NCBI GenBank assembly: GCA_017859955.1
Contig: JAFNAB010000024.1
Location: 1 to 64,000, forward strand
Direction of reading: 5' to 3'
Origin: Holophagaceae bacterium
Lineage (GTDB): Bacteria > Acidobacteriota > Holophagae > Holophagales > Holophagaceae
DNA: 64,000 bases
Shown piece by piece: positions 1 through 64,000 of this stretch. The notes beneath the pieces are model-generated. The model was not told the origin of the DNA and made no database searches. It worked only from the letters and a program-made list of their open reading frames with translations. A program made the translations under genes and the position numbers. How positions within the stretch are numbered: the first letter of the stretch is position 1; each line of letters opens with the position of its first letter.

Positions 1-153
1 CTGGAGGAAGCCCTTGCCAGGTATGAGGAAGGCGTTCTTCTCAGCCGCACCCTTCAGAACCAGTTGGTAGAAGCCCAACGCAAGGTTCTCGTGCTCAAGC
101 AGAGCCTCGGGGGCGAGTATCGGGCTGAGCCTTTGGATGGAGACCCTTCGTGA
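1..153 (+). CDS. xseB: Exodeoxyribonuclease VII small subunit, 3' part
   Basis: Only the last 50 codons are in the window; the start lies upstream. The visible peptide begins LEEALARYEEGVLLSR and continues as a charged helix with QLVEAQRKVLVLKQ, which matches the conserved core of the XseB helical hairpin. XseB partners with XseA to degrade single-stranded DNA to oligonucleotides. The TGA stop (151-153) overlaps the GTG start of ispA. The xseB-ispA-dxs order is common in bacteria and supports the call. Confidence 0.85.
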   Translation: MEEALARYEEGVLLSRTLQNQLVEAQRKVLVLKQSLGGEYRAEPLDGDPS

Positions 154-1055
154 AACTGAATTCCTCCGACCAGGTTCGTTCGGACCTGGATCGATTGCTC
201 CCCCTTTTCGATGCCGTCTACCTCAGAACCTTTGAAGCCGGGGAGGCACCCCGGCTGGCAGAGGCCATCTGCTACAGCCTTCGAGCCGGGGGCAAGCGGG
301 TGCGTCCTGTGCTCTGCATGCTGGCCGCCGAGTGTGTCGGGGGCTCGGCTGAGGGGGCCCTGGCCTGCGGCCTTGCTCTGGAGTACATCCACACCTACTC
401 CTTGATCCATGACGATCTCCCGGCTATGGACGACGATGATCTTCGCCGAGGCCAACCCACCAGCCATAAAGTCTTTGGGGAAGGCCAAGCGATCCTCGCC
501 GGAGATGGCCTGCTGACGGAGGCCTTCCAGGTGCTCGCAACGGCCTCTTCCCTGGCGGTGGAACGTCGGGTCGAGCTGGTCTCTCTCCTGGCTGAGGCGG
601 CTGGCTGGCGCGGCATGGTCGGTGGGCAATCCCTTGACCTGGATGGAGAGATCCTGACCCGCTCGGGCCAGTCCTATGGGCTTGACCATCTCCAACTCAT
701 CCATCGTCTCAAGACCGGGGCTCTGATCCGGGTCTCCCTGGAGATGGGGGCGGTGGCTGCAGGAGCCGATGCTGCACAGCGTAAGACGCTCCGCGAGGCA
801 GGAGCCGCCATGGGCTTGGCTTTCCAGATTCAGGACGATTTGCTCGACGAGACATCCACCGATGAACAGATGGGCAAGCGAGTGAACAAGGACCAGGATC
901 GGGGAAAGATCACCTATCCCAAGCTGTTGGGGGTGGATGGGGCCCGGCGGGCCCTGGCCGAGGCTACCGGGCAGGCGGTCTCCCTACTGAGCACCCTGCC
1001 CCATCCCGAGTCCCTGATCGCCTGGGCCCACTTCATGGCGGAGCGAACCTCTTGA
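150..1055 (+). CDS. ispA: Polyprenyl (farnesyl/geranyl) diphosphate synthase
   Basis: A 301-residue prenyltransferase of the trans-isoprenyl diphosphate synthase family. It condenses IPP with allylic diphosphates to make FPP or GGPP in the cytosol. The first Asp-rich motif is seen in LIHDDLPAMDDDD (around residue 90) and the second in QIQDDLLD (around residue 230). GGKRVRP near residue 50 is the IPP-binding segment. The GTG start gives the four-base GTGA overlap with xseB, and the gene overlaps dxs at its end, so the three form one operon for isoprenoid precursors. Chain length cannot be fixed from sequence alone. Confidence 0.93.
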   Translation: MKLNSSDQVRSDLDRLLPLFDAVYLRTFEAGEAPRLAEAICYSLRAGGKRVRPVLCMLAAECVGGSAEGALACGLALEYIHTYSLIHDDLPAMDDDDLRRGQPTSHKVFGEGQAILAGDGLLTEAFQVLATASSLAVERRVELVSLLAEAAGWRGMVGGQSLDLDGEILTRSGQSYGLDHLQLIHRLKTGALIRVSLEMGAVAAGADAAQRKTLREAGAAMGLAFQIQDDLLDETSTDEQMGKRVNKDQDRGKITYPKLLGVDGARRALAEATGQAVSLLSTLPHPESLIAWAHFMAERTS

Positions 1056-2956
1056 ACAGTTACCCGATGCTTGAATCCCTGGCGGCTCCCCAGCAGATCC
1101 GTCAGTTCACTCCTGCCCAACTGGAGCGCTTGGCCAAAGAGCTCCGCACCTTCCTCATCGACTCCGTCAGTGAAACCGGAGGCCATTTCAGCTCCAACCT
1201 GGGGGTTGTGGAGCTGACGGTAGCCCTCTTCCATGAGTTCGACTTCCTGCATGACCGGGTGGTATGGGATGTGGGTCATCAAGCCTACCCCCACAAGATT
1301 CTTTCCGGACGCATGAAGCTCTTCCCGACTCTTCGCAAGCACGGGGGACTCTCGGGCTTCCTGAAGCGCGAGGAAAGTCCCTACGACCACTTTGGGGCAG
1401 GCCATTCCAGCACCAGCATCTCCGCCGCTCTGGGTATGGCCAAGGCCCGGGATCTCCAGAAGCAGGATTTCACCAGCATTGCGGTGATCGGAGACGGGTC
1501 CCTTACAGCCGGGCAGGCCTTTGAAGGACTCAACCAGGCGGGTTACCTGGAAACCCGCAAGTTCATGGTGATCCTCAACGATAACGATATGAGCATCAAC
1601 CCCAATGTGGGGTCCCTCCAGGGGTACCTCAACCAGATGATTTCGGGGCAGTACTACCGTCGATGGCGGGATCGTATCGAAGGGGCCATCAAGGTCATCC
1701 CCATCGCAGGGGTCAGCCGTCGCTTGGCCCAGGCCGCCAAGTGGAGCGAGGAGGCCTTCAAGCGCATCGCCATTCCAGGGCTGCTCTTTGAAGATTTGGG
1801 TTTCCGGTATGTGGGGCCCGTCAATGGGCACGATATGGGAGCCCTTCTCAATGGTTTCGAGGAGGCCAAGGCCTGGATGGAGGAAGGCCCCGTCCTGTTC
1901 CACGTTCAGACCAAGAAGGGGTACGGGTACGACCCCGCCCAAAGGGACCCCCTCAAGTGGCATGGTGTCACTGCCTTCGATGCAGAGGCCGGGGAGATGA
2001 AGGCCTCGGCTGGAGCGGCGGCACCATCCTATACCCAGGTTTTCGGGACCACCCTGGTGGACCTGGCGCAGCGGGATGAGAAGATCGTGGCCATCACGGC
2101 GGCCATGCTGGATGGCACCGGTCTCAATCTCTTTCAGGATGCCCTGCCTGATCGCTGTTTCGACGTGGGCATTGCCGAACAGCATGGCGTCACCTTTGCC
2201 GCGGGCATGGCGGCCCAGGGGCTCAGGCCTATTTGCGCCATATACTCCACTTTTCTTCAGCGTGGCTTCGACCAGGTGCTGCACGATGTCTGTCTCCAGG
2301 ATCTGCCGGTGACCTTTGCCCTGGACCGGGCGGGGATCGTCGGTGCTGACGGCCCCACTCATCATGGTCTCTACGACCTGGCCTTCCTTCGGCTCATGCC
2401 CAACATGATCCTCATGGCCCCCAAGGATGAGAACGAGTTGCGCAGGATGCTGCTCACGGCGCTCTATTGCGGCCATCCGGCGGCCCTTCGCTACCCCCGG
2501 GGCCAGGGGCTGGGTGTGCCCTTGGAATCCCCCATTTCTCCGCTGCCCATCGGCAAGGGGGAACTCCTGCGGGAGGGCAGGGATATTCTGCTGGTCGCCA
2601 TCGGCTCTATGGTAGCGCCGGCCCTAGAGGTCGCGAGCCATCTGGAAGGCCAGGGGCACTCCTGCGCCGTCATCAATGCACGCTTCGTAAAGCCTCTGGA
2701 CCACGAACTGATCCGGGAGTGGAGCCAGAAGGTCTCCAAAATCGTCACTCTTGAGGAGGGTTGCGTTTCCGGCGGCTTTGGCGCTGCCGTCAGCGAGTCC
2801 TTGGCCGAAGCCGACATCGTGAAGCCCATCCTGCACTGCGCTGTTCCGGACGGCATTGTGCCTCACGGGTCCCAAGCCCTACTTCTGGAGGAGCAGGGCA
2901 TTGGACCCAAGGTGCTCAAGGAAAGGATCGAGGCCTTCCTAGGCGGGGGTGAGTAG
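1052..2956 (+). CDS. dxs: 1-deoxy-D-xylulose-5-phosphate synthase
   Basis: A 634-residue thiamine-diphosphate enzyme making DXP from pyruvate and glyceraldehyde-3-phosphate, the first step of the MEP pathway. Visible hallmarks are VWDVGHQAYPHKILSGR, the TPP/Mg motif GDGSLTAGQAFEGLN, the transketolase pyrimidine domain with FDVGIAEQHGVTFAAG, and the C-terminal domain. The TTG at 1052 overlaps the ispA stop; an in-frame ATG at 1067 (MLESLAAPQQ) is an equally plausible start and fits the usual family N-terminus. The gene ends in TAG. Its last 18 bases overlap the convergent gene at 2939-3430. Confidence 0.96.
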   Translation: MNSYPMLESLAAPQQIRQFTPAQLERLAKELRTFLIDSVSETGGHFSSNLGVVELTVALFHEFDFLHDRVVWDVGHQAYPHKILSGRMKLFPTLRKHGGLSGFLKREESPYDHFGAGHSSTSISAALGMAKARDLQKQDFTSIAVIGDGSLTAGQAFEGLNQAGYLETRKFMVILNDNDMSINPNVGSLQGYLNQMISGQYYRRWRDRIEGAIKVIPIAGVSRRLAQAAKWSEEAFKRIAIPGLLFEDLGFRYVGPVNGHDMGALLNGFEEAKAWMEEGPVLFHVQTKKGYGYDPAQRDPLKWHGVTAFDAEAGEMKASAGAAAPSYTQVFGTTLVDLAQRDEKIVAITAAMLDGTGLNLFQDALPDRCFDVGIAEQHGVTFAAGMAAQGLRPICAIYSTFLQRGFDQVLHDVCLQDLPVTFALDRAGIVGADGPTHHGLYDLAFLRLMPNMILMAPKDENELRRMLLTALYCGHPAALRYPRGQGLGVPLESPISPLPIGKGELLREGRDILLVAIGSMVAPALEVASHLEGQGHSCAVINARFVKPLDHELIREWSQKVSKIVTLEEGCVSGGFGAAVSESLAEADIVKPILHCAVPDGIVPHGSQALLLEEQGIGPKVLKERIEAFLGGGE

Positions 2957-3430
2957 CCGCCGCATATCGCCCAAGAGGCGCTCCAGTTCTTCCACCGTCA
3001 GATTCAGCGGCACCTGCTGCTTGACCTCGTCCTTGCGGTAGAAGGCAATGCGCTTCACGATGACCTTGTCCCGACCGATACAGATCTCGTTGAACTGGAT
3101 CTGGGTGTCATCCTTGTAGGGAGGGAGACTCCTGAGCTGGATATACATCCCGCGGCGGTCGTGGTCCACGATTTCCAGATGCTCCCGGAGATAGGTTGCC
3201 TGGCGGGTCATGGTTTCGGCCTTGGAGCGGAGCTTGGCGAAGCTCTGCTTCTTGGGGGCATTGTGGATCAGCGAAAGCTGGGCAACGTCAACGGACTTGC
3301 CGTTGCGCCGAATCTCTCCCTGGAGTAGGCCGTTTCCCGCCAGATCCACTTCCTGGACCAGGTCATACCCCTTGAAGTCACCAGGAAGGACAGAGTCATC
3401 GTAGCGCTTGGCCTTGCGGGAAGACTTCAT
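2939..3430 (-). CDS. Hypothetical protein, DUF-like, 163 aa
   Basis: No family recognised. The chosen ATG at 3430 is preceded by a GAGG Shine-Dalgarno at good spacing; a longer reading to 3508 lacks one. The product is soluble and charged, starting MKSSRKAKRYDDSV, with a central basic helical stretch (AKLRSKAETMTRQATYLREH) and a mixed beta region ending TVEELERLLGDMRRLL. There is no signal peptide or membrane segment. The 3' end overlaps dxs tail-to-tail. A PilZ-like or RNA-binding fold is possible but I see no diagnostic motif. Confidence 0.6.
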   Translation of the reverse strand: MKSSRKAKRYDDSVLPGDFKGYDLVQEVDLAGNGLLQGEIRRNGKSVDVAQLSLIHNAPKKQSFAKLRSKAETMTRQATYLREHLEIVDHDRRGMYIQLRSLPPYKDDTQIQFNEICIGRDKVIVKRIAFYRKDEVKQQVPLNLTVEELERLLGDMRRLLTPA

Positions 3431-3619
3431 GGCTGCCTCGTATTCCAGTGACGTAGAAGTGCACGGAGTGGGAAAATATTGCCGATTGGTCTGCCTTGAA
3501 GTGCTCAAAATGCCTTATTTGGACATTTCGGGACCGAGAGTGCATGGAATATCGGGCAAAGCTTTCCAGTTGTCGAGGCCTTTCCATCATTTTTAGGGCA
3601 AAAAACGCAAGCTGAGGAT

Positions 3620-4591
3620 CTACAAGCTCTTGGGCCACCGGACGGTGTAGAGGCTTCGTTCAAGGGACCGGGAGTACGGCGTCCAGTTTCCGGTGCCCGC
3701 TCCATCCTGAATGCCCTTGAAGATGCCTTCGAGCTTGCCGTCCAGATCGTCGAGGTAGTGGACCAGGAGCGCCTCAGGTGTCTTGGGCACCACAGGGGAG
3801 CCGAATTCCTGGCGACCATGATGGCTTAGGACGATGTGGAGGATCTGGAGCCGGAGTTCCTCCGGGAAGGGCCCCAGCTTGTCCATGGCCTGGCTGATCC
3901 AGAGGGTCTCCAGGGAGATGTGCCCCAGGAGGTTGCCCACATCCGAATAACCGAAGCTGCGCTGATAGGTGAGTTCGGCGGTTTTGCCGAGATCATGGAG
4001 GAGGACACCAGCCATCACCAGGTCGGCGTTCAACTGCTGGTAGTGGGCACAGGCCCGCTCCGCCATGCTGGCCACGGACAGAGTATGCTCCAGGAGGCCC
4101 CCCAGGCAGACATGATGCATGCTCTTGGCGGCCGGGGCCCGGGAGAAGGCCTGGCGGTGTTCGGTGTTCTCCTGGAGGATGGCCGAAAGGAGCTTCCGGA
4201 TCCAGGGATCCCTCACCCCCTCGATTCGTCGGTCCAGCTCCCCGAGCATCTCGTCGATGGGGCGCTCACTGGTGGGGAAGAACTGGGAAAGGTCTCCCAC
4301 CTCTTCATCTGTGGCGAATCTTACCTTGTCCAGCTTGAACTGGAGGCGACCATTGAAGCTGGTGACGGTTCCCTTCACCTTGAGGAAGGCTTCCGGCTGG
4401 ACCAGGTCCAGGTCCCCCTCCACTGCTCTGAGATCCCAAAGGAATGCCTTCAAGTCCCCAGAGGCATCGCCCAGCTTGGCCTCCAGATACTCGGTGCCCT
4501 TGGCGCTGGTCTTGTAGGCGGTTTCCAAGGCCAGGAGGAAGCCCACGAAGGGATCTCCCTCTTTGAGGGTCTTGAGCAGTGGTTGGGTCAT
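3620..4591 (-). CDS. OB-fold plus HD-domain 3'-5' exoribonuclease (YhaM-like)
   Basis: A 323-residue protein. Residues ~10-110 look like an OB-fold nucleic-acid-binding domain (KVKGTVTSFNGRLQFKLDKVRF). Residues ~155-300 form an HD phosphohydrolase domain, with SMHHVCLGGLLEHTLSV (first His), VLLHDLGKT (HD pair) and VLSHHGRQEFGSPV. This two-domain order is that of the YhaM family of RNA exonucleases. The ATG at 4591 follows the S4-protein gene directly with a two-base gap, so it sits at the end of the foldase/S4 operon. Exact substrate is inferred from the family. Confidence 0.8.
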   Translation of the reverse strand: MTQPLLKTLKEGDPFVGFLLALETAYKTSAKGTEYLEAKLGDASGDLKAFLWDLRAVEGDLDLVQPEAFLKVKGTVTSFNGRLQFKLDKVRFATDEEVGDLSQFFPTSERPIDEMLGELDRRIEGVRDPWIRKLLSAILQENTEHRQAFSRAPAAKSMHHVCLGGLLEHTLSVASMAERACAHYQQLNADLVMAGVLLHDLGKTAELTYQRSFGYSDVGNLLGHISLETLWISQAMDKLGPFPEELRLQILHIVLSHHGRQEFGSPVVPKTPEALLVHYLDDLDGKLEGIFKGIQDGAGTGNWTPYSRSLERSLYTVRWPKSL

Positions 4592-4593
4592 GT

Positions 4594-4920
4594 TCAGTGC
4601 TCCCTGGGGGGCTTGGGGCGGGGCAGGGTGGGGTCTTCGAAAGCCCCTTCGTCCACGGGCAGGCGCCGGTCTTCCAGGATCTCCACATAGGACCACTGGT
4701 CGGATTTGGCGATGTTGCCCTCGGGGATGCCCAGGATACGGACCTTGAGAGCCCGGTTGTAGATGGGGAAGGCCAACTCGTCGTTGGTTTTGACCTCAAA
4801 ACTGGCCTTGCGGGGCGTGCCGTTCACCCGGACCATGCCCTCCTCGCAAAGCTCACGGGCAAGTTCCCGGCGCTTGAGGAGGTAGGTCTTCTTGAGGAAT
4901 AGATCCAGACGCAAGGTCAT
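4594..4920 (-). CDS. S4-domain RNA-binding protein (Hsp15/RqcP-like)
   Basis: A 108-residue protein whose first ~60 residues are an S4 RNA-binding domain: MTLRLDLFLKKTYLLKRRELARELCEEGMVRVNG in pattern, with the KR..A and V.VNG positions. Family members bind 50S subunits carrying stalled peptidyl-tRNA or other structured RNA. The C-terminal ~45 residues are an extension ending in a proline-rich tail. The start overlaps the stop of the upstream foldase gene (ATGA), showing translational coupling. Whether it acts as RqcP or Hsp15 cannot be decided here. Confidence 0.8.
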   Translation of the reverse strand: MTLRLDLFLKKTYLLKRRELARELCEEGMVRVNGTPRKASFEVKTNDELAFPIYNRALKVRILGIPEGNIAKSDQWSYVEILEDRRLPVDEGAFEDPTLPRPKPPREH

Positions 4921-5891
4921 CCCTTCAGCAACTTGTCTTTGGGCACCATGTATCGGATATTTGCCCGGATTCGCAACCCATTGAGGTAGTTCTGGATCGC
5001 ATTCTGGGCCTTGGGCTCCTGAAGCTTGCCCATGATCTGGGCCTTGACCTCGGAGAAAGGCTTGGGCTGATCCTCCTCGGATGCCAGGAGCTGTACCAGG
5101 TAGATGTCCTTATCGGTCTCGATGGGGCCCGAAACCTGGTTGGGCTTGAGGGCCAGGGCGGCCTGCTCGATGGCTGGCCGGAGGAGCCCCTTCCCCATCC
5201 ATCCCAGATCACCACCTGTGCTGCGGCTGGGGCTGGTGGAATGGGCCTGGACCAGTTCCTCGAAGGACTTGCCCTCCTTGAGTCCAGCCTGGATGGCGGC
5301 CAGCGCGCTCTTGGCCGCCTCAAGCTCTCCCGGGGTGGCTCCCTTGGCAAGCACCAGCTCCCGGATCCGGAGTCGGTTGGGCTTGCGGTACTCATCCTTA
5401 TGGTCTTCGTAGTAGGCGCGCAGTTCCTGGTCCTCGATGGCCACCTTGGAGTAGACCTCCCGGCGCAGGACTTCCTGGCGAGTGATTTCCTGCTTCTGGC
5501 GCAGGAGCCACTCGGGCAGGCCGATGCCGGCACTGGCCCGGAGGGCCCGCTCGAAGTCCGCATCGGAAGCGAAGTTGTTCTGCTTCTTGATGTCTTCCAC
5601 GTAGTTGTGGAGGTAGTCCTCAGGGATGACGATTCCCAGGTCCACCGCCTTGTCCTCCAGGACAAAGCTGTCGATCAGGCCCTGGAGGGTCTTCTCGCGG
5701 GCGTCCTGGAGTTTCTCGTCCAACTGCTTGCCGGAGAACTGGCGGTAGAGTGCGGCGTTCTCCTGTTCCACCGCCTGCTGCATGGTGCGCCGGGTGATGA
5801 GGTGGTTGTTGACGATGACCAGGATCTCCTCCCGGACCTCGCCTCCTGCGAAGACAACGGCCGGAAGGAGAAATGGGATGGCCTTTCTCAT
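4917..5891 (-). CDS. Periplasmic peptidyl-prolyl isomerase, SurA-type
   Basis: A 324-residue exported foldase. The N-terminus (MRKAIPFLLPAVVFAGG) is a short signal peptide. Residues ~20-170 are a SurA N-domain (ILVIVNNHLITRRTMQQAV). Residues ~175-280 are a parvulin domain: IRELVLAKGATP, STSPSRSTGGDLGWMGKG and LALKPNQVSGPIETDKDIYLVQL. The protein probably chaperones outer-membrane proteins in the periplasm. It is one of two adjacent parvulin-type genes; the start overlaps the end of the upstream one. The single parvulin domain makes it shorter than E. coli SurA. Confidence 0.88.
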   Translation of the reverse strand: MRKAIPFLLPAVVFAGGEVREEILVIVNNHLITRRTMQQAVEQENAALYRQFSGKQLDEKLQDAREKTLQGLIDSFVLEDKAVDLGIVIPEDYLHNYVEDIKKQNNFASDADFERALRASAGIGLPEWLLRQKQEITRQEVLRREVYSKVAIEDQELRAYYEDHKDEYRKPNRLRIRELVLAKGATPGELEAAKSALAAIQAGLKEGKSFEELVQAHSTSPSRSTGGDLGWMGKGLLRPAIEQAALALKPNQVSGPIETDKDIYLVQLLASEEDQPKPFSEVKAQIMGKLQEPKAQNAIQNYLNGLRIRANIRYMVPKDKLLKG

Positions 5892-6853
5892 TTGCCGGTT
5901 CCCTTGGTCTTGGCGGGCTTGGCGGCCGGAGTCTTGATGGTCACTTCCAGGCCCTTCTTGGCCTGGTCGATGTAGGCCCGGAAGATCTCCTCCTGGCGCT
6001 GGGGCAGCCAGGCCTGCTTGACCTTCTCCTTGACCTTCTCAAACTCAGGCGCTTCGCCGGGCATCTTCTTTTCCACCTGAATCAGGTGGTAGCCGAACTG
6101 GGTCTTGACGGGCTCGCTGATCTCGCCGGGGGTCTGTTTCTTGACGGTCTCTTCAAAGGCGGGCACAAACTGGCCGTAGGAGATGTTCTCGTAGAGGCCG
6201 CCCTTGTCCTTGCTACCGGGATCATCGGAGTATTCCTTTGCGAGATCTTCGATCTTCTTGCCACCCTTGAGTTCCGCAAGCACCTTGAGGGCCTTGGCCT
6301 TGGCCTCTTCGTCGCTCAGGCCCTTGCCTTCGGCACCGGGGTTCTCCTTGCTGCCGATGAGAATGTGGCGCACCGAGTACTTGTCCGGAGTCTTGAACTT
6401 GTCCTTGTGGCCCTCGAAGTAGGCCTTCAGGATCTCGTCCGTGGGCTTGGCCTGCTTCTGCAGGGCTTCGCCATCGCGCAGCATCAGCTCCTGAACCAGG
6501 GTCTCCTGTTCGCGCAGCGCCAGCTTCTTCTTGAATTTGGGGTCGGCGTCGAGCTTCTCCTGCTTGGCCTTGGCGGCCAGGATGTTGAAGTCCAGGAAAC
6601 GCTGGAGGTACTGGTTCTTCATTTCGGGAGAGGCGTTCACCAGGGAGCGCTGCTGGGCAGGCACCGCGAGTTCCAGGAAGGCGTCGAAATCGGACTGGCG
6701 GACTGCCTTCTTGCCGATCTGGGCCAGGATGGGATCCTCTGCGGGGGCAGCAACGGCCTTCTTGGGGGCCGGGCTTTCCTTCTTGGCCGTCGGAGCGGTG
6801 GTCTGCGCCACGAGGGCCAGGGAGAGCAGGGGAAAGAGCGCGCGTTTCAGCAT
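5888..6853 (-). CDS. Parvulin-type peptidyl-prolyl isomerase (PpiC/PrsA-like)
   Basis: A 321-residue exported foldase. The ATG at 6853 follows an AAAGG ribosome site and begins a signal peptide (MLKRALFPLLSLALVAQ) plus an Ala/Pro/Lys linker. Residues ~35-150 are a SurA-like helical domain. Residues ~165-270 are a parvulin domain with YSVRHILIGS, EYSDDPGSKDKGGLYENI and TQFGYHLIQVEKK, the core parvulin motifs. A longer reading to 6970 overlaps the neighbouring gene and has no signal sequence, so I reject it. It is coupled to the second foldase and likely serves envelope protein folding. Confidence 0.9.
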   Translation of the reverse strand: MLKRALFPLLSLALVAQTTAPTAKKESPAPKKAVAAPAEDPILAQIGKKAVRQSDFDAFLELAVPAQQRSLVNASPEMKNQYLQRFLDFNILAAKAKQEKLDADPKFKKKLALREQETLVQELMLRDGEALQKQAKPTDEILKAYFEGHKDKFKTPDKYSVRHILIGSKENPGAEGKGLSDEEAKAKALKVLAELKGGKKIEDLAKEYSDDPGSKDKGGLYENISYGQFVPAFEETVKKQTPGEISEPVKTQFGYHLIQVEKKMPGEAPEFEKVKEKVKQAWLPQRQEEIFRAYIDQAKKGLEVTIKTPAAKPAKTKGTGK

Positions 6854-6881
6854 GATCGGACCTTTATGAGGCTGTTGTGGA

Positions 6882-7547
6882 TCAATCCCGACGGCCGCCG
6901 AGGAGGCGCAGGATGGAGAGAAAGATGTTGAGGAGGCTGACGAAGAGGGAGAGGGCGAAGCCTGCGGCATCTTCAGTCTCGCCGCTGCGCAGCATGAGGG
7001 AGGTGTCGTAGAGGATCTTGGCGGAGCAGGCGATGACGATGACGGCTGAGATCAGGAGGTGCAGGACTTCGACATGGAGGAAGATGCCGATCAGGGAGCC
7101 CACCAGTGCGATGACCAGGCCCGTGGTGATGAAGCCGCCCAGGAAGCCGAAGTCGCGTTTGGAAACGAAGGCGACGAGGCTCAGCACCAGGAAATCGGCG
7201 GCGGTCATGCCCAGGGCGGCCACGACAATGCCGAAGCCGCCCTGTCGGATGGCGGCCATGGAGGCGAAACCGGCCAGGATGCCCGCGACGAAGGTAAAGG
7301 CGGCGAAGGCGAAGCGGTTCTGGGGGCGGCGGCGGCTGACGGAGTTGGCCCAGAAGAAGGTCCCGTAGAAGACCAGGATCAGGGCCAGAACGAAGAAGCG
7401 CCCCAGGACCGGGAAGAGGATCGCAGCCGCGAAGGGGGCGCTCATGGCGCCAACGCCCGCGACAAGAAATCCGCCCATGAGCCAGGCGTAGACACTGCGG
7501 ATGAAGCTGACACGGTCCTGAATGGTGGCGCTGCTGCTGTAAATCAT
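6882..7547 (-). CDS. Bax inhibitor-1/YccA family membrane protein
   Basis: A 221-residue polytopic protein with about seven hydrophobic segments, starting MIYSSSATIQDRVSFIRSVY. The family signature is seen in GMTAADFLVLSLVAF and near the C-terminus in AKILYDTSLMLRSG, where the acidic residues thought to gate a Ca2+/H+ leak lie. Bacterial members are inner-membrane proteins, often linked to FtsH quality control. The gene lies 28 bp upstream of the foldase pair on the same strand, so it may be the first gene of that envelope-stress-like operon. Function is by family only. Confidence 0.85.
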   Translation of the reverse strand: MIYSSSATIQDRVSFIRSVYAWLMGGFLVAGVGAMSAPFAAAILFPVLGRFFVLALILVFYGTFFWANSVSRRRPQNRFAFAAFTFVAGILAGFASMAAIRQGGFGIVVAALGMTAADFLVLSLVAFVSKRDFGFLGGFITTGLVIALVGSLIGIFLHVEVLHLLISAVIVIACSAKILYDTSLMLRSGETEDAAGFALSLFVSLLNIFLSILRLLGGRRD

Positions 7548-7691
7548 TGTTTCCTCAACTGGGCCCTGGATGGGAGGGGATTCAGGATTCTAGCATCCGG
7601 GTCTTGGCCGCGGGGATCATTGCCCTAAGCTGGACGGAGGGGCAGACTGTTCCCTACGTCCTGAAGTGGTCTTCAGGTTTTCAAGGTTCCC

Positions 7692-8837
7692 GTGAAAACA
7701 CCTCGGATCCCAGAACCCTGGCAAGAGCGCCTGGAAGAATGCGCCCGGGGGCGGGTTTCCAGGAGCCGGAACCGCAGCATTCAGCCCGCAGTCGGCCTGG
7801 ATTTTTCCTCCAATGACTATCTGGGGCTGCGCCGGGACCCCCGGCTGGCTGAAGCCGGGGAGAGGGCCGCCCGGAATTTTGGGTCGGGCTCCGGAGCCTC
7901 CAGGCTCCTCCGGGGCACGAGCCCCCTCCATGACGACCTGGAGAAGGAGTTGGCCCTCTGGAAGGGGCAGGGCGCCTGCCTCCTTTTCAATACTGGCTTC
8001 CAGTGCAATGCCACGGTCATTCCGTCCCTCCTCCAGCCGGGGGACGCAGTCTTCTCGGATGCCCTGAACCATGCCTCCATCGTGGACGGATGCCGGATGG
8101 CCAAGCTGAGGGGAGCCCACCTGGGCATCTATCGGCACCTGGACTTGGCGGACCTCCAGACCCAGCTCCATCGGTGGATGGCGGGGGCCAGCCGGGAGGC
8201 CCTGGCCCTGGTGGTGACCGATGCCGTTTTCAGCATGGACGGCGATATCGCCGACCTGCCGGCCCTGCTGGATATCTGCCACCGCCACCGGGCTCTGCTC
8301 ATGGTGGATGAGGCCCATGCATCCGGCCTGCTGGGGGCCACGGGGGCTGGTTTGTCAGAAACCCAGGGGGTTCACGGCCAAGTTCCCCTGCTCATGGGCA
8401 CCCTGGGGAAGGCCCTGGGCACCTTCGGAGCCTTCGTCGCCTGCGATCCCTTGCTGCGGGATCATCTGGTGAACCAATGCCGAGGCTTCATCTTCTCGAC
8501 GGCCCTGCCACCCTCGAGTGTTGGCGCTTCTCTAGAGGCTCTGCATCTGGCCCGGACCGAGACCTGGCGTCGGGAACGGGCTCTGGGGCACGCCCGCAGG
8601 CTGAGGGAAGCCCTGGCCCTGCCGGAAGGTGTCTCTCCCATCGTGCCCATCGTGATCGGGTCGGATGCTGATGCGATCCGGGTGGCGCGGGGGCTCCAGG
8701 ACCGGGGCTTCGACATCCGGGCCGTGCGTCCTCCCACCGTCCCGGAGGGCACCGCCCGTCTGCGGATTACAACGGGAGCCCACCAGGAGGAGGCCGATGT
8801 GGAGGCTCTGGTCCTGGCATTGCGGGAGCTGCTATGA
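7692..8837 (+). CDS. bioF: 8-amino-7-oxononanoate synthase
   Basis: A 381-residue PLP enzyme of the alpha-oxoamine synthase family. It joins pimeloyl-ACP/CoA and L-alanine in biotin synthesis. Visible marks are LDFSSNDYLGL near the N-terminus, GSGASRLLRGTSPLHDDLE, the VDEAHASGLLG Asp that pairs with the PLP ring nitrogen, and the Schiff-base lysine in MGTLGKALGTFGAFV. Start is GTG at 7692. It is first in a bioF-bioD-bioA cluster and overlaps bioD by ATGA. No bioB, bioC or bioH is in the window. Confidence 0.95.
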   Translation: MKTPRIPEPWQERLEECARGRVSRSRNRSIQPAVGLDFSSNDYLGLRRDPRLAEAGERAARNFGSGSGASRLLRGTSPLHDDLEKELALWKGQGACLLFNTGFQCNATVIPSLLQPGDAVFSDALNHASIVDGCRMAKLRGAHLGIYRHLDLADLQTQLHRWMAGASREALALVVTDAVFSMDGDIADLPALLDICHRHRALLMVDEAHASGLLGATGAGLSETQGVHGQVPLLMGTLGKALGTFGAFVACDPLLRDHLVNQCRGFIFSTALPPSSVGASLEALHLARTETWRRERALGHARRLREALALPEGVSPIVPIVIGSDADAIRVARGLQDRGFDIRAVRPPTVPEGTARLRITTGAHQEEADVEALVLALRELL

Positions 8838-9439
8838 ATCTGCTGGATCTGCCCTCTCCACTCTGGGTGCTGGGGACCGACACCGGCGTGGGCAAGACCC
8901 ACGTGGCAGCCCGCATCGCCCGAGCCTGGGCCCAGGCTGGGCCCGTGGTCTACCGCAAGCCCTTCCAGACCGGAGTGGTGGACGAAGAGGACCCCGAGGC
9001 TGACGCGCCGGTGGTGCGGGGAGTCGGGATTACCGTCGAGACCGGGATCATCCTTCGGGCCCCCCTCTCGCCCCTGGCCGCAGCCGAGAAAGAGGGGAAA
9101 CTCCTGGATCTGGAGTCCATGGCGGCCTGGGTCAAGCGTCCCGTTGATCCAGGTGTCCGCCTCCTGCTTGAGCCAGCGGGTGGGGTCATGGTTCCTGTGG
9201 GTAATGATGAAAAGTTCATAGATTGGGCGACGGGGTTGAAGATTCCCGCGGTGGTGGTGGGTCGGGGGGGGCTAGGGACCCTGAACCACCTTCTGCTCAC
9301 CTGCGAAGCCCTCCTGAGCCGCGGCTGGATCCTGCCTGCGGTCTTCCTGAACCCCGGCGTGGACAGGGCCTTCGAGGCTGCCGAGGAGAATGCGGCCGTG
9401 CTGAGGCGTTTCCTGCCGATGCCGGTGGAAGTTCTCTGA
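8834..9439 (+). CDS. bioD: ATP-dependent dethiobiotin synthetase
   Basis: A 201-residue P-loop enzyme that closes the ureido ring of dethiobiotin from DAPA, CO2 and ATP. The P-loop is seen in VLGTDTGVGKTHVAARIA, and VYRKPFQTG carries the conserved substrate-binding lysine. The LLLEPAGGVMVPVG segment matches the usual EGAGG...P region in modified form. Start ATG overlaps the bioF stop. A perfect 6-bp hairpin (9440-9454) follows the stop. Confidence 0.9.
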   Translation: MNLLDLPSPLWVLGTDTGVGKTHVAARIARAWAQAGPVVYRKPFQTGVVDEEDPEADAPVVRGVGITVETGIILRAPLSPLAAAEKEGKLLDLESMAAWVKRPVDPGVRLLLEPAGGVMVPVGNDEKFIDWATGLKIPAVVVGRGGLGTLNHLLLTCEALLSRGWILPAVFLNPGVDRAFEAAEENAAVLRRFLPMPVEVL

Positions 9440-9454
9440 GCCTCGCGTCGAGGC
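9440..9454 (+). other. Small hairpin after bioD
   Basis: GCCTCG and CGAGGC arms flank a three-base loop directly at the bioD stop. There is no T-run, so this may be a weak attenuator or a processing site rather than a terminator. A TAAACT -10-like hexamer follows at 9469-9474, ahead of bioA. Confidence 0.3.
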
Positions 9455-9509
9455 TTGGCTGCTTCCGCTAAACTGTCTCTTTGCAGTCGCTGTGGCCGCC
9501 GGAGTTACC

Positions 9510-10862
9510 ATGAACCACCTGCTTCCCTCCGAATGGTCCGATCGCGTGGCCTTTGATCTGGCCCACGTCTGGCACCCCTTCACCCAGATGAAGGAGCACC
9601 TGGAGGATCCGCCGGTCCCTGTGGTGGGCGCTGAGGGGGTGGATCTTCTGCTGGGGGACGGGCGCCGGGTGCTGGACGGCATCTCCTCCTGGTGGTGCAA
9701 TCTGCACGGCCATGGCCATCCCCGGATCCTGGGCGCCCTGGAGCGGCAGGCCGCCAAGCTGGATCACGTGATGTTCGCGGGTTTCACCCACGAACCGGCT
9801 CTGGAACTGGTGGCCCGGCTGCGTCCGCGCCTGCCCCAGGCCATGACTCGCTGTTTCTTCTCGGATAACGGGTCCACGGCGGTGGAGATCGCTCTCAAGA
9901 TGGCCTTTCAGGCTCAGATCCAGCAGGGCAGGGCCAGTCGGGTCCGCTTCGGCGCCCTGAGGGAGGGCTACCATGGCGACACCCTGGGGGCGGTGGGAGT
10001 TGGTGAATTGGACAACTGGTTGACGGGGGTCTTCCGGCCGCTCCTCCTTCATTGCGACCGCTTCGCCGTACCGGAGGACCCGAGGCGTGAGCTTGGCGGG
10101 GAGGCGACCGGAACTCTGGAAACCGGCCGGGCTGGGGTCAAGGCCTTCTTTGAGGCTCATGGCGAGACCATGGCGGCCTTCATTGCCGAGCCCCTGGTGC
10201 AGGGGGCTGGTGGCATGCGCTTCTGGGCCCCGGAGCTGCTCCAGGAAATCCGTCTCCAGTGCGATCGCTTCGGGATTTACCTGATCCTGGATGAGGTGAT
10301 GACGGGCTTCGGCCGCACCGGCAGCTTCCTGGCCCTGGATCAGTGCGGTGTGGTGCCGGACTTCCTCTGTCTCTCCAAGGGCCTCACCAACGGGGCTCTG
10401 CCCCTCTCTCTTACGTGGACCTCCGATGCCGTGTACCAGCACTTCTGGGGGGACTACACCGAATGGAAGACCTTCTTCCATGGGCACACCTATACGGCCA
10501 ATCCCCTGGCCTGTGCGGTGGCCTGCGCCAACCTGAGTCTCTTCGATGAGGAGCCGGTCATGGCCCGAGCCCATGCCCTTGCTGGCGCCATGCGGGAAGC
10601 GTGGCAGGGCCTGGCCGGTCACCCGGCGATCCGCCGTGCCCGCACCCTGGGCTGCATCGCCGCCTGTCAGATGGTGGACCCCCGCACCGGCCAACCCCAC
10701 CACGTGGAGGAGCGGTTCGGGTGGAAATTCCACCGTCGTGCCCTGGACCATGGGCTTCTGGTTCGCCCCATGGGGGACTGCCTCTACCTCATGCCGCCCC
10801 TGGCCACCCCGCCAGCGCGAATCCAGGAGGCGGTGGAGACCCTGGTGGAACTCCTGGGCTGA
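9510..10862 (+). CDS. bioA: Adenosylmethionine--8-amino-7-oxononanoate aminotransferase
   Basis: A ~450-residue class III PLP aminotransferase converting KAPA to DAPA, with SAM as amino donor. Seen are DLAHVWHPFTQMKEHL near the N-terminus, ISSWWCNLHGHGHP (the BioA WW signature), EPLVQGAGGMRFW, LILDEVMTGFGRTG, and CLSKGLTNGALPLS with the Schiff-base lysine. The ATG at 9510 has GGAG at proper spacing; an in-frame GTG at 9492 does not. The 70-bp gap after bioD may hold a second promoter. It is convergent with the HD-GYP gene. Confidence 0.95.
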   Translation: MNHLLPSEWSDRVAFDLAHVWHPFTQMKEHLEDPPVPVVGAEGVDLLLGDGRRVLDGISSWWCNLHGHGHPRILGALERQAAKLDHVMFAGFTHEPALELVARLRPRLPQAMTRCFFSDNGSTAVEIALKMAFQAQIQQGRASRVRFGALREGYHGDTLGAVGVGELDNWLTGVFRPLLLHCDRFAVPEDPRRELGGEATGTLETGRAGVKAFFEAHGETMAAFIAEPLVQGAGGMRFWAPELLQEIRLQCDRFGIYLILDEVMTGFGRTGSFLALDQCGVVPDFLCLSKGLTNGALPLSLTWTSDAVYQHFWGDYTEWKTFFHGHTYTANPLACAVACANLSLFDEEPVMARAHALAGAMREAWQGLAGHPAIRRARTLGCIAACQMVDPRTGQPHHVEERFGWKFHRRALDHGLLVRPMGDCLYLMPPLATPPARIQEAVETLVELLG

Positions 10863-10864
10863 CC

Positions 10865-11482
10865 CTAGGCGGAGGCCGGGAGGGCGCAGGACTGGAGCAG
10901 GCCGCAGAAGCATGCCACCAGATAGGGATCGAACTGCTTCCCGCGCTCCCGCCAAAGTTCTTCAAGGGCTGCATCAGGGCTCCTGACTGGGCGGTAGGTC
11001 CGGTTGCTGGTCATGGCATCAAAACTATCGGCGATGGCCAGGATGCGAGCTCCCAGGGGTATGGCCTCTCCCTCCAGGCCGTCGGGATAGCCGCGGCTGT
11101 CGTAACGCTCGTGGTGGTGGCGGACCATGCGGGCCACTTCCTCGAGCCCCTTGACCCGTTTCAGAATGTCAAAGCCGATGACGGAATGGGTCTGGATGAC
11201 TTGGTATTCGGCGGGGGTGAGTTGTCCGCTCTTTAGGAGGATGCCGTCCGGGATGCCCACTTTGCCGATGTCGTGGAGGTCGCCGGCAATATGGATTGCC
11301 GAGACTTCCGAAGGGGGAAGGCGGAGTTCGTGGGCCAGGGAGGCCGCCAGATCGGAGACTCGCTGGCTGTGTCCGGCGGTATAGGAATCCTTGGCCTCCA
11401 GAGTGCTCACGAAACTCTCGATGAAGGCATGGATATCAATCTGCAGGCTGGTGGTCTTGGGATGTGGGTTTCGTTTTGACAT
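10865..11482 (-). CDS. HD-GYP domain protein, predicted c-di-GMP phosphodiesterase
   Basis: A 205-residue protein that is almost entirely an HD-GYP domain, with no receiver, PAS or membrane part. Metal and substrate motifs are visible: AGHSQRVSDLA, HIAGDLHDIGKVGIPD, HSVIGFDIL, and HHHERYDSRGYPDGL. The last is the HHExxDGxGYP motif with DS in place of DG. Family members hydrolyse cyclic di-GMP. The unusual feature is its promoter: a perfect palindrome at 11490-11516 lies only 7 bp from the ATG, suggesting that repressor control sets its expression. Confidence 0.88.
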   Translation of the reverse strand: MSKRNPHPKTTSLQIDIHAFIESFVSTLEAKDSYTAGHSQRVSDLAASLAHELRLPPSEVSAIHIAGDLHDIGKVGIPDGILLKSGQLTPAEYQVIQTHSVIGFDILKRVKGLEEVARMVRHHHERYDSRGYPDGLEGEAIPLGARILAIADSFDAMTSNRTYRPVRSPDAALEELWRERGKQFDPYLVACFCGLLQSCALPASA

Positions 11483-11489
11483 AGAAATA

Positions 11490-11516
11490 TTGTAATGAGA
11501 CTCATTCTCATTACAA
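11490..11516. promoter_or_regulatory. Fur-box-like perfect palindrome
   Basis: Arms of 11 bp (TTGTAATGAGA and TCTCATTACAA) are perfect inverted repeats around CTCAT. The inner part, TGAGACTCATTCTCA, fits a 7-1-7 Fur-type pattern (TGAnAATnATTnTCA). It sits immediately upstream of the HD-GYP start on the minus strand. On the plus strand it is followed by GTTTTT, but no plus-strand transcript needs ending here, so an operator is more likely than a terminator. Confidence 0.55.
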
Positions 11517-11557
11517 GTTTTTCGCGAAAGCGCCTGTCGGGGCGGGGCTTCTGGGGA

Positions 11558-12454
11558 TCAGTCCTCGGACTGTCCGACCTCTGTGCTGACCCCGTCGCTG
11601 CGATTCCAGACCACCCGCTGGGGAAGGGCCATGGAGAGGCCTTCCGCTCGGAAGCGGGCCAAAATGAGGCGGCGGAACTCCCGGGCAACGTCCCACTGGG
11701 CACCGGGAGCGGTCTTGGTCAGGGTCCGGATCGTGCAGCCGCTGGCGTTCATGCTCTCGATGCCCAGCACCTTGGTGGCCTCAACGGCCTGGGTGGGCAT
11801 GTCGCGGGCGATCTGGACCCCCAGGTCGCGCAGGACCTCCATGGCCCGGTCCACATCGGCATCGTTGCTCAGTTCCACGTCTACCAGTGCCCGGGCGAAG
11901 TTCTTGCTCAGAACTGTGACCTTGGTGATGGCTCCGTTGGGAAGGTAGTGGGCCCGACCCTCGCTGTCCCGGATCATGGTGATCCGGAGGGTCATTCGTT
12001 CGACGGTGCCACTGGTGCGTTCGTCCAGGGCGATGATGTCGCCGACCGCGAACTGGTTCTCCAAGAGCAGGAAGAATCCCGCGATGACGTCCTTGACCAG
12101 GGCCTGGGCGCCGAAGCCCAGGGCGACGCCAGCCACCGCCGATCCCGCCAGGAGCGGCTGGATGTTGACCCCGAATTCCTGGAGCATCATGAGCAGGAAG
12201 AAGATCACTGCCAGGACCCGGGCGGCGTTCTTGAGGACCGAACCCAGGGTCTCGGCGCGACGCTCGGCTTCGGTGGTCACGGCTTCATCACCATCGTCCA
12301 CCGCCTTGCGGACGGCCCTGGACACCAGGCTGATGGCCCATAGGAAAATGAGGCAGGTCACCAGGACCAAGAGCAGTTTCTCCACCTTGGCCCAACCGAA
12401 CTGGTTGAACCAGGTCGCGAGACGATCCAGCCTGGCCCCCATCATCACACCCAT
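11558..12454 (-). CDS. MscS-family small-conductance mechanosensitive channel
   Basis: About 298 residues. Two or three membrane helices precede the pore helix, seen as GSAVAGVALGFGAQALVKDVIAG in pattern (Gly/Ala-rich TM3), then the beta domain with GDIIALDERTSGTVERMTLR and LPNGAI, then the alpha/beta domain. It releases solutes during osmotic downshock. I prefer the ATG at 12454 because GGGGAT precedes it; an upstream ATG at 12466 is possible. A satP terminator separates it from the gene above. Confidence 0.88.
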   Translation of the reverse strand: MGVMMGARLDRLATWFNQFGWAKVEKLLLVLVTCLIFLWAISLVSRAVRKAVDDGDEAVTTEAERRAETLGSVLKNAARVLAVIFFLLMMLQEFGVNIQPLLAGSAVAGVALGFGAQALVKDVIAGFFLLLENQFAVGDIIALDERTSGTVERMTLRITMIRDSEGRAHYLPNGAITKVTVLSKNFARALVDVELSNDADVDRAMEVLRDLGVQIARDMPTQAVEATKVLGIESMNASGCTIRTLTKTAPGAQWDVAREFRRLILARFRAEGLSMALPQRVVWNRSDGVSTEVGQSED

Positions 12455-12476
12455 GCTTATCCCCATTAAATGAAAG

Positions 12477-12496
12477 AACGCGGCCGAAGCCGCGTT
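12477..12496 (-). terminator. Hairpin terminator below the acetate transporter
   Basis: Eight-bp GC-rich arms (AACGCGGC/GCCGCGTT) close a TTCG tetraloop on the minus strand and are followed by CTTTCATTT. It lies 28 bp after the satP-like stop. The U-tract is imperfect. Confidence 0.6.
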
Positions 12497-12524
12497 TCCA
12501 TCATCCTACAACTCGGAGGGATTC

Positions 12525-13076
12525 TCAGTGCTTGGCGCACTCGCCCTGGCAGAAAATGTCGGTGTAGAAGAGCTTGGCGGCCCCGTAAATGGCAGCGCCG
12601 GCACAGAGGATCAGGTCGATGGCGGCGATCTTCTTGAAGACTTCGATGCCCATGTGGTCCAGGTCCAGGAAGATGAAGCCCAGCAGCAGCAGGGTAAATA
12701 CCACGGCCAAGTTCTTGGAGATCTTGAGGGCGCAGACCCAGAGGATGGCGGTGAAGATGGTGTAGGCCACCAGGAACCAGAGCAGGTCATGGGGCTGGGC
12801 GGGGAAGATGTTGAAGCGCCCAGAGAGGAGGATCAGGATCAGGCTGATCCAGAAGGATCCATAGCCGACAAAGGCGCAGGCGCCGAAGTGATTGCCGATC
12901 TTGAGCTCCTGGAGACCGGCCCAGAACTGGGCGGCGCCGCCGAAGACCAGTCCCAGCGCGAAGACGGGGCCGAGGCCGCAGAGGCCGAGGTTGTGGAGCT
13001 GCAGCACAAAGGTCGTGACGCCGAATCCGGTGAGGCCGATGACGGCGGGGTTGCCGGGTTTGGTGGAGTGGGACAT
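12525..13076 (-). CDS. satP: Acetate uptake transporter (SatP/YaaH, GPR1/FUN34 family)
   Basis: A 183-residue protein with six predicted membrane helices. The family signature near the N-terminus, NPA(P/V)xGL, is seen as GNPAVIGLTGFG. GLVFGGAAQFWAGLQELKIGNHFGACAFVGYG in pattern covers helices 2-3 with the conserved FGGxxQ and GxxFGA elements. Members carry acetate and succinate. The gene is monocistronic, with a 280-bp upstream region and its own terminator. Confidence 0.88.
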   Translation of the reverse strand: MSHSTKPGNPAVIGLTGFGVTTFVLQLHNLGLCGLGPVFALGLVFGGAAQFWAGLQELKIGNHFGACAFVGYGSFWISLILILLSGRFNIFPAQPHDLLWFLVAYTIFTAILWVCALKISKNLAVVFTLLLLGFIFLDLDHMGIEVFKKIAAIDLILCAGAAIYGAAKLFYTDIFCQGECAKH

Positions 13077-13285
13077 GTGGAACCTCTAAATGGTGCGCAG
13101 AAGCGCATCGGTGGCTGGGTCAGGGGCCTGGACTATGCCTTTGGCCGGGCCGAATCTCATATATTACCGTTGAATCCTTGGGACGTCATGCCTAGAAACG
13201 CGCCAGGGGCCCTGGCATACGGCATAGCCCCCTAAGTGGGGAGGTGCTCGTTATACGGCTGGGTGGCACCAGTCAGGATTAGACC

Positions 13286-13313
13286 TTGTGATCCTTGGAA
13301 AATTTGCTAAACT
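13286..13313 (+). promoter_or_regulatory. Probable rpmB promoter
   Basis: TTGTGA and TAAACT are separated by 16 bp and end 43 bp before the rpmB ATG. The GCTAAACT string recurs upstream of bioA (9469) and kdsC (25010). The 280-bp gap above (13077-13285) holds nothing else I can recognise. Confidence 0.4.
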
Positions 13314-13356
13314 AATCCTCCTTTGATGTCGCCGTACCCGGTTTCGAGAGGTCACT

Positions 13357-13548
13357 ATGTCCCGTCAGTGCGAAGTTTGCGGAAAGAAGCCCCAGTTCGG
13401 ACACAACGTGTCCCACGCTAACAACATCACCAACCGCCGCTGGAATCCCAATCTCCAGAGCGTGCGTGCCCTGGTGAATGGTGTGCCCCGTCGCATCCGC
13501 GTCTGCACCTCCTGCCTCCAGGCTGGCAAGGTCGTCAAGAACGTCTGA
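13357..13548 (+). CDS. rpmB: 50S ribosomal protein L28
   Basis: A 63-residue L28 protein. [20 protein letters not shown] and [12 protein letters not shown] are the standard conserved blocks. The two Cys pairs (CEVC and CTSC) mark the zinc-binding C+ form. It stands alone with its own promoter candidate and terminator. Confidence 0.97.
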
Positions 13549-13568
13549 TCCCTTCGCCTGAATGGCCC

Positions 13569-13601
13569 AAGGCGGTTCCCGCATCCGTGGGGCCGCCTTT
13601 T
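13569..13601 (+). terminator. rpmB terminator
   Basis: Arms AAGGCGG and CCGCCTT, extended by partly paired GC bases, end in TTTT. It lies 20 bp after the rpmB stop and before the tsaB ribosome site. Confidence 0.65.
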
Positions 13602-13617
13602 CGCGTTGGAGACGACC

Positions 13618-14313
13618 ATGATCCTGGGTATCGATTCCACCACGGAGCTGTTGCACCTGGCCCTGGTGGCGGGTGATCGGGCCTGGACCAGGCGGATTCC
13701 GGTTGGGCAGGGGTACAGCCATAGCCATGCCCTCATTCCGGTTGTGGATGAGTTGATGGCGGAGGCCGGTGCGGTCCCGGGGCAACTCAGGGGCGTGGCT
13801 GCATGTGTAGGGCCCGGGGGCTTCACGGCCCTGCGGATCGGCGTGGCCACCGCTGAAGGCCTGGCCCTCACGGGGATCCCCAGCTGGGGCTTTTCGGCCT
13901 TCGAGTTACGGGCCCGGACCCTCCGACTGGCGGGGGTTTCAAGCCCGATCTGGATCCTGTTGGATGGCCAGCGCCGGGAGGCCTTTGTACAGAAATGGGA
14001 CAAAGCTGCCATGACCGAAGGCGAAAGGTGCCCCATCGCGGCCCTGCCGGAGCAGATCGGGGCACTTCCCTGGTGGGCACCCCAGGCTTTCAGGCCGGCC
14101 CTGGAGGCCGTCCTCGGCCCCTGCCCCATCGAGGTGCCGGATGAGGGCGAAGCGACCCTGCAGGGGCTGGTGACCCTCTGTCGGGAGCGGTCGGGACAGG
14201 CTCCCGAGTCCCCTTTGATCCCCTTCTACCTGAGGGAGACCGATGCCGAGGTGAACTTCCCGGCGGCTTCCGTGCATCTTTCTGAGGCGCTTCGCCAGGG
14301 TGTGGCCCGGTGA
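13618..14313 (+). CDS. tsaB: tRNA threonylcarbamoyladenosine biosynthesis protein TsaB
   Basis: A 231-residue ASKHA-fold pseudo-enzyme that helps TsaD and TsaE attach threonylcarbamoyl to A37 of ANN-decoding tRNAs. MILGIDSTTELLHLALV is the N-terminal beta hairpin; GYSHSHALIPVVDELM and ACVGPGGFTALRIGVATAEGLAL are the family signature (GPGSFTGLRIG, here with Ala). The ATG at 13618 follows GGAG; the in-frame TTG at 13606 lacks a site. It overlaps rimI, a usual partner. Confidence 0.9.
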   Translation: MILGIDSTTELLHLALVAGDRAWTRRIPVGQGYSHSHALIPVVDELMAEAGAVPGQLRGVAACVGPGGFTALRIGVATAEGLALTGIPSWGFSAFELRARTLRLAGVSSPIWILLDGQRREAFVQKWDKAAMTEGERCPIAALPEQIGALPWWAPQAFRPALEAVLGPCPIEVPDEGEATLQGLVTLCRERSGQAPESPLIPFYLRETDAEVNFPAASVHLSEALRQGVAR

Positions 14314-14723
14314 CTCGGATCCTGCCTCTGGGGCCCGGTTCGGAGCTTCCGGCCTGGGTGGAGAACCTCGAGAAGGTATGCTTCCATCAAGCCTGGGGCC
14401 CCATGTCAGAACATGAACTGCTATGGGTCAGTGGCGAGCAGGGCTTTGCCCGGTGGTCAGCCTACCCCTCCCTGGGGGAGGCGGAGCTCCTTCGGATTGC
14501 TGTCGATTCCACCTCTCGACGGGAGGGTATCGGCCGCGCCCTTCTGCGGGCCTCCGTCCGGGGCCTGCGCGAATTGGGGATCCAGGAGGCTCACCTGGAG
14601 GTCCGGGTTTCCAACGCGGGTGCCAGGACCCTGTATGAAGGCGAGGGCTGGCAGTTCCAGGGCTTGCGCCGCTCCTACTATCGCGATGGGGAAGACGCCG
14701 CCCTCTACCTGCTCAAGCTCTAG
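14310..14723 (+). CDS. rimI: Ribosomal protein S18 alanine N-acetyltransferase
   Basis: A 137-residue GNAT acetyltransferase. Motif A is seen in LRIAVDSTSRREGIGRALLR (acetyl-CoA binding), followed by EAHLEVRVSNAGARTLYEGEGW, typical of RimI. The GTG start overlaps the tsaB stop, and tsaB-rimI pairing is common. RimI acetylates the N-terminus of S18; general GNAT activity on other proteins cannot be excluded. It ends in TAG. Confidence 0.85.
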   Translation: MTRILPLGPGSELPAWVENLEKVCFHQAWGPMSEHELLWVSGEQGFARWSAYPSLGEAELLRIAVDSTSRREGIGRALLRASVRGLRELGIQEAHLEVRVSNAGARTLYEGEGWQFQGLRRSYYRDGEDAALYLLKL

Positions 14724-14858
14724 GACGCGGCCGGGGAAAGGTCAGGTCTTTGTTGGGCTTGCCGACTCTATAAAAGTTCACATATTTATAGTTGTAATGG
14801 GTCGTGTCCCGGCGCGGCAAGGGCTGGGTGATGAGTCCACCTTCATGGGGGGCAAGCC
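14724..14858 (+). promoter_or_regulatory. AT-rich leader of gdhA
   Basis: A 135-bp gap with an AT-rich patch (14768-14797) containing TATAAA, TATTTA and TATAGT. TTGCCG at 14759 with TATTTA at 14783 is an acceptable promoter pair with an 18-bp spacer. No attenuator is seen. Confidence 0.3.
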
Positions 14859-16205
14859 GTGAGCTACCATTCGCTTGCACGTTTCCTGGGGAGCGTTTCC
14901 GAACGGAACCCCGGCCAGCCGGAGTTTCTTCAGGCTGTTACGGAAGTGGCGGAGAGCCTGTGGCCCTTCATTCAGGAAAACCCCAGGTTCGCGGAGCAGG
15001 GACTGCTGGAGCGTTTTGTCGAGCCCGAGCGGGTCATCATGTTCCGGGTCGCTTGGGTGGACGATCGGGGGGAGGTTCAGGTCAATCGCGGGTACCGCAT
15101 CCAGCACAACTCCGCCATCGGCCCGTACAAGGGGGGGCTCCGATTCCACCCCTCGGTCAACCTATCCATCCTGAAATTCCTGGCCTTTGAGCAGACCCTC
15201 AAGAATTCGCTCACCACCCTGCCCATGGGGGGCGGCAAGGGGGGCTCGGACTTTGATCCCAAGGGCAAGAGCGAGGGAGAGGTAATGCGCTTCTGCCAAG
15301 CCTTCGTAAGCGAACTCTTCCGCCATGTGGGTGCCGATACGGACGTTCCCGCGGGCGACATCGGCGTCGGCAGCCGTGAGGTCGGCTTCATGACGGGCAT
15401 GATGAAGAAGCTGAGCAACCGGGCCGACTGTGTGTTCACGGGCAAAGGCTTGAGCTATGGGGGTTCCCTGATCCGCCCGGAAGCCACCGGATACGGAGTG
15501 GTCTACTTTGCCCAGGAGATGCTCAAGACCCGGGGACGAGACATCGAGGGTCTGCGGGTGAGTGTCTCGGGATCCGGCAATGTGGCCCAGGGGGCTGTGG
15601 CCAAGGCCCTGGCCCTGGGGGCAAGGGTGCTGACGGTGTCGGATTCCAGTGGCAGCATTCTGGATGAGACCGGATTCACGTCCGAGAAACTGGCCATCCT
15701 CATGGAGGTCAAGAACCAGCAGCGGGGGAGGGTGGCCGACTACGCCAGGCGTGTGAGCGATGCCCGATTCCTCGCCGGCGTCCGCCCTTGGCAGGTGCCG
15801 GTGGACCTGGCCTTGCCCTGCGCCGTTCAGAACGAGTTGGACGGCAGTGATGCCGCCCTCCTGCTCAAGCAGGGGGTTCAGTGTGTGGCGGAAGGCGCGA
15901 ACATGCCCTGCACGCCCGAGGCGGTGAAGCTCTTCGAGGACAACCGCGTGCTTTATGTCCCGGGCAAGGCCAGCAATGCCGGGGGGGTGGCCACCTCCGG
16001 TCTGGAAATGAGTCAGAACGCCATGCGGCTTTGCTGGTCCAGGGAAGAAGTGGATGCGCGACTCCAGGGCATCATGCGTGACATCCACGAGGCATGCTGC
16101 CACTACGGCCTCCGGGCTGATGGGACCGTGAGCTATGTGAATGGTGCCAACCTGGCGGGCTTCGTCAAGGTGGCCGAAGCCATGCTGGCCCAGGGCATCA
16201 TTTAG
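14859..16205 (+). CDS. gdhA: NADP-type glutamate dehydrogenase
   Basis: A 448-residue hexameric-type dehydrogenase converting 2-oxoglutarate and ammonium to glutamate. Conserved blocks seen are [21 protein letters not shown] in pattern, [19 protein letters not shown] with the catalytic lysine, and the Rossmann motif [35 protein letters not shown] is also present. The GTG start has GGGGGG upstream. Length fits the small (~450 aa) GdhA class, the biosynthetic form. It ends in TAG. Confidence 0.96.
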
Positions 16206-16243
16206 ACTCCTCTGCCGCAGGGGGCCCATACACCCCATACTGG

Positions 16244-17245
16244 ATGGCTTCGCAGAGGAACCGCTCAGGCATGGGAAAAGGACCACAGACATCACCACGG
16301 AAGGGTGGCTCCAAGGAGCGACCCGAGGGCCTGCATCCCCGCAACCGCCATCAGGGCCGCTACGATTTCCCGGCCCTGGTGCAGTGCTGTCCGGAGCTGG
16401 CCACCTTCGTGGCCCCGAACCCCTACGGGGATTTGTCCATTGATTTCGCCAATCCCCGGGCTGTCCGGGCCCTGAACAAGGCTCTGCTGGTGCACTATTA
16501 CGGTGTCGAGGGCTGGGAGATTCCCGCTGAGTATCTCTGTCCCCCCATCCCGGGTCGGGCGGACTACATCCATCAACTTGCCGATCTCCTGGCCAGCGGG
16601 AACGGGGGGAAGGTGCCCGAGGGGCGCTCCATCCGGGTCCTGGATATCGGCACCGGCGCCAACTGCATCTATCCGATCCTGGGCAACCGCGAATACGGCT
16701 GGAGCTATGTGGGCACAGATATTGATCCCAGGGCCCTGGCTTCGGCGCGGCGGGTACTCCAGGCCAATCCCGGACTTTGTGAGGCCGTCGAGCTGCGGCA
16801 ACAGCCTTCGCCCGATCGGATCTTCAGTGGGGTGGTCCAACCCGGGGAAGGCTTCCACCTTTCCATGTGCAACCCGCCCTTCCACGCCTCGGCCGCCGAG
16901 GCGAGGGAAGGCACCCAGCGGAAATGGCGCAACCTGGGCCGCGAAGTTCCAGGCAAGAAGGCTCCGACCCTGAATTTCGGCGGACAGGGCGCCGAACTCT
17001 GGTGTCCGGGTGGAGAAGGGGCTTTCCTTCGGCGGATGATCGAAGAAAGTGCGGATCTGCCCAGACTCTGCCTCTGGTTCACTGCCCTGGTTTCAAAGTC
17101 AGCCACCCTTCCGGGTCTGCAGGCAGCCCTAAGAAAGGTTGGAGCCCTGGAAGTCCAGACCATCGAGATGGCCCAGGGACAGAAAAAGAGCCGAATCCTT
17201 GCGTGGAGCTTCCTGGACAGGCAAGGGCGCCAGGTTAGTGGATGA
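16244..17245 (+). CDS. rlmF: 23S rRNA (adenine-1618 N6)-methyltransferase
   Basis: A 333-residue class I methyltransferase. [16 protein letters not shown] opens the RlmF core, [17 protein letters not shown] is the SAM-binding motif, and [11 protein letters not shown] is the NPPF catalytic motif of N6-adenine methylases. [19 protein letters not shown] is a family-specific block. Start ATG 16244 has a weak ribosome site; the ATG at 16271 is an alternative. Confidence 0.92.
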
Positions 17246-17249
17246 GGAG

Positions 17250-17537
17250 CTAGGCCAGCATTGAGATGACTGCGCCAACTTTGGCGGCGGCGCCCAGCCA
17301 TTTTCCGGCGGTGTAGGCCCCGTCCGTCTCCTTGGCCTGGGTCTCGGGCTTGTCGAGGTCCAGGGCGCCATAGGCAAAGGACTTCAGGCTGGAGGCATCA
17401 CTAGTGGCCTCGGTCTTTTCGTCGACGGTGCTTCCGGTGTCAGCGGCAGCCTTTTTCGCCTGGGCGGTATTTCTGGGCTCAAGGGTTCTATCCATCGCAG
17501 GATTGAGTGCGGTCGCGCCTGTGCGGGTGATCTCCAT
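17250..17537 (-). CDS. Hypothetical small protein, 95 aa
   Basis: Not recognised. It begins MEITRTGATALNP behind a GAGAGG ribosome site, has a polar Thr/Ala/Lys-rich middle (residues ~25-60), and ends with a hydrophobic Ala/Gly-rich helix, AGKWLGAAAKVGAVISMLA, that could associate with membrane. It is convergent with rlmF, leaving only 4 bp between stops. Good initiation signal and codon bias support a real gene. Confidence 0.5.
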   Translation of the reverse strand: MEITRTGATALNPAMDRTLEPRNTAQAKKAAADTGSTVDEKTEATSDASSLKSFAYGALDLDKPETQAKETDGAYTAGKWLGAAAKVGAVISMLA

Positions 17538-17649
17538 TGAAAGCCTCTCTTGCTGGGGTGGTGGACTACCTACAAGTCATCGGCAGGCTGAGAAAAATCC
17601 TCAGTGGTTTTTTTGAAAAAATGTTCACCAGGGGTTGGAGGCAGTGGGC

Positions 17650-18015
17650 TTATCTCGCATTCCTCCAGGGGCCAACATTGTAAACCATGGGGAAATTGGC
17701 CGACTCCAGGATCCGCTTTGCCTGGGCGCTTCGCGCGCCGCTGGCGCAGCAGGTCAGGATGGGGCGCGTGCGGTCGAGCTCCCCCAGGTGTTCCTGCAAT
17801 TCATTCAGCGGGATGTTGAGGCTTCCGGCCACGTGGCCATCGGCGTATTCGGCCCTGGTCCGCACGTCCAGCACCAGGGCATTTCTGCGCTTCAGTTCGT
17901 TCAGCTCATCCATGCTCAGGCTCCCACTGATCCGACGGAATACGCCCAGGAGAATACGCAGAACAAAAAGGGCCAGGAAGGCGAGGACGATGATCCGGAT
18001 GGCGGAGTACAGCAC
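17650..18015 (-). CDS. Membrane-anchored rhodanese-domain protein
   Basis: A 121-residue protein with one N-terminal membrane helix (IRIIVLAFLALFVLRILLG) and a rhodanese domain. The active loop is LTCCASGARSAQAKRIL, with the persulfide-forming Cys in a CxxGxR-type loop; two adjacent Cys are present. VLDVRTRAEYADGHVAGSLNIPL is the CH2A motif. The GTG start is two bases from the thioredoxin stop. As last gene of the pump/thioredoxin operon it probably moves sulfane sulfur at the inner membrane. Confidence 0.87.
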   Translation of the reverse strand: MLYSAIRIIVLAFLALFVLRILLGVFRRISGSLSMDELNELKRRNALVLDVRTRAEYADGHVAGSLNIPLNELQEHLGELDRTRPILTCCASGARSAQAKRILESANFPMVYNVGPWRNAR

Positions 18016-18017
18016 GA

Positions 18018-18437
18018 TCAGTTCCCGACGGCTTTGGCGAGGGTCTCGGCCTGCTGGACTCCGGTGAAACGCTGGACCTCCTGGCCACCCTTGAAGACGA
18101 TCAGGGTCGGGATGACCCGGATACCGAAGCGCTTGGCCAGGGCTGCCTCCTCATCCACGTTCACCTTGCCCACCACGGCACGGTCGCCGATCTGGCTGGC
18201 GGCCTGTTCCAGGATGGGGCCCTGGGTACGGCATGGACCGCACCAGGGAGCCCAGAAATCCACCAGGAGCGGCTTGTCCTGGCTGGCCAGGGCATCGAAC
18301 GTGGTTCCGGTCAGGTGTTGGACCGCCGTTGGGCCGGAGGTAGGGCCCTTTGGGGCGCCTGGGGCACAGGCTGCGAGCAGGAGCAGGCCGCAGGCGAGCA
18401 GAGTGGTTTTGAGCACGGGGGAGTGGGTCATGAGCAT
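18018..18437 (-). CDS. Lipoprotein thioredoxin
   Basis: About 139 residues. A lipoprotein signal (LLACGLLLLAACAPG, with lipobox LAAC) is followed by a full thioredoxin fold. DFWAPWCGPCRTQGPILEQAA carries the WCGPC active site, and GIRVIPTLIVFKGGQ has the cis-proline. A start at ATG 18437 or 18431 is equally possible. Being membrane-anchored and exported, it most likely reduces or exchanges disulfides or persulfides in the periplasm, next to a rhodanese and a YgaP-like membrane protein. Confidence 0.9.
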   Translation of the reverse strand: MLMTHSPVLKTTLLACGLLLLAACAPGAPKGPTSGPTAVQHLTGTTFDALASQDKPLLVDFWAPWCGPCRTQGPILEQAASQIGDRAVVGKVNVDEEAALAKRFGIRVIPTLIVFKGGQEVQRFTGVQQAETLAKAVGN

Positions 18438-18439
18438 CA

Positions 18440-18646
18440 CTATAGCCCGCAGGCCCCGTCCTTGGGTACACCCAGCCGGGCCAGGATGCGGGTCCCCAGG
18501 CACCAATTGGTCAGTCCGCTCTGGAAAAGATTCAGGCCGACGAAGAAAGTGAGCCAGAGCCAGTAGGGGCTGTGCCAGTGGGCCAGGGCCAAGCTGGCGA
18601 GGATGAGGGTGCCCGCGAAGGTGTGAATGATTCGATCGGCGTTCAT
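18440..18646 (-). CDS. YgaP-like transmembrane protein (DUF2892)
   Basis: A 68-residue protein with two hydrophobic helices, starting MNADRIIHTFAGTLILASL and including WLTFFVGLNLFQSGLTNWC and C-terminal LGVPKDGACGL. This matches the DUF2892 module that is fused to rhodanese in E. coli YgaP. Here the rhodanese is a separate gene two places downstream. The ATG at 18646 follows AGGAG; the upstream ATG at 18664 does not. The gene overlaps nothing but begins 11 bp after the RND stop. Confidence 0.82.
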   Translation of the reverse strand: MNADRIIHTFAGTLILASLALAHWHSPYWLWLTFFVGLNLFQSGLTNWCLGTRILARLGVPKDGACGL

Positions 18647-18656
18647 GGCGTTTCTC

Positions 18657-21600
18657 CTATTCATTGGATGCTTTTTCGAGGCCTTGGCGACGAAGCTCCT
18701 CGGCCCGGCCCCGACGGGCCACGAGGTAGTAGAGGACCGGTACCGCGAGGCGGGAAAGCACCGTGGCGGCCACCTCGCCCGCCATCAGGCTGATGGCGAG
18801 GCCCTGGAAGATGGGGTCCGCCAGCATGACGGAGGAGCCCACCATTACGGCGGCGGCCGTGAGGAGCATGGGGCGGAAGCGCACCACGCCCGCCTCTTCC
18901 ACGGCGTGCTCAAGGGTGGCCCCTTCCCGCAGCTTCAGCTCGATGAAGTCCACGAGGATGATGCTGTTGCGCACGATGATGCCCGCCCCGGCGATGAAGC
19001 CGATCATGCTGGTGGCGGTGAAGAAGGCCCCCAGGAGCCCATGGGCGGGGATGATCCCGATGAGGGAGAGGGGAATGGGTACCAGAATGACCCAGGGCAC
19101 CGTGAAGCTCTCGAACCAGCCCACCACCAGCACGAAGATCAGCACCAGCACGGCGGCGAAGGCCAGGCCCAGATCCCGGAAGACCTCCAGGGTGATGTGC
19201 CACTCCCCATCCCACTTCATGATCAGGTTCTCGGTGTTCTCCGGGTGGGCCAGGCCCAGGCGGGCGACCGGCTTGCCGTCCGTGCCCTTGAGGGCGTCGA
19301 TCTTCTTGTTTAGGGCCGCCAGGGCATAGACCGGGCTTTCGATGGTGCCAGCCAGGTCCCCGAAGACGTATTGCACGGGCATCAGGTTCTTGTGGAAGAT
19401 GGCGGCGTTCTCGGAGCCCTGCTCAACCTTCACGAGTTCGGACACCGGCACCGCACCCCGGGCACCGGGGACCGTGAGTTGGAGGAGGCTGTCCAGGCGC
19501 TGCCGGGCGGTCTCCGGCAGTTGCAGGATCACCGGCACCTGGCTGGCCCCCCGCAGGACGTGGAAGGTGCCCAGCTCATGGCCCTGGCCCGCCAGGTAAA
19601 GGGTCTGGACGACGTGATTGGGGGCGACGCCATGGAGGGCGGCCTTTTCCCGGTCCAGCACCAGACTGACCTTGGGGGCCGTGGGATTGAGGGTGGAATC
19701 CACATCCACCACGCCATCCACGGAATTGAAGGCCCCCAGGATTTCCCGGGAAAGGCGCTCCCGCTCGGCCTCGGTGGGGCCGTAGACCTCGGCCACCAGG
19801 GTATCCATCACCGGGGGCCCCGGCGGGATCTCCACCAGTTTCATGCGACTGCCTGCGGGCAGGGGGAGCTTCAGGAGTTCGGGGCGCAGCCGCACCACGA
19901 TGGCGTGGCTCTGTTCCTTGCGGTCGCCTTTGGGCACGAGGTTGACCTGGATATCGGCCATCTCGGCCTCCTGGCGGAGGAAGCTGTGGCGCACCATCCC
20001 CAGGAAGGTATAGGGGGCCGGATCCCCGGCGTAGACCTGCACATCCCTGACGACGGGCTCCTGCATGAGGCGCCGGGCCAGGGTCTGGGCCGCGGCCATG
20101 GCGTCCTCCCGGGGGGTGCCCGCCGGGAGATCCAGTTGCACCATGAATTCCGACTTGTTGTCGAAGGGGAGCATCTTCACCTTCACCCACCCCAAGCCCA
20201 CCAGGGAGCAGGCCGCCGCGAAGAGCACCAGCACCCCCGCGAAGAAGGCCAGGCGGACCCTGGGCTTCAGCAGCAGACCCTCCATGACCCTGCGGTAGAG
20301 ACGGGTGCTCCAATCCTCGGGTTTGGTCTCGACTGCAGCGGTCTCGGCGGCGTGGCCCTCCTTTTTGAAGACCTTCATGGCGGCCCAGGGGCTGATGATG
20401 AAGGCGATGGCCAGGCTGAAGATCATGGCCAGGGAGGCTCCCACCGGGATGGGGCGCATGTAGGGGCCCATCATGCCCCGGACGAAGCCCATGGGCAGGA
20501 TGGCGGCGATGACCGCGAAGGTGGCCAGGATGGTGGGGTTGCCCACCTCGTCCACCGCCTCCACCACGATGCGGGCGAAGGACTTGTGTTGACCAGGAAG
20601 GTGCATGTGGCGATGGATGTTCTCCACCACCACAATCGCGTCATCCACCAGGATGCCGATGGAGAAGATCAGCGCGAAGAGGGTCACCCGGTTCAGGGTA
20701 TAGCCCAGGAGGTAGGTGAGGAGCAGGGTGAGGGCCAGGGTCACGGGGACGGCCACACCGACGACCACCGCGGACCGCCAGCCCATGGCGATGCCGATGA
20801 GGGCGATGACACTGAGGGTGGCGATCAGGAGGTGCTCGATGAGTTCGTTGGACTTCTCCCCGGCGGTCTCACCGTAGTTGCGGGTGACGGTGAGCTGGAG
20901 TTCCCGGGGGACCAGGCCGCCCCGAAGGGCCTCCACCTTGGCCAGGACCTTCTCGGCCAGGGCCGTGGCGTTGGTGCCGGCCCGCTTGGAGAGGGTCAGG
21001 CTCACCGCGCTCTGGAAGGAGCCCTTGGATCCGTAGGCCACCAGGGGCGGGGTCGCTTCGGGACCATCCGTGACCGTGGCCACGTCTCCCAGGTAGATGG
21101 GGCGCTGGTTGCGCACCGCCACCACCAGGCGCTTGATCTCGGAGGAGTCCAGCATGAAATCCGTACCTTCGAGCACTGTTCGCTGGCCCCGGTCCACCAG
21201 GGCACCGGCGGGGAGCTGGGCATCGGCGGCCATGAGGGCGGGCTGGAGTTCGGCCAGGGAGAGGCCCAGGCTGCGCAGCCGGTCCGGATCGGGCTCAATG
21301 CGCACCACCCGGCGGGCGCCCCCGACAACCTTCACCTGGGCGGTGTCCGGCACGTGGGAGAGCTCCTTGCCCAGTTCCTCGGCCATGGCCCGGAGCTGGC
21401 CCGAGCTCTGGTTCTCCCCATGGAGGGTCAGCACCAGGAAGGGGACGTCATCGATGGTCTGGAGCCGCACCAGGGGCTTCATGGCCTGGACCGGCAGGAC
21501 CTCAGGGTGAGCGCTGATCTCCTGGTGGATCTTCACCAGACTCGGCTCCTGGGGCTCGTTGACCTTGAACCGCACGGTAATGAGGGCCATGCCGGGCCGG

Positions 21601-21878
21601 CTGGTGCTGTAAATGTATTCGACTCCGGGGATGCCCCAGAGGCGCTTTTCCAGGGGCGTGGTGACCTGGCTTTCAATCTCTTTGGGACTGGCGCCGGGGT
21701 AGGGGACGTAGAGGTCCACCATGGGCACCACGATCTGGGGCTCCTCCTCCCGGGGCGTGAGGGCCACCGCCAGGAAGCCCAGCAACAGGGCGGCCAGCAC
21801 CAGGAGGGGTGTCAGTTTGCTGCGCAGGAAGGTCCTGGAGAGGCGTCCCGCCAGGCCCAGCTTGAGTTCTTCGATCAT
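18657..21878 (-). CDS. RND efflux transporter permease (AcrB/MMPL type)
   Basis: A 1073-residue inner-membrane pump with the duplicated RND plan: TM1 near residue 25, a large periplasmic loop (~40-335), TM2-6 (~345-500), TM7 (~550), a second loop, and TM8-12. GILVDDAIVVVENIHRH in TM4 carries the paired Asp residues of the proton relay. FLVLTLHGE and GIPGVEYIYSTSRPGMA are typical of pumps for drugs or metals. No HME-specific Met cluster is obvious. It overlaps the adaptor gene by ATGA and ends in TAG. Confidence 0.93.
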   Translation of the reverse strand: MIEELKLGLAGRLSRTFLRSKLTPLLVLAALLLGFLAVALTPREEEPQIVVPMVDLYVPYPGASPKEIESQVTTPLEKRLWGIPGVEYIYSTSRPGMALITVRFKVNEPQEPSLVKIHQEISAHPEVLPVQAMKPLVRLQTIDDVPFLVLTLHGENQSSGQLRAMAEELGKELSHVPDTAQVKVVGGARRVVRIEPDPDRLRSLGLSLAELQPALMAADAQLPAGALVDRGQRTVLEGTDFMLDSSEIKRLVVAVRNQRPIYLGDVATVTDGPEATPPLVAYGSKGSFQSAVSLTLSKRAGTNATALAEKVLAKVEALRGGLVPRELQLTVTRNYGETAGEKSNELIEHLLIATLSVIALIGIAMGWRSAVVVGVAVPVTLALTLLLTYLLGYTLNRVTLFALIFSIGILVDDAIVVVENIHRHMHLPGQHKSFARIVVEAVDEVGNPTILATFAVIAAILPMGFVRGMMGPYMRPIPVGASLAMIFSLAIAFIISPWAAMKVFKKEGHAAETAAVETKPEDWSTRLYRRVMEGLLLKPRVRLAFFAGVLVLFAAACSLVGLGWVKVKMLPFDNKSEFMVQLDLPAGTPREDAMAAAQTLARRLMQEPVVRDVQVYAGDPAPYTFLGMVRHSFLRQEAEMADIQVNLVPKGDRKEQSHAIVVRLRPELLKLPLPAGSRMKLVEIPPGPPVMDTLVAEVYGPTEAERERLSREILGAFNSVDGVVDVDSTLNPTAPKVSLVLDREKAALHGVAPNHVVQTLYLAGQGHELGTFHVLRGASQVPVILQLPETARQRLDSLLQLTVPGARGAVPVSELVKVEQGSENAAIFHKNLMPVQYVFGDLAGTIESPVYALAALNKKIDALKGTDGKPVARLGLAHPENTENLIMKWDGEWHITLEVFRDLGLAFAAVLVLIFVLVVGWFESFTVPWVILVPIPLSLIGIIPAHGLLGAFFTATSMIGFIAGAGIIVRNSIILVDFIELKLREGATLEHAVEEAGVVRFRPMLLTAAAVMVGSSVMLADPIFQGLAISLMAGEVAATVLSRLAVPVLYYLVARRGRAEELRRQGLEKASNE

Positions 21879-22894
21879 TTCGCCACCTCGATGGGCTGGC
21901 CGTCCTTGAGGGTGCTGGGGTTATTGATGATTGATTCGTTCTGTTGGAGGCCCGCCCGCACGGGATAGCGATCCCCCTGGCGTTCCCCCAGGGAGAGCCA
22001 GCGGAGCTGGGCCTTGCCGTCCTTGGCCACGAAGACTCCGTTCAGCTCGCCCCGTTGCACCAGGGCGCTCTGGGGCACGAAGGGCGTGTTGGGCCCGGCC
22101 TGGGCCTGGGTGGGCAGGAGCAGCCGGGCGAAGCTGCCGGTGCGCATGGCCGGGCCGCCCTTCAGCACCCGGGCCCGGAGGGCCGATCGGTGGGAGATGG
22201 GGTCGCCGCCGGGGGCCAGGGCCGTGATCTCGGCCTGGCCTGGGACCCCTTCCACCTCGAAGGGGAGCTTCTGGCCCATCCGGAGGCCCTTGCTTTCGGA
22301 TTCGGAAAGGGAAGCGGTCAACTCCAGGGCGCCCTGGCCCTCCAGTTCCACCAGGGGTGCTCCGGGTCCCACGAAATCCCCTTCGTTGACCCGTCGGGCC
22401 TGGATGACGCCGGAGAAGGGCGCCCGGATCTGGGTGAAGGCGAGGTTGGCCTTGACCCCAGAGACCCCCGCCTGGGCCTGGGCCAGCTGGCTCTGGGCCA
22501 TCTCCAGTTCGCTGGGGGTGGCCGCCCCCTGCTGGGCGAGGTTGCTGATCCGCTGGTGGTGGGCCTTGGCGGCGGCCAGGCCCGCTTCGGCGGCCTTGAG
22601 GCCCCCCTGGAGGTCATCGTCCGCCAGACTCACCAGAAGGGTGCCTGCGGTGACCTTGGCTCCCTCCGATACGTGGACCTTCCGCACGGAGGCGGCCATG
22701 CGGGTGGAAAGGGTGGCCCGCTGGGTCGAGGTCAGGGTGCCCGCCACCCAGCCCTGCTGCTCCGTGGGGCCCGACTGGACGAGCTGGACCCGGGCTGTGG
22801 GAAGGCCTGAAGTGTCGGGTTCGGACTGCTCGCGGCGCTGACAGGCGAGTCCTGAGGCGAGGACGCCAGCAATGATCAGGGGCTTCCACCGCAA
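21875..22894 (-). CDS. RND periplasmic adaptor lipoprotein (HlyD/AcrA type)
   Basis: About 339 residues. The first residues form a lipoprotein signal, RWKPLIIAGVLASGLACQR. A barrel-sandwich half with KVHVSEGAKVTAGTLLVSLAD, a coiled hairpin (~90-150), the second half FTQIRAPFSGVIQARRVNEG, and a beta-barrel domain follow. The only start that gives an intact signal is TTG at 22894, which has no clear ribosome site and lies 9 bp from a repeat element (22904-23222). The element may have replaced the native 5' end. The adaptor links the RND pump to the TolC protein. Confidence 0.87.
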   Translation of the reverse strand: MRWKPLIIAGVLASGLACQRREQSEPDTSGLPTARVQLVQSGPTEQQGWVAGTLTSTQRATLSTRMAASVRKVHVSEGAKVTAGTLLVSLADDDLQGGLKAAEAGLAAAKAHHQRISNLAQQGAATPSELEMAQSQLAQAQAGVSGVKANLAFTQIRAPFSGVIQARRVNEGDFVGPGAPLVELEGQGALELTASLSESESKGLRMGQKLPFEVEGVPGQAEITALAPGGDPISHRSALRARVLKGGPAMRTGSFARLLLPTQAQAGPNTPFVPQSALVQRGELNGVFVAKDGKAQLRWLSLGERQGDRYPVRAGLQQNESIINNPSTLKDGQPIEVAK

Positions 22895-22903
22895 ATGCTG
22901 AAA

Positions 22904-23222
22904 TTCCACCACCAAGGCACCAAGGGCACTAAGGGGCACGAAGAAAGGAATCCCTCGCCTCCAGGTGTTCTGGCTAGGTCCAGAAGGGGTGGGGCAGGCA
23001 GCGGAGCGCATGCTCTCCAAGGCCTGCCCCACCCCTCCTGGACACACGCGGGCTTGCCCGCGTGTCCCCGCTTTGCGGGGCTCGCCAGAACACCGCGCTG
23101 GGTCGAAAACGCCCTCTCCGCAGCTCTGTGTGAGATCCCCTTCGGCCCTCCTACCGCCTTCAGAAAGGCTCAAGTTGGCACCTTTGTGATTCCTTGGTGC
23201 CCTTGGTGCCTTGGTGGTGGAA
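22904..23222. repeat. Nested-palindrome element with 26-bp terminal inverted repeats (copy 1)
   Basis: The ends, 22904-22929 and 23197-23222, are a perfect 26-bp inverted repeat built from CACCAAGG-like units. Inside, a 10-bp inverted pair (22964-22973 with 23085-23094) encloses a 21-bp stem with one mismatch (22977-22998 with 23023-23043). Two compact hairpins follow, 23044-23065 and 23066-23080. No convincing protein is encoded. It fills the tolC-adaptor gap. A second element with the same layout lies at 56872-57178. Confidence 0.85.
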
Positions 23223-23268
23223 GTGTCTTTTCCTGATCCGCACCTATCCATTGATTCATGGCTTGTAA

Positions 23269-24573
23269 TCATGGCTGCACTCCTTCGATGGGCTGGCCCA
23301 GGGCAAGGGCGAGTTGGGCTTGGCTGATGCGGAGATCCAGTTGGCTGGCGAGGAGGAGGGCCCGGGCGCCCGAGAGGCCGCTCTCGGCGTCCAGTACTTC
23401 CACCAGGGACAGGAGGCCCTCGCGGTGGCGGGCCTGGCGGAGGGTGCGCACGGATTCGGAGGCGGCCACCGCTTCCCGGGCCGCTTTGAGGCGCACCTGG
23501 GCGGTCTCCACCGCTCGCTTGGCCTCTTCCGCCTCCCGGGAAGCCTGCTGCTCCTGCCACTTGAGGTTCAGGGCGGCGGCGCGTTCGGAAGCCCTTGCCG
23601 CTTCAACCCGGCGGCGCTCAGGGGCCGAGAAAATCGTCCACTTGGCGCCGATGCCGAGATTGGTCCATGTGCCTCCGCCGTTCCAGGTGTAGCGGGCGGT
23701 GCCCCAGGAGGCCGTGAGGCCCACCTCGGGAAGAAGGCTGCCCTGGCTGGCCTTGAGGCCCTCTCGGGCGGCCTGGACCTGGAAGGAGGCTGCCAGGAGA
23801 TCACTCCGCCGCAAGGCGGTTGTGTGATCTCCAGTGATTGGAGTATCGATGGCAGAAATGAGTTCGGGGTCTTGAAGGGGGGCCCCCGTCAGCAGCGCCA
23901 GCGCCGACTGCGCCGAAGCCAACCTTTGCTGGGCTTCCGCCCGTGCTGCCTCGGCCTGGGCCCGGAAGGCGTTGGCCCGCAGGGCCTCGGATCTGAGCAT
24001 CAGGCCCTGGTCCACCCGCGCCTGGACGAAGCGTTCAGTCTCCTGGGCCTGGCGCAGGGTGTCCTCCGCATAGGTCAGCCCCTGCCGGGCGGCCTGGGTG
24101 CCGAAATAGGCCTGGACCACCCCCAGGGCCACCTGCTGCTGGCGGTGGGTCTGGAGGGAGGCCTCCGAGCGGGCCATGGCCTCCCCCGCCCGTCCGGCGG
24201 CCTGGATCCGGCCCCCGGCGTACAGGGGCTGGCTGAGATTCACAGACATCCCGAAGGCCGTCAGGGCATCCGGGTGGTTGAGGCGGTCCGGCATGAAGTC
24301 CGCTTGGCTGATCCGGGCCTGGTTCAGTTTCGTGCCGAACACCATCATCGGCTCATCCGTCCTCTGGAGACCCGCGCTGGTGCCGAGGGTGGGCAGGGCC
24401 AGCGCCTTGAGGGCCCTGGCCTCGGCCTGGGCTCGTTCGACCATGGCGGAACCGGCCTGAAGGCCGGACTGATCCCGCCAGGCCTGCCGGATGGCGTCCT
24501 GGATGGACAGGGGCTCTCCCGCCAGGAGAGACATGGCCGCCAAGGGGAGTAGTAAACTTATCTTATTAACCAT
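23269..24573 (-). CDS. TolC-family outer-membrane efflux channel
   Basis: A 434-residue outer-membrane protein with signal peptide MVNKISLLLPLAAMSLLAG. Two OEP repeats are visible, each with long coiled-coil segments rich in Ala, Arg and Gln. NLSQPLYAGGRIQAAG is the beta-strand plus first helix signature. The ATG at 24573 follows GGGGGAG. It lies 25 bp after the ArsR gene and, with the adaptor and the RND pump, forms a tripartite exporter. Confidence 0.92.
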   Translation of the reverse strand: MVNKISLLLPLAAMSLLAGEPLSIQDAIRQAWRDQSGLQAGSAMVERAQAEARALKALALPTLGTSAGLQRTDEPMMVFGTKLNQARISQADFMPDRLNHPDALTAFGMSVNLSQPLYAGGRIQAAGRAGEAMARSEASLQTHRQQQVALGVVQAYFGTQAARQGLTYAEDTLRQAQETERFVQARVDQGLMLRSEALRANAFRAQAEAARAEAQQRLASAQSALALLTGAPLQDPELISAIDTPITGDHTTALRRSDLLAASFQVQAAREGLKASQGSLLPEVGLTASWGTARYTWNGGGTWTNLGIGAKWTIFSAPERRRVEAARASERAAALNLKWQEQQASREAEEAKRAVETAQVRLKAAREAVAASESVRTLRQARHREGLLSLVEVLDAESGLSGARALLLASQLDLRISQAQLALALGQPIEGVQP

Positions 24574-24598
24574 ATAGGAATACTCCCCCACAAAAAAA

Positions 24599-24928
24599 CT
24601 AGCCCAAGGCCTTATAGGTGCTACGAACCCGCTCGCTGACATGTCCGCAGACGAGCCCACAGATATCTTCGACGAGGGGCAGGACTGGCTTGAAAAAGAC
24701 GCTATTTCCCTGGGGTTCCCGGGTGACCAGTCCCACGCGGGTCAGGCAGGCCAAGTGCTTGCTCGCATTGGCCTGGGAGAGGCCCGCGGCCTCAGCCAAG
24801 GCCCCCTGGCTGAGGGGCTCGCCGGCCTCCAACAGGGACCGGAGGATCTTGAGGCGCGAAGCATCTCCAAGCGCTGCAAAGAGTTCGCTCACTTCTTCGA
24901 TCATGGGATTGGTCATGGGGGGCTTCAT
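24599..24928 (-). CDS. ArsR/SmtB-family transcriptional repressor
   Basis: A 109-residue winged-helix regulator. EVSELFAALGDASRLKILRSLL and LAEAAGLSQANASKHLACL are the ArsR helices, with the recognition helix containing SQANASKHL. There are Cys residues at 61 (recognition helix), 90 and 94 (DICGLVCGH). These could sense metal or thiol/persulfide. ATG 24928 follows GAGG. It heads the efflux/thioredoxin/rhodanese operon and probably represses it through the palindrome at 24941-24962. Confidence 0.88.
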   Translation of the reverse strand: MKPPMTNPMIEEVSELFAALGDASRLKILRSLLEAGEPLSQGALAEAAGLSQANASKHLACLTRVGLVTREPQGNSVFFKPVLPLVEDICGLVCGHVSERVRSTYKALG

Positions 24929-24940
24929 GGAATGCCTCAA

Positions 24941-24962
24941 CAACCAAATGGTAATACGGTTG
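24941..24962. promoter_or_regulatory. Candidate ArsR operator
   Basis: An imperfect dyad with CAACC and GGTTG outer arms (7 of 11 positions symmetric overall) lies 13 bp upstream of the arsR-like start, in the divergent gap with kdsC. Its position fits autoregulation; binding is inferred. Confidence 0.35.
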
Positions 24963-25009
24963 AATGACTCTGCAAGGGTAAAGTTCAGAACAGGTCCCCT
25001 TTCATTCGC

Positions 25010-25015
25010 TAAACT
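25010..25015 (+). promoter_or_regulatory. -10-like hexamer next to kdsC start
   Basis: TAAACT ends 6 bp before the kdsC ATG, and the bases between are CTCCCC, so there is no Shine-Dalgarno. If used, the transcript would be leaderless. The same GCTAAACT string precedes bioA and rpmB. Confidence 0.3.
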
Positions 25016-25021
25016 CTCCCC

Positions 25022-25546
25022 ATGCAAAGCCTTCTCGCTCGCGCCCGCCAAATCCGCCTGGTCTGCACCGACGTGGACGGAGTCCTCACGGACGGCTCCC
25101 TTCATTTCGGGCTGGAGATCGGGCACACGAAATCCTTCAATGTCCGGGACGGGGCGGCCATCAAGTGGCTGCAGAAATGCGATATTCCCGTGGCCTTCAT
25201 ATCTGGGTTGGATTCGCCGGCCACCCTCAAGCGAGCTGAAGCCCTCCAGGTGGTGGACTGCTTTGCGGGCCATCTGGCCAAGCTTCCGATTCTGGAACAG
25301 CTCTGCGCCAAGTACGGACTCCGACCTGACGAGGTGGCCCATCTGGGAGACGATCTGCCGGACCTTCCGATCCTCAGCCGGGTCGGGCTGGCCTGCTGTC
25401 CCGCGGACGCCGTGCCCGAGGTCCTGGAGACCTGTCATTTCGTGGCGCCGGTGAGCGGTGGTCACGGGGTTTTCCGTTCCGTGGCGGAATTGATTTTGAA
25501 GGCCCAGGGGAGCTGGGATAGGGTGGTTTCAAGCTACCGAGGTTGA
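25022..25546 (+). CDS. kdsC: 3-deoxy-D-manno-octulosonate 8-phosphate phosphatase
   Basis: A 174-residue HAD-superfamily phosphatase of the small cap-less C0 type. VCTDVDGVLTDGSLHF is motif I (nucleophile DxD), AFISGLDSPA motif II and HLGDDLPDLPIL motif IV. It makes KDO from KDO-8-P for lipopolysaccharide. There is no ribosome site upstream of ATG 25022. It is divergent from the ArsR operon and runs into a beta-barrel gene. Confidence 0.93.
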   Translation: MQSLLARARQIRLVCTDVDGVLTDGSLHFGLEIGHTKSFNVRDGAAIKWLQKCDIPVAFISGLDSPATLKRAEALQVVDCFAGHLAKLPILEQLCAKYGLRPDEVAHLGDDLPDLPILSRVGLACCPADAVPEVLETCHFVAPVSGGHGVFRSVAELILKAQGSWDRVVSSYRG

Positions 25547-25548
25547 CC

Positions 25549-26082
25549 ATGCGCCCTGCTCTCTGGCTCTGCCCTGTCCTTGCCCTGGCCCTGGGGGCCC
25601 AGGATGCCAACCCCAAGAACATGGGGGTCCAGGCACGCATTAACTACCCGATCGGGGACCTCAAGGACAATTTCGGCAACTTCGGCATGGGCCTCGGCGT
25701 CTTCGTGGAGCATCAGCTGGAGGATGGCTACGCCGTGCGTCTGGTAGGAGGGATGGACATCTTCGGCAAGGGGCTCAGCGGTGGCCTGACCGAGGACACC
25801 CGGGCCCGGGTCTTCCACTTCGATGTGGAGGGGATCAAGTTCCTCCGGCCCGATGAAGAGGCCAACCTCCTGGGGCCATACCTGGTGGCTGGTGTGGGGG
25901 CCTACGGCTGGGAATTGACCCGCTCGGGCACCTCCACCCGGACCGTCCGCTGGGGAGGCAGTGCGGGCTTCGGCTACCGTCTGAGCCCCAGCGTGGATGC
26001 CGAACTCCGGGGACACTTCAGCTCCCCCGAATCCGGCCTCAACGCCGCGAGCATTTCCGCCGGGCTCAGCTACCGGTTCTGA
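25549..26082 (+). CDS. Outer-membrane beta-barrel protein, 177 aa
   Basis: A small predicted eight-strand barrel. MRPALWLCPVLALALGAQD is a signal peptide. Alternating hydrophobic strands such as GMGLGVFVEHQLEDGYAVRLVG and YLVAGVGAYGWEL in pattern follow, ending in SAGLSYRF with the C-terminal Phe of outer-membrane proteins. ATG 25549 is preceded by GAGG, just after the kdsC stop. The function is unknown; OmpA/OmpW-like barrels are the nearest type. Confidence 0.75.
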   Translation: MRPALWLCPVLALALGAQDANPKNMGVQARINYPIGDLKDNFGNFGMGLGVFVEHQLEDGYAVRLVGGMDIFGKGLSGGLTEDTRARVFHFDVEGIKFLRPDEEANLLGPYLVAGVGAYGWELTRSGTSTRTVRWGGSAGFGYRLSPSVDAELRGHFSSPESGLNAASISAGLSYRF

Positions 26083-26216
26083 CGGTAGGCCGGGCTTGGA
26101 TATCAAGCCTGCCCTGATCGCGTATGGGGGTGCGTCCAGGTTGTTTACGGCAGGGAGCGGGTCGGCACGCCTTTCGTGGTTCAGGGGACATGGGTATAAA
26201 AATAATTAATCATATT

Positions 26217-26284
26217 TTATCCTGCCTATCCTGTTCATCCTGTTTAAGGCTTTTTAACAGGATAGGCAGGATAGGCAGGATAAA
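26217..26284. repeat. Inverted repeat of TCCTGCCTA-type units
   Basis: Three tandem ~9-bp units (ATCCTGCCT, ATCCTGTTC and similar) on the left are mirrored by GGATAGGCA units on the right, with a short AT-rich loop. Such ATCCTGNNN arrays occur between genes in many unrelated bacteria. It lies in the 265-bp gap between the barrel gene and lpxB, which holds no gene; the DNA around it is AT-rich (ATTAAT runs). Confidence 0.8.
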
Positions 26285-26347
26285 TAGCGAAGCTACGCGC
26301 ATCAGCCTGAGTATAATAAATAATTAATTATTTATTACGTGAAAAAG

Positions 26348-27523
26348 CTAAGCCTTCGGGATCGATTCCAAAAAGTGTGTTGCCACCCGCTTGGCGGCTC
26401 CGGGCTCCCCGAGGCGGCTCCGTAGGGCCGCCAGGCTGGATCGGATGCCGGGGGCGAGCGTCGGGTCCAGGAGCCGCTTGAGTTCCCGTTCCAGCGCCTC
26501 GGGACTGACCTGGCCCTGCAGGAGTTCGGGAGCCACTTCCTGGCCAGCCACGATATTGGCCAGCCCGAAGTGCTTGACCCGGACCAGTAGTTTGGCCAGG
26601 GCGTAGCTCAGGGGATGGAGCTTGTAGAGGATGGCGAAGGGCGTGCCCAGTAGGGCGGTCTCCAGGGTGGCGGTGCCGGAGCAGACCAGGGCGGCGTCCG
26701 CATAGGCCCGAGCCGCATAGCCCAGATCCCGGACGGGGCGGATGGACGTCCCCCGGATATGCGCCTGGATCAAGTCGTCGCTCAGGGTATTGGCCACCGG
26801 GAGCACCCATTGGGTGCCGGGGTCCTGCCAACGTCGCACCATCTCCACCATCACCGGCAGGAGTCGCTGCACCTCGCCCCAGCGGCTGCCCGGCAGGAGG
26901 GCCACCAGGGGGCGTGAGGGGTCCAGGCCGCTCTGCTGGAAGAATGCGTCGCGGGAAAGCTCGGGCTTCACCTTCTCAACCAGGGGGTTGCCGATCCAAA
27001 GGGCCTCCACCGGGAAGTCCTCGAAGAGCCGGGGCTCGAAGTCGAAAAGGCAGTAGAGGGCATCCAGGGTCCGGCCGATCATGGGGATGCGCCCGGCTTT
27101 CCAGGCCCAGACCTGGGGGCAGACGAAATGATGCAGGCGGATTCCAGGCCGTCGTTTCCGCAAGGCCTGGGCCAGCTTCAGATTCAGGCCCGGGTAGTCG
27201 ATGGTAAGGACCGCGCCGATATCCTCCTGGTCGGCCACCTGGAGCAGCTGGTGGTAGAGGCGGCGGATGGCCGGATAGTGCCGGATCACTTCCACGAAAC
27301 CCACCACCCCCAGGTCCCGGACATCCGCCAATTTTCGATCCATGAAGGGGCTCATGCCCTCTCCTCCGATGCCCACGATCCGCAGGTCGGGCTGCAGGGC
27401 CTTGAGTTCCCTCAGGATCTCGGCGCCGTGAAGGTCCCCGGAGGCCTCTCCGGCTACCACCAGTACCGCTTTCAAGGAGCGGTTCTGCGTGTCGATAGAG
27501 GACGGAGCGGGCGCAGTGAGCAT
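26348..27523 (-). CDS. lpxB: Lipid-A-disaccharide synthase
   Basis: A 391-residue GT19 glycosyltransferase joining UDP-2,3-diacylglucosamine and lipid X. VLVVAGEASGDLHGAEIL is the N-terminal signature, IGIGGEGM and VGFVEVIRHYPAIRR are typical, and PLVALLPGSRWGEVQRLLPVM is the GSR(x)xEI region. CSGTATLETALLGTPF is the donor-binding motif. It is divergent from the DUF2203 gene with only 32 bp between starts. Confidence 0.95.
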   Translation of the reverse strand: MLTAPAPSSIDTQNRSLKAVLVVAGEASGDLHGAEILRELKALQPDLRIVGIGGEGMSPFMDRKLADVRDLGVVGFVEVIRHYPAIRRLYHQLLQVADQEDIGAVLTIDYPGLNLKLAQALRKRRPGIRLHHFVCPQVWAWKAGRIPMIGRTLDALYCLFDFEPRLFEDFPVEALWIGNPLVEKVKPELSRDAFFQQSGLDPSRPLVALLPGSRWGEVQRLLPVMVEMVRRWQDPGTQWVLPVANTLSDDLIQAHIRGTSIRPVRDLGYAARAYADAALVCSGTATLETALLGTPFAILYKLHPLSYALAKLLVRVKHFGLANIVAGQEVAPELLQGQVSPEALERELKRLLDPTLAPGIRSSLAALRSRLGEPGAAKRVATHFLESIPKA

Positions 27524-27555
27524 CCAATGATTATGCGGGATCCCGGGAGGCTGAA

Positions 27556-27924
27556 ATGAAGCGAGTTTTCACCCTTGAAGAAGCCCGGGAAGCGATGCCC
27601 AAGGTCAAGTCCCTTACGCGACCCGTGTTTGAGCTGGCCGCCAGCCTTTCCGAGGAGATGGAGGAGGCGGAAGACCGTGGAGACAAGCGTCGGGTCGACT
27701 CCCTTCGGGAGCGCTTGGATGCCCTGGTGACCGCTTGGTCCGATGCTGTCCAGGACCTGGGCCCGGAGGTGAAGGGGCTCTGGCTGGTGGACTTCGATTC
27801 TGGGGACGGCTACTGGTGCTGGGCCTATCCCGAGGATGACCTGGGCTATTGGCACAGTTACGAGGGGGGCTTCGGGGCCCGGGTGCCCTTGCAGGAGGCC
27901 CATCGGGCGCTGAGGAAGGGGTGA
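27556..27924 (+). CDS. DUF2203 family protein
   Basis: A 122-residue soluble protein. MKRVFTLEEAREAMPKVKSL is the family N-terminus (FT..EA...LP.V). A coiled helical stretch (residues ~30-70) leads to the conserved GLVDF-like WLVDFDSGDGYWCWAYPEDDLGYWH, where family members read ...CW..GE..I.YWH. Biochemical role unknown. It is translationally coupled (GTGA) to the alkyltransferase-like gene. Confidence 0.8.
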   Translation: MKRVFTLEEAREAMPKVKSLTRPVFELAASLSEEMEEAEDRGDKRRVDSLRERLDALVTAWSDAVQDLGPEVKGLWLVDFDSGDGYWCWAYPEDDLGYWHSYEGGFGARVPLQEAHRALRKG

Positions 27925-28241
27925 GCGGCTTTCGGGAAGCCGTCCTCAGTCTGGTGGCCCTCATTCCCCGGGGGAGGGTGGCTACCTACGGTCAGATCGC
28001 GCTGATGGCGGGCTTCCCCCGGAGGGCGCGACAGGTGGGGATGGTGCTCAGGTGCCTGCCGACAGGCACGGAACTGCCCTGGCAGCGGGTCGTAAAGACG
28101 CCGGGCCAGGTTGCGGCCTGGGGGCAGGGCCTCGGTGCCTTGATGCAGATCGATAGGCTGAGGGCCGAGGGCGTCGAGGTTTCCGACTCCGGGGAACTGG
28201 ACCTGGAGAGGTTCCGCTGGAATGGAGAAGTTACTGCCTGA
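27921..28241 (+). CDS. Alkyltransferase-like (ATL) protein
   Basis: A 106-residue MGMT-fold DNA-binding protein. VALIPRGRVATYGQIALMAGFPRRARQVGMVLR in pattern is the helix-turn-helix with the Tyr/Arg finger that flips alkylated guanine. The usual PCHRV active site is replaced by LPWQRVV: Trp stands where the alkyl-accepting Cys would be. ATL proteins bind O6-alkylguanine and pass it to nucleotide excision repair. GTG start overlaps the DUF2203 stop. Confidence 0.88.
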   Translation: MSGFREAVLSLVALIPRGRVATYGQIALMAGFPRRARQVGMVLRCLPTGTELPWQRVVKTPGQVAAWGQGLGALMQIDRLRAEGVEVSDSGELDLERFRWNGEVTA

Positions 28242-28315
28242 TCACAGGCCGGGTGCGAGGGTTTCACGCCCACCCGGGAACCTTTCCTTGCCGACGATTC
28301 GGACAAGGAGAAACC

Positions 28316-29704
28316 ATGAAGAAGGCTTTCGCGCTCACCGGCCTCGCCGCCCTGATGGTGGTTGCCCCCGCCTCTGCCCAGTCCGCCAAGGTCAGCGGCC
28401 TCGTGCAGGTCTGGTACAACCAGGTCTTGGACGGCAATCTGCGCACCAACAGCACCAGTGTTTCGCCCAACAAATACTACAACCTCCGCAGTGAGTTCCA
28501 GGAGAATGGCTTCAGCATTCGCCGCACCGAACTGAAGGTCTCCGGCAAGATCATCGATGAGATCGATTACGAGGTCATGGTCGATCCCAGCAAGAGCAGC
28601 GACATCCTGCAGGATGCGGCCATCAAATACGAACTCCCCTTCGGCCTCAGCGCCAAGGTTGGCCAGTTCAAGAACCTTCAGACCTACGAGGGCTACAAGT
28701 CCTCCTCCGAATTGCTGACCGTCGAGCGCAGCCAGATGGGCCGCGTCTTTGGTGACGACCGCCAGCGCGGCGGCGTGCTCAGCATGAAGCTGGGTGACGA
28801 GAAGGATCTGGCCGCCGCCATCCACCTGGGCGTCTTCAATGGCTCCGGTCGCGCCAACGATACCAATGCCCAGAAGGATGTCGTGGCCCGCGTGGACTTC
28901 AGCTACGAGAAGCTCCACAAGTTCGGTTTCTACACCCTGCAGGGCAGCACTGACCTTGCGGACAAGGGCAACTCGGCCACCACGACCCTATTCGCCGGGA
29001 CCTGGACCGGCCCCAGCGCCCCCACCACTGCCGAAGTGGTGGACAACAAGGACAAGACCACCAACTACGGCGTCTACTACGTCTTTGAGAATGATGCCTG
29101 GCATGCCTCGGCCGAAGCCATCACCGGTCTTCTTGGACGCAGGAACCCTTCGCTGTTCAATAGCGCCTCTGCTGCTGCCAAGCGCGAACACCTGGACCAG
29201 AAGTTCTTCGGTTTCGTCGTGACGGGTGCCTACACCCTGGGCCAGCACACCTTCCTGGCCCGCTACGACTTCATGAACTACAACCAGGGCGACAAGTGGT
29301 ACACCGCCACGAATCCCTACAAGACCGCCACTGCTGATTACACCCCCAAGTACACCGAAGTGACCCTGGGCTACCTCTACGCCTGGAAGCCCGAGAAGGT
29401 CAAGGCGGCCAATTTCAAGCTCAACTACATTATGCGCAGCGACAACTTCCTGAAACCCTACGGCACCCAGACCGGTGAGCAGGGCGGCAACAACCTCGTC
29501 GCGGCCTTCCAGGTGGCCTTCTACTCGTCGCGGCCTTCCAGGTGGCCTTCTAAAAAGCACGTTCTCCTTCGGTTGGGATTTGGGGTGAAAGGGCGGGGCG
29601 GCTCCACAGGTGCCGCCCCGCTCCGTTATGCTCCCAGGGACTTTTGCCGGGCGGGGGGCATGACGATGAAAAGGGAAGATCCCGGATGGCTGGAGACCCG
29701 ATGA
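28316..29704 (+). CDS. Outer-membrane porin with abnormal 3' extension
   Basis: A porin of the OprO/P-like or carbohydrate-porin type. It has signal peptide MKKAFALTGLAALMVVAPASA, QVWYNQVLDG at the first strand, and FSIRRTELKVSGKIIDEIDYEVM in pattern, ~400 residues of alternating strands. AAGGAG precedes ATG 28316. The sequence should end ...NNLVAAFQVAF-stop, but a 29-bp tandem duplication (29495-29552) shifts the frame, removes the TAA and adds about 60 non-porin residues up to the TGA at 29704. The extension reads through a hairpin. This is either a real mutation or a sequence error. Confidence 0.85.
   Translation: MKKAFALTGLAALMVVAPASAQSAKVSGLVQVWYNQVLDGNLRTNSTSVSPNKYYNLRSEFQENGFSIRRTELKVSGKIIDEIDYEVMVDPSKSSDILQDAAIKYELPFGLSAKVGQFKNLQTYEGYKSSSELLTVERSQMGRVFGDDRQRGGVLSMKLGDEKDLAAAIHLGVFNGSGRANDTNAQKDVVARVDFSYEKLHKFGFYTLQGSTDLADKGNSATTTLFAGTWTGPSAPTTAEVVDNKDKTTNYGVYYVFENDAWHASAEAITGLLGRRNPSLFNSASAAAKREHLDQKFFGFVVTGAYTLGQHTFLARYDFMNYNQGDKWYTATNPYKTATADYTPKYTEVTLGYLYAWKPEKVKAANFKLNYIMRSDNFLKPYGTQTGEQGGNNLVAAFQVAFYSSRPSRWPSKKHVLLRLGFGVKGRGGSTGAAPLRYAPRDFCRAGGMTMKREDPGWLETR
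29495..29552 (+). repeat. 29-bp tandem duplication at porin 3' end
   Basis: Copy 1 is 29495-29523 and copy 2 is 29524-29552, identical, each ending CTTCTA. With one copy removed the reading becomes ...GCC TTC TAA. Since 29 is not a multiple of three the duplication frameshifts the porin. Confidence 0.95.
29593..29621 (+). terminator. GC-rich hairpin after the original porin stop
   Basis: Perfect 10-bp arms (GCGGGGCGGC/GCCGCCCCGC) with a 9-nt loop. No U-tract follows. It now lies inside the extended reading frame. Confidence 0.45.
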
Positions 29705-30549
29705 CCCCTCCCCCCCGCACCCACTTGCTGCTTTCCGATGGGGAGTCGCGAGACTTCATGCTCCAGGCGGACTACTTCGACGGCCAGATCGATCTGAAGG
29801 CTTTCTGCGCAGCCCATCCACACCACCCCATCATCCGTACGAATCCTCTGGTCCTGGAGCCCCAGAAAGGCAGCTTCGTCTTTCTCTCCCGCTTCGGTGG
29901 CATCGTCTTCTGGAACTGTCCGGACCCCCTGGTCCGTCAGATTCACGAGGAGCTCCGCTGTCTTCCGATGCACCACATGTTGGAAGAACAGGCCAGAGAC
30001 TTCCTCACGGTCAAGGTGGGGGCTTTGGAAGATTCCGTCGGGTTCAGCGAGGTGCGGCTCCGGGAATTCACCCTTGAAAAACTTGGCATCGTGAGTCTTG
30101 CCTTGGCCCAAAGCGTAGCGTTGGATCACTTCGAGGACGCCGTAAGCCGGGTGATGGCGCGATTCCAGCCCGTCGTGGCTACCCTTGCCAGAGATGGCAG
30201 GTTGACCCTGTCCCACCGGGAAGTCCTGAGGATTGTGGGATTTGCCATGGAGGTTAGGGCGGCTGTCCTCAACAGCCTGACCCTTTTCGACGATCCCCCT
30301 GAGACCTGGGAGAGCGAAGCTCTCGCCCACCTGGATAGCGCACTGTTCGATCAGTTCGACCTGGACGAGCGCTTGAGTGCTATCCGGGAAAAGCTGGCCT
30401 ACCTCCAGGATGCCGGGGCGACGCTTCTGGGGTTGCTGGATACCCGCAAGGGGCGTCGCCTGGAATGGGCGGTCATTCTGCTGATCCTGGCGGAGATCGT
30501 TCTGTTCATCTGGAAGGACCTGCTGGCGGCTGTTGCGAAATTCCTGTAG
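29701..30549 (+). CDS. RMD1/DUF155 family protein
   Basis: A 282-residue protein of the Rmd1/RMND1 family. The N-terminal half is a mixed domain (FLSRFGGIVFWN is the family IFxFxxGVVVxW-like motif). A helical middle contains ALAQSVALDHFEDAV and LLNSL-like segments. A C-terminal membrane helix, LEWAVILLILAEIVLFIW, ends the protein. ATG 29701 has GGAG upstream and overlaps the TGA of the extended porin; ATG 29686 is an alternative. Bacterial role unknown; mitochondrial relatives act in translation. Confidence 0.8.
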   Translation: MTPPPRTHLLLSDGESRDFMLQADYFDGQIDLKAFCAAHPHHPIIRTNPLVLEPQKGSFVFLSRFGGIVFWNCPDPLVRQIHEELRCLPMHHMLEEQARDFLTVKVGALEDSVGFSEVRLREFTLEKLGIVSLALAQSVALDHFEDAVSRVMARFQPVVATLARDGRLTLSHREVLRIVGFAMEVRAAVLNSLTLFDDPPETWESEALAHLDSALFDQFDLDERLSAIREKLAYLQDAGATLLGLLDTRKGRRLEWAVILLILAEIVLFIWKDLLAAVAKFL

Positions 30550-30719
30550 AAGCCTTGGGGGAATAGGGTGTTTTGTTGACAGTGGGCAAGGTCCGCCGTG
30601 CCCTGGGTGCGGGTAGAACTGCGCAAACCCAGGCAAAAGGAAATGCCTTGATATCCGTCAAGGCCGTACCGGTTGGCCTGCGGTATTCCTGGGGCAGATC
30701 CGGCCTGGGAGGTGTGTCG

Positions 30720-31244
30720 TTGAGAAAACGTTTGAGTCAGTTCCCAGGCAAGCTCCGGGGAGGTGACCCGGCGCTTCGCACCCCAGTCTCGCCCAAGTTC
30801 GCCCTATGGGCCATGCTGAGTGGTACCGTGGCGATCCTGGCCCTCCTCCGGCTGGCCGCGTGGACGGGGCATCCGCTGCTGATCGGCTCCTTCGGGGCCT
30901 CCGCTGTGATGCTTTTCGGGGCGCCGGACTCGCCCCTTGCCCAGCCCCGGAATCTGATCGGGGGTCATCTGGTGTCTGCGGGCGTTGCGGTGCTCCTTGT
31001 GGCCCTTTTTGGCTCATCCTACGGGGTGGTGGCCCTCGGCGTGGGCCTGGCCATAGGTTTGATGCACCTCACGCACACGACCCATCCCCCGGGGGGAGCT
31101 ACGGCACTCATCGGCGTACAGGGCCACGCTGGGTGGCCCTTCCTTTTCGTTCCAGTCCTGGCTGGGGTTCTGATCCTGTTGCTGGTGGCGCTTTTCACCA
31201 GCAATATCGTCCACCACCGGCGGTACCCGCGGCACTGGTTGTAG
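30720..31244 (+). CDS. HPP-family membrane protein
   Basis: A ~174-residue protein with four hydrophobic helices. HLTHTTHPPGGATALIG is the HPP signature, and HPLLIGSFGASAVMLFGAPDSPLAQPRN in pattern is the family's second block. Plant relatives carry nitrite. The TTG at 30720 has GGAGG at 7 bp; GTG 30714 is too close to it, and a longer reading from 30573 has no site. The region 30550-30719 has no other gene. Confidence 0.82.
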   Translation: MRKRLSQFPGKLRGGDPALRTPVSPKFALWAMLSGTVAILALLRLAAWTGHPLLIGSFGASAVMLFGAPDSPLAQPRNLIGGHLVSAGVAVLLVALFGSSYGVVALGVGLAIGLMHLTHTTHPPGGATALIGVQGHAGWPFLFVPVLAGVLILLLVALFTSNIVHHRRYPRHWL

Positions 31245-31316
31245 TGCATGGACGAAAAAGGGAGGCCATGGTGGCCCCCCCATAAATTGTTACCGCAGTT
31301 GCGGTGGCTGGCTGTC

Positions 31317-31955
31317 CTAGAACCGGCCGCCCATGGTGAAGGTCAGGTTTGCCTTGGGGCCTTTCAGGCCTCCAGCCTGGAACCCATTGGGGTTGCTGGG
31401 GCTGTCAACGGTGGTGAGGGGCAGGCTGTACTCAAGGGTGACGAAGGGCTTGATGCTGCCGCTCGGGTAGGTGTACCCAACTCGGGCAGTGGCCCAGGGA
31501 CGGAAGCGGGTGGTCGAGTAGGAGGCCTCGGCCACACCCATCATATGTGCGTATGCGTCGGGGAGGTTGATGGTGCTGGTCTCGTGGCGCAGTTCCACGG
31601 CGGCTCCGAAGTCCACAACCTTGGTCCAGGTGGCTGAGGCGCCCAGAGCCATGTACTCGTGGGTATAGGTAACGCCGGGTTGAGACACGCCGCCGAAGCT
31701 GATGGTCGGTTTGCCACAGGCCTTGACGATAGTGCCTTCCAGATCGAGGCGAGCGCCGCCCAGCTTGGGGAAGGTGGCGAGGGTGCGGCCGTAGCGGAGG
31801 CCGAGATCGGTGGGGTTGCCGGTGCTGAAGTCAGTCCCGCTGTAGCTGTAGGTCTGGGTGTAGATGTGGGTCGCAAGGAGGCTGAGGCTCTGGTCCTGTG
31901 AAAAGGCCGGCAGGGCTGCCAGGGTGAGGATAGGAAGAAGGGTGGATTTTTTCAT
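31317..31955 (-). CDS. Hypothetical outer-membrane beta-barrel protein
   Basis: A 212-residue exported protein. MKKSTLLPILTLAALPAFSQ is a signal peptide. The rest alternates hydrophobic and polar residues in strands such as GLRYGRTLATF, ALGASATWTKVVDFGAAVEL and ATARVGYTYPSGSIKPFVTLEYSL in pattern, ending LTFTMGGRF with the terminal Phe. No specific family recognised. A short palindrome at 31987-32006 in the promoter may be an operator. Confidence 0.65.
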   Translation of the reverse strand: MKKSTLLPILTLAALPAFSQDQSLSLLATHIYTQTYSYSGTDFSTGNPTDLGLRYGRTLATFPKLGGARLDLEGTIVKACGKPTISFGGVSQPGVTYTHEYMALGASATWTKVVDFGAAVELRHETSTINLPDAYAHMMGVAEASYSTTRFRPWATARVGYTYPSGSIKPFVTLEYSLPLTTVDSPSNPNGFQAGGLKGPKANLTFTMGGRF

Positions 31956-31986
31956 TTTAGTGCCTTGAGTGGATAATGAAGAAAAA

Positions 31987-32006
31987 GATGCAAACATTTT
32001 TGCATC
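31987..32006. promoter_or_regulatory. Palindrome upstream of the barrel gene
   Basis: GATGCAA and TTGCATC flank six bases, 31 bp before the minus-strand ATG at 31955. A third TGCATCC follows at about 32028. Position suggests a repressor site; no regulator is identified. Confidence 0.3.
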
Positions 32007-32396
32007 CCGCGATTTACTGGTAGGTTATTGCATCCAGACAAATAGATCAACCGATAATTTTGATTCCACCTATGCCTATTTAGGATTACTTGCTTTATAT
32101 AACTGTAATAAAAGAAATGCATCTAATAGTGAGTAGTGGTTGTGTTGTATATACGGCGCTGGATGATAGGAGTCATGACGTAAACGCTATGGCGAGTGGT
32201 TTTTTTGGAAAGAAAATCCGCTGGGTAAAGATATGTTTGTTTAAGTATTGTTAAATGATAAATAATTCAAAACACTGGGCCGCTGATTGTATGCTCCCCG
32301 GGGAGTTCTGGAAACGAGGCGGTCGTTTTTTTTGGCTCAACCCTAAAACGACCGCCTCCGTTTGGGAGCTTTGGCTACCTTCCATGCTTGCCTGGC
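32007..32396. other. AT-rich intergenic region
   Basis: About 390 bp without a gene and with clearly lower GC than neighbours up to about 32280. It contains a 14-bp perfect inverted repeat (32316-32329 with 32345-32358, 15-nt loop with a T-run). Short open frames here lack ribosome sites and protein-like composition. Reduced GC next to a damaged prfA copy suggests past rearrangement. Confidence 0.5.
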
Positions 32397-32473
32397 CTAC
32401 CCCTCGAGCTGCTGAAGTCTCTCAGCCTCGAAGGGGGCGCGAAGGGGTTCAGGACGGGCTCAAGCTGGCACGC
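32397..32473 (-). pseudogene. Degenerate copy of the prfA 3' end
   Basis: Reading minus, this ~77-bp stretch aligns with the last 26 codons of prfA (32573-32650), including the TAG and the flanking GGCCTAC. After allowing one missing base it ends [11 protein letters not shown], identical to prfA. Many differences are silent third-position changes (CTG/CTT, GAA/GAG, GTT/GTC), so the copy diverged while still coding and decayed later. Confidence 0.75.
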
Positions 32474-32572
32474 CATGGGGTGCCCCATTCCACGAAGGCG
32501 AAGCCTGAGTAGGGGGATGTTGTGGGGTAGCGTTCGATCGTGAGCTGCCAGTGGCCGCAGTGAAGGGTGGGC

Positions 32573-33603
32573 CTACCCTTCGAGCTGTTGGAGCCGCTCC
32601 GCCTCGAAGGCAGCGCGCAAGGGTTCCAGAACGGGTTCCAGCTGGCCAGCCATGAAGGCGTCGAGCTGGTGGATGGTGAGGTTGATCCGGTGGTCGGTGA
32701 TGCGGCTCTGGGGGAAGTTGTAGGTGCGGATCTTCTCGCTGCGGTCGCCGGAGCCCACCTGGGACTTGCCAGGAGGCGGCTGCGAAGCACGGTCATGGCC
32801 TTGGCCATGTTCTTGAGCTGGCTGCGCTCGTCCTGGCACTGCACCACGGTGTTGGTGGGCAGGTGGGTGAGTCGCACGGCCGAGTAGGTCGTGTTCACGC
32901 TCTGGCCGCCCTTGCCGCCGGAGCAGAAGGTGTCGATGCGCAGATCCTTATCGTGAATCTGGATGTCCACTTCGTCGGCCTCGGGCATCACGGCAACCGT
33001 GGCGGCGGAGGTGTGGATGCGACCCTGGGTCTCGGTTTTGGGCACCCGTTGGACACGGTGTACGCCGGACTCGAAACGGAAGACTGAATAGGCGCCTTCG
33101 CCTTCAATCTCGGCAACGGCCTCCTTGAGGCCCCCCATATCGGCTTCACTTTCGTCAAGAATCGAGACCTTGAAGCCCCTGCGCTCGGCGAATCGGACAT
33201 ACATGCGGAAGAGTTCCCCTGCAAAGAGGGCGGCTTCCTCGCCTCCCGTTCCAGCCCGGACTTCCAGGATTACGTTGCGGGCATCCTTGGGGTCCTTGGG
33301 AACGAGAAGGCGCTTCAACTCCACTTCTCCGGCCTCGATGGCCTTCTTGAGGTCCGGGATCTCCATCTCAGCCATTTCACGCAGTTCGGGGTCCATCTCC
33401 TTGTCTCCAAGGATGCCTTCGGCCTCCTCAAGCTGCTTGAGGCGGGTGCGTTGCTCGGCCCAGGCGGCCACCACGGGCTCCAGTTCGGCGCGGAGCTTGG
33501 TCAGCTCCCGGAGCTTCTTGGAGTCGGTGACGATAGCGGGATCCTGAAGCTGGGCTTCGATCTCCTGGAATTTGGCATCGAGGGACTCAAGCTGGTCGAA
33601 CAT
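32573..33603 (-). pseudogene. prfA: Peptide chain release factor 1, frameshifted
   Basis: Residues 1-277 read as a normal RF1: the N-terminal helical domain, [21 protein letters not shown] in pattern, [22 protein letters not shown] in pattern, and the catalytic [20 protein letters not shown]. After MTVLRSRL the frame breaks at 32768-32772. The rest, [20 protein letters not shown] to LQQLEG-stop, lies in another frame. Compared with E. coli RF1 about 16 codons are expected between the two parts but only 5 nt remain, implying a ~43-nt deletion. As read, the protein continues to 32449 with junk. RF1 is normally essential. Confidence 0.85.
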
Positions 33604-33637
33604 GGATCACCGCAGGGGGAGTGTTGATACGAAAAAA

Positions 33638-33663
33638 GAACGGGCCGTGAAAACGGCCCGTTC
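33638..33663 (-). terminator. rpmE terminator
   Basis: Perfect 11-bp arms (GAACGGGCCGT and its complement) close a four-base loop. On the minus strand they are followed by TTTTTTC. It lies just after the rpmE stop and before prfA. Confidence 0.85.
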
Positions 33664-33678
33664 CTGGGATCAGAGCGC

Positions 33679-33936
33679 CTACTGGGCGGCTTCGGTGCTG
33701 ACTTCGGCGGGAGCCGCTTCGGCCTGGACAGGCTCGGCCTTCTTGGCGTACTTCTTGTTGAACTTCTCAACGCGGCCGGCGATGGTCATGTCGCGCTGCT
33801 TGCCCGTGTAGAAGGAGTGGCAGGCGGCGCAGACTTCCACGCGCAGTTCCTTCTTGGTGGAACGGGTCTGGAATTCGAATCCGCACTGGCAGTGAACGGT
33901 CACTTCGTGCATTTCGGGGTGGATGTTGGGCCTCAT
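33679..33936 (-). CDS. rpmE: 50S ribosomal protein L31
   Basis: An 85-residue L31. MRPNIHPEMHEVTVHCQCG and ELRVEVCAACHSFYTGKQ are the conserved parts; Cys pairs CQC and CAAC indicate the zinc-binding (C+) form. A 19-residue Ala/Glu/Pro tail extends the C-terminus. AGGAGG lies 7 bp before ATG 33936. It is followed by a strong terminator; rpmE next to prfA is a frequent arrangement. Confidence 0.95.
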   Translation of the reverse strand: MRPNIHPEMHEVTVHCQCGFEFQTRSTKKELRVEVCAACHSFYTGKQRDMTIAGRVEKFNKKYAKKAEPVQAEAAPAEVSTEAAQ

Positions 33937-34066
33937 GGGATCCTCCTGGAACCGACCGGATGCAAGGATTTGGGCACGCGGCTTGTTCACGCAAGAGGAA
34001 TAGACTATCGGAGGGATTCCTTATTTTCAAGGCCCAATCTCCTCCTGCTCCCAGTTATCCTGGGCC

Positions 34067-35242
34067 ATGCTACCCCCCGAATTGAAAGCGGATCTGGATG
34101 ATGCCCAGGCGATTCGTTTGGTATTCCAGCGCTTGTGCAAGGCCAGTGGCAGTATCTACCTCAAGAAGGGTCGATTCCGTAGCGGCTTTCCTATCTATTC
34201 GGAGACTGCCGGACGCCTCGCGCTGGGCATATCCGCCTCCCATCGCGAACTGTGGGCATTGAAGCCCGGGGTGACCCTGGAAGGGATTGTCCCCTACCGG
34301 GACCGGCGTTTTCAGGGGGTCTTCCGGATGGCGGAGGTCGGCCAGGTCGAGGGCTTCGAATGCGTGTTCTTCGACCAGCCCAGGCTCCTGAACTCCCTGG
34401 ACCTCTACCGTTTCAGGGATCTCTATCCCGACAAGCCCCTGATCGGAACCTTCACGACACCGACCCAGGACATCTGCGATGCGCGGATGAGGACCCTGGG
34501 GCCCGAGGGGGTGCAGATCTGGATCCGTTCCGTGACCGGGAACACCAGCGACCCCTTCCGTATCGGCGCCGAGACCACGCTGGATCTCAACCTGCCCCGG
34601 GGGCCCCATCTGATTCTGCCCGGGACCGTGGTCTATCTGGAGGAGGGGCACGCCGGAATCAAGATCCTGGAGGCCGCTGACATGCTGGCGGTGCAGGACT
34701 ACTTTGCCTGGCTGGCGGATGCCCTTCTCCTGCAGGCCCAGGCGGAGCGGACCGATCTGGTGGAGGACGGGGTCAGGGCGGCCATGAAGGATGCCGACCG
34801 GCAGAAGGGTGCACTGGACGAGCCCCGAATGCTCCTGGATCGTGACCCCATGATCCTGGTGATCTGCGAGGGCCAGGAACTGCCGGATCGGATGACCACC
34901 CTCCTGGGGCGTCGCTACGGCTTCGCCTCCATGGATTATCTCAAGGGCAGGGTGCTGGATCGTCTGCGCTCACTGGGGCTGGAGCAGGGCCGATGGGATC
35001 CCTTCCGGGTGATCCTGGTCCACCAGCGGCTCCGTTGCGGCAGCGGTCTGGACCTGATCCGCAGCCTCCGGAGCGAGGAGGACTGCCCGCTGCCCATCCT
35101 GCTGGTGGGCGGAGCCGATGACCAGGAACTCCGGCGCGCCAGGGCCCGGGAGGTCAAGGCCAACGGCTATCTGGCGGTGGACCCCCTGAGTCCCGTGACC
35201 TGCATCTCGGCTCTGGAGAAGGCTCTTGGGCTGCACAGATAG
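34067..35242 (+). CDS. Hypothetical two-domain protein with receiver-like C-terminus
   Basis: A 391-residue soluble protein not assigned to a family. Residues ~1-235 contain two beta-rich halves (GVTLEGIVPYRDRRFQGVFRM and TTLDLNLPRGPHLILPGTVVYL in pattern) resembling YcgR-N/PilZ arrangements, but the RxxxR PilZ motif is not clear. Residues ~265-390 look like a CheY-type receiver fold (PMILVICEGQELPDRM, PILLVGGADDQE), without a convincing phospho-acceptor Asp. It may be a degenerate response-regulator or cyclic-nucleotide-binding protein. Confidence 0.55.
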   Translation: MLPPELKADLDDAQAIRLVFQRLCKASGSIYLKKGRFRSGFPIYSETAGRLALGISASHRELWALKPGVTLEGIVPYRDRRFQGVFRMAEVGQVEGFECVFFDQPRLLNSLDLYRFRDLYPDKPLIGTFTTPTQDICDARMRTLGPEGVQIWIRSVTGNTSDPFRIGAETTLDLNLPRGPHLILPGTVVYLEEGHAGIKILEAADMLAVQDYFAWLADALLLQAQAERTDLVEDGVRAAMKDADRQKGALDEPRMLLDRDPMILVICEGQELPDRMTTLLGRRYGFASMDYLKGRVLDRLRSLGLEQGRWDPFRVILVHQRLRCGSGLDLIRSLRSEEDCPLPILLVGGADDQELRRARAREVKANGYLAVDPLSPVTCISALEKALGLHR

Positions 35243-35248
35243 AAGCCG

Positions 35249-35707
35249 TTATTTGTGGTAGGTCTTCCCTTTGAGAATCGTGAAGGCCCGGTAGAGCTGC
35301 TCCAGGAACATCACGCGGCTCAGGTCATGGGGAAAGGTCATGGGGCTCAGGCTGAGCTTTTCCCGGATCTCCGACTTCAGCTCGGGATCAAATCCGTGAC
35401 TGGAGCCCACGGCAAAGGCCAGGCTCTCTCCCCGGTCCATGCGCTCCCCCAGCCACTTGGCGAAGGCTTCGGAACTGCGGACGGGACCCCCTGCGTCCAG
35501 GAGCACAGGACAGCGGATGCCCATGAATTGCTGTCGGATGCGGGCGGCCTCTTCCTTGAGTTGCCGTTCCGGTGAACCCTTGGCCTCGGCGATTTCGACG
35601 AGGTCCATTCGGGCATAGCCCTTCAGGAGGTCGCCATAGTGGGTTTCCAGCTCGCGGCAGGCTCCCAGTTTGGGGCGGCCGATGGTGATGTAACGGATTG
35701 GGTACAC
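35249..35707 (-). CDS. rlmH: 23S rRNA (pseudouridine-1915 N3)-methyltransferase
   Basis: A 152-residue SPOUT methyltransferase. The C-terminal knot is visible in FAVGSSHGFDPELKS, LSLSPMTFPHDLSRVMFLEQLYRAF in pattern and the terminal ILKGKTYHK. LLDAGGPVRSSEAFAKWL precedes it. GTG start at 35707. Its stop lies 6 bp from the stop of the convergent gene at 34067-35242. Confidence 0.95.
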   Translation of the reverse strand: MYPIRYITIGRPKLGACRELETHYGDLLKGYARMDLVEIAEAKGSPERQLKEEAARIRQQFMGIRCPVLLDAGGPVRSSEAFAKWLGERMDRGESLAFAVGSSHGFDPELKSEIREKLSLSPMTFPHDLSRVMFLEQLYRAFTILKGKTYHK

Positions 35708-35756
35708 TTGGCGCTCGAAAGCCTAGTAAGGTGATGGCTGTTGATTCGGAGGATCT

Positions 35757-36509
35757 ATGTTCAAGAACCGGGCTTGGATGGGTATCGCTGCGATTCCCGC
35801 CCTCATCATTGGTTGCGACAGCAAGCCTGAGGACAAGGTGCCCGCGACCGCTCCAGCTCCTGTCAAGGAGCCGTACCAGGTGCTCAAGCACCTCCAGTAC
35901 ATCGGGGTGCGCAAGGACCTGAAGGCCGTGTCCGCCATTATCCCCGCGGACCTGGACAAGTTCTACGGCAACATCTGCTGGATGCATCAGCACGCCGGGG
36001 CCGCCGGAGCCAGCCTCAGCGCCCAGGAGATCCAGGCCTTCGGTCTCGAGGACCTCCAGAAACAGGCCTATCTGACGCCGGATGTCTCCTCCAAGGACCT
36101 CAAGGCCTTGATGGACAAGATCCAGTCCGGTCAGGGAGGCGAGATTCCCGCTTCCATGCAGAGCTGCAATCCGGACCGTCTGGACCAGCTGCCCCAGGAG
36201 AAGTTCCCGGATGGGAAGCCCAACCCTGACTATGCGGTGGTCAAGGCCAAGTCCAGCGCCGTCATGCAGGCCGGCCTCTACCGCCTCATCAAGGGCGTGC
36301 CTGCCAGCCTCTGGCCCCAGGTGGTCATGGGTGAGGCCAAGGCGGTTCCCACCAATCCGGGCTGGCAATCCGTGACCCTCAAGGCCGGTGACAAGGAGAT
36401 CATCCTCCTGACCCTGGCCCAGAAGGGGGATGGCACCTACGGCATCCTTTACTGGCAGTACAAGGTTGGGCTTGGTTCCCTCCGGAAGATGGCTCCAGAG
36501 CAGAAGTGA
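35757..36509 (+). CDS. Hypothetical lipoprotein, 250 aa
   Basis: Begins MFKNRAWMGIAAIPALIIGCDSKPEDK, a lipoprotein signal with lipobox IIGC followed by an acidic spacer. The mature part is helical then mixed, with FYGNICWMHQHAGAAGA and a C-terminal YGILYWQYKVGLGSLRKM. No known family recognised. It has 50 bp of divergent space with rlmH. The gap 36510-36673 after it contains a GC-rich dyad ending in GGGTTTTTTA (near 36615) that probably terminates transcription. Confidence 0.55.
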   Translation: MFKNRAWMGIAAIPALIIGCDSKPEDKVPATAPAPVKEPYQVLKHLQYIGVRKDLKAVSAIIPADLDKFYGNICWMHQHAGAAGASLSAQEIQAFGLEDLQKQAYLTPDVSSKDLKALMDKIQSGQGGEIPASMQSCNPDRLDQLPQEKFPDGKPNPDYAVVKAKSSAVMQAGLYRLIKGVPASLWPQVVMGEAKAVPTNPGWQSVTLKAGDKEIILLTLAQKGDGTYGILYWQYKVGLGSLRKMAPEQK

Positions 36510-36673
36510 TGCCATCGGAAGAGTTGTCTAGGGGTAGATTATTCTTCCCCGGATGATCAGACAGGGTTCCAGACCGGCTGAGGCCGACTAGTCTGGAGCC
36601 CTTTCGGGTTTTTTACCAAGGCTTCCTCTTGATGTGCCGGTAATCTGTTCCAGCTATCCCCTGGAGCGAACCC

Positions 36674-37768
36674 GTGACCCCCACGCCCAAGCCTGTCATC
36701 AAGAAGCGCCTGCCCTGGGGCTGGATTGTACTGGGAGCCCTTGGGGTGGTGGCGGTTGGGGTGACCGCAGTCCAGCGGATGGCCCCGCTGAGCCTGGCTC
36801 TGGCATCGCCGGCTGTCTACAAGGCCGGGGAGCGCAACCCAGTGGTGACGGCATCGGGCTACCTGGTGGCTCGCCACCGGGCAACCCTTTCGGCGAAGGT
36901 GCCGGGCCGAGTGGTCTGGCTGGGGGTGGAGGAGGGAAGCCGGGTAAGCCGTGGTCAGGTGCTGGCGCGCCTGGAGGACGGGGACCTGCGGGCCACCCGG
37001 GATCAGACCGCCGCCAATCTGGCCCAGGCCGAACTGGATCTGCATCGAGGAGAGGCCCTGGCCAAGGATGGCATCCTGGATCGGGCCAGCCTCGATCGGC
37101 TCCGCAGCACGGTCACTGGCCTCAAGGCCCAGCTCCGCTTCCAGGATGCCAACCTGGAGAACATGGTGCTGCGGGCCCCCTTTACGGGCACGGTGACCCA
37201 GAAGCTTTCAGAGGTGGGGGAGACCGTTAGTCCCGGCAGTGCTGGTGGGGCCAATGCGATCAATGCCGTGGCTGTGCTGGCCGACTTCGACTCCCTGGAA
37301 GTGGAAGTGGAGGTCACGGAGACCGGTATCACCAAGCTCCGCAAGGGGATGCCCGTGGAGATCCGGGTGGACGCCCTGGAAAACGACCCCAAGGGTCGCG
37401 TGCTCCAGGGAGAACTGCGGGAGATCTACCCCACCTCCAACCGTCAGAAGGCGGTGGTGATTGTGCGGGTGGCCTTCCTCCAGAGGGACCGCCGCCTGCT
37501 TCCGGATATGGGGGCCAAGGTCACCTTCCTTGGCGATCCCTATCCCCAGGATGTGATGGTGCTCGGCCGGGAACAGGTGGTTCGGCGCAAGGATGAGACC
37601 CTGGTCTGGGTCCTTCGGGATGGTCGGGCGGTGCTCAAGGCCGTCAAGGTGGTGGCGGAAAACCCCGTGGGACTGGAGGTTGAAGGGTTGGAGCCATGGA
37701 CCCGACTGCTGGTGATCCCAGCCGATCTCAAACTCCAGGAAGGCACCCGGGTCAAGGAGCGGGGATGA
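36674..37768 (+). CDS. ABC-exporter periplasmic adaptor (MacA/HlyD type)
   Basis: A 364-residue membrane fusion protein. One N-terminal helix (WGWIVLGALGVVAVGVTAV) anchors it. SGYLVARHRATLSAKVPGRVVWLGVEEGSRVSRGQVLARLE in pattern is the first half of the biotinyl-like barrel, a short coiled hairpin follows, then MVLRAPFTGTVTQKLSEVGETV the second half and a beta-barrel. GTG start. It overlaps the ATPase gene by ATGA. With the two permeases it forms a four-gene exporter. Confidence 0.88.
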   Translation: MTPTPKPVIKKRLPWGWIVLGALGVVAVGVTAVQRMAPLSLALASPAVYKAGERNPVVTASGYLVARHRATLSAKVPGRVVWLGVEEGSRVSRGQVLARLEDGDLRATRDQTAANLAQAELDLHRGEALAKDGILDRASLDRLRSTVTGLKAQLRFQDANLENMVLRAPFTGTVTQKLSEVGETVSPGSAGGANAINAVAVLADFDSLEVEVEVTETGITKLRKGMPVEIRVDALENDPKGRVLQGELREIYPTSNRQKAVVIVRVAFLQRDRRLLPDMGAKVTFLGDPYPQDVMVLGREQVVRRKDETLVWVLRDGRAVLKAVKVVAENPVGLEVEGLEPWTRLLVIPADLKLQEGTRVKERG

Positions 37769-38451
37769 TCATCCGCTGCCGGGAACTCAGCAAGAGCTAC
37801 TTCAGGGGCAGCCTGGAAATTCCGGTGCTTCAGGGGCTGGAATTGGAGATCCCGGAGGGGGGCTACTATGCCCTGATGGGCCCGTCGGGTTCCGGCAAGA
37901 CTACCCTGCTGAACCTCATCGCGGGCATCGACCGCCCCACCGGAGGGAGTCTCGAAGTCTGCGGCTTCGCCCTCAATGATCTGGATGATGATGAACTGGC
38001 GGGCTGGCGGGCCTCCCACGTGGGCTTCATCTTTCAGAACTACAACCTGGTGCCGGTGCTGAACGCTTTCGAGAATGTGGAACTGCCCCTTCTCCTCACG
38101 GATCTCAGCCGCGCCCAGCGCCGGGAGCGGGTCATGGAGGCCCTGGACCTGGTGAACCTCACGGATCGCCTGGGCAACTACCCCCGCCAGCTTTCGGGGG
38201 GCCAGGAGCAGCGGGTGGCCATCGCCCGGGCCATTGTTGGCGACCCTGAGCTGCTGGTTGCAGACGAGCCCACGGGCTCCCTGGACGCCAGGAATGCCGA
38301 GGAAGTGCTGGCCCTCATGGAACGTCTCAACCGCGACCTGGGCAAGACCATCCTCATGGTGACCCATGACCCCAAGGCCGCCCAGCACGCCCGGGTGCAA
38401 GTCCACCTGGAGAAGGGCGTCCTGGAGCGCACCGTGGAGGTGCGGAAATGA
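37765..38451 (+). CDS. ABC transporter ATP-binding protein (LolD/MacB type)
   Basis: A 228-residue ATPase. Walker A is [16 protein letters not shown], the Q-loop [19 protein letters not shown], the signature [15 protein letters not shown] (Glu replaces the usual Gln after SGGQ), Walker [10 protein letters not shown] and the switch His MVTHD. It powers the two following FtsX-like permeases. Its TGA overlaps an ATG (38448) that opens a GxxExxY-family fragment rather than the permease. Confidence 0.95.
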
Positions 38452-38585
38452 GCGGAAGGGAAAAAGAAGAGGCTCACGCGGAGGCGCGGAGTGCGCGGAG
38501 GGAAACGGGGGCCCTGGAACTGGATGACATCACGGGGGGAGTGGTGGATGCGGCGCTCAAGATTCACATCGATTTGGGTCCTGGT
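38448..38585 (+). pseudogene. GxxExxY-family gene fragment
   Basis: Starting with ATG at 38448 this frame reads a charged, [10 protein letters not shown]-type leader and then [22 protein letters not shown], which matches the N-terminal core of GxxExxY proteins (..I.G.VIDAA..VH..LGPGLLE..Y). After LGPG the homology stops and the frame runs into permease DNA. Only the first ~45 codons remain. The upstream DNA has the CACGCGGAGGCGCGGAG repeat usually found with this family. Confidence 0.7.
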
Positions 38586-39726
38586 CATCCTCCGCTCCCT
38601 TCTGCGCTCCAAGCGCCGGACGGTGCTGACGGTGCTGAGTCTGGCGGTGTCCGTGGCGCTGGTGGCGGTGCTCCAGAGCGTGCTCTTCACCCTGGACAGC
38701 TTCACCACCAATCCCAATTCCTCCAACCGCATCGCGGTGCGCCACAAGGTCTCCATCACCAACCTCCTGCCCATGCGCCATGCGGAGTGGATCCGGCGTC
38801 AGCCCGGGGTGGAGGCGGTCATGGGACTCCAGTGGTTCCAAGGGGTCTACCTGGATCGCTCAAACTTCTTTCCCAACTTCGCCAGCGAGGGGGAGTACAT
38901 CACCACCCTGTTCAAGGAAGAGGTGGTGGACTATTCCGAATTCCAGTACCGGGACTTCCTCCGGGACCGCAATGGCTGTCTGGCCGGGCGGGCGCTGGCG
39001 GACAAATACGGCTGGAAGGTGGGGGACGTGATCACCCTCAAGAGCGACATCTTCCCGATCACGGTGCGGCTGACCCTGCGCTGCATATTCCGCTCCCGGA
39101 AGCCCTCGGACGAGATGGGGCTCCACTTCCATTACAAGCTCCTGGAGGAGGGGGTGCCCTACATGAAGGGCCGGATCGGCACCCTCTGGGTGAGGGCCAA
39201 GAGTCCTGACGAGGTGCCCCGGCTCATCGAGCGCATTGACCGGCACTTCGCGGATGCCACGGAGCCCACCACCAGCGAAACCGAGAACGCTTTCCAGCTC
39301 AACTTCCTCAAGATGATGGGGAACTACTCGGCCATGATCCAGAGCATCACGGCGGCGGTCCTGGTGGCCATTCTGGTCGTGACTGCCAACACCATGGCCA
39401 TGGCCATCCGGGAGCGCAACACGGAGATTGCCGTTTTCCGGGCCATGGGCTTCACGGGGCTTCAGGTCCTGGGGCTGCTCATGGCGGAAGGGGTGCTGCT
39501 CTCGGTCCTCGGGGGCCTCCTCGGCCTGGGGCTTGCCGGGCTTATGGCCGGAGGCGTCCGCCAGACCGCCGGCACCTTCCTGCCCTATCTCCAGGACTTC
39601 ATGATCCCCGGCGAAGTCCTGATGTTCTGCCTGCATGCCACCATGGGGGTGGGCCTGCTCTCCACCTTTATTCCCGCCTATCGGGCCATCCGACGTCCCA
39701 TCATCGATGGCCTGAGGGCGCTCTGA
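38548..39726 (+). CDS. ABC transporter permease (FtsX/MacB-like), first
   Basis: A 392-residue permease with one N-terminal helix, a ~220-residue periplasmic domain and three C-terminal helices (FtsX domain; [22 protein letters not shown] is the cytoplasmic coupling segment). The likely ATG at 38548 follows GGGGGAG, which lies inside the GxxExxY fragment. The first ~10 residues (MRRSRFTSI) are therefore encoded by foreign DNA in another frame. Real permease similarity begins at [22 protein letters not shown] in pattern. Confidence 0.85.
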
Positions 39727-40937
39727 TGCTCTTCCTGGTGCTCATCCCTTACCTGGCCTGGCTCGCATGGGCGGCCCTCCGCCATCCCGTGCCCCTGAGC
39801 TACAACTGGCGATCCCTTTGGCAGCGCAAGGTTGGCACGATCTCCACCGCTGCCGCCATCGCCGTAGTGGTGGGGATCTTTGTGGTCGTGCTCTCTCTTT
39901 CGCAGGGGATATCCCGGGCTTTCGTCTCCAGTGGCCGGGAGGATCAGGCCGTGCTCATCCGCCCCAACTCCAGGACGGAGCTTGGGAGCACCGTGGATCG
40001 GGACCAGGCCCGCATCATACGCTTCCATCCTCTGGTGGCCCAGGACGATCAGGGGCCCCTGGCCAGTGCGGAGTGTTTCATTGTGAACCTTCTGGAACAG
40101 CGGGAGGGGGGCGGGGCCAATGTGGCCTTCCGGGGCATGGAACCCGCCGGAATCCGCATGAGGCCCCAGGCGAAGCTGGTGGCGGGGCGCTGGTTCCGGT
40201 CTGGCCTGTCCGAGCTGGTGGTTCCTCAGCGGATGGTGGCTCGCTTTGCCGGCGTGGAGTTGGGGAAGACCCTCGTCCTTGGCGGCAAGGAATGGCGGAT
40301 CGTGGGCATCTTCGAGGCGGGTGGCAGTGCCTTCGATTCGGAGATCTGGACCGATGTGGAGGACCTGCTCCAGGCCAAGAAGCGCACGGTCTATTCCTCC
40401 ATGATGGTCCGCCTGGCCTCCCCGGAGCGCGTCGTCGGTTTGGCCCAGGCCCTTGAGGACGACAAGCGTCTCAAGTTGGAGGTCCACACCGAAAGGGATT
40501 ATTTCGCCCAGCAGACCGAGGCGGGCAAGCCCATCCAGGTGCTGGGAAACCTCATCACGGTCATCCTCACCATTGGGGCCATCTTCGCGGCCATGAACAC
40601 CATGTACGCTGCGGTGGCGGGGCGCACCGCCGAGATCGGCACCCTCCGGGCCATCGGTTTCCGGCGTCGGGAGATTCTGGCGAGCTTCCAGTGGGAGGCC
40701 CTCATGCTCTGCGCGGTGGGCGGGGTGGTGGGAGCCTGTCTGGCGCTGAGCTTCAATGGCATCCAGACCGCCACCACCAACTTCGACACCTTTTCGGACA
40801 TCAGCTTCGCTTTCACCATCACGCCCCGCCTCATGCTGAAGGGGGTGGCCTTCAGCATTCTGATGGGCATGCTGGGGGGCTTCCCCCCGGCGTGGAGGGC
40901 CAGCCGCCTCCCGGTGGCGGAGGCGATGAAAGGGTGA
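39726..40937 (+). CDS. ABC transporter permease (FtsX/MacB-like), second
   Basis: A 403-residue permease of the same family as its upstream neighbour. The first helix comes before SYNWRSLWQRKVGTISTAAAI; a large periplasmic domain spans ~residues 60-265. GRTAEIGTLRAIGFRRREILASF is the coupling helix between TM2 and TM3, and the end ASRLPVAEAMKG is a typical FtsX tail. ATG overlaps the upstream stop (TGATG). Two different permeases with one ATPase suggests a heterodimer, as in LolCDE. Confidence 0.9.
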   Translation: MLFLVLIPYLAWLAWAALRHPVPLSYNWRSLWQRKVGTISTAAAIAVVVGIFVVVLSLSQGISRAFVSSGREDQAVLIRPNSRTELGSTVDRDQARIIRFHPLVAQDDQGPLASAECFIVNLLEQREGGGANVAFRGMEPAGIRMRPQAKLVAGRWFRSGLSELVVPQRMVARFAGVELGKTLVLGGKEWRIVGIFEAGGSAFDSEIWTDVEDLLQAKKRTVYSSMMVRLASPERVVGLAQALEDDKRLKLEVHTERDYFAQQTEAGKPIQVLGNLITVILTIGAIFAAMNTMYAAVAGRTAEIGTLRAIGFRRREILASFQWEALMLCAVGGVVGACLALSFNGIQTATTNFDTFSDISFAFTITPRLMLKGVAFSILMGMLGGFPPAWRASRLPVAEAMKG

Positions 40938-41039
40938 AAGTTCCTACATCCATATAGGGCAAAAATCACAGAATTGTAAAAAACAACTTCAAAACCATCG
41001 GCTAGCGAGGCAATAATGGAGGTCCAAGGGGATTTGACG

Positions 41040-41366
41040 ATGGACCGTGAACTGCTCAAAGGAAGCACTCCGCTACTGCTGCTCTCGCTGCTGACGGATG
41101 GCCCCATGTACGGCTACCAGATCATCGAAACCGTTCGTCAGCGCACCAACGGAACCTACACCCTCAAGGAGGGAGCCCTCTATCCCGCCCTGCACAAGCT
41201 GGAGGCCACGGAGTTCATCACCAGCTACTGGCAGACCCAGCCCAATGGCCGGGAGCGTCGCTACTACGCCCTCCAGCCCGCCGGTGCCGCTTTTCTTACG
41301 GACAAGAAGCAGGAGTGGAGCCAGTTCGTAGCCATGGTAGAGGCTTTCGTGGGTTCCAAAGACTGA
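41040..41366 (+). CDS. PadR-family transcriptional regulator
   Basis: A 108-residue winged-helix protein. PLLLLSLLTDGPMYGYQIIETV and KEGALYPALHKLEATEFITSYW are PadR hallmarks, as is GRERRYYAL. ATG 41040 is preceded by AGGGGA; a start at 41016 would add 8 residues. It follows the ABC exporter by 100 bp of AT-rich DNA (40938-41039), and a HAAS-type membrane protein follows it. PadR-HAAS pairs commonly regulate ABC exporters. Confidence 0.9.
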   Translation: MDRELLKGSTPLLLLSLLTDGPMYGYQIIETVRQRTNGTYTLKEGALYPALHKLEATEFITSYWQTQPNGRERRYYALQPAGAAFLTDKKQEWSQFVAMVEAFVGSKD

Positions 41367-41387
41367 CCGACCGCAAAAGGGCGGACC

Positions 41388-42149
41388 ATGCATGAATCGC
41401 TGGCCGAATACCTAGCTCGAGTGGAACGAGGCCTGAGGGGGCTTTCCGCAGGGAAGCGGAATCTGTTCCTCAAGGAGCTGGAATCGCACCTGCTCGATGA
41501 GGTGGAGGCCAAGGGCCTTGAGACCCCAGCGGAGATCGAAGCCCTTCTTGCGGAGAAGGAGAACCCTGAAGAACTGGCTCAAGTTCTGCTCCAGCAGGAG
41601 GACGGGGACTCCCACCACCGGAGTGAGACCGCCTTTCTAGCGGGCGGGCTGCTCGGTCTCGCCACTGGCGGGTATTTGTGGTTGCAGTACAACTGGGCCT
41701 GGCATCAGGCCCTGGCCTTTGGGGTGATCAATGGGCTGGTGGTGGGCACGGGCATCTTCCTGGTCCGCCCCCATTGGAAGAAGCCCGGCGTGGAAGGCCG
41801 GCTCCTCCTTGCTGCCTTCTTCGGTACCATCATGGCCATCCCCTTGGGCTTCGCCTCTCCCAGTCCCAAGGGCTTCGTCCTGACCCGCCTCTATTATGGC
41901 GGCTTCACCGGGTACCTCCTGGAGCGCCACTCTCAATCCCGCCCCATTTGGCAGCTTTTCGGAGAAGTCGCGGCCTTCACCCTCTTCGATGCCTTCATGG
42001 AAGTGCTGGTCATGCATCGCATGCAAACCTACGACTGGGTGCTGGAGTCCAGCTTCAACATGTTCCTGGCTTTGGCTGTGATGGCGGTGCTCTATCTGAG
42101 GCGGCTCCTCTCGGAGCGCTGGCTATTCGCGGCCCACTCGCGGCGGTGA
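41388..42149 (+). CDS. Membrane protein with N-terminal HAAS-like domain
   Basis: A 253-residue protein. Residues ~1-70 (YLARVERGLRGLSAGKRNLFLKELESHLLDEVEAKG in pattern) form the helical HAAS domain that partners PadR regulators and reads like LDEYLxxLxxxLxxLPxxxRxExxxEIxxHL. Residues ~80-250 contain about six membrane helices. It starts 21 bp after padR. Its last 27 bases overlap the convergent AraC gene. Family role is anti-regulator or sensor, inferred. Confidence 0.75.
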   Translation: MHESLAEYLARVERGLRGLSAGKRNLFLKELESHLLDEVEAKGLETPAEIEALLAEKENPEELAQVLLQQEDGDSHHRSETAFLAGGLLGLATGGYLWLQYNWAWHQALAFGVINGLVVGTGIFLVRPHWKKPGVEGRLLLAAFFGTIMAIPLGFASPSPKGFVLTRLYYGGFTGYLLERHSQSRPIWQLFGEVAAFTLFDAFMEVLVMHRMQTYDWVLESSFNMFLALAVMAVLYLRRLLSERWLFAAHSRR

Positions 42150-43211
42150 TTGGCGGGCATTCCGGAAGGCGCCCGGGGTTGTGTGGTAGAAGCGCTTGAA
42201 CTCCTTGTGAAAGTGGCTTGCGTCCACATAACCCGTGCTTTCCGCAATGGTGGCCAGCGAGAGTTCTGAATTCTCCAGGAGCTTGGCGGCTTTGTGAATG
42301 CGGATCTCCCGGATGGACTCCTGGAAGGTCTTGCCCGTATAGCGCTTGAGCAGGCTTGAGAGCTCCGGGGCGCTGAAATGGAAACGGGCGGCCAGCTCGG
42401 GCATGGACACGGTTCGATAGTTGGCGTGGATATAGCGGAGGATGGGCACGAGGGTGGCGCTCTCCCGGGCATTGCCCTCCTGGATCATTTCCGCGGATTC
42501 CTCGTGGTTCCTCAGCAGCAGAAGGATCAGTCGGTGCGTGAGGTTGTTCAGCATCGCGCCACGTAGGGGGCGATCCTGTTCGCATTCGAAGTACAGTTCA
42601 AGAAAAGCCTGTTTCAGCTCCAGATCCCCTCGGGTGTGGAAGATGACCGTCTGATCCGCCTCCGAGCCATACAGGGCCTTGATGAGGAAGGTCGAAACGA
42701 TGTCCTGATGGGCCAGCAGGTTGTAGAAGATGGAGTCGAAGGCGCTGCAGCGGATCATGGCGTAGAGGACTACTGTGGAGTCGTCTTCCACCCGATGGGC
42801 GTGGAATGTATCCGGCGAAACCAGACAGAGGTCGCCCTCCCGGAGGAAGGTATCCCCCAGGGCGGAACGCAGGTTGCACTGTCCCTCATAGACGTAGATC
42901 AGCTCGATGGCCCCGTGGCTGTGCTGAAAGAGGGGGGTGTAGCGCATCTGGCGAACGACTGAGACATCCGTTGTGTCGGCCAGCGTGACAAAGCCCGGTT
43001 GGATTTGGATGTGTTCCGGGATGCCAGGGTTGGTGCTGGTCAGGCTTTCCACCAGGGTGCGGTAGCCATCATCCCTGGCCAGACGATCTGGGTCTGGATT
43101 GAGGTGAATGTTCTTGCATAACTCCTCGAAGGGAGTGAGGCAATGCAACTGGGCCTCGAATTCCTGGATGTTCATAGTGGTCGCAGCCGTTTCTTGATAA
43201 GAAACTACCAC
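42123..43211 (-). CDS. AraC-family regulator, copy 1
   Basis: A 362-residue regulator. Residues ~80-180 are a cupin sensor (LFQHSHGAIELIYVYEGQCNLRS and GDTFLREGDLCLVSPDTFHAH in pattern). The last ~100 residues are the double helix-turn-helix: YRTVSMPELAARFHFSAPELSSLLKRY in pattern and LATIAESTGYVDASHFHKEFKRFY. GTG 43211 has GAGG at 6 bp; ATG 43175 is an alternative. It is a paralogue of the neighbour at 43493, sharing the LTPFE N-terminal motif and cupin. A carbohydrate signal is likely given the GH3 genes nearby. Confidence 0.88.
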   Translation of the reverse strand: MVVSYQETAATTMNIQEFEAQLHCLTPFEELCKNIHLNPDPDRLARDDGYRTLVESLTSTNPGIPEHIQIQPGFVTLADTTDVSVVRQMRYTPLFQHSHGAIELIYVYEGQCNLRSALGDTFLREGDLCLVSPDTFHAHRVEDDSTVVLYAMIRCSAFDSIFYNLLAHQDIVSTFLIKALYGSEADQTVIFHTRGDLELKQAFLELYFECEQDRPLRGAMLNNLTHRLILLLLRNHEESAEMIQEGNARESATLVPILRYIHANYRTVSMPELAARFHFSAPELSSLLKRYTGKTFQESIREIRIHKAAKLLENSELSLATIAESTGYVDASHFHKEFKRFYHTTPGAFRNARQSPPRVGRE

Positions 43212-43360
43212 GTTTATCCTCGTCTATCTCTCGGCTGAGTCCTGGTCCTGCATGGCTTGTGTGAGCAAACCTGATAGGGGATTTCAACTTTGATAATAAT
43301 TTGATTATCAATTTCGGGGAACCCCCGACTCTGCCGGGGATGTCTTGCTGTCGCGGGGCC

Positions 43361-43501
43361 AGCGGTCGGGTCGCCATCGCCCTGGCGGCGGTCTTCGACG
43401 AATCCGGTGAGAAGTGGGCCCTGACCCCGGGTGACTACACCGTCCATGCGGGTTCTTCTTCCCGGGACGTCCGAGGGACGGCGGGGTTCAGCCTACCTTG
43501 A
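43361..43501 (+). pseudogene. Remnant of a GH3 glucosidase C-terminus
   Basis: This frame reads SGRVAIALAAVFDESGEKW and then ALTPGDYTVHAGSSSRDVRG, ending TAGFSLP-stop. It aligns with the end of the GH3 protein further on (KIFDETTEAW, GTYTVYVGSSSRDIRG, TATFKID-stop). Nothing of the catalytic part remains upstream. Its last 9 bp overlap the 3' end of AraC copy 2. It shows that a second GH3 gene once stood between the two regulators. Confidence 0.75.
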
Positions 43502-44602
43502 GGTCTCAGGGGGCTTCCGGGGGGGCAGCCGGTATTCGCCGGGCGTGACATTGAAGAAATGTCGGAATTCCTTGTTGAGATGGCTGGTGTCGGCATAGCC
43601 GAGGTGGGCCGCGATATCCGAGAGCTTGATGGCGGTGCCCTTGATGAGGCGCGCCGCCTTGTTGACGCGAAGTTCCCGGATGAAGGTGTTGAAGGTCTTC
43701 CCGACGTGGCGCTTGAACATCTCGGATAACCGGGAGGGTGAGTGATTGAAGCGGGTGGCCAGCTCCTGGAGGGTGACGGTCCGGTAATGGGCGTACACGT
43801 AGCTGATGATGGGTGACATGGGGTTGCTCTCCCGGGTGCGCCCGGCCTGGATGACCTCTGCATGGCCACTGTGGTCCCGGACCAGCAGGAGCATGAGGGT
43901 GTTCAGGAGATTCTGCATCATGGCGTCGCGCAGCGGCATGGCCTGCTCGCACTCGTAATAGAGGCGTAGGACGGTCTTCTTCAGTGCGGAGTCCTTGCCC
44001 GTATGGAATAGGATGTTCTGGTCCGCCTCGGCTCCGTAGACGGTTCCTACCAGGAAATCGGAGACGGCGGTCGACCCGGAAAGGAGGCTATGGAAGACGG
44101 CGTCGAAGGAGTCCCGGCGGAACATGGCGTAAATCACGATGTCGGAGTCATCCTCCAAATCGTGCGCATGGAAGGTCTCGGGTGAGACGATGCAGAGGTC
44201 TCCCTCCTTCAGGAGCCGCTCTCCTGAGTTGGACCGGAGCCGACAGTGTCCCTGGTATACGTAAAGGAGTTCGATAAACCCATGGGTATGTTCAAAATCC
44301 GGGGCGTAGCGAAGCTGCTTTGCTACGGAAATGTCCGCGCTGTCCATGAGGGTGACGAAGCCTGGGGTGACCTTGATGCGAACCGGGATGTCCGGGAAGT
44401 TGTCCTCGTGGGTTGTGGCGTAGGTGTCCAGGATGGCCTTGAATTCAGCCATTCCCTCCTGCCGGTTTGGGCCGTTAACGATCTGCCTGCACCGCATTTC
44501 AAAGGGCGTCAGCTCATGTAGCTGACGTTCAAAGGCTTCAATATCCATTGGGAGGGCTAGCCGATCTTGGGAAGAAACGTTCTGGGAGTCAGGATCATCC
44601 AT
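43493..44602 (-). CDS. AraC-family regulator, copy 2
   Basis: A 369-residue paralogue of the previous regulator. The cupin is seen in FEHTHGFIELLYVYQGHCRLRS and EGDLCIVSPETFHAHDLEDD in pattern. The DNA-binding part has YRTVTLQELATRFNHSPSRLSEMFKRH in pattern and LSDIAAHLGYADTSHLNKEFRHFF. ATG 44602 is used; ATG 44548 (MDIEAFERQL) is also possible and fits the sister's alternative start. It is divergent from the GH3 gene across a 367-bp AT-rich gap, and probably controls it. Confidence 0.88.
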   Translation of the reverse strand: MDDPDSQNVSSQDRLALPMDIEAFERQLHELTPFEMRCRQIVNGPNRQEGMAEFKAILDTYATTHEDNFPDIPVRIKVTPGFVTLMDSADISVAKQLRYAPDFEHTHGFIELLYVYQGHCRLRSNSGERLLKEGDLCIVSPETFHAHDLEDDSDIVIYAMFRRDSFDAVFHSLLSGSTAVSDFLVGTVYGAEADQNILFHTGKDSALKKTVLRLYYECEQAMPLRDAMMQNLLNTLMLLLVRDHSGHAEVIQAGRTRESNPMSPIISYVYAHYRTVTLQELATRFNHSPSRLSEMFKRHVGKTFNTFIRELRVNKAARLIKGTAIKLSDIAAHLGYADTSHLNKEFRHFFNVTPGEYRLPPRKPPETSR

Positions 44603-44969
44603 TGGTGTGGCTTATGTCTATGATAGTTTGCACTGTTTGATTAAATAAATATTTTATTAAAATTCACAATCAAATGAAGAATGCAACGCATTTTTGACTT
44701 TTTATCAATAATGTGTGACCTTGTGAAAATAATACAACATCTTGGCCCACCTCGATACATTGCCCGAGGCAATGGGTCTCGTTTAGGTTCATTGTTGCTT
44801 CCCAAAGCAATAACTCCATATTCCCTTCGATGTTCTGCTCGGCAGGGGCATAGCTGCATAACGTAAACGACGTTGATGAATAGCAATATTCGAGCAATCG
44901 CCTAAGCGCGGCTCCGCCGGGCTTGGGAGGTCTTGTCATGTGCCTTTTTGGCATTCAGAGGAGGTGTGC
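44603..44969. promoter_or_regulatory. AT-rich divergent control region of AraC copy 2 and GH3
   Basis: No gene seen. Base composition drops sharply, most strongly at 44640-44730. Short perfect dyads are present: CATTGCC-3-GGCAATG (44758-44774), TTGCTT-4-AAGCAA near 44797, and AACGT-5-ACGTT near 44870. One or more could be AraC sites; which is unknown. Confidence 0.4.
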
Positions 44970-47527
44970 ATGCATTTGAACCACGGTGGAACCGATAAGT
45001 CAAGGAAGGGAGCCCGTTTGCAATTGGGGCTCGCTGCCGCGCTCTGCGGAACTGCGCTGCTGTTGACGGCCTGCGGGGGGAGCAGCAATTCCTCTGGCGG
45101 TACCGTAACGCCGCCCACGATTTGCACCCCAGCTGCGGATGAGGTTCAGCCTTGGCTGAATACGGCCTATACGCCAGCCTGCAGGGCGCAGTTCCTGCTG
45201 GATTCCATCTCCTCGGTCGAGGATAAAGTCGCCTTGGCGCTTGCCCTGGGGACCAATGCGGGTAGCGAGACGGGTGCCGAAGGCACTGCTGCGAAGCAGC
45301 TGCTTGCCACCTACGGGCTTTCGGCCTACACCCGCAAGGACGGACCTGCGGGTGTCGCGGACGGCAGCGGCCATGGGACGGCCTTCCCTTCCCCGGTGAC
45401 CGTGGCCGCCAGTTTCGACACCACCCTGGCGGCCTCCTACGGGGCGGCTATCGGCCAGGAGTTCCATGACTTGGGGTACGGTATGGTCTATGGCCCGGCC
45501 ATGGACATCCTCCGCACTTGGCACTTCGGCCGGGCGGCCGAGGGCTATGGCGAGGACCCCTTCCTGGCGGCCAGCATGGCTCGTCCAATTGTAGACGGCA
45601 TGCAATCCCAGAACGTCGTGGCTGTCATCAAGCACTTCGCAGCCTACACCCAGGAGGCTGGCCGCTCGGGTGAGGACGGCAAGCCCTCCTTCACCAGCAC
45701 CTACGCTTACACGGGCAACGATGTGATCGTCTCCCGCCGGGCGCTTCATGAGATCTACTTCCCGCCCTTCAAGGCGGCCGTCCAGAGTGGCGGCGCCGGG
45801 GGCGTCATGGCGAGCTTCCCCAAGATCAATGGAGAATGGGCGGCGGAGAACCCATACACCCTCGGGGTTCTCAAGACCACCTGGGACTTCGACGGCTTTG
45901 CCATCCCGGACTACCCCTCCTACTTCCATCCGGTCCAGTGCGTCAGCGCCGGGATGGACGCCAAGATCAACGCAGCCTTCCCCATCGGCACCCAGGACAG
46001 CCTGGTGCAGGCCCTCTACGAGGGCACCCTCTCCGAGGAGCGGGTGAACGACATGATCCGCCGCCAGCTCATGCCCATCTGGCGGGTGGGGTTGGATGCC
46101 AATCCGCCCACGGAGGGTGGACCGGCGGTGACGGCCAACCGGGCCGTGGCGGTGGAGGCCATCACCAAGGGGGCTGTGCTCCTGAAGAACGCCGGTGTGC
46201 TGCCCATGAGCGCCACCCAGACCGTCGCTGTCATCGGTGCCCAGGCGGGGAATGATGCCAACACCGCCACGCTACAGGCTCGAGTGAACACCAATCTCTA
46301 TGGGGCCGCCTATGTTCGCCCCGTGAACCTAGTGACCCCCTTCACGGCGATCCAGGCCAAGGCAGGCGCCAACGCCACGTACAGCTCGGGCACCCTGGGG
46401 GTGGGCGCCCTCTCTACCCCATTCGAGGTGATGAGTCACTCTTGGACCCCGGCGGGTGTCCTGATGGTGGACGATGCAACCGGACTCAGCCTGGACAGCT
46501 CTCTCAAGCTCACCACGGACCTCGAAGGGGTCACTCCCGGTCTCACTGCCACTTACTACAACAGCCCTGATCTCTCAGGGAGCGTCCTCGGGACCCAGAC
46601 GGAGTATGCGATCAACTTCTCGGATAACTCCGGGATCGGGATTCCCCTCCCCTACAGCGGCCTGGCGGGGGATCACCAGTGGTCCGTGGCCTGGAGCGGC
46701 TATCTGAACCCCCAGAGCACCGGGACCTACCGCTTCACCGCGAGGGTGAGGGCTCGGACCGTAACTACCTCGGCCTGCGGGGCGACCAGAACGCCCTGGT
46801 GACCGCGGTGGCCAAGGCCAACCCCAACACCGTAGTGGTCATCACCAGTGGCGGCCCGGTGGCCATGCCCTGGATCAATGAAGTTGCGGCGGTGGTGCAG
46901 ATGTGGTTCCCCGGAGAGAACTTCGGCACCGGTGCCGCGCAGCTGCTCTACGGCGATGTCAATCCTTCCGGCAAGCTCCCCATGACCTTCCCGGCTGATA
47001 CCACCCAGGGCCCCGCCACGAGTCGTGCAGATTACCCCGGCCTCAATGCGGATGGAACCACGGGCACCTTCGGTTTGCTCGACAAGGTCAATTACAGTGA
47101 GGACCTTCTCGTTGGCTACCGCTGGTATGACGCGAAGAGTCAGACGCCCCTCTTCCCCTTCGGGCACGGGCTCTCCTACACGACCTTCTCTTACAGCGGG
47201 ATCGACGCCAAGCGGAACAGCAACGGCAGCGTGACGGTCACTGCCAAGATCACCAACAGTGGCAGCCGCACCGGCGCCGAAGTGGCTCAGGTCTACATTG
47301 GATTCCCCAGTTCGGCCGGTGAACCCCCTAAAGTTCTCAAGGGCTTCCAGAAGGTCAGCCTGGCTTCCGGCGGCAGCAGCACGGTTTCCATCTCCATTCC
47401 GGCTGATCAGCTGAAGATTTTCGATGAGACCACCGAGGCCTGGACATCGGTGAAGGGCACCTACACCGTCTATGTGGGTTCCTCCTCCCGCGATATCCGC
47501 GGAACGGCGACCTTCAAGATCGACTAA
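44970..47527 (+). pseudogene. GH3 beta-glucosidase lipoprotein with internal out-of-frame deletion
   Basis: Starts as a lipoprotein (LCGTALLLTACGGSSN) behind GAGGAGG. The GH3 N-terminal domain is intact to about residue 390, with DGPAGVAD, RAAEGYGEDPFLAASMARPIVDGMQSQNVVAVIKHFA in pattern and the likely nucleophile Asp in FDGFAIPDYPS. A PA14 insert begins (LTATYYNSPDLSGS) but stops at TGTYRFTA near 46742. There the frame changes into EGEGSDRNYLGLRGDQNAL, the second GH3 domain, which continues through the FnIII-like domain to the TAA at 47527. The latter half of PA14 and the link are missing. As read, the first frame stops at 46802. Confidence 0.82.
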
Positions 47528-47546
47528 CCAGAACGTGGTTTGAGCC

Positions 47547-47577
47547 TGGGCCCTCGGAGCCTTGCTTCGGGGGCCCA
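47547..47577 (+). terminator. Hairpin after the GH3 gene
   Basis: TGGGCCC and GGGCCCA arms with further pairing in the loop lie 20 bp after the stop; followed by TGTTAT, a weak U-tract. Confidence 0.4.
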
Positions 47578-47622
47578 TGTTATCCTTGTCGCTTTGCATG
47601 CCAAGGACAAACGGGGCCCTCC

Positions 47623-48018
47623 ATGACGACCGAACCCATTGATCTGAAGGCTGAATCTCCCGAGGACGAGGGCCCCAAGCCCAAGAAATCCGGGGTTTTG
47701 GTCCAGAAACACAAGCCCGCTCCCGCGAGCGATATCCGGGAGAAGCTTTGCGCGACCTGCGGCAAGCCCTTCCCCCTGTCGGGTGACCAGAAGTTCTACG
47801 ACTGTCCTGCCTGCTACCGGAAGAACCATCCAGTCCAGAAGCCCCAGCGCAAGACCGGCACCCAGATCCTGATCCAGATCCAGTGCACCGCCTGCGGAGC
47901 CACGGATGTCCTGGACTACATGCCTCCCGATCCCAAGCAGGCCCTCTGTCGAGGCTGTTATGCCGAGCAGAAGAAGCGGGAACCTAAGCCGCAGCTTAAG
48001 CACAAACGTTCAAGATAG
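47623..48018 (+). CDS. Zinc-ribbon protein, 131 aa
   Basis: A small basic soluble protein with two CxxC...CxxC knuckles: CATCGKPFPLSGDQKFYDCPAC in pattern (residues ~43-65) and CTACGATDVLDYMPPDPKQALCRGC in pattern (~88-113). The first resembles the CxDCG/zinc-ribbon seen in many nucleic-acid-binding proteins. N-terminus is acidic, C-terminus basic (KKREPKPQLKHKRSR). Function unknown. The next gene starts 12 bp later. Confidence 0.65.
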   Translation: MTTEPIDLKAESPEDEGPKPKKSGVLVQKHKPAPASDIREKLCATCGKPFPLSGDQKFYDCPACYRKNHPVQKPQRKTGTQILIQIQCTACGATDVLDYMPPDPKQALCRGCYAEQKKREPKPQLKHKRSR

Positions 48019-48030
48019 GAGTTTTCCGCT

Positions 48031-49149
48031 ATGCGTCTTGCCTCCACTTTGTCCCTCTTCCTGGTCTGTGGCGCCGCTTTTGCGCAGGGGCCTACCCTCA
48101 AGGCACGCCCCAAAGCCGCGCCCAGCGCCGATGTCCAGGCGGCCCGCCAAGCCTTCCAGCAGGTTCTCGACTCTGTGGATGCAACCTGGTTCGGCAAGGC
48201 CTACCAGGAATGCAACGCAGTGACGATCTCCGGTCGCATGGATCTGACCCTCTCCGCGGCCGCCATCAATGCCAAGGCTTCCCAGGTCTCGCAGGGGCAG
48301 CTCAAGGGGGTTGCGGCCAAGGGTGGCAAGGCGGCCCTCCAGATCAAGGGGACCTACTTTGCCAACGGGGATTTCCGCACGGAAACCGCAGGCGACTTCG
48401 GGCAGATGGTCTACACCCGCGTCGGCAAGCGGGGCTACATGTACAGCAAGGAGCAGAACGCCTACACGACGGCCGTGGATCTTCCCCCGGCGGACGCCCC
48501 GGTCTCCTTCATGGGCTGGTTCCGTTCGGTGATTCTTGATGTCCAGGCCGCCTACATCGATGCCTCGACTTTCAAACCCAGCTTGGGGAAGGAGGAGGTC
48601 TCCGGTGGCCGGACCCTCCAGACCGCCATCTTCTACGCACCTTCCGGGGTGTATGACCCATCCAAGCGTGAGCAGAACCTCAAGGATACCCTCGGGTTCT
48701 GGAAACGGGGACGGATGGAGGTCGCCTATGACAAGGCCACCCATCTCCCCTATCGCATGAGTTTCTCCAACGATGGTCAGGGTGTGAGCACCAGCATGAC
48801 CTTCCAGTACCTGCCCAGCGGGAAGCTCCAGTCCGTGAGTATCGCCAACCACAGCAGGGGCATGGAGGGGCCGGGCTCCCTCCAGATCGCCTACGGCGCG
48901 GACGGGCTGATGAACCACATCTCGGGCGAATTGACCGGGAAGAGCGTGAAGTGGGACTTCGACCTGGGCCTCAATTGGGCCAAGGGGGCCAAGTCCTCCT
49001 CCATCCACAGCGCGCCCCCTGCCGGGGCCAACAAGAAGGGCGGGGATGAATTCCAGACCGCCATGCTCGTGGGGGTGGCTTCCCAGGTCTTCGATCTCCA
49101 GCGGAACGGCCTGAATCTCATGGCCCCCAAGATTTCGGCGACCAAGTAA
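48031..49149 (+). CDS. Hypothetical secreted protein, 372 aa
   Basis: MRLASTLSLFLVCGAAFAQ is a signal peptide. Residues ~35-200 read as alternating beta strands (GRMDLTLSAAAINAKASQ, AALQIKGTYFANGDFRTE, QMVYTRVGKRGYMYS). Another strand-rich section follows to ~330, vaguely like LolA/LppX lipoprotein-carrier folds, but I cannot prove that. The 3' end is helical. It may share transcription with the zinc-ribbon gene. Confidence 0.5.
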   Translation: MRLASTLSLFLVCGAAFAQGPTLKARPKAAPSADVQAARQAFQQVLDSVDATWFGKAYQECNAVTISGRMDLTLSAAAINAKASQVSQGQLKGVAAKGGKAALQIKGTYFANGDFRTETAGDFGQMVYTRVGKRGYMYSKEQNAYTTAVDLPPADAPVSFMGWFRSVILDVQAAYIDASTFKPSLGKEEVSGGRTLQTAIFYAPSGVYDPSKREQNLKDTLGFWKRGRMEVAYDKATHLPYRMSFSNDGQGVSTSMTFQYLPSGKLQSVSIANHSRGMEGPGSLQIAYGADGLMNHISGELTGKSVKWDFDLGLNWAKGAKSSSIHSAPPAGANKKGGDEFQTAMLVGVASQVFDLQRNGLNLMAPKISATK

Positions 49150-49222
49150 GCCTCGGGTATCATCAAAGGGGAGGAGCCGATGTTGCTCCTCCCCTTCTGT
49201 ATTTCATTTTTATTGGTGATTC

Positions 49223-49570
49223 ATGATTCTCCGCAAGGAATTCAGCTTTGAGGCTGGCCACTTCATTTACAACCATCCTGGCAAGTGCCGGAACATGCAT
49301 GGGCACAGCTACAAGCTCTATGTTTCCGTGGGCGGCCCGGTGAACCCTGAAACGGGCATGGTCATCGACTTCGGTGATCTGGTGCGGATCGTCCAGGAGG
49401 CCGTGATCGAAAAGCTCGACCACCATTTCCTGAACGACATCATCCCCCTCTCGACCTCTGAGAACATCTCGGTCTGGATCTGGCAGCAACTCAAGCCCCT
49501 TCTGCCCGGCCTCTGTCAGCTGGAGCTGTTCGAGACCACCGGCAGTTGCGTGGTCTACCGGGGCGAATGA
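49223..49570 (+). CDS. queD: 6-carboxy-5,6,7,8-tetrahydropterin synthase
   Basis: A 115-residue T-fold enzyme of queuosine synthesis. EFSFEAGHFIYNHPGKCRNMHGHSYKL in pattern supplies the zinc-binding His residues and catalytic Cys (CxxxHGH). MVIDFGDLVRIVQEAVIEKLDHHFLND in pattern and ETTGSCVVYRGE are further family blocks. It makes CPH4 from dihydroneopterin triphosphate. ATG 49223. Overlaps the next gene by ATGA. Confidence 0.92.
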   Translation: MILRKEFSFEAGHFIYNHPGKCRNMHGHSYKLYVSVGGPVNPETGMVIDFGDLVRIVQEAVIEKLDHHFLNDIIPLSTSENISVWIWQQLKPLLPGLCQLELFETTGSCVVYRGE

Positions 49571-50073
49571 TGCGGCGGGTCTGGTTGGCTGTCCCGGCGC
49601 TCTTTGCGCTGGTCTCCTGCAAGCCGCCAGACCTTGCGGCTTCCTATCGGCAGGCGGCCTCCCGGTTGAGTTTCCGGCTTGAGCGGGTGGAGCCCCGGCT
49701 GGACATGTCCCTGCCCCTGGACCGCTCCAAACTGGTGGTCCGCCTGGTGCTCAAGGTGGACAACCCAAGCGATGTGCATTTCCATGCCCGACGGGTCATC
49801 GGGGATCTGGGCTTCGAGGAGATGGGCCAACTGCGCCGGGTCGGTTCGCTGGATCTTCCCCAGGGGGTGGATCTGGCGCCCCGGGCCAGCTCCTCCATGG
49901 TTCTGGACCTGAGCTTCGCCTATGGCGATCTGCGCAGGAACTGGGCGTCCCTGAGCCAAGTCGTCCACCAGGGAGACAAGGCCACTTGGCGGCTCGAAGG
50001 CAAGGCGAGCCTGGAGGCCTTCGGGCTTCCCATCACCGTACCCTTTCATACCCGGTACCACCGAGCGCAGTGA
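49567..50073 (+). CDS. LEA-type/WHy-domain lipoprotein
   Basis: A 168-residue protein beginning MMRRVWLAVPALFALVSCKPPD, a lipoprotein signal with lipobox LVSC. The mature part (RLSFRLERVEPRL, VVRLVLKVDNPSDVHFHARRV, PLPITVPFH-like GLPITVPFHTRY) has the beta pattern of LEA_2/WHy domains. A membrane-attached stress or scaffold role is possible. Coupled to queD. Confidence 0.65.
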   Translation: MMRRVWLAVPALFALVSCKPPDLAASYRQAASRLSFRLERVEPRLDMSLPLDRSKLVVRLVLKVDNPSDVHFHARRVIGDLGFEEMGQLRRVGSLDLPQGVDLAPRASSSMVLDLSFAYGDLRRNWASLSQVVHQGDKATWRLEGKASLEAFGLPITVPFHTRYHRAQ

Positions 50074-50147
50074 TCGGTGCGAGCTTTTTCGGGTCGGGCT
50101 ATGATGGCTGTTGCGAACGTGAACCGACCCCTGTTCTGGAGTGAACC

Positions 50148-50723
50148 ATGACCGACCAAACCATTGACTCGATCCTTGCTGAGACCAAGAAGCGCATGAA
50201 GAGCTCCCTGGAGACCCTGCGCAAGGAAATGGCCACCGTCCGCACGGGTCGCGCCAATCCCGGCATCCTGGATACAGTCCATGTGGAGTACTACGGCTCC
50301 GAGATGCCCTTGAACCAGCTCGCCTCCGTGAGTGTGCCGGAGTCCTCCACCCTGGTGATCCAGCCCTTCGACAAGAGCTCCATCAAGGCCATCGAGACCG
50401 CCATCCTCAAGAGCGAACTGGGGCTGAACCCCTCCAATGATGGCAACGTGATCCGCCTCCCCATCCCCGCCCTCACGGAAGAGCGCCGCAAGGAACTCAC
50501 CAAGGTGGTGCACAAGATGGGCGAAGAGATCAAGACCGCTGTCCGCAACGTCCGCCGGGACGCCAATGACGACGTCAAGAAGCTGGAGAAGGACAAGAAC
50601 GCCGCTGTGTCCGAGGATGCCGCCAAGAAGACCCTGGATCAGATCCAGAAGGTGACGGACGACTTCATCAAGGAGATCGATGAGACCGTCAAGCACAAGG
50701 ACGCCGAGATCATGAAGGTCTGA
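50148..50723 (+). CDS. frr: Ribosome recycling factor
   Basis: A 191-residue RRF. MKSSLETLRKEMATVRTGRANPGILD is the N-terminal helix in pattern; YGSEMPLNQLASVSVPESSTLVIQPFD domain II; NVIRLPIPALTEERRKELTKVV and the C-terminal helix complete the L-shaped fold. It splits post-termination ribosomes with EF-G. TATGAT at ~50099-50104 may be its -10. Confidence 0.97.
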   Translation: MTDQTIDSILAETKKRMKSSLETLRKEMATVRTGRANPGILDTVHVEYYGSEMPLNQLASVSVPESSTLVIQPFDKSSIKAIETAILKSELGLNPSNDGNVIRLPIPALTEERRKELTKVVHKMGEEIKTAVRNVRRDANDDVKKLEKDKNAAVSEDAAKKTLDQIQKVTDDFIKEIDETVKHKDAEIMKV

Positions 50724-50750
50724 ATCGGACTCCCGGGTTAACCTAGGAGC

Positions 50751-51041
50751 ATGCCACCAGCCGCTTCGCGCCCCTTTCTCTGGGACTGCCTTCTTCGAGG
50801 GCTGCGCTTCTGCTATCTAATGTGGGGCGGGATGCTGCTGGGCAGTCTCGCGCTGTACAGTCGCTACCGCCTTCCCGAGTTCGTATGGAAATGGCCTGAC
50901 CTTGCCCGCTTCCTGATGGGGCCCTGGGGCCGGGGTGTCCTCCTGGGCATCGGCTTGGCCCTGGCCTTCGGGGCTCTCATGGAGGTATGGGAACTGGTGG
51001 ACCGGCTGCTGGTGCGCTTCCTCCACGAGTCTGACCACTGA
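50751..51041 (+). CDS. Small membrane protein, 96 aa
   Basis: Two hydrophobic segments, YLMWGGMLLGSLALYSRY and GRGVLLGIGLALAFGALMEVWE in pattern, lie between polar ends. No recognised family. It follows frr by 27 bp. A short repeat region follows it. Confidence 0.5.
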   Translation: MPPAASRPFLWDCLLRGLRFCYLMWGGMLLGSLALYSRYRLPEFVWKWPDLARFLMGPWGRGVLLGIGLALAFGALMEVWELVDRLLVRFLHESDH

Positions 51042-51054
51042 AAAGCTGAAAAGA

Positions 51055-51172
51055 TCCAACACAGAGGGCACGGAGATGGAAAAGAGAGGGCACAGAGGAA
51101 AAGCGGAGAGTAGCCCAATGCTTTTCTCCGAGCTTTCGTTCTGTCCTTTGTGCTTCTGCGGTGGTCTCTCCC
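51055..51172. repeat. CACAGAGG-type inverted repeat, short form
   Basis: Left part carries CACAGAGGGCACGGAG and GGGCACAGAGGAAAAGCGGAG; right part carries CTCCGAGC, TTCTGTCCTTTGTGC, roughly complementary. It resembles the ends of the elements at 22904 and 56872 without the GC-rich core. It fills the 150-bp gap before pyrR, where no attenuator is visible. Confidence 0.55.
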
Positions 51173-51191
51173 ATTCTGTATGGAGCCTCCC

Positions 51192-51728
51192 ATGACTGAT
51201 GCCTGTCTGTTGGACGCGGAACGCATGGAATCCCATCTCCAGCGCCTCTGCCGGGAGATCGCCGCCGCCTTCGGCACCGACCAGTCCCTGGCCCTGTTGG
51301 GCATCCGCAGCCGCGGCCTGCCCCTGGCGGAGCGCCTAGCCGTCAAGCTGAGTGCCATCCTGGGCCAGGAGGTGCCGGTGGGGGTCCTGGATATCACCCT
51401 CTACCGGGATGATCTCTCCGAGGGGGCCGGGGTTCCCCTGGTGCGCCCCACGGAGATCCCCTTTTCCCTCAAGGGCCGCACCGTGGTTCTGGTGGACGAT
51501 GTCCTCTTCTCGGGCCGTACCATCCGGGCGGCCCTGGACGCCCTCCTGGACCACGGCCGTCCCAAGCGGGTCTGGCTGGCGGTGCTGGTGGATCGGGGTG
51601 GACGGGAGCTGCCCATTCAGGCCGACTTCCTGGGGCTGAAGCTGGACGTGGCCGATAACCAGCGGGTATCCGTGAAGGTCCGGGAAATCGACGGAACCGA
51701 TGGCGTCTTCCTGGAAACGCGAGGTTGA
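51192..51728 (+). CDS. pyrR: PyrR: pyr operon regulator / uracil phosphoribosyltransferase
   Basis: A 178-residue type I phosphoribosyltransferase. GIRSRGLPLAERLA and the PRPP loop VVLVDDVLFSGRTIRAALDAL are diagnostic; LDITLYRDDLSEG is typical of PyrR. RVWLAVLVDRGGRELPIQADFLG completes it. ATG 51192 has GGAG. It lies one base from pyrB. I see no pyr-type anti-terminator upstream, so RNA-binding control by PyrR remains inference. Confidence 0.93.
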   Translation: MTDACLLDAERMESHLQRLCREIAAAFGTDQSLALLGIRSRGLPLAERLAVKLSAILGQEVPVGVLDITLYRDDLSEGAGVPLVRPTEIPFSLKGRTVVLVDDVLFSGRTIRAALDALLDHGRPKRVWLAVLVDRGGRELPIQADFLGLKLDVADNQRVSVKVREIDGTDGVFLETRG

Positions 51729-51729
51729 G

Positions 51730-52686
51730 ATGACCCAGCAACGCTACGTCTTTCCCCACCGCCACCTCCTGGGTATCGAACCCCTGGAGCCCCGGGACAT
51801 CCAGATGATCCTGGACCAGGCCCAGGCCTTCGAGGAGGTCTGCGACCGCCCCGAGATCAAGATCGTCCCCGCCCTGCGCAAGCGCCTGGTGGTGAATCTC
51901 TTCTTCGAGAACAGCACCCGCACCCGCAACAGCTTTGAGATTGCCGAGAAGCGGCTCTCGGCGGAGATCATCAACTTCTACCCCGATTCTAGCTCCCTCT
52001 CCAAAGGGGAGACCCTCATCGACACGGCCATGAACCTTCAGGCCATGCGCCCGGACCTCATCGTGATGCGCCACAGCGCCGCCGGGGCGCCCATCATGCT
52101 GGCCCAGCACATCACCCAGGCCAGCATCGTGAACGCTGGCGACGGTGCCCGGGAGCATCCGACCCAGGCCCTGCTGGACGCCTACACCCTCCGAAAGCGC
52201 TTCGGCCGCCTGGAGGGCCTCAAGGTGGCCATCGTGGGGGATATCCGCAACAGCAGGGTAGTGCGGTCCAACCTCTGGCTCCTCACGAAGATGGGGGCCC
52301 ACGTCACCCTGGTCGGTCCACCCACCCTGCTGCCCCGGGAGTTGCAGGCCACCTGGCCCGGCATCGACTGCACCAATGACTTCGATTCGATCATCCCCGA
52401 GATGGACGCCATCATGATGTTGCGCTGCCAGTTCGAGCGGGGTACCGGGGCCTACATTCCGGGGCAGGGCGAGTACGTCCGCTACTACCAGCTCAACGCC
52501 GCGCGCATGCGGCGGGCCAAGCCCGAAGCGGTGGTCCTCCATCCCGGCCCCATGAATCGCGGCGTGGAGATCACTTCTGACGTGGCCGATGGCCCCAACA
52601 GTGTGATCCTGGACCAGGTCACCAATGGTGTCCCCGTTCGCATGGCGGTGCTCTATCTGCTCAACAACGCCTTGATGGAAGCCTGA
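51730..52686 (+). CDS. pyrB: Aspartate carbamoyltransferase catalytic subunit
   Basis: A 318-residue transcarbamylase. FFENSTRTRNSFEIAEKRL is the carbamoyl-phosphate site (STRT), NAGDGAREHPTQALLDAYTL the second signature, and HPGPMNRGVEI the aspartate-side loop. It makes N-carbamoyl-aspartate in pyrimidine synthesis. ATG 51730 with GAGG directly after pyrR. No pyrC is adjacent; the operon ends at a strong hairpin. Confidence 0.97.
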   Translation: MTQQRYVFPHRHLLGIEPLEPRDIQMILDQAQAFEEVCDRPEIKIVPALRKRLVVNLFFENSTRTRNSFEIAEKRLSAEIINFYPDSSSLSKGETLIDTAMNLQAMRPDLIVMRHSAAGAPIMLAQHITQASIVNAGDGAREHPTQALLDAYTLRKRFGRLEGLKVAIVGDIRNSRVVRSNLWLLTKMGAHVTLVGPPTLLPRELQATWPGIDCTNDFDSIIPEMDAIMMLRCQFERGTGAYIPGQGEYVRYYQLNAARMRRAKPEAVVLHPGPMNRGVEITSDVADGPNSVILDQVTNGVPVRMAVLYLLNNALMEA

Positions 52687-52710
52687 GGCGGACCCCCATC
52701 CCGTAAAAAC

Positions 52711-52736
52711 AAAAGACCCGGTTGCCCGGGTCTTTT
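52711..52736. terminator. Bidirectional terminator between pyrB and the ferredoxin gene
   Basis: Perfect 11-bp arms AAAAGACCCGG/CCGGGTCTTTT with a 4-base loop give T-runs on both strands, fitting two converging genes. Confidence 0.88.
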
Positions 52737-52756
52737 GCATGGTGCCGAACCCAGCC

Positions 52757-52927
52757 TTAGGCGGGGGAGATGGCGCTGGTGGGGCAGACGCCGACGCAGG
52801 CGCCGCAATCAATACAGGTGTCGGCGTTGATGACGTAGGTGGAGGGGCCCTCGGTGATGGCGGAAACGGGGCACTCGGAAGCGCAGGCGCCGCAGGAGAC
52901 GCAGGCGTCGGAAATCTGGTGAGCCAT
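52757..52927 (-). CDS. 2[4Fe-4S] ferredoxin
   Basis: A 56-residue bacterial-type ferredoxin starting MAHQISDACVSCGACASECP. The two clusters are CVSCGACASECP and CIDCGACVGVCP, spaced as in clostridial ferredoxins. ATG 52927 follows GAGG. It is a soluble electron carrier; its redox partners are not in the window. It is divergent from gpmI. Confidence 0.95.
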   Translation of the reverse strand: MAHQISDACVSCGACASECPVSAITEGPSTYVINADTCIDCGACVGVCPTSAISPA

Positions 52928-53080
52928 GATGAACCTCAAAAAAAGTGTGGCCCCGTTGGGGGCAGTGGTGGTTACTGGTTCTGTCACATTGCCAGAACCC
53001 AATCCTGGTGCCCGATAGAATATCCTGGTTTTTGTGCGGCGTCATTCGCGGTTGAAACTCGTCATATCAGAGAGGTCTCC

Positions 53081-54604
53081 ATGATCCCAGGTCCCATCAC
53101 CCTTCTCATCCTTGACGGATTCGGGGATGGTCCCAGGAACGCCTTCGACGCCCCCTTCATGGCGGGGATGCCCCACTTCAATGAGCTCCGGCGCCGCTAT
53201 GCGGCCACCCAGCTCCTGACCAGCGGGGAGGCGGTGGGGCTCCCTGAGGGGCAATTCGGCAATTCCGAGGTGGGCCACATGAACCTGGGGGCCGGTCGCG
53301 TGGTTTGGCAGGAGCTGACCCGCATCGACGCGGCCATCAAGAAGGGGACATTCCGGGAGAACGAGGCCATGGCCTACCTCCTGCGTAACCTAAAGACCAC
53401 TGGCGGGCGGCTCCACCTCATGGGACTGGTGTCCGATGGCGGGGTCCACAGCCATCAGAACCACCTGGTGGCCCTGGCCCAGTGGGCCCAGGCCGAGGGG
53501 GTGCCCACCACCATCCATGCCTACCTGGACGGGCGGGATACGGAGCAGAAGAGCGCCGATGGCTATCTGCAGTGGCTGGGCTTCCAGCTCCGCAACTGTC
53601 CCCTGGTGAAGATCGGGTCCCTCTGCGGCCGCTACGTGGTCATGGACCGGGACAACCGCTGGGAGCGGGTGGAGCGGGCCTGGCGCCTGCTGGTGGATGG
53701 GGTGCCGGAATTCGAGGCCAGCGACGCCGTGGCGGGGATCCAGGCCGCCTATGAGCGCGGAGAGACCGACGAGTTCGTGAGCCCCACCCGGCTGCCGGAC
53801 TTCCACCCCATCGTGGACGGGGATGGGGTGATCTTTTTCAACTTCCGGGCTGACCGCGCCCGGCAGTTCTGCCACGCCCTGGTCCACCCCGACTTCACGG
53901 GGTTCCGGCAGGCCCATCGGCCCAAGGTCAAGCTCGTGACCTTCACCCAGTACGACCGGGAACTGGATCCCTACGTCTCCGTAGCCTACCCCCCACAGAA
54001 CCTCAGCAACATCCTGGGCGAAGTGGTGGCCCGGCAGGGACTGAAGCAGCTCCGCACCGCCGAGACCGAGAAATACGCCCACGTGACCTACTTCTTCAGC
54101 GGGGGCCGGGAGGAGACCTTCGCCGGTGAGGATCGTCTCCTGGTGCCCTCACCCAAGGTGGCCACCTACGACCTTCAGCCCGAGATGAGCGCCCACCTGG
54201 TGACCCGTGGCCTGATCCAAGCTATCAAGGAGGATCAGTATCAGCTTCTGGTTTGCAATCTGGCCAACCCGGACATGGTGGGCCACACCGGGGATCTGGA
54301 TGCTGCCACCAGCGCCTGTGCCGTGGTGGATGATGCGGTCCGTCAGATCGCCCAGGCCGTTCTCGATCGCAAGGGCGCCCTCTTTATTACCGCCGACCAC
54401 GGGAACTGCGAGTGCATGCGGGACGAAAAGGGCAATCCCCATACGGCCCACACCCTCAGTCCCGTGCCCGCCCTGCTCATTGCGGAAGGTTTCGAGGCCC
54501 GCCAGCTTCGCTCCGGTGGTGCGCTGTGTGATGTGGCGCCCACGCTCCTCAAGCTCATGGGGATCGAGCAGCCGGTGGAGATGGAAGGCCTGAGCCTGTT
54601 CTAA
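53081..54604 (+). CDS. gpmI: 2,3-bisphosphoglycerate-independent phosphoglycerate mutase
   Basis: A 507-residue two-metal enzyme of the alkaline-phosphatase superfamily. LILDGFGDGP gives the first Asp ligand, GQFGNSEVGHMNLGAGR the catalytic Ser, DGRDTEQKSA and FNFRADRARQ the second domain. ITADHGNCECM and HTAHTLSPVPALL complete the metal sites. ATG 53081 follows GAGG. It interconverts 3- and 2-phosphoglycerate in glycolysis. Confidence 0.96.
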   Translation: MIPGPITLLILDGFGDGPRNAFDAPFMAGMPHFNELRRRYAATQLLTSGEAVGLPEGQFGNSEVGHMNLGAGRVVWQELTRIDAAIKKGTFRENEAMAYLLRNLKTTGGRLHLMGLVSDGGVHSHQNHLVALAQWAQAEGVPTTIHAYLDGRDTEQKSADGYLQWLGFQLRNCPLVKIGSLCGRYVVMDRDNRWERVERAWRLLVDGVPEFEASDAVAGIQAAYERGETDEFVSPTRLPDFHPIVDGDGVIFFNFRADRARQFCHALVHPDFTGFRQAHRPKVKLVTFTQYDRELDPYVSVAYPPQNLSNILGEVVARQGLKQLRTAETEKYAHVTYFFSGGREETFAGEDRLLVPSPKVATYDLQPEMSAHLVTRGLIQAIKEDQYQLLVCNLANPDMVGHTGDLDAATSACAVVDDAVRQIAQAVLDRKGALFITADHGNCECMRDEKGNPHTAHTLSPVPALLIAEGFEARQLRSGGALCDVAPTLLKLMGIEQPVEMEGLSLF

Positions 54605-54627
54605 GCCCGTTCAACTTAGGAACCTTC

Positions 54628-54654
54628 GCCGGCCCGCGCATCGCGCGGGCCGGC
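54628..54654 (+). terminator. gpmI terminator
   Basis: Perfect 12-bp arms GCCGGCCCGCGC and complement with a 3-base loop, 24 bp after the stop, followed by TTCAGTTT. Confidence 0.75.
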
Positions 54655-54737
54655 TTCAGTTTGGCTACCTTCCGGCATTCTCTGGCAAGGCTTTTGCTCA
54701 TCTCCTAAGAGCCTGCACTGGTTGCCTAGGAGTCCCC

Positions 54738-55199
54738 ATGAGTGTCAGTTCGGTTGATTCGAGCAGTTCCCAAAGCATCGGTAATCTCCTCCTGCAGCAG
54801 CTGCTGGCCGAGGGCACCTCCTCTCAGAGCTCTAGCAGTCTCTCCAGCCTCCTCGACGATCTGGTCTCCATCTCCTCAACGGGGAAGCAGCTCAGCCAGG
54901 CCCCCGAGGCCGTCACCAAGGCCATGAGCGATCTCCTGTCGAGCCAGAAGGATGTCGAGGGTGATCTCACTCAACTGAAAAACTACTTCAAACAGAATCC
55001 CGAGCGGCTGGCGAGCGTCCTGAGCACCCTTCAGAGCGGAACCATTACCTACAGCGCCTCCGGGCTCCTCAACAGCAGTTCTGATAAAAGCGCCCTGCTC
55101 TCAGCCCTGCTCGGGGCCCAGAGCCAGGGCTCGCTCTTCAGTTTTCTTGGCGATTCGGGGAGCGGAGCCAGCAACAGCACGCTCTCGCTACTTGGTTGA
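54738..55199 (+). CDS. Ser-rich hypothetical protein, 153 aa
   Basis: Not recognised. It starts MSVSSVDSSSSQSIGNLLLQ behind a TAGGAG site. Ser and Leu dominate; a predicted helical core (SQAPEAVTKAMSDLLSSQKD, LTQLKNYFKQNPERLASVL) is flanked by Ser-rich low-complexity ends. It contains DLVSISSTGKQL, a DxVSxSS motif shared with the next small gene and reminiscent of FlgM-like or flagellum-associated proteins. Confidence 0.6.
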   Translation: MSVSSVDSSSSQSIGNLLLQQLLAEGTSSQSSSSLSSLLDDLVSISSTGKQLSQAPEAVTKAMSDLLSSQKDVEGDLTQLKNYFKQNPERLASVLSTLQSGTITYSASGLLNSSSDKSALLSALLGAQSQGSLFSFLGDSGSGASNSTLSLLG

Positions 55200-55263
55200 C
55201 CAGGCCTCTAGCCACCAGGAAACCCATGCCCGGTAGCCCCCGGGTCTTCTCACGGAGCATCCG

Positions 55264-55485
55264 ATGACCGCCATCCATGGAGTCAAGATCCACCCCGCCC
55301 ACGTCCCCCAGACGCCCACTCCGCAGTCCTCCCAGCCCAAGGCTGCCCCGACAGGTAACCAGGCCAGCGCCGCCCAGGACAGCGTGTCCCTCTCCAGCGC
55401 CGCTCTCCAGGCCTCCAAGAACCAGGGAACGAACTCTGCCCCGCCCCAGGATTTCCCAACCTACAAGGCTCCGTGGACCCGCTAG
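55264..55485 (+). CDS. Small polar hypothetical protein, 73 aa
   Basis: Starts MTAIHGVKIHPAHVPQTP with GGAG upstream. Rich in Pro, Ser, Gln and Ala, probably disordered, with AQDSVSLSSAALQASKN as the only distinctive motif. It lies 64 bp after the Ser-rich gene and may be co-transcribed. No function assigned. Confidence 0.5.
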   Translation: MTAIHGVKIHPAHVPQTPTPQSSQPKAAPTGNQASAAQDSVSLSSAALQASKNQGTNSAPPQDFPTYKAPWTR

Positions 55486-55548
55486 GCGCCTTCAGGCGGG
55501 TCCGGGGTTTTGGATGGGCACATGTTGCCCGTACCCAGCCTTGACCTG

Positions 55549-56814
55549 CTACCGCTGTTTGGAAACCGGATCATCCTTGGTCGCCATCAACTGGTGGGCG
55601 ACCCTTCTCCACTCCGGGAGACCCAGGGCGAAGATGGCGCCAGCCACAATGCAGCCGCAACCGGTTACCGCGACGGTGGCCGGTGCGGACATGAACCGGC
55701 CCAGGCCCCCCACCAGGAGGCCACCGATGGGCACCATGCCCAGGAACATGACGGTGTAGATGGACATCACCCGGCCCCGAAAGGCATCGGGCAGCATCAT
55801 CTGGAGCAGGGTGTTGGTGGCGGCCATCTCGATCATGAAGGTATAGCCCACTGGGATCAGCAGCAGGGCGGATAGCAGCAGGTCGCGGCTCATGGAGAAG
55901 GCCAGGAGGCTGATGCCAAAGAGCAGGGAGGCCCCGGCGATCCAGGATGCCAGGCCCCGGGCCCTCTTCCGGAGAGCCATGGTGAGGGCTCCAGCCAGGG
56001 CGCCGAAGCCGCTGGCGCTTCCCAGGATGCCCAGGGCCCTGGCGCCCCCATGGAGAATGTGGTCCGCGAAGATGGGCATGAGCACGGAATAGCTGGTTCC
56101 CAGGAGGCTGAGGAGGCCCAGCAGGATCAACAGCCTGCGGATGGGCAGGCTGCTTCCGGCAAAGGCGAAGCCCCCCTTGAGCTGGTCCAGGGGGGAACCC
56201 CTGTGCTCGAGGTGTTTTGCCTTCCGCTGGCTTTTCATTTTCAGGAGGGCGGCGATGACGGCCAGGTAGCTCAGGGCGTTCAGCAGGAAGCACCATCCCT
56301 CGCCCCAGAGCGCCACGAAGAGGCCGGCCACCGCTGGCCCGAGGAAGCGTGCCCCCGTCACCATGGAGGAGTTGAGGGCGATGGCGTTCATGAGGTCCTC
56401 CTTGGGGACCGCCTCCGCCACGAAGACCTGCCGTCCCGGGTTGTCGAAGGCGTTCACGAGACCCAGAAGGAAGGCCGCGGTAACCACGTGCCAGAGACGG
56501 ACCCAGTGGCCCAGGGTCAGGATGCTGAGAACCAGAGCCAGGAGCATGGCGCTGACCTGGGTGTAGAGGAGCAGGCGCCGGGTCGTGATGCGGTCCGTGA
56601 TCAGGCCTCCCAAGGGGGCGAAGATGAGGATGGGCAGCTGGCCGAAGAAGGTGGCGAGGCCCAGGGCCGTGGAACTCCCTGTGAGCCGGTAGATCAGCCA
56701 GCTCTGGGCCACCATCTGCATCCAGGTGCCAATGAGCGAGATCACCTGGCCCGAGGCGAAGAGCCCGAACTCGCGGTGGCGCAGGGCCCGGAGTGCATCC
56801 GGCAGCTTCAGCAT
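55549..56814 (-). CDS. MFS transporter (EntS/MFS_3 type)
   Basis: A 421-residue transporter with 12 predicted helices. RALRHREFGLFASGQVISLIGTWMQMVAQSWLIYRLTGS in pattern opens the MFS_3 family; GGLITDRITTRRLLL is the loop 2-3 motif A. NAFDNPGRQVFVAEAVPKEDLMNAIALNSS in pattern is also characteristic. ATG 56814 is chosen because upstream extension has no MFS content. Substrate unknown; relatives export siderophores or drugs. Repeat element copy 2 lies just upstream. Confidence 0.88.
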   Translation of the reverse strand: MLKLPDALRALRHREFGLFASGQVISLIGTWMQMVAQSWLIYRLTGSSTALGLATFFGQLPILIFAPLGGLITDRITTRRLLLYTQVSAMLLALVLSILTLGHWVRLWHVVTAAFLLGLVNAFDNPGRQVFVAEAVPKEDLMNAIALNSSMVTGARFLGPAVAGLFVALWGEGWCFLLNALSYLAVIAALLKMKSQRKAKHLEHRGSPLDQLKGGFAFAGSSLPIRRLLILLGLLSLLGTSYSVLMPIFADHILHGGARALGILGSASGFGALAGALTMALRKRARGLASWIAGASLLFGISLLAFSMSRDLLLSALLLIPVGYTFMIEMAATNTLLQMMLPDAFRGRVMSIYTVMFLGMVPIGGLLVGGLGRFMSAPATVAVTGCGCIVAGAIFALGLPEWRRVAHQLMATKDDPVSKQR

Positions 56815-56871
56815 AGGGGGGCTTTCCAGGGGCGGGGGTGCCTCAAAGGCATTCGCAACCAAAAGAAATAA

Positions 56872-57178
56872 ATTCCACCACGAAGACTCCAAGGGCACCA
56901 AGTTTCACAAAGAAAAGCCTGTTGCGTTGACCAGGACACTCAGGCCTGGTTCCGGGAGGGGCAGGCGGCGGAGGCACGCAGGCGTGCCGTAGCCACCCGT
57001 CCCTCCCGGAACTCGCACGGCGGCGCCGTGCGCGCCCGCATAGCGGGGTGGCCTGAGTGTTCAGCCAATAGCACTTCGCGGGGGGAGTTGGCTTTCACAC
57101 TCGCCTTAGGCGCAATCATTGATCGCATGTAAACCCTTGGTGACTCCTTTGTGTCCTTGTGTCTTGGTGGTGTAAGTC
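56872..57178. repeat. Nested-palindrome element (copy 2)
   Basis: Same layout as 22904-23222. Degenerate ends of CCAAGGGCACCAAG/CTTGGTG units (56872-56915 and 57130-57175) enclose a perfect 11-bp pair (56936-56946 with 57050-57060). Inside is a perfect 12-bp stem (56949-56960 with 57001-57012), an apical hairpin (56973-56988) and two hairpins after the stem (57015-57031 and 57035-57047). The sequences differ from copy 1 but the order and spacing of paired parts agree. It lies in the gap between two same-direction MFS genes. Confidence 0.8.
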
Positions 57179-57216
57179 GTTTTTTTGCGATTTATCCCAT
57201 TGATTGCGAATGGGTA

Positions 57217-58446
57217 TCACCCCTTCTTTGCGTCCATACGATCCAGTTTCCTGAGTTCAGGCACCAGTCCGGCGGTGGCGGCGACCACGCCCAGGGTCAT
57301 GCAGCCTCCGAAGATGACACTGGGCACCAGGCCCATGAGGCGCGCCACCAGGCCTGATTCAAAGGCGCCCAGCTCGTTGCTGGAGCCGATGAAGAAGCTG
57401 TTCACGGCTGAGACTCGGCCCATCATGTCCTGGGGGGTGAAGCTCTGGACCAGCGTGGCCCGTAGCACCACGCTGACGTTGTCGAAGGCCCCGGACAGAG
57501 CCAGGATGGCCAGGGAGAGGCCGAAGCTCCGGGAGAGGGCAAAGGCGATCCAGCAGGCCCCGAAGGCCGCTACGAACCAGAGCAGGGTGCGCCCCGCGCG
57601 ACGCATGGGGGGCAGGAAGGCCAGGGCAAGGCTCATGAAGACGGACCCCACGGCAGGCGCGGCCCGCAGGATGCCTAGGCCCTGGGGACCGGTCTTCAGG
57701 ATGTCCGAGGCGAAGACCGGCAGCAGAGCCACAGCGCCCCCGAAGAGAACGGCGAAGAGATCCAGGGAGAGGGCCCCCAGGATGAGCTTCCGGTCAAAGA
57801 CGAAACGGAGTCCATCCGTGAGGCTCCTGAAGAGGGTCCCGGTGGCGGGAGTTTGGCGGGGCCGGGGCTTGAGGCGCAGCAGGAAGACCAGGCCCAGAAC
57901 CATGAGGCAGGCCTCGAAGCCGTAGGCCAGGCGGGCGCTGCCGAAGCCGAAGAGCAGACCCCCCAGGGCGGGGCCCAGCACCATGGCCAGGTGCCCCAGG
58001 GAGCTTCGCCAAGTGGCAGCGTTCTGGTATGCCTCCCGGGGGATCAGCTCCGTGCCGAGGGCCTGGGAGGCCGGGCGGTAGAAGGCGCGTCCCAGTCCCG
58101 CCAGGCCTTGGATGGCGTAGAAGGGCAGGGCACTGGTGGGGCTTCCCAGGTTGTAGGCGAAGAGCATCAGGGCGCAGAGCAGCAGCAGGGCACTGGCTCC
58201 CAGGGAGAGCCAGCGGCGGTCCTTCCGGTCGGCGGCGTAGCCCCCCACCAGGGTCAGGGCCAGAAAGGGGACCGCTTCAGCAAGTCCCACCAGTCCCAGA
58301 CTGAGGGGGTCGCGGGTGATGGCGTAGACCTGCCACCCCATGACCACGGTCTGGATCTGGGTGGCCATGAAGACGGCTGTCGTGCCCAGGAGGAACCAGC
58401 GATATTCGGCGTAGTGGAGGGACTGGAAGGGATCGTGTTTGCTCAC
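57217..58446 (-). CDS. MFS transporter
   Basis: A 409-residue, 12-helix transporter starting MSKHDPFQSLHYAEYRWFL. QIQTVVMGWQVYAITRDPLSLGLVGLAEAVPFLALTLVGGYAADRKDRR in pattern carries motif A. LVQSFTPQDMMGRVSAVNSFFIGSSNELG in pattern is typical of the DHA3-like group. It overlaps the MacB-like permease by ATGA and so is the last gene of the adaptor-permease-MFS operon. Substrate unknown. Confidence 0.88.
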   Translation of the reverse strand: MSKHDPFQSLHYAEYRWFLLGTTAVFMATQIQTVVMGWQVYAITRDPLSLGLVGLAEAVPFLALTLVGGYAADRKDRRWLSLGASALLLLCALMLFAYNLGSPTSALPFYAIQGLAGLGRAFYRPASQALGTELIPREAYQNAATWRSSLGHLAMVLGPALGGLLFGFGSARLAYGFEACLMVLGLVFLLRLKPRPRQTPATGTLFRSLTDGLRFVFDRKLILGALSLDLFAVLFGGAVALLPVFASDILKTGPQGLGILRAAPAVGSVFMSLALAFLPPMRRAGRTLLWFVAAFGACWIAFALSRSFGLSLAILALSGAFDNVSVVLRATLVQSFTPQDMMGRVSAVNSFFIGSSNELGAFESGLVARLMGLVPSVIFGGCMTLGVVAATAGLVPELRKLDRMDAKKG

Positions 58447-59669
58447 TCGTATCTCAAGGCATCAATCACATCCAGCTTGGCCGCTTTCAGCGCGGGAAGG
58501 AAGCCCGCCAGTACGCCGACCACCGCGCTGAAGCCGAGCCCCAGGGCGATGGCCCAGGGCATGGCCACGGCGGGCAGGGGTGTGAAGGACCTGAGGATCC
58601 AGATGGCAACCAGGGCCATAACGATTCCCAGGACACCGCCGAGGATGGACAGCACCACGGCTTCCGTGAGGAACTGCCAGAGCACCTTCCGGCGGGTGGC
58701 CCCCAGGGCGCGTCGGATGCCGATCTCCCGGGTGCGCTCGGTGACGCTCACCAGCATGATGTTGGAGATGCCGATGCCCCCCACCACCAGGGAGATCCCG
58801 GCGGACATGGCCAGGAACATGGTGAGCACCCCGGCCTGCTGCTCCTGCATCTTGATCCAGTCGTCCTGCTTGCGGAACTGGAAAGGGGATTCGTCCCTGG
58901 GTCCCAGGCGCAGGCGCTGGCGAAGCAGGGCCGTGATCTCGGCTTCGGCCTCGACGCCCTTGCCCTCCCGGGCGCTGACCGTGATGTTCTGGATTCGGTC
59001 CCGGCCCATGATCTTGCGCATGACCGTGGTGTAGGGGGCCACCACCGTATCGTCCTGGTCCCCCATAAGGCTGGCGCCCTTCTTCTCGAAGACGCCGACC
59101 ACTTCGAAAGGCATCTTGCCGATGCGGATGGTCTGGCCCACGGGATCCTCGCCATTGGGGAAGAGGTTGTCCGCCACGGTCTGACCCAGGACACAGACCT
59201 TGGCCTGGCCCTTGACCTCACTCTCGGTGAAGAAGCGCCCCGACTCCACCTCCCAGCCCCGGATGCGGGGGAACTCGACGTTGGAGCCCTGGACATTGGT
59301 GACGTAATTGTTGTTCTGGAAAACCACCGGGCGGCTGGTGCGGACCATGGGGCTGGCGGCCGCCACGCTGCTGTTGCCCAGTTCGTTCATGATGAGCTGG
59401 GCGTCGGTGTCCCGGAGGACTTCCACGCTGCCCTGGCTCATGGGACCCATGCTGCTCCTGCCCCCCGCTCCATTGAAGATGGTGAGCATGTTGGAGCCCA
59501 TGTTCTGGATGAGGGCGACGGAGGCGCGCTTGGATCCTTCGCCGATGCCGATCATGGCGATGACGGAGCCCACGCCGATGATGATCCCCAGCATGGTGAG
59601 GAAAGCCCGGGTCTTGTTGCGGGTGATGGCGAAAAGGGCGAGCTTGATGAACTCTAAAAAGCCATTCAT
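58443..59669 (-). CDS. MacB-like ABC permease (no ATPase domain)
   Basis: A 408-residue permease with one N-terminal helix, a periplasmic MacB_PCD domain (~50-250) and three FtsX helices. NKTRAFLTMLGIIIGVGSVIAMIGIGEGSK in pattern is the MacB start of the membrane part; VTERTREIGIRRALGATRRKVLWQFLTEAV in pattern is the coupling helix. ATG 59669 follows AGGAG. E. coli MacB carries its ATPase at the N-terminus; here it is absent, and no ATPase gene is in the operon. Confidence 0.9.
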   Translation of the reverse strand: MNGFLEFIKLALFAITRNKTRAFLTMLGIIIGVGSVIAMIGIGEGSKRASVALIQNMGSNMLTIFNGAGGRSSMGPMSQGSVEVLRDTDAQLIMNELGNSSVAAASPMVRTSRPVVFQNNNYVTNVQGSNVEFPRIRGWEVESGRFFTESEVKGQAKVCVLGQTVADNLFPNGEDPVGQTIRIGKMPFEVVGVFEKKGASLMGDQDDTVVAPYTTVMRKIMGRDRIQNITVSAREGKGVEAEAEITALLRQRLRLGPRDESPFQFRKQDDWIKMQEQQAGVLTMFLAMSAGISLVVGGIGISNIMLVSVTERTREIGIRRALGATRRKVLWQFLTEAVVLSILGGVLGIVMALVAIWILRSFTPLPAVAMPWAIALGLGFSAVVGVLAGFLPALKAAKLDVIDALRYE

Positions 59670-59679
59670 GTGAGCGCTC

Positions 59680-60972
59680 CTAGCGGCGCGGCATGCCGCC
59701 GGGGCTGCCACCGATGGGAGCACTGGCGCTGGTGGCGGCCTTCTTGGAGTCGTCCAGACCCGTGAGGATGGCCATGCCTTCCGAAAGGTTCTCGCCGGAA
59801 ACTTCCGTGAACTGGCCGTCACTGACCCCAGCCTGCACCGGTACTGCCTTGGGCTTGCCGTTCTCCAGGATCCAGAGCCGATCCTCCCGCTTGGCAACGA
59901 GTCCCTTGGCCAGAGGACCTCGCCCCTGAGCAGGTTTCTCATCCTTCTTGGCGCTGGAGTCCTTCTGGAAAGCACTGGGATTGAAGCGCAGGGCCACCGC
60001 GGGAACCCGCAGGACGCCCTCCCGGCGGTTGGTGACGATGCTGACATTGGCCGTCATGCCGGGCATCAGAGCCAGATCCCCCTGGTAGACCTGGCCCCCT
60101 GCGGGGACGTACCGGGCCGTGCTCCCGCTGGCGTCACTCCGAGCGGGCTGAGAGGCCTTGGGCTCGTTGCTGACCTCCATGACCACCTTGTAGGTCACCA
60201 CGTTCTGGGTGGTGATGGGTTCCAGGCGGACTTCGCTCACCGAACCCTTGAACTGCTTGTCCGGGAAGCTGTCCACCGTGAAGAAGGCCTTCTGGCCCAC
60301 CGCCACCAGTCCGATGTCCGCCTCGTCGATGGAGGCCTCGACCTTCATGCGGGAGAGATCCTGGGCGATGGTGAAGAGGTTCGGCGTGCTGAAGCTGGCG
60401 GCCACAGTCTGGCCCACGTCCACCGAGCGGGCCACGACCACGCCGTTGACCGGGGCCAGGATGGTGCAGTAAGCGAGATTGATCCTGGCCTTGGAGAGGG
60501 CTGCCCGGGCGGATTCCAGGCTGCCCCCGGCAGTCTTCATGGCCATCTCCTTGGCCTCCAGATCGGAATCCGCCACAAGCTGCAGGGCCGCTAGGCGCTT
60601 GTTCCGGTTGTAATCGGCCTTGGCATTGTCATAGGTGGCCTGGGCCCGTTGGAGGGCTGCCTCTGCATCCCTCAGCTGGGTTTCCCAAACCGTCGGATCG
60701 ATGCGGGCGATGACCTGCCCCTTCTTCACCAGGCTGTTGTAGTCCGCGTAGAGGTCCGTGACCACGCCGGAGACCTGGGTGCCCACGGGTACCTGGACCA
60801 GGGCGTTGATGGTGCCTGTGGCGCTGATGCGCTGGGTGATGTTGCCCCGGTCGACGGTGGCGGTGCGCCACTTGATCTCCTCGACGGGCTTGCGCAGGGC
60901 CCAGGCTGTGCCTGCGCCCGCCAGGACCACCACCGCCGCTGCACCGATCCAGGTATTACGCTTCAAAGCCAT
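59680..60972 (-). CDS. MacA-like periplasmic adaptor
   Basis: A 430-residue membrane fusion protein. One N-terminal helix (WIGAAAVVVLAGAGTAWAL) is followed by TATVDRGNITQRISATGTINALVQVPVGTQVSGVV in pattern, the MacA opening. A coiled hairpin (~100-160), INLAYCTILAPVNGVVVARSVDVGQTV in pattern and a beta-barrel plus MPD domain come next. The C-terminus is Ser/Gly/Pro-rich. It lies 10 bp upstream of the permease. Confidence 0.9.
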   Translation of the reverse strand: MALKRNTWIGAAAVVVLAGAGTAWALRKPVEEIKWRTATVDRGNITQRISATGTINALVQVPVGTQVSGVVTDLYADYNSLVKKGQVIARIDPTVWETQLRDAEAALQRAQATYDNAKADYNRNKRLAALQLVADSDLEAKEMAMKTAGGSLESARAALSKARINLAYCTILAPVNGVVVARSVDVGQTVAASFSTPNLFTIAQDLSRMKVEASIDEADIGLVAVGQKAFFTVDSFPDKQFKGSVSEVRLEPITTQNVVTYKVVMEVSNEPKASQPARSDASGSTARYVPAGGQVYQGDLALMPGMTANVSIVTNRREGVLRVPAVALRFNPSAFQKDSSAKKDEKPAQGRGPLAKGLVAKREDRLWILENGKPKAVPVQAGVSDGQFTEVSGENLSEGMAILTGLDDSKKAATSASAPIGGSPGGMPRR

Positions 60973-61045
60973 GCCAAACTCCCACAGGCCCCAGATTGGA
61001 CCAGCACATCACGTTATGACCATTCGAAAAGGCTAAGGGTTGAGG

Positions 61046-62536
61046 CTACTTAAGAAGATTCAGGCTTTCCTGTACGGCACGCTGGGCAAAGGCCGAACTC
61101 AGCAGGCTGGGGAAAATGCCGATGAGCATCACCAGTAGGCCGCAGACCAGCACCGTGCCGCTGGCCAGGGAGGCCACCCGATGGGGCTTGTCTGTTCCTG
61201 CCGTGGCGCCCAGGGGCTTCTCCAGGAAGAGGGCCACCACCACCCGGAGGTAGTAGGCCACGGAGACCAGGCTGGCCAGCACGCCCAGCACCGCCAGACT
61301 GACGTGCCCCTGGGCCACCAGTTCCCGGAAGATCATGTATTTACCGTAGAAGCCACCGGTGGGGGGGATGCCCGCCAGGCTGAACATGCAGAGAATGGCC
61401 GCAAAGCCCAGCTCGGGCCGTTTCCAGCCCATACCCCTGAGGTCATCGTAGCCGGTGCGGTCCCCGGCCAGTCCTAGGGCGGTCAGGAGGCCGAAGGCCC
61501 CCATGTTCATGGCCAGGTAGCTCACCAGGTAGAAGCCCATGCCGATGAAGGCCTGGGAGGTGCCGGCCACCAGGCCCAGGATCAGGTATCCCGCGTGGCT
61601 GATGCTGGAGTATGCCAGCATCCGCTTCACATTGGTCTGGGTGAGGGCGGTGAGATTGCCCAGGATCAGGCTCAGGACCGCCACCAGGATCAGGGCCGCC
61701 TGGACCTTCCCCTGGAGGATCCCCTCCTGGCGCAGGAGGGCCGCAGGGAAGATGCGGATCAGGGCGAAGAGCGCGGCCCCTTTGGTGGCCACGGACATGA
61801 AGCCCGAGATGGGGTGGGGCGCCGCCTCATAGACATCGGGCGTCCATTGGTGGAAGGGAACTGCGCTGACCTTGAAGAGGAAGCCCAGGAGCAGGAGTGC
61901 CACCCCGATGAGCATTACGGGATCGCTGCCGAGACGCGGCATGATCGAGGCCATGACGGCGGCATCCAGGGTGCCTGTCATGCCGTAGAGGAGCACGGCG
62001 CCCATGAGGAAGCAGCTGGAGGCCACGGCCCCGGTGATGAAGTACTTCACGCCCCCTTCCAGGGCCTCATGGTTCTGGCGCAGGGTTCCGGTCAGGGCAT
62101 AGAGGGGGATGGAGAGCAGCTCCAGACCCAGGAAAAGGACCATCAGGTTACTGCTGGAGCAGAAGAGGATCATGCCCGTCACGGAGAACATCAGGAGCGA
62201 GAGGGTCTCACCTTTGACCCAGCCCTCCAGGTGGAGGTGATCCCAGAGCTGGAGCACCGCCAGGGCCGCCGTGATGAGGATGAAGATGGTGGCGAACTGG
62301 GCGAGGCGGTCGAAGCGAACCGGACCGAAGCTCGGCTGGGCGCCCTTCCCCCAGAGGGAAGTCACGTAGAAGAAACAACCCATCAGGGCGAAGAGGGCGA
62401 TGAAGAACATGGCCGCCCGGATCCATTTCTGGGTGGCCTGATCCTTGTCGATGGCCGCCAGGGGCAGCAGGCACGCAGCGGCCCCCGGGATGAGCAGGGC
62501 CATGATGGCGGAGACCTGGTCAGGAGTCAGGTTCAT
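61046..62536 (-). CDS. nuoN: NADH-quinone oxidoreductase subunit N
   Basis: A 496-residue proton-pumping membrane subunit with about 14 helices. FLGLELLSIPLYALTGTLRQ has the conserved Glu of TM5, FKVSAVPFHQWTPDVYEAAP the broken-helix Lys/His region, and LTQTNVKRMLAYSSISHAGY the TM8-9 signature. It overlaps nuoM by ATGA, in the usual ...L-M-N order, and ends the nuo operon, with no further nuo gene in the 73 bp before the MacA-like gene. Confidence 0.96.
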   Translation of the reverse strand: MNLTPDQVSAIMALLIPGAAACLLPLAAIDKDQATQKWIRAAMFFIALFALMGCFFYVTSLWGKGAQPSFGPVRFDRLAQFATIFILITAALAVLQLWDHLHLEGWVKGETLSLLMFSVTGMILFCSSSNLMVLFLGLELLSIPLYALTGTLRQNHEALEGGVKYFITGAVASSCFLMGAVLLYGMTGTLDAAVMASIMPRLGSDPVMLIGVALLLLGFLFKVSAVPFHQWTPDVYEAAPHPISGFMSVATKGAALFALIRIFPAALLRQEGILQGKVQAALILVAVLSLILGNLTALTQTNVKRMLAYSSISHAGYLILGLVAGTSQAFIGMGFYLVSYLAMNMGAFGLLTALGLAGDRTGYDDLRGMGWKRPELGFAAILCMFSLAGIPPTGGFYGKYMIFRELVAQGHVSLAVLGVLASLVSVAYYLRVVVALFLEKPLGATAGTDKPHRVASLASGTVLVCGLLVMLIGIFPSLLSSAFAQRAVQESLNLLK

Positions 62537-64000
62537 CGGGCCACCTCCGCAAGCTGGGTCGGGGCCGAGGGTTGGAGCGGGGCCAATAGTTCGGCCACCG
62601 GGCGCTCCGAAATGGCCGTGAAGGTCTGAGGATGCAGACCCATCCAGAAGATCAGGACCACGATAGGCACCATCACCGCGATTTCCCGGCTGTTCAGATC
62701 CTGTGACAGGTGGCCCGTGCCGCTGTGTTCCCCGGTGTTTTCCGGCCCCCAGAAGGCCCGCTTCACCATCCAGAGCATGTACACCGCTCCTAGAAGAACC
62801 CCCAGAGAGGCAACCGAGGCGAAGACCCGGCCCCAGGGGAGGCTGGAGGTGAAGGTGCCATTGAGGATCCAGAACTCACCCACAAAGCCGTTGGTGAGGG
62901 GCAGGCCGATGCTGCTGAGGGTCACCACCAGGAAGAAGAAGGTGAAGATGGGCATCCGGCTGGCGATGCCGCCGAAGTCCGCGATCATGCGGGTGTGGGC
63001 GCGGTCATAGAGCATGCCCACCAGCAGGAAGAGGGCGCCGGTGGAGATGCCGTGGTTGAGCATCTGGAGCATGGCCCCCTGGGTGCCGATGACCGTCAGG
63101 CTCGCCAGGCCCAGCATCACGAAGCCCATGTGGCTCACGGAACTGTAGGCCACCAGCTTCTTGATGTCCTTCTGGGCCATGGCCACCAGGGCCCCGTAGA
63201 TGATGGCGATGACCGCCAGGATGGCCAGAGGTTGGGCGTAGTGGAGAGTGGCCTTGGGGAAGATGGGCAGGGCAAAGCGCAGGAACCCGTAAGTGCCTAG
63301 CTTGAGCAGTACGCCCGCCAGGATCACCGAACCCATGGTGGGGGCCTCGGTGTGGGCGTCCGGCAGCCAGGTGTGGAGCGGGAAGAGGGGCACCTTGATG
63401 GCGAAGGCGAGGGCGAAAGCCAGGAAGAGGAGCCCCTGGACTCTCGCCGGGAAGGCCTGGGCGGTCTGGGCCATCAGGGCCGGTGCGAAACTCCCGGCCT
63501 TGCCCGCCAGGTAGAGCAGGGCCACCAGCCAGAGGAGGGAGCCCGCCAGGGTGTAGAGCATGAACTTCAGGGAGGCGTAGCGGCGCTCCTCGCCACCCCA
63601 AAGGGCGATGAGGAAATACATGGGCAGGAGCATGGCTTCCCAGAAGAGATAGAAGAGGAACAGATCCTGGGCCAGCAGGGCCCCCAGCATGCCGGTCTCA
63701 AGCATCAGGAAGAGGGCGAAGGCCAGCCCGGCGCGCTCCTTCAGGCTGTTCCAAGTCCCCAGGAGGGTCAGGGGGGTCAGGAAGGTGGTGAGGAGCACCA
63801 GCCAGAAATTGAGGCCATCCAGGGTCAGGTGGTAGTCCACCGGGATGTTGACCAGAGTCATCCAGGGGAGGTTTTCCACGTAGGAGTATCCCCCGAGCCT
63901 CAAAAAGTGCACCAGACTGATCACGAAGACGGCCAGGGCCCCCAGGAAGCCCAGGAGCTTGGCCATGGGGGCCAGTCTCTCGGGGAGGCAGAGGAGGATC
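62533..64000 (-). CDS. nuoM: NADH-quinone oxidoreductase subunit M, 5' end outside window
   Basis: An antiporter-like complex I subunit. LFYLFWEAMLLPMYFLIALWG holds the TM5 Glu, AFAIKVPLFPLHTWLPDAHTEAPT in pattern the TM7 Lys, and AQKDIKKLVAYSSVSHMGFV the TM8 Lys. An ATG exists at 63966, but the frame stays open to the window edge and reads ILLCLPERLAPMAKLLGF. That fits the hydrophobic TM1 plus basic loop expected of NuoM, so the true start is probably beyond 64000. Confidence 0.93.
   Translation of the reverse strand, partial: ILLCLPERLAPMAKLLGFLGALAVFVISLVHFLRLGGYSYVENLPWMTLVNIPVDYHLTLDGLNFWLVLLTTFLTPLTLLGTWNSLKERAGLAFALFLMLETGMLGALLAQDLFLFYLFWEAMLLPMYFLIALWGGEERRYASLKFMLYTLAGSLLWLVALLYLAGKAGSFAPALMAQTAQAFPARVQGLLFLAFALAFAIKVPLFPLHTWLPDAHTEAPTMGSVILAGVLLKLGTYGFLRFALPIFPKATLHYAQPLAILAVIAIIYGALVAMAQKDIKKLVAYSSVSHMGFVMLGLASLTVIGTQGAMLQMLNHGISTGALFLLVGMLYDRAHTRMIADFGGIASRMPIFTFFFLVVTLSSIGLPLTNGFVGEFWILNGTFTSSLPWGRVFASVASLGVLLGAVYMLWMVKRAFWGPENTGEHSGTGHLSQDLNSREIAVMVPIVVLIFWMGLHPQTFTAISERPVAELLAPLQPSAPTQLAEVAR

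Follow-up and report, generated by a model that had tools for sequence, protein, structure and literature searches.

A layered, probably mobile DNA element with a four-way junction core between the tolC and adaptor genes of a Holophagaceae bacterium

In the 64,000-nucleotide stretch of Holophagaceae DNA that we analysed as a whole (the window), a non-coding and strongly structured segment stands between an OEP/TolC gene (23269-24660, minus strand) and the genes of an HlyD-type adaptor and an AcrB-type pump. By its tolC protein, the nearest named relatives are MAGs of Holophagaceae / Acidobacteriota, which would place the host in or near Holophagaceae. What is this segment, and how did it come to lie inside an efflux operon? 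The original prediction wavered between a non-autonomous mobile element and a structured RNA. Our results make it likely that a non-autonomous, MITE-like mobile DNA element has been inserted between tolC and the adaptor gene, with a core that folds as DNA; what can safely be claimed is a non-autonomous mobile element, built in layers around a conserved four-way junction core.

An insertion at the tolC stop and the adaptor start

In a genome of the same genus (G001), the two genes abut at the junction ATGATGAAGCCC / CCATGATGAAGCCC, where the tolC stop overlaps the adaptor start and the element is absent, and 13 further genomes of the family have similarly tight junctions without it. In the window, 381 extra bases lie between the native adaptor ATG and an AAG codon. 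The element is an insertion at the tolC stop and adaptor start, and the search for empty sites that had been proposed thus found them. The predicted structured stretch of about 320 bp (22904-23222) is real, but the insertion reaches beyond it, spanning about 22886-23268, since the outer flanks 22886-22903 and 23223-23268 are likewise missing at the empty site of G001. The features are as follows:

22886-23268, no strand assigned: whole insertion, 381 bp net, absent at the orthologous junction in G001 and 13 family genomes
22886-22903, plus strand: left outer flank, degraded by comparison with G001 and sibling copies; the TTG at 22894-22892 (minus strand) lies inside
22904-22940, plus strand: left terminal array of ~10-bp units, CACCAAGG flavour
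22963-23095, plus strand: four-way junction core, matched by covariance model R1 (window copy left out) at 86 bits, E = 6e-17
22964-22974, plus strand: core helix P1, 5' side
22978-23043, plus strand: core helix P2, a long stem-loop
23044-23065, plus strand: core helix P3, a hairpin
23066-23080, plus strand: core helix P4, a hairpin
23084-23094, plus strand: core helix P1, 3' side
23186-23222, minus strand: right terminal array, an inverted copy of the left array
23223-23268, plus strand: right outer flank, weakly like the right end of the TSA subfamily (alignment by eye, low similarity)
23269-23272, minus strand: ATGA, the overlap of the tolC stop and the native adaptor ATG, directly outside the element
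56846-57216, plus strand: the window's second copy, bordered by TCA at 56843-56845 and at 57217-57219, with its core at 56934-57062

The perfect 26-bp terminal inverted repeats of the original prediction are present and extend, after one mismatch, by 4 more bases (22904-22934 / 23192-23222; 31 nt, 97%), and its repeated units were recognised as inverted arrays of ~10-bp units at both ends. The fold of the whole stretch has z = -13.2 as DNA of the plus strand and -12.8 as RNA of the minus strand, and in neither case was any of 100 shuffles as stable, so the ordered pairing is indeed not expected by chance. A GC content of about 70% favours stems and the arrays are of low complexity, which could make the whole structure a chance or simple-repeat artefact of GC-rich DNA; given these z-scores, the empty site, an independent model match and the covariation described below, the probability of such an artefact is practically nil, and the copies together with the covariation led us to reject it.

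The insertion also bears on where the adaptor begins. The TTG at 22894-22892 had been taken as its only usable start, which proved wrong: the native ATG (23272-23270) is retained behind a GAAGGAG, overlapping the TGA stop of tolC, and its frame (23272-22883, minus strand) stays open through the whole insertion into the adaptor, adding 129 codons. The second adaptor ATG of G001 is TGG in the window, where the TTG is the nearer start. Either the native ATG or the TTG may start the adaptor; a long N-terminal extension would bury a lipoprotein-like signal. At least one of the six frames is open throughout in 10 of 14 element copies, and since open frames are so common in these GC-rich copies, the read-through in the adaptor frame may be a coincidence.

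This open frame, together with a position inside the operon in which the element would fold in the message, could suggest a cis regulator of the efflux operon selected at this site, acting as an attenuator or mRNA stabiliser in the spacer between tolC and adaptor. We consider this very improbable, given that the orthologous operon does without the element in 14 genomes, that other copies lie beside unrelated genes in all orientations, and that the T-run of a terminator is missing.

The four-way junction core and its copies

Inside the arrays, the helix P1 (22964-22974 / 23084-23094) encloses the hairpins P2, P3 and P4 and so forms a four-way junction. P1 is the outer pair that had been noted as 10 bp and is in fact 11 bp long and perfect; the matched long stem was located within 22978-23043, and the two tight hairpins (23044-23065 and 23066-23080) are as described.

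The covariance model R1, built from eleven other copies, found about 28 cores in the own genome, among them that of the window at 86 bits, while a DNA search of the same genome gave 64 matches, mostly to arrays. The identity of the window core to any other core does not exceed 66%, and the outer ends of this copy are worn; it is an old copy, alone among the cores. The search of related genomes that had been suggested was productive: R1 matched 26 times in G001 and seven times in G003, where some matches are to the opposite strand of a core already matched, and once, weakly, in each of G011 and G018, with the same predicted four-armed fold. Copies in other genomes therefore exist. Under strict filters, the core was found only in the own genome among 297 sampled genomes of the phylum, which did not include G001 and G003; as far as tested, the core is lineage-limited. 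One contig (G000:C188) ends inside the copy L039, which indicates that the repeats break the assembly and that copy numbers are lower bounds.

The copy at 56872 that had been mentioned belongs fully to this superfamily. This copy (56846-57219) sits exactly at the TGA stop of an MFS-like gene (57217-58446, minus strand), with TCA on both sides; in the G001 counterpart, synteny differs beyond the gene and no element follows it. Elsewhere, the core of L165 (G000:C18:19174-19289) abuts a tRNA gene (C18:19079-19151).

The fold of the core is kept by compensatory changes. Across 46 aligned cores, 94.8% of cells pair and 40 of the 54 core pairs have changed on both sides in some copy, which answers the concern that the pairing might lack compensatory changes. 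The covariation is 0.431, compared with 0.141 after shuffling and at most 0.105 when slid, and between clusters of cores double changes far outnumber single ones (2139 versus 358). The alignment was fitted to the covariance model, so that these counts lean towards it; the fold is nevertheless secure, since the effect is large and independent folds support it.

The element is non-coding, and its reading frames vary among copies without being conserved. It had no match in Rfam at gathering score, and at a relaxed threshold the matches fell far below the gathering scores of their families and were nearly all to microRNA hairpin families, no more than chance hairpins. No match was found in the plasmids and phages searched. 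The 23S rRNA intervening-sequence protein (PF05635) was found neither in the own genome nor in control genomes. Open papers on GxxExxY, PDDEXK_3 and structured MITEs held no description of the element, and the family is apparently undescribed.

Pairing of the core as DNA or as RNA

A functional RNA made from one strand would be expected to tolerate G-U pairs and not A-C mismatches. In the core, the non-Watson-Crick counts are 68 G-U versus 46 A-C (p = 0.05), whereas the acceptor and T stems of the tRNAs of the own genome, counted on fixed stem positions, have 23 G-U and 0 A-C (core versus tRNA, Fisher p = 4e-5). G-U makes up 2.9% of the standard pairs in the core versus 6.6% in the tRNAs. Moreover, the insertions have no orientation preference relative to neighbouring ORFs, as judged from the longest ORFs, which are a rough guide in DNA so rich in GC, and neither a promoter nor a terminator or terminator T-run was seen. 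The nearly equal G-U and A-C counts, the excess of double over single changes and the indifference to orientation thus favour Watson-Crick pairing of DNA, and the balance tips modestly towards a core that pairs as DNA rather than as RNA. This step is only an inference, because two other processes might leave a similar record: an element functioning as RNA could have left dead copies whose neutral decay gives similar G-U and A-C counts, and arm-to-arm repair of palindromes could keep the stems matched without selection.

The structured RNA of the original prediction fares accordingly. Its compensatory pairing stood, but G-U counts close to those of A-C and the missing orientation bias, promoter, terminator and Rfam match weaken the reading as RNA. 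The core might still be a functional structured RNA on mobile elements, for example a transcript of the element to which a protein binds, with the DNA copies decaying after insertion. The very strong compensatory change and the slight excess of G-U on this strand (the 68:46 above) are consistent with this; the low G-U share, the frequent A-C mismatches and the lack of a visible promoter, an orientation bias or an Rfam match make it possible but unlikely. If the core acts as folded DNA, it would do so as hairpins or a cruciform of Watson-Crick pairs, and the whole would be an unusual bacterial mobile element whose fold is seemingly kept at the DNA level.

Outer ends, arrays and GxxExxY genes

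The mobile element that had been proposed finds support in the empty site of the same-genus genome, in the many dispersed copies and in the target-site duplications of sibling copies. It is built in layers, with outer ends that vary by subfamily, inner inverted arrays of ~10-bp units and the junction core, and the arrays and core may form a module carried by unrelated outer ends. Almost every core is bracketed by inverted arrays that share one flavour left and right (CACCAAGG, CACAGAGG, CACAGATG, GCGGATG and others); an array score of at least 15 was reached by 89% of cluster representatives, and by 29% of swapped flanks, among which a shared flavour is frequent. Beyond the arrays, the outer ends differ between copies. 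The TSA subfamily of the own genome has the outer end TACGCNTTCGC and, in 10 of 12 copies, is bordered by the same TGA or TCA left and right, and copies of G001 have the ends CTTGGTTATCGAC / GATAACCAG, two of them with the 9-bp duplications AAAAAACAA and AAAAGCGTA. A third type, with the end GTAGNCGTTCAG, was read by eye. The target-site duplications of sibling copies are thus either 3 bp (TGA/TCA) or 9 bp long. At the window copy, TGA is intact on one side and damaged on the other, and its own duplication is not readable with certainty.

Three copies have an unusual arrangement. In L034 (G000:C39), the core appears inverted with respect to the outer ends, as though it had been turned round between the arrays; L240 (G000:C35:5021-5715) is a 695-bp composite with unrelated filler between intact TSA-type ends; and in the right flank of L158 (G000:C51), a TSA-type right end directly past a CGTTCAG-type end suggests nested insertions.

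The outer ends would presumably be where a transposase acts in trans. All 14 matches to the end pattern TSATACSNNTTCGC in the own genome fall in the repeat itself, and none of five DDE_Tnp_1 loci has ends of the element type; as this genome is 95% complete, the absence is not final. With no matching autonomous transposon found, we use the label MITE-like and assign no named family.

The bcr1 element of the Bacillus cereus group is intergenic, present in many copies, non-coding and 100-400 bp long, with mobile features (PMC6542083). The window element shares its intergenic position, multiple copies, lack of coding and mobility, and differs by its inverted ~10-bp arrays and four-way junction core, as well as by its phylum. 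The bcr elements are tied to a TTTAT motif, whereas the duplications of our family are TGA/TCA or 9 bp, and we rejected identity with bcr1 for this reason. Bacterial MITEs such as RUP, NEMIS/Correia, ERIC and Nezha are short, non-coding, gene-adjacent and foldable, with terminal inverted repeats (PMC3733652). Our element resembles them in being short, non-coding and foldable, with inverted ends and insertion with target duplication; the descriptions consulted mention for them neither an internal conserved four-way junction nor the use of one core under unrelated outer ends. REP/REPIN elements, which go with RAYT transposases of the IS200/IS605 type, are likewise dispersed palindromic intergenic repeats in inverted pairs, from which the window element is set apart by its far larger size and by target duplications. 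In the IS5 family, elements of the IS1031 type make a 3-bp TNA target duplication, as does one of our subfamilies with TGA/TCA; in contrast to that family, the own genome yielded no IS5-like transposase bearing such ends. A further tie to IS5 comes from G006, in which an insertion sequence of the IS4/5 group has an array-bounded GxxExxY gene.

Bacteria commonly have GxxExxY genes, which are unexplained, and repeats of this kind often surround these genes. In the own genome and its relatives, many GxxExxY genes (TIGR04256 / PF13366, PD-(D/E)XK-like) have inverted ~10-bp arrays of this kind, with matching flavour on both sides; the window element differs from these array-flanked units in having no gene. 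Within 160 bases on each side, 19 of the 30 GxxExxY genes have matching inverted arrays; none of 18 adaptor genes does, and for swapped flanks the count is 20 of 870 (flanks of 450 bases were too noisy). The protein has G, E, Y, D, E-x-K and Q positions that are invariant or nearly so, as would be expected of a PD-(D/E)XK enzyme. A sequence search of the PDB gave no convincing relative, and viral contigs held none.

Arrays with a payload (the junction core, a GxxExxY gene or nothing) might then form a mobile class of their own that moves as folded DNA, in which the PD-(D/E)XK-like GxxExxY protein would recognise the arrays or cut the junction and the unit would hitchhike in MITEs and insertion sequences. 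We give this rather little credence, and an action of GxxExxY on the core is purely hypothetical. Array-bounded units that contain a GxxExxY gene or else a strictly conserved junction offer a concrete, testable link between a protein family and a DNA structure.

Two arrangements of these genes may be added. In G001 (L143 4150-5400 and L144 1150-2300), a GxxExxY gene and a fragment of one are each enclosed by two directly oriented array-core units, in a composite-like manner. In G006 (L205, L206-L214, L217-L220), the IS4/5-group insertion sequence (DUF4096, DDE_Tnp_1) carries its array-bounded GxxExxY gene downstream of the transposase, and is present in about 40 copies, many of them internally deleted.
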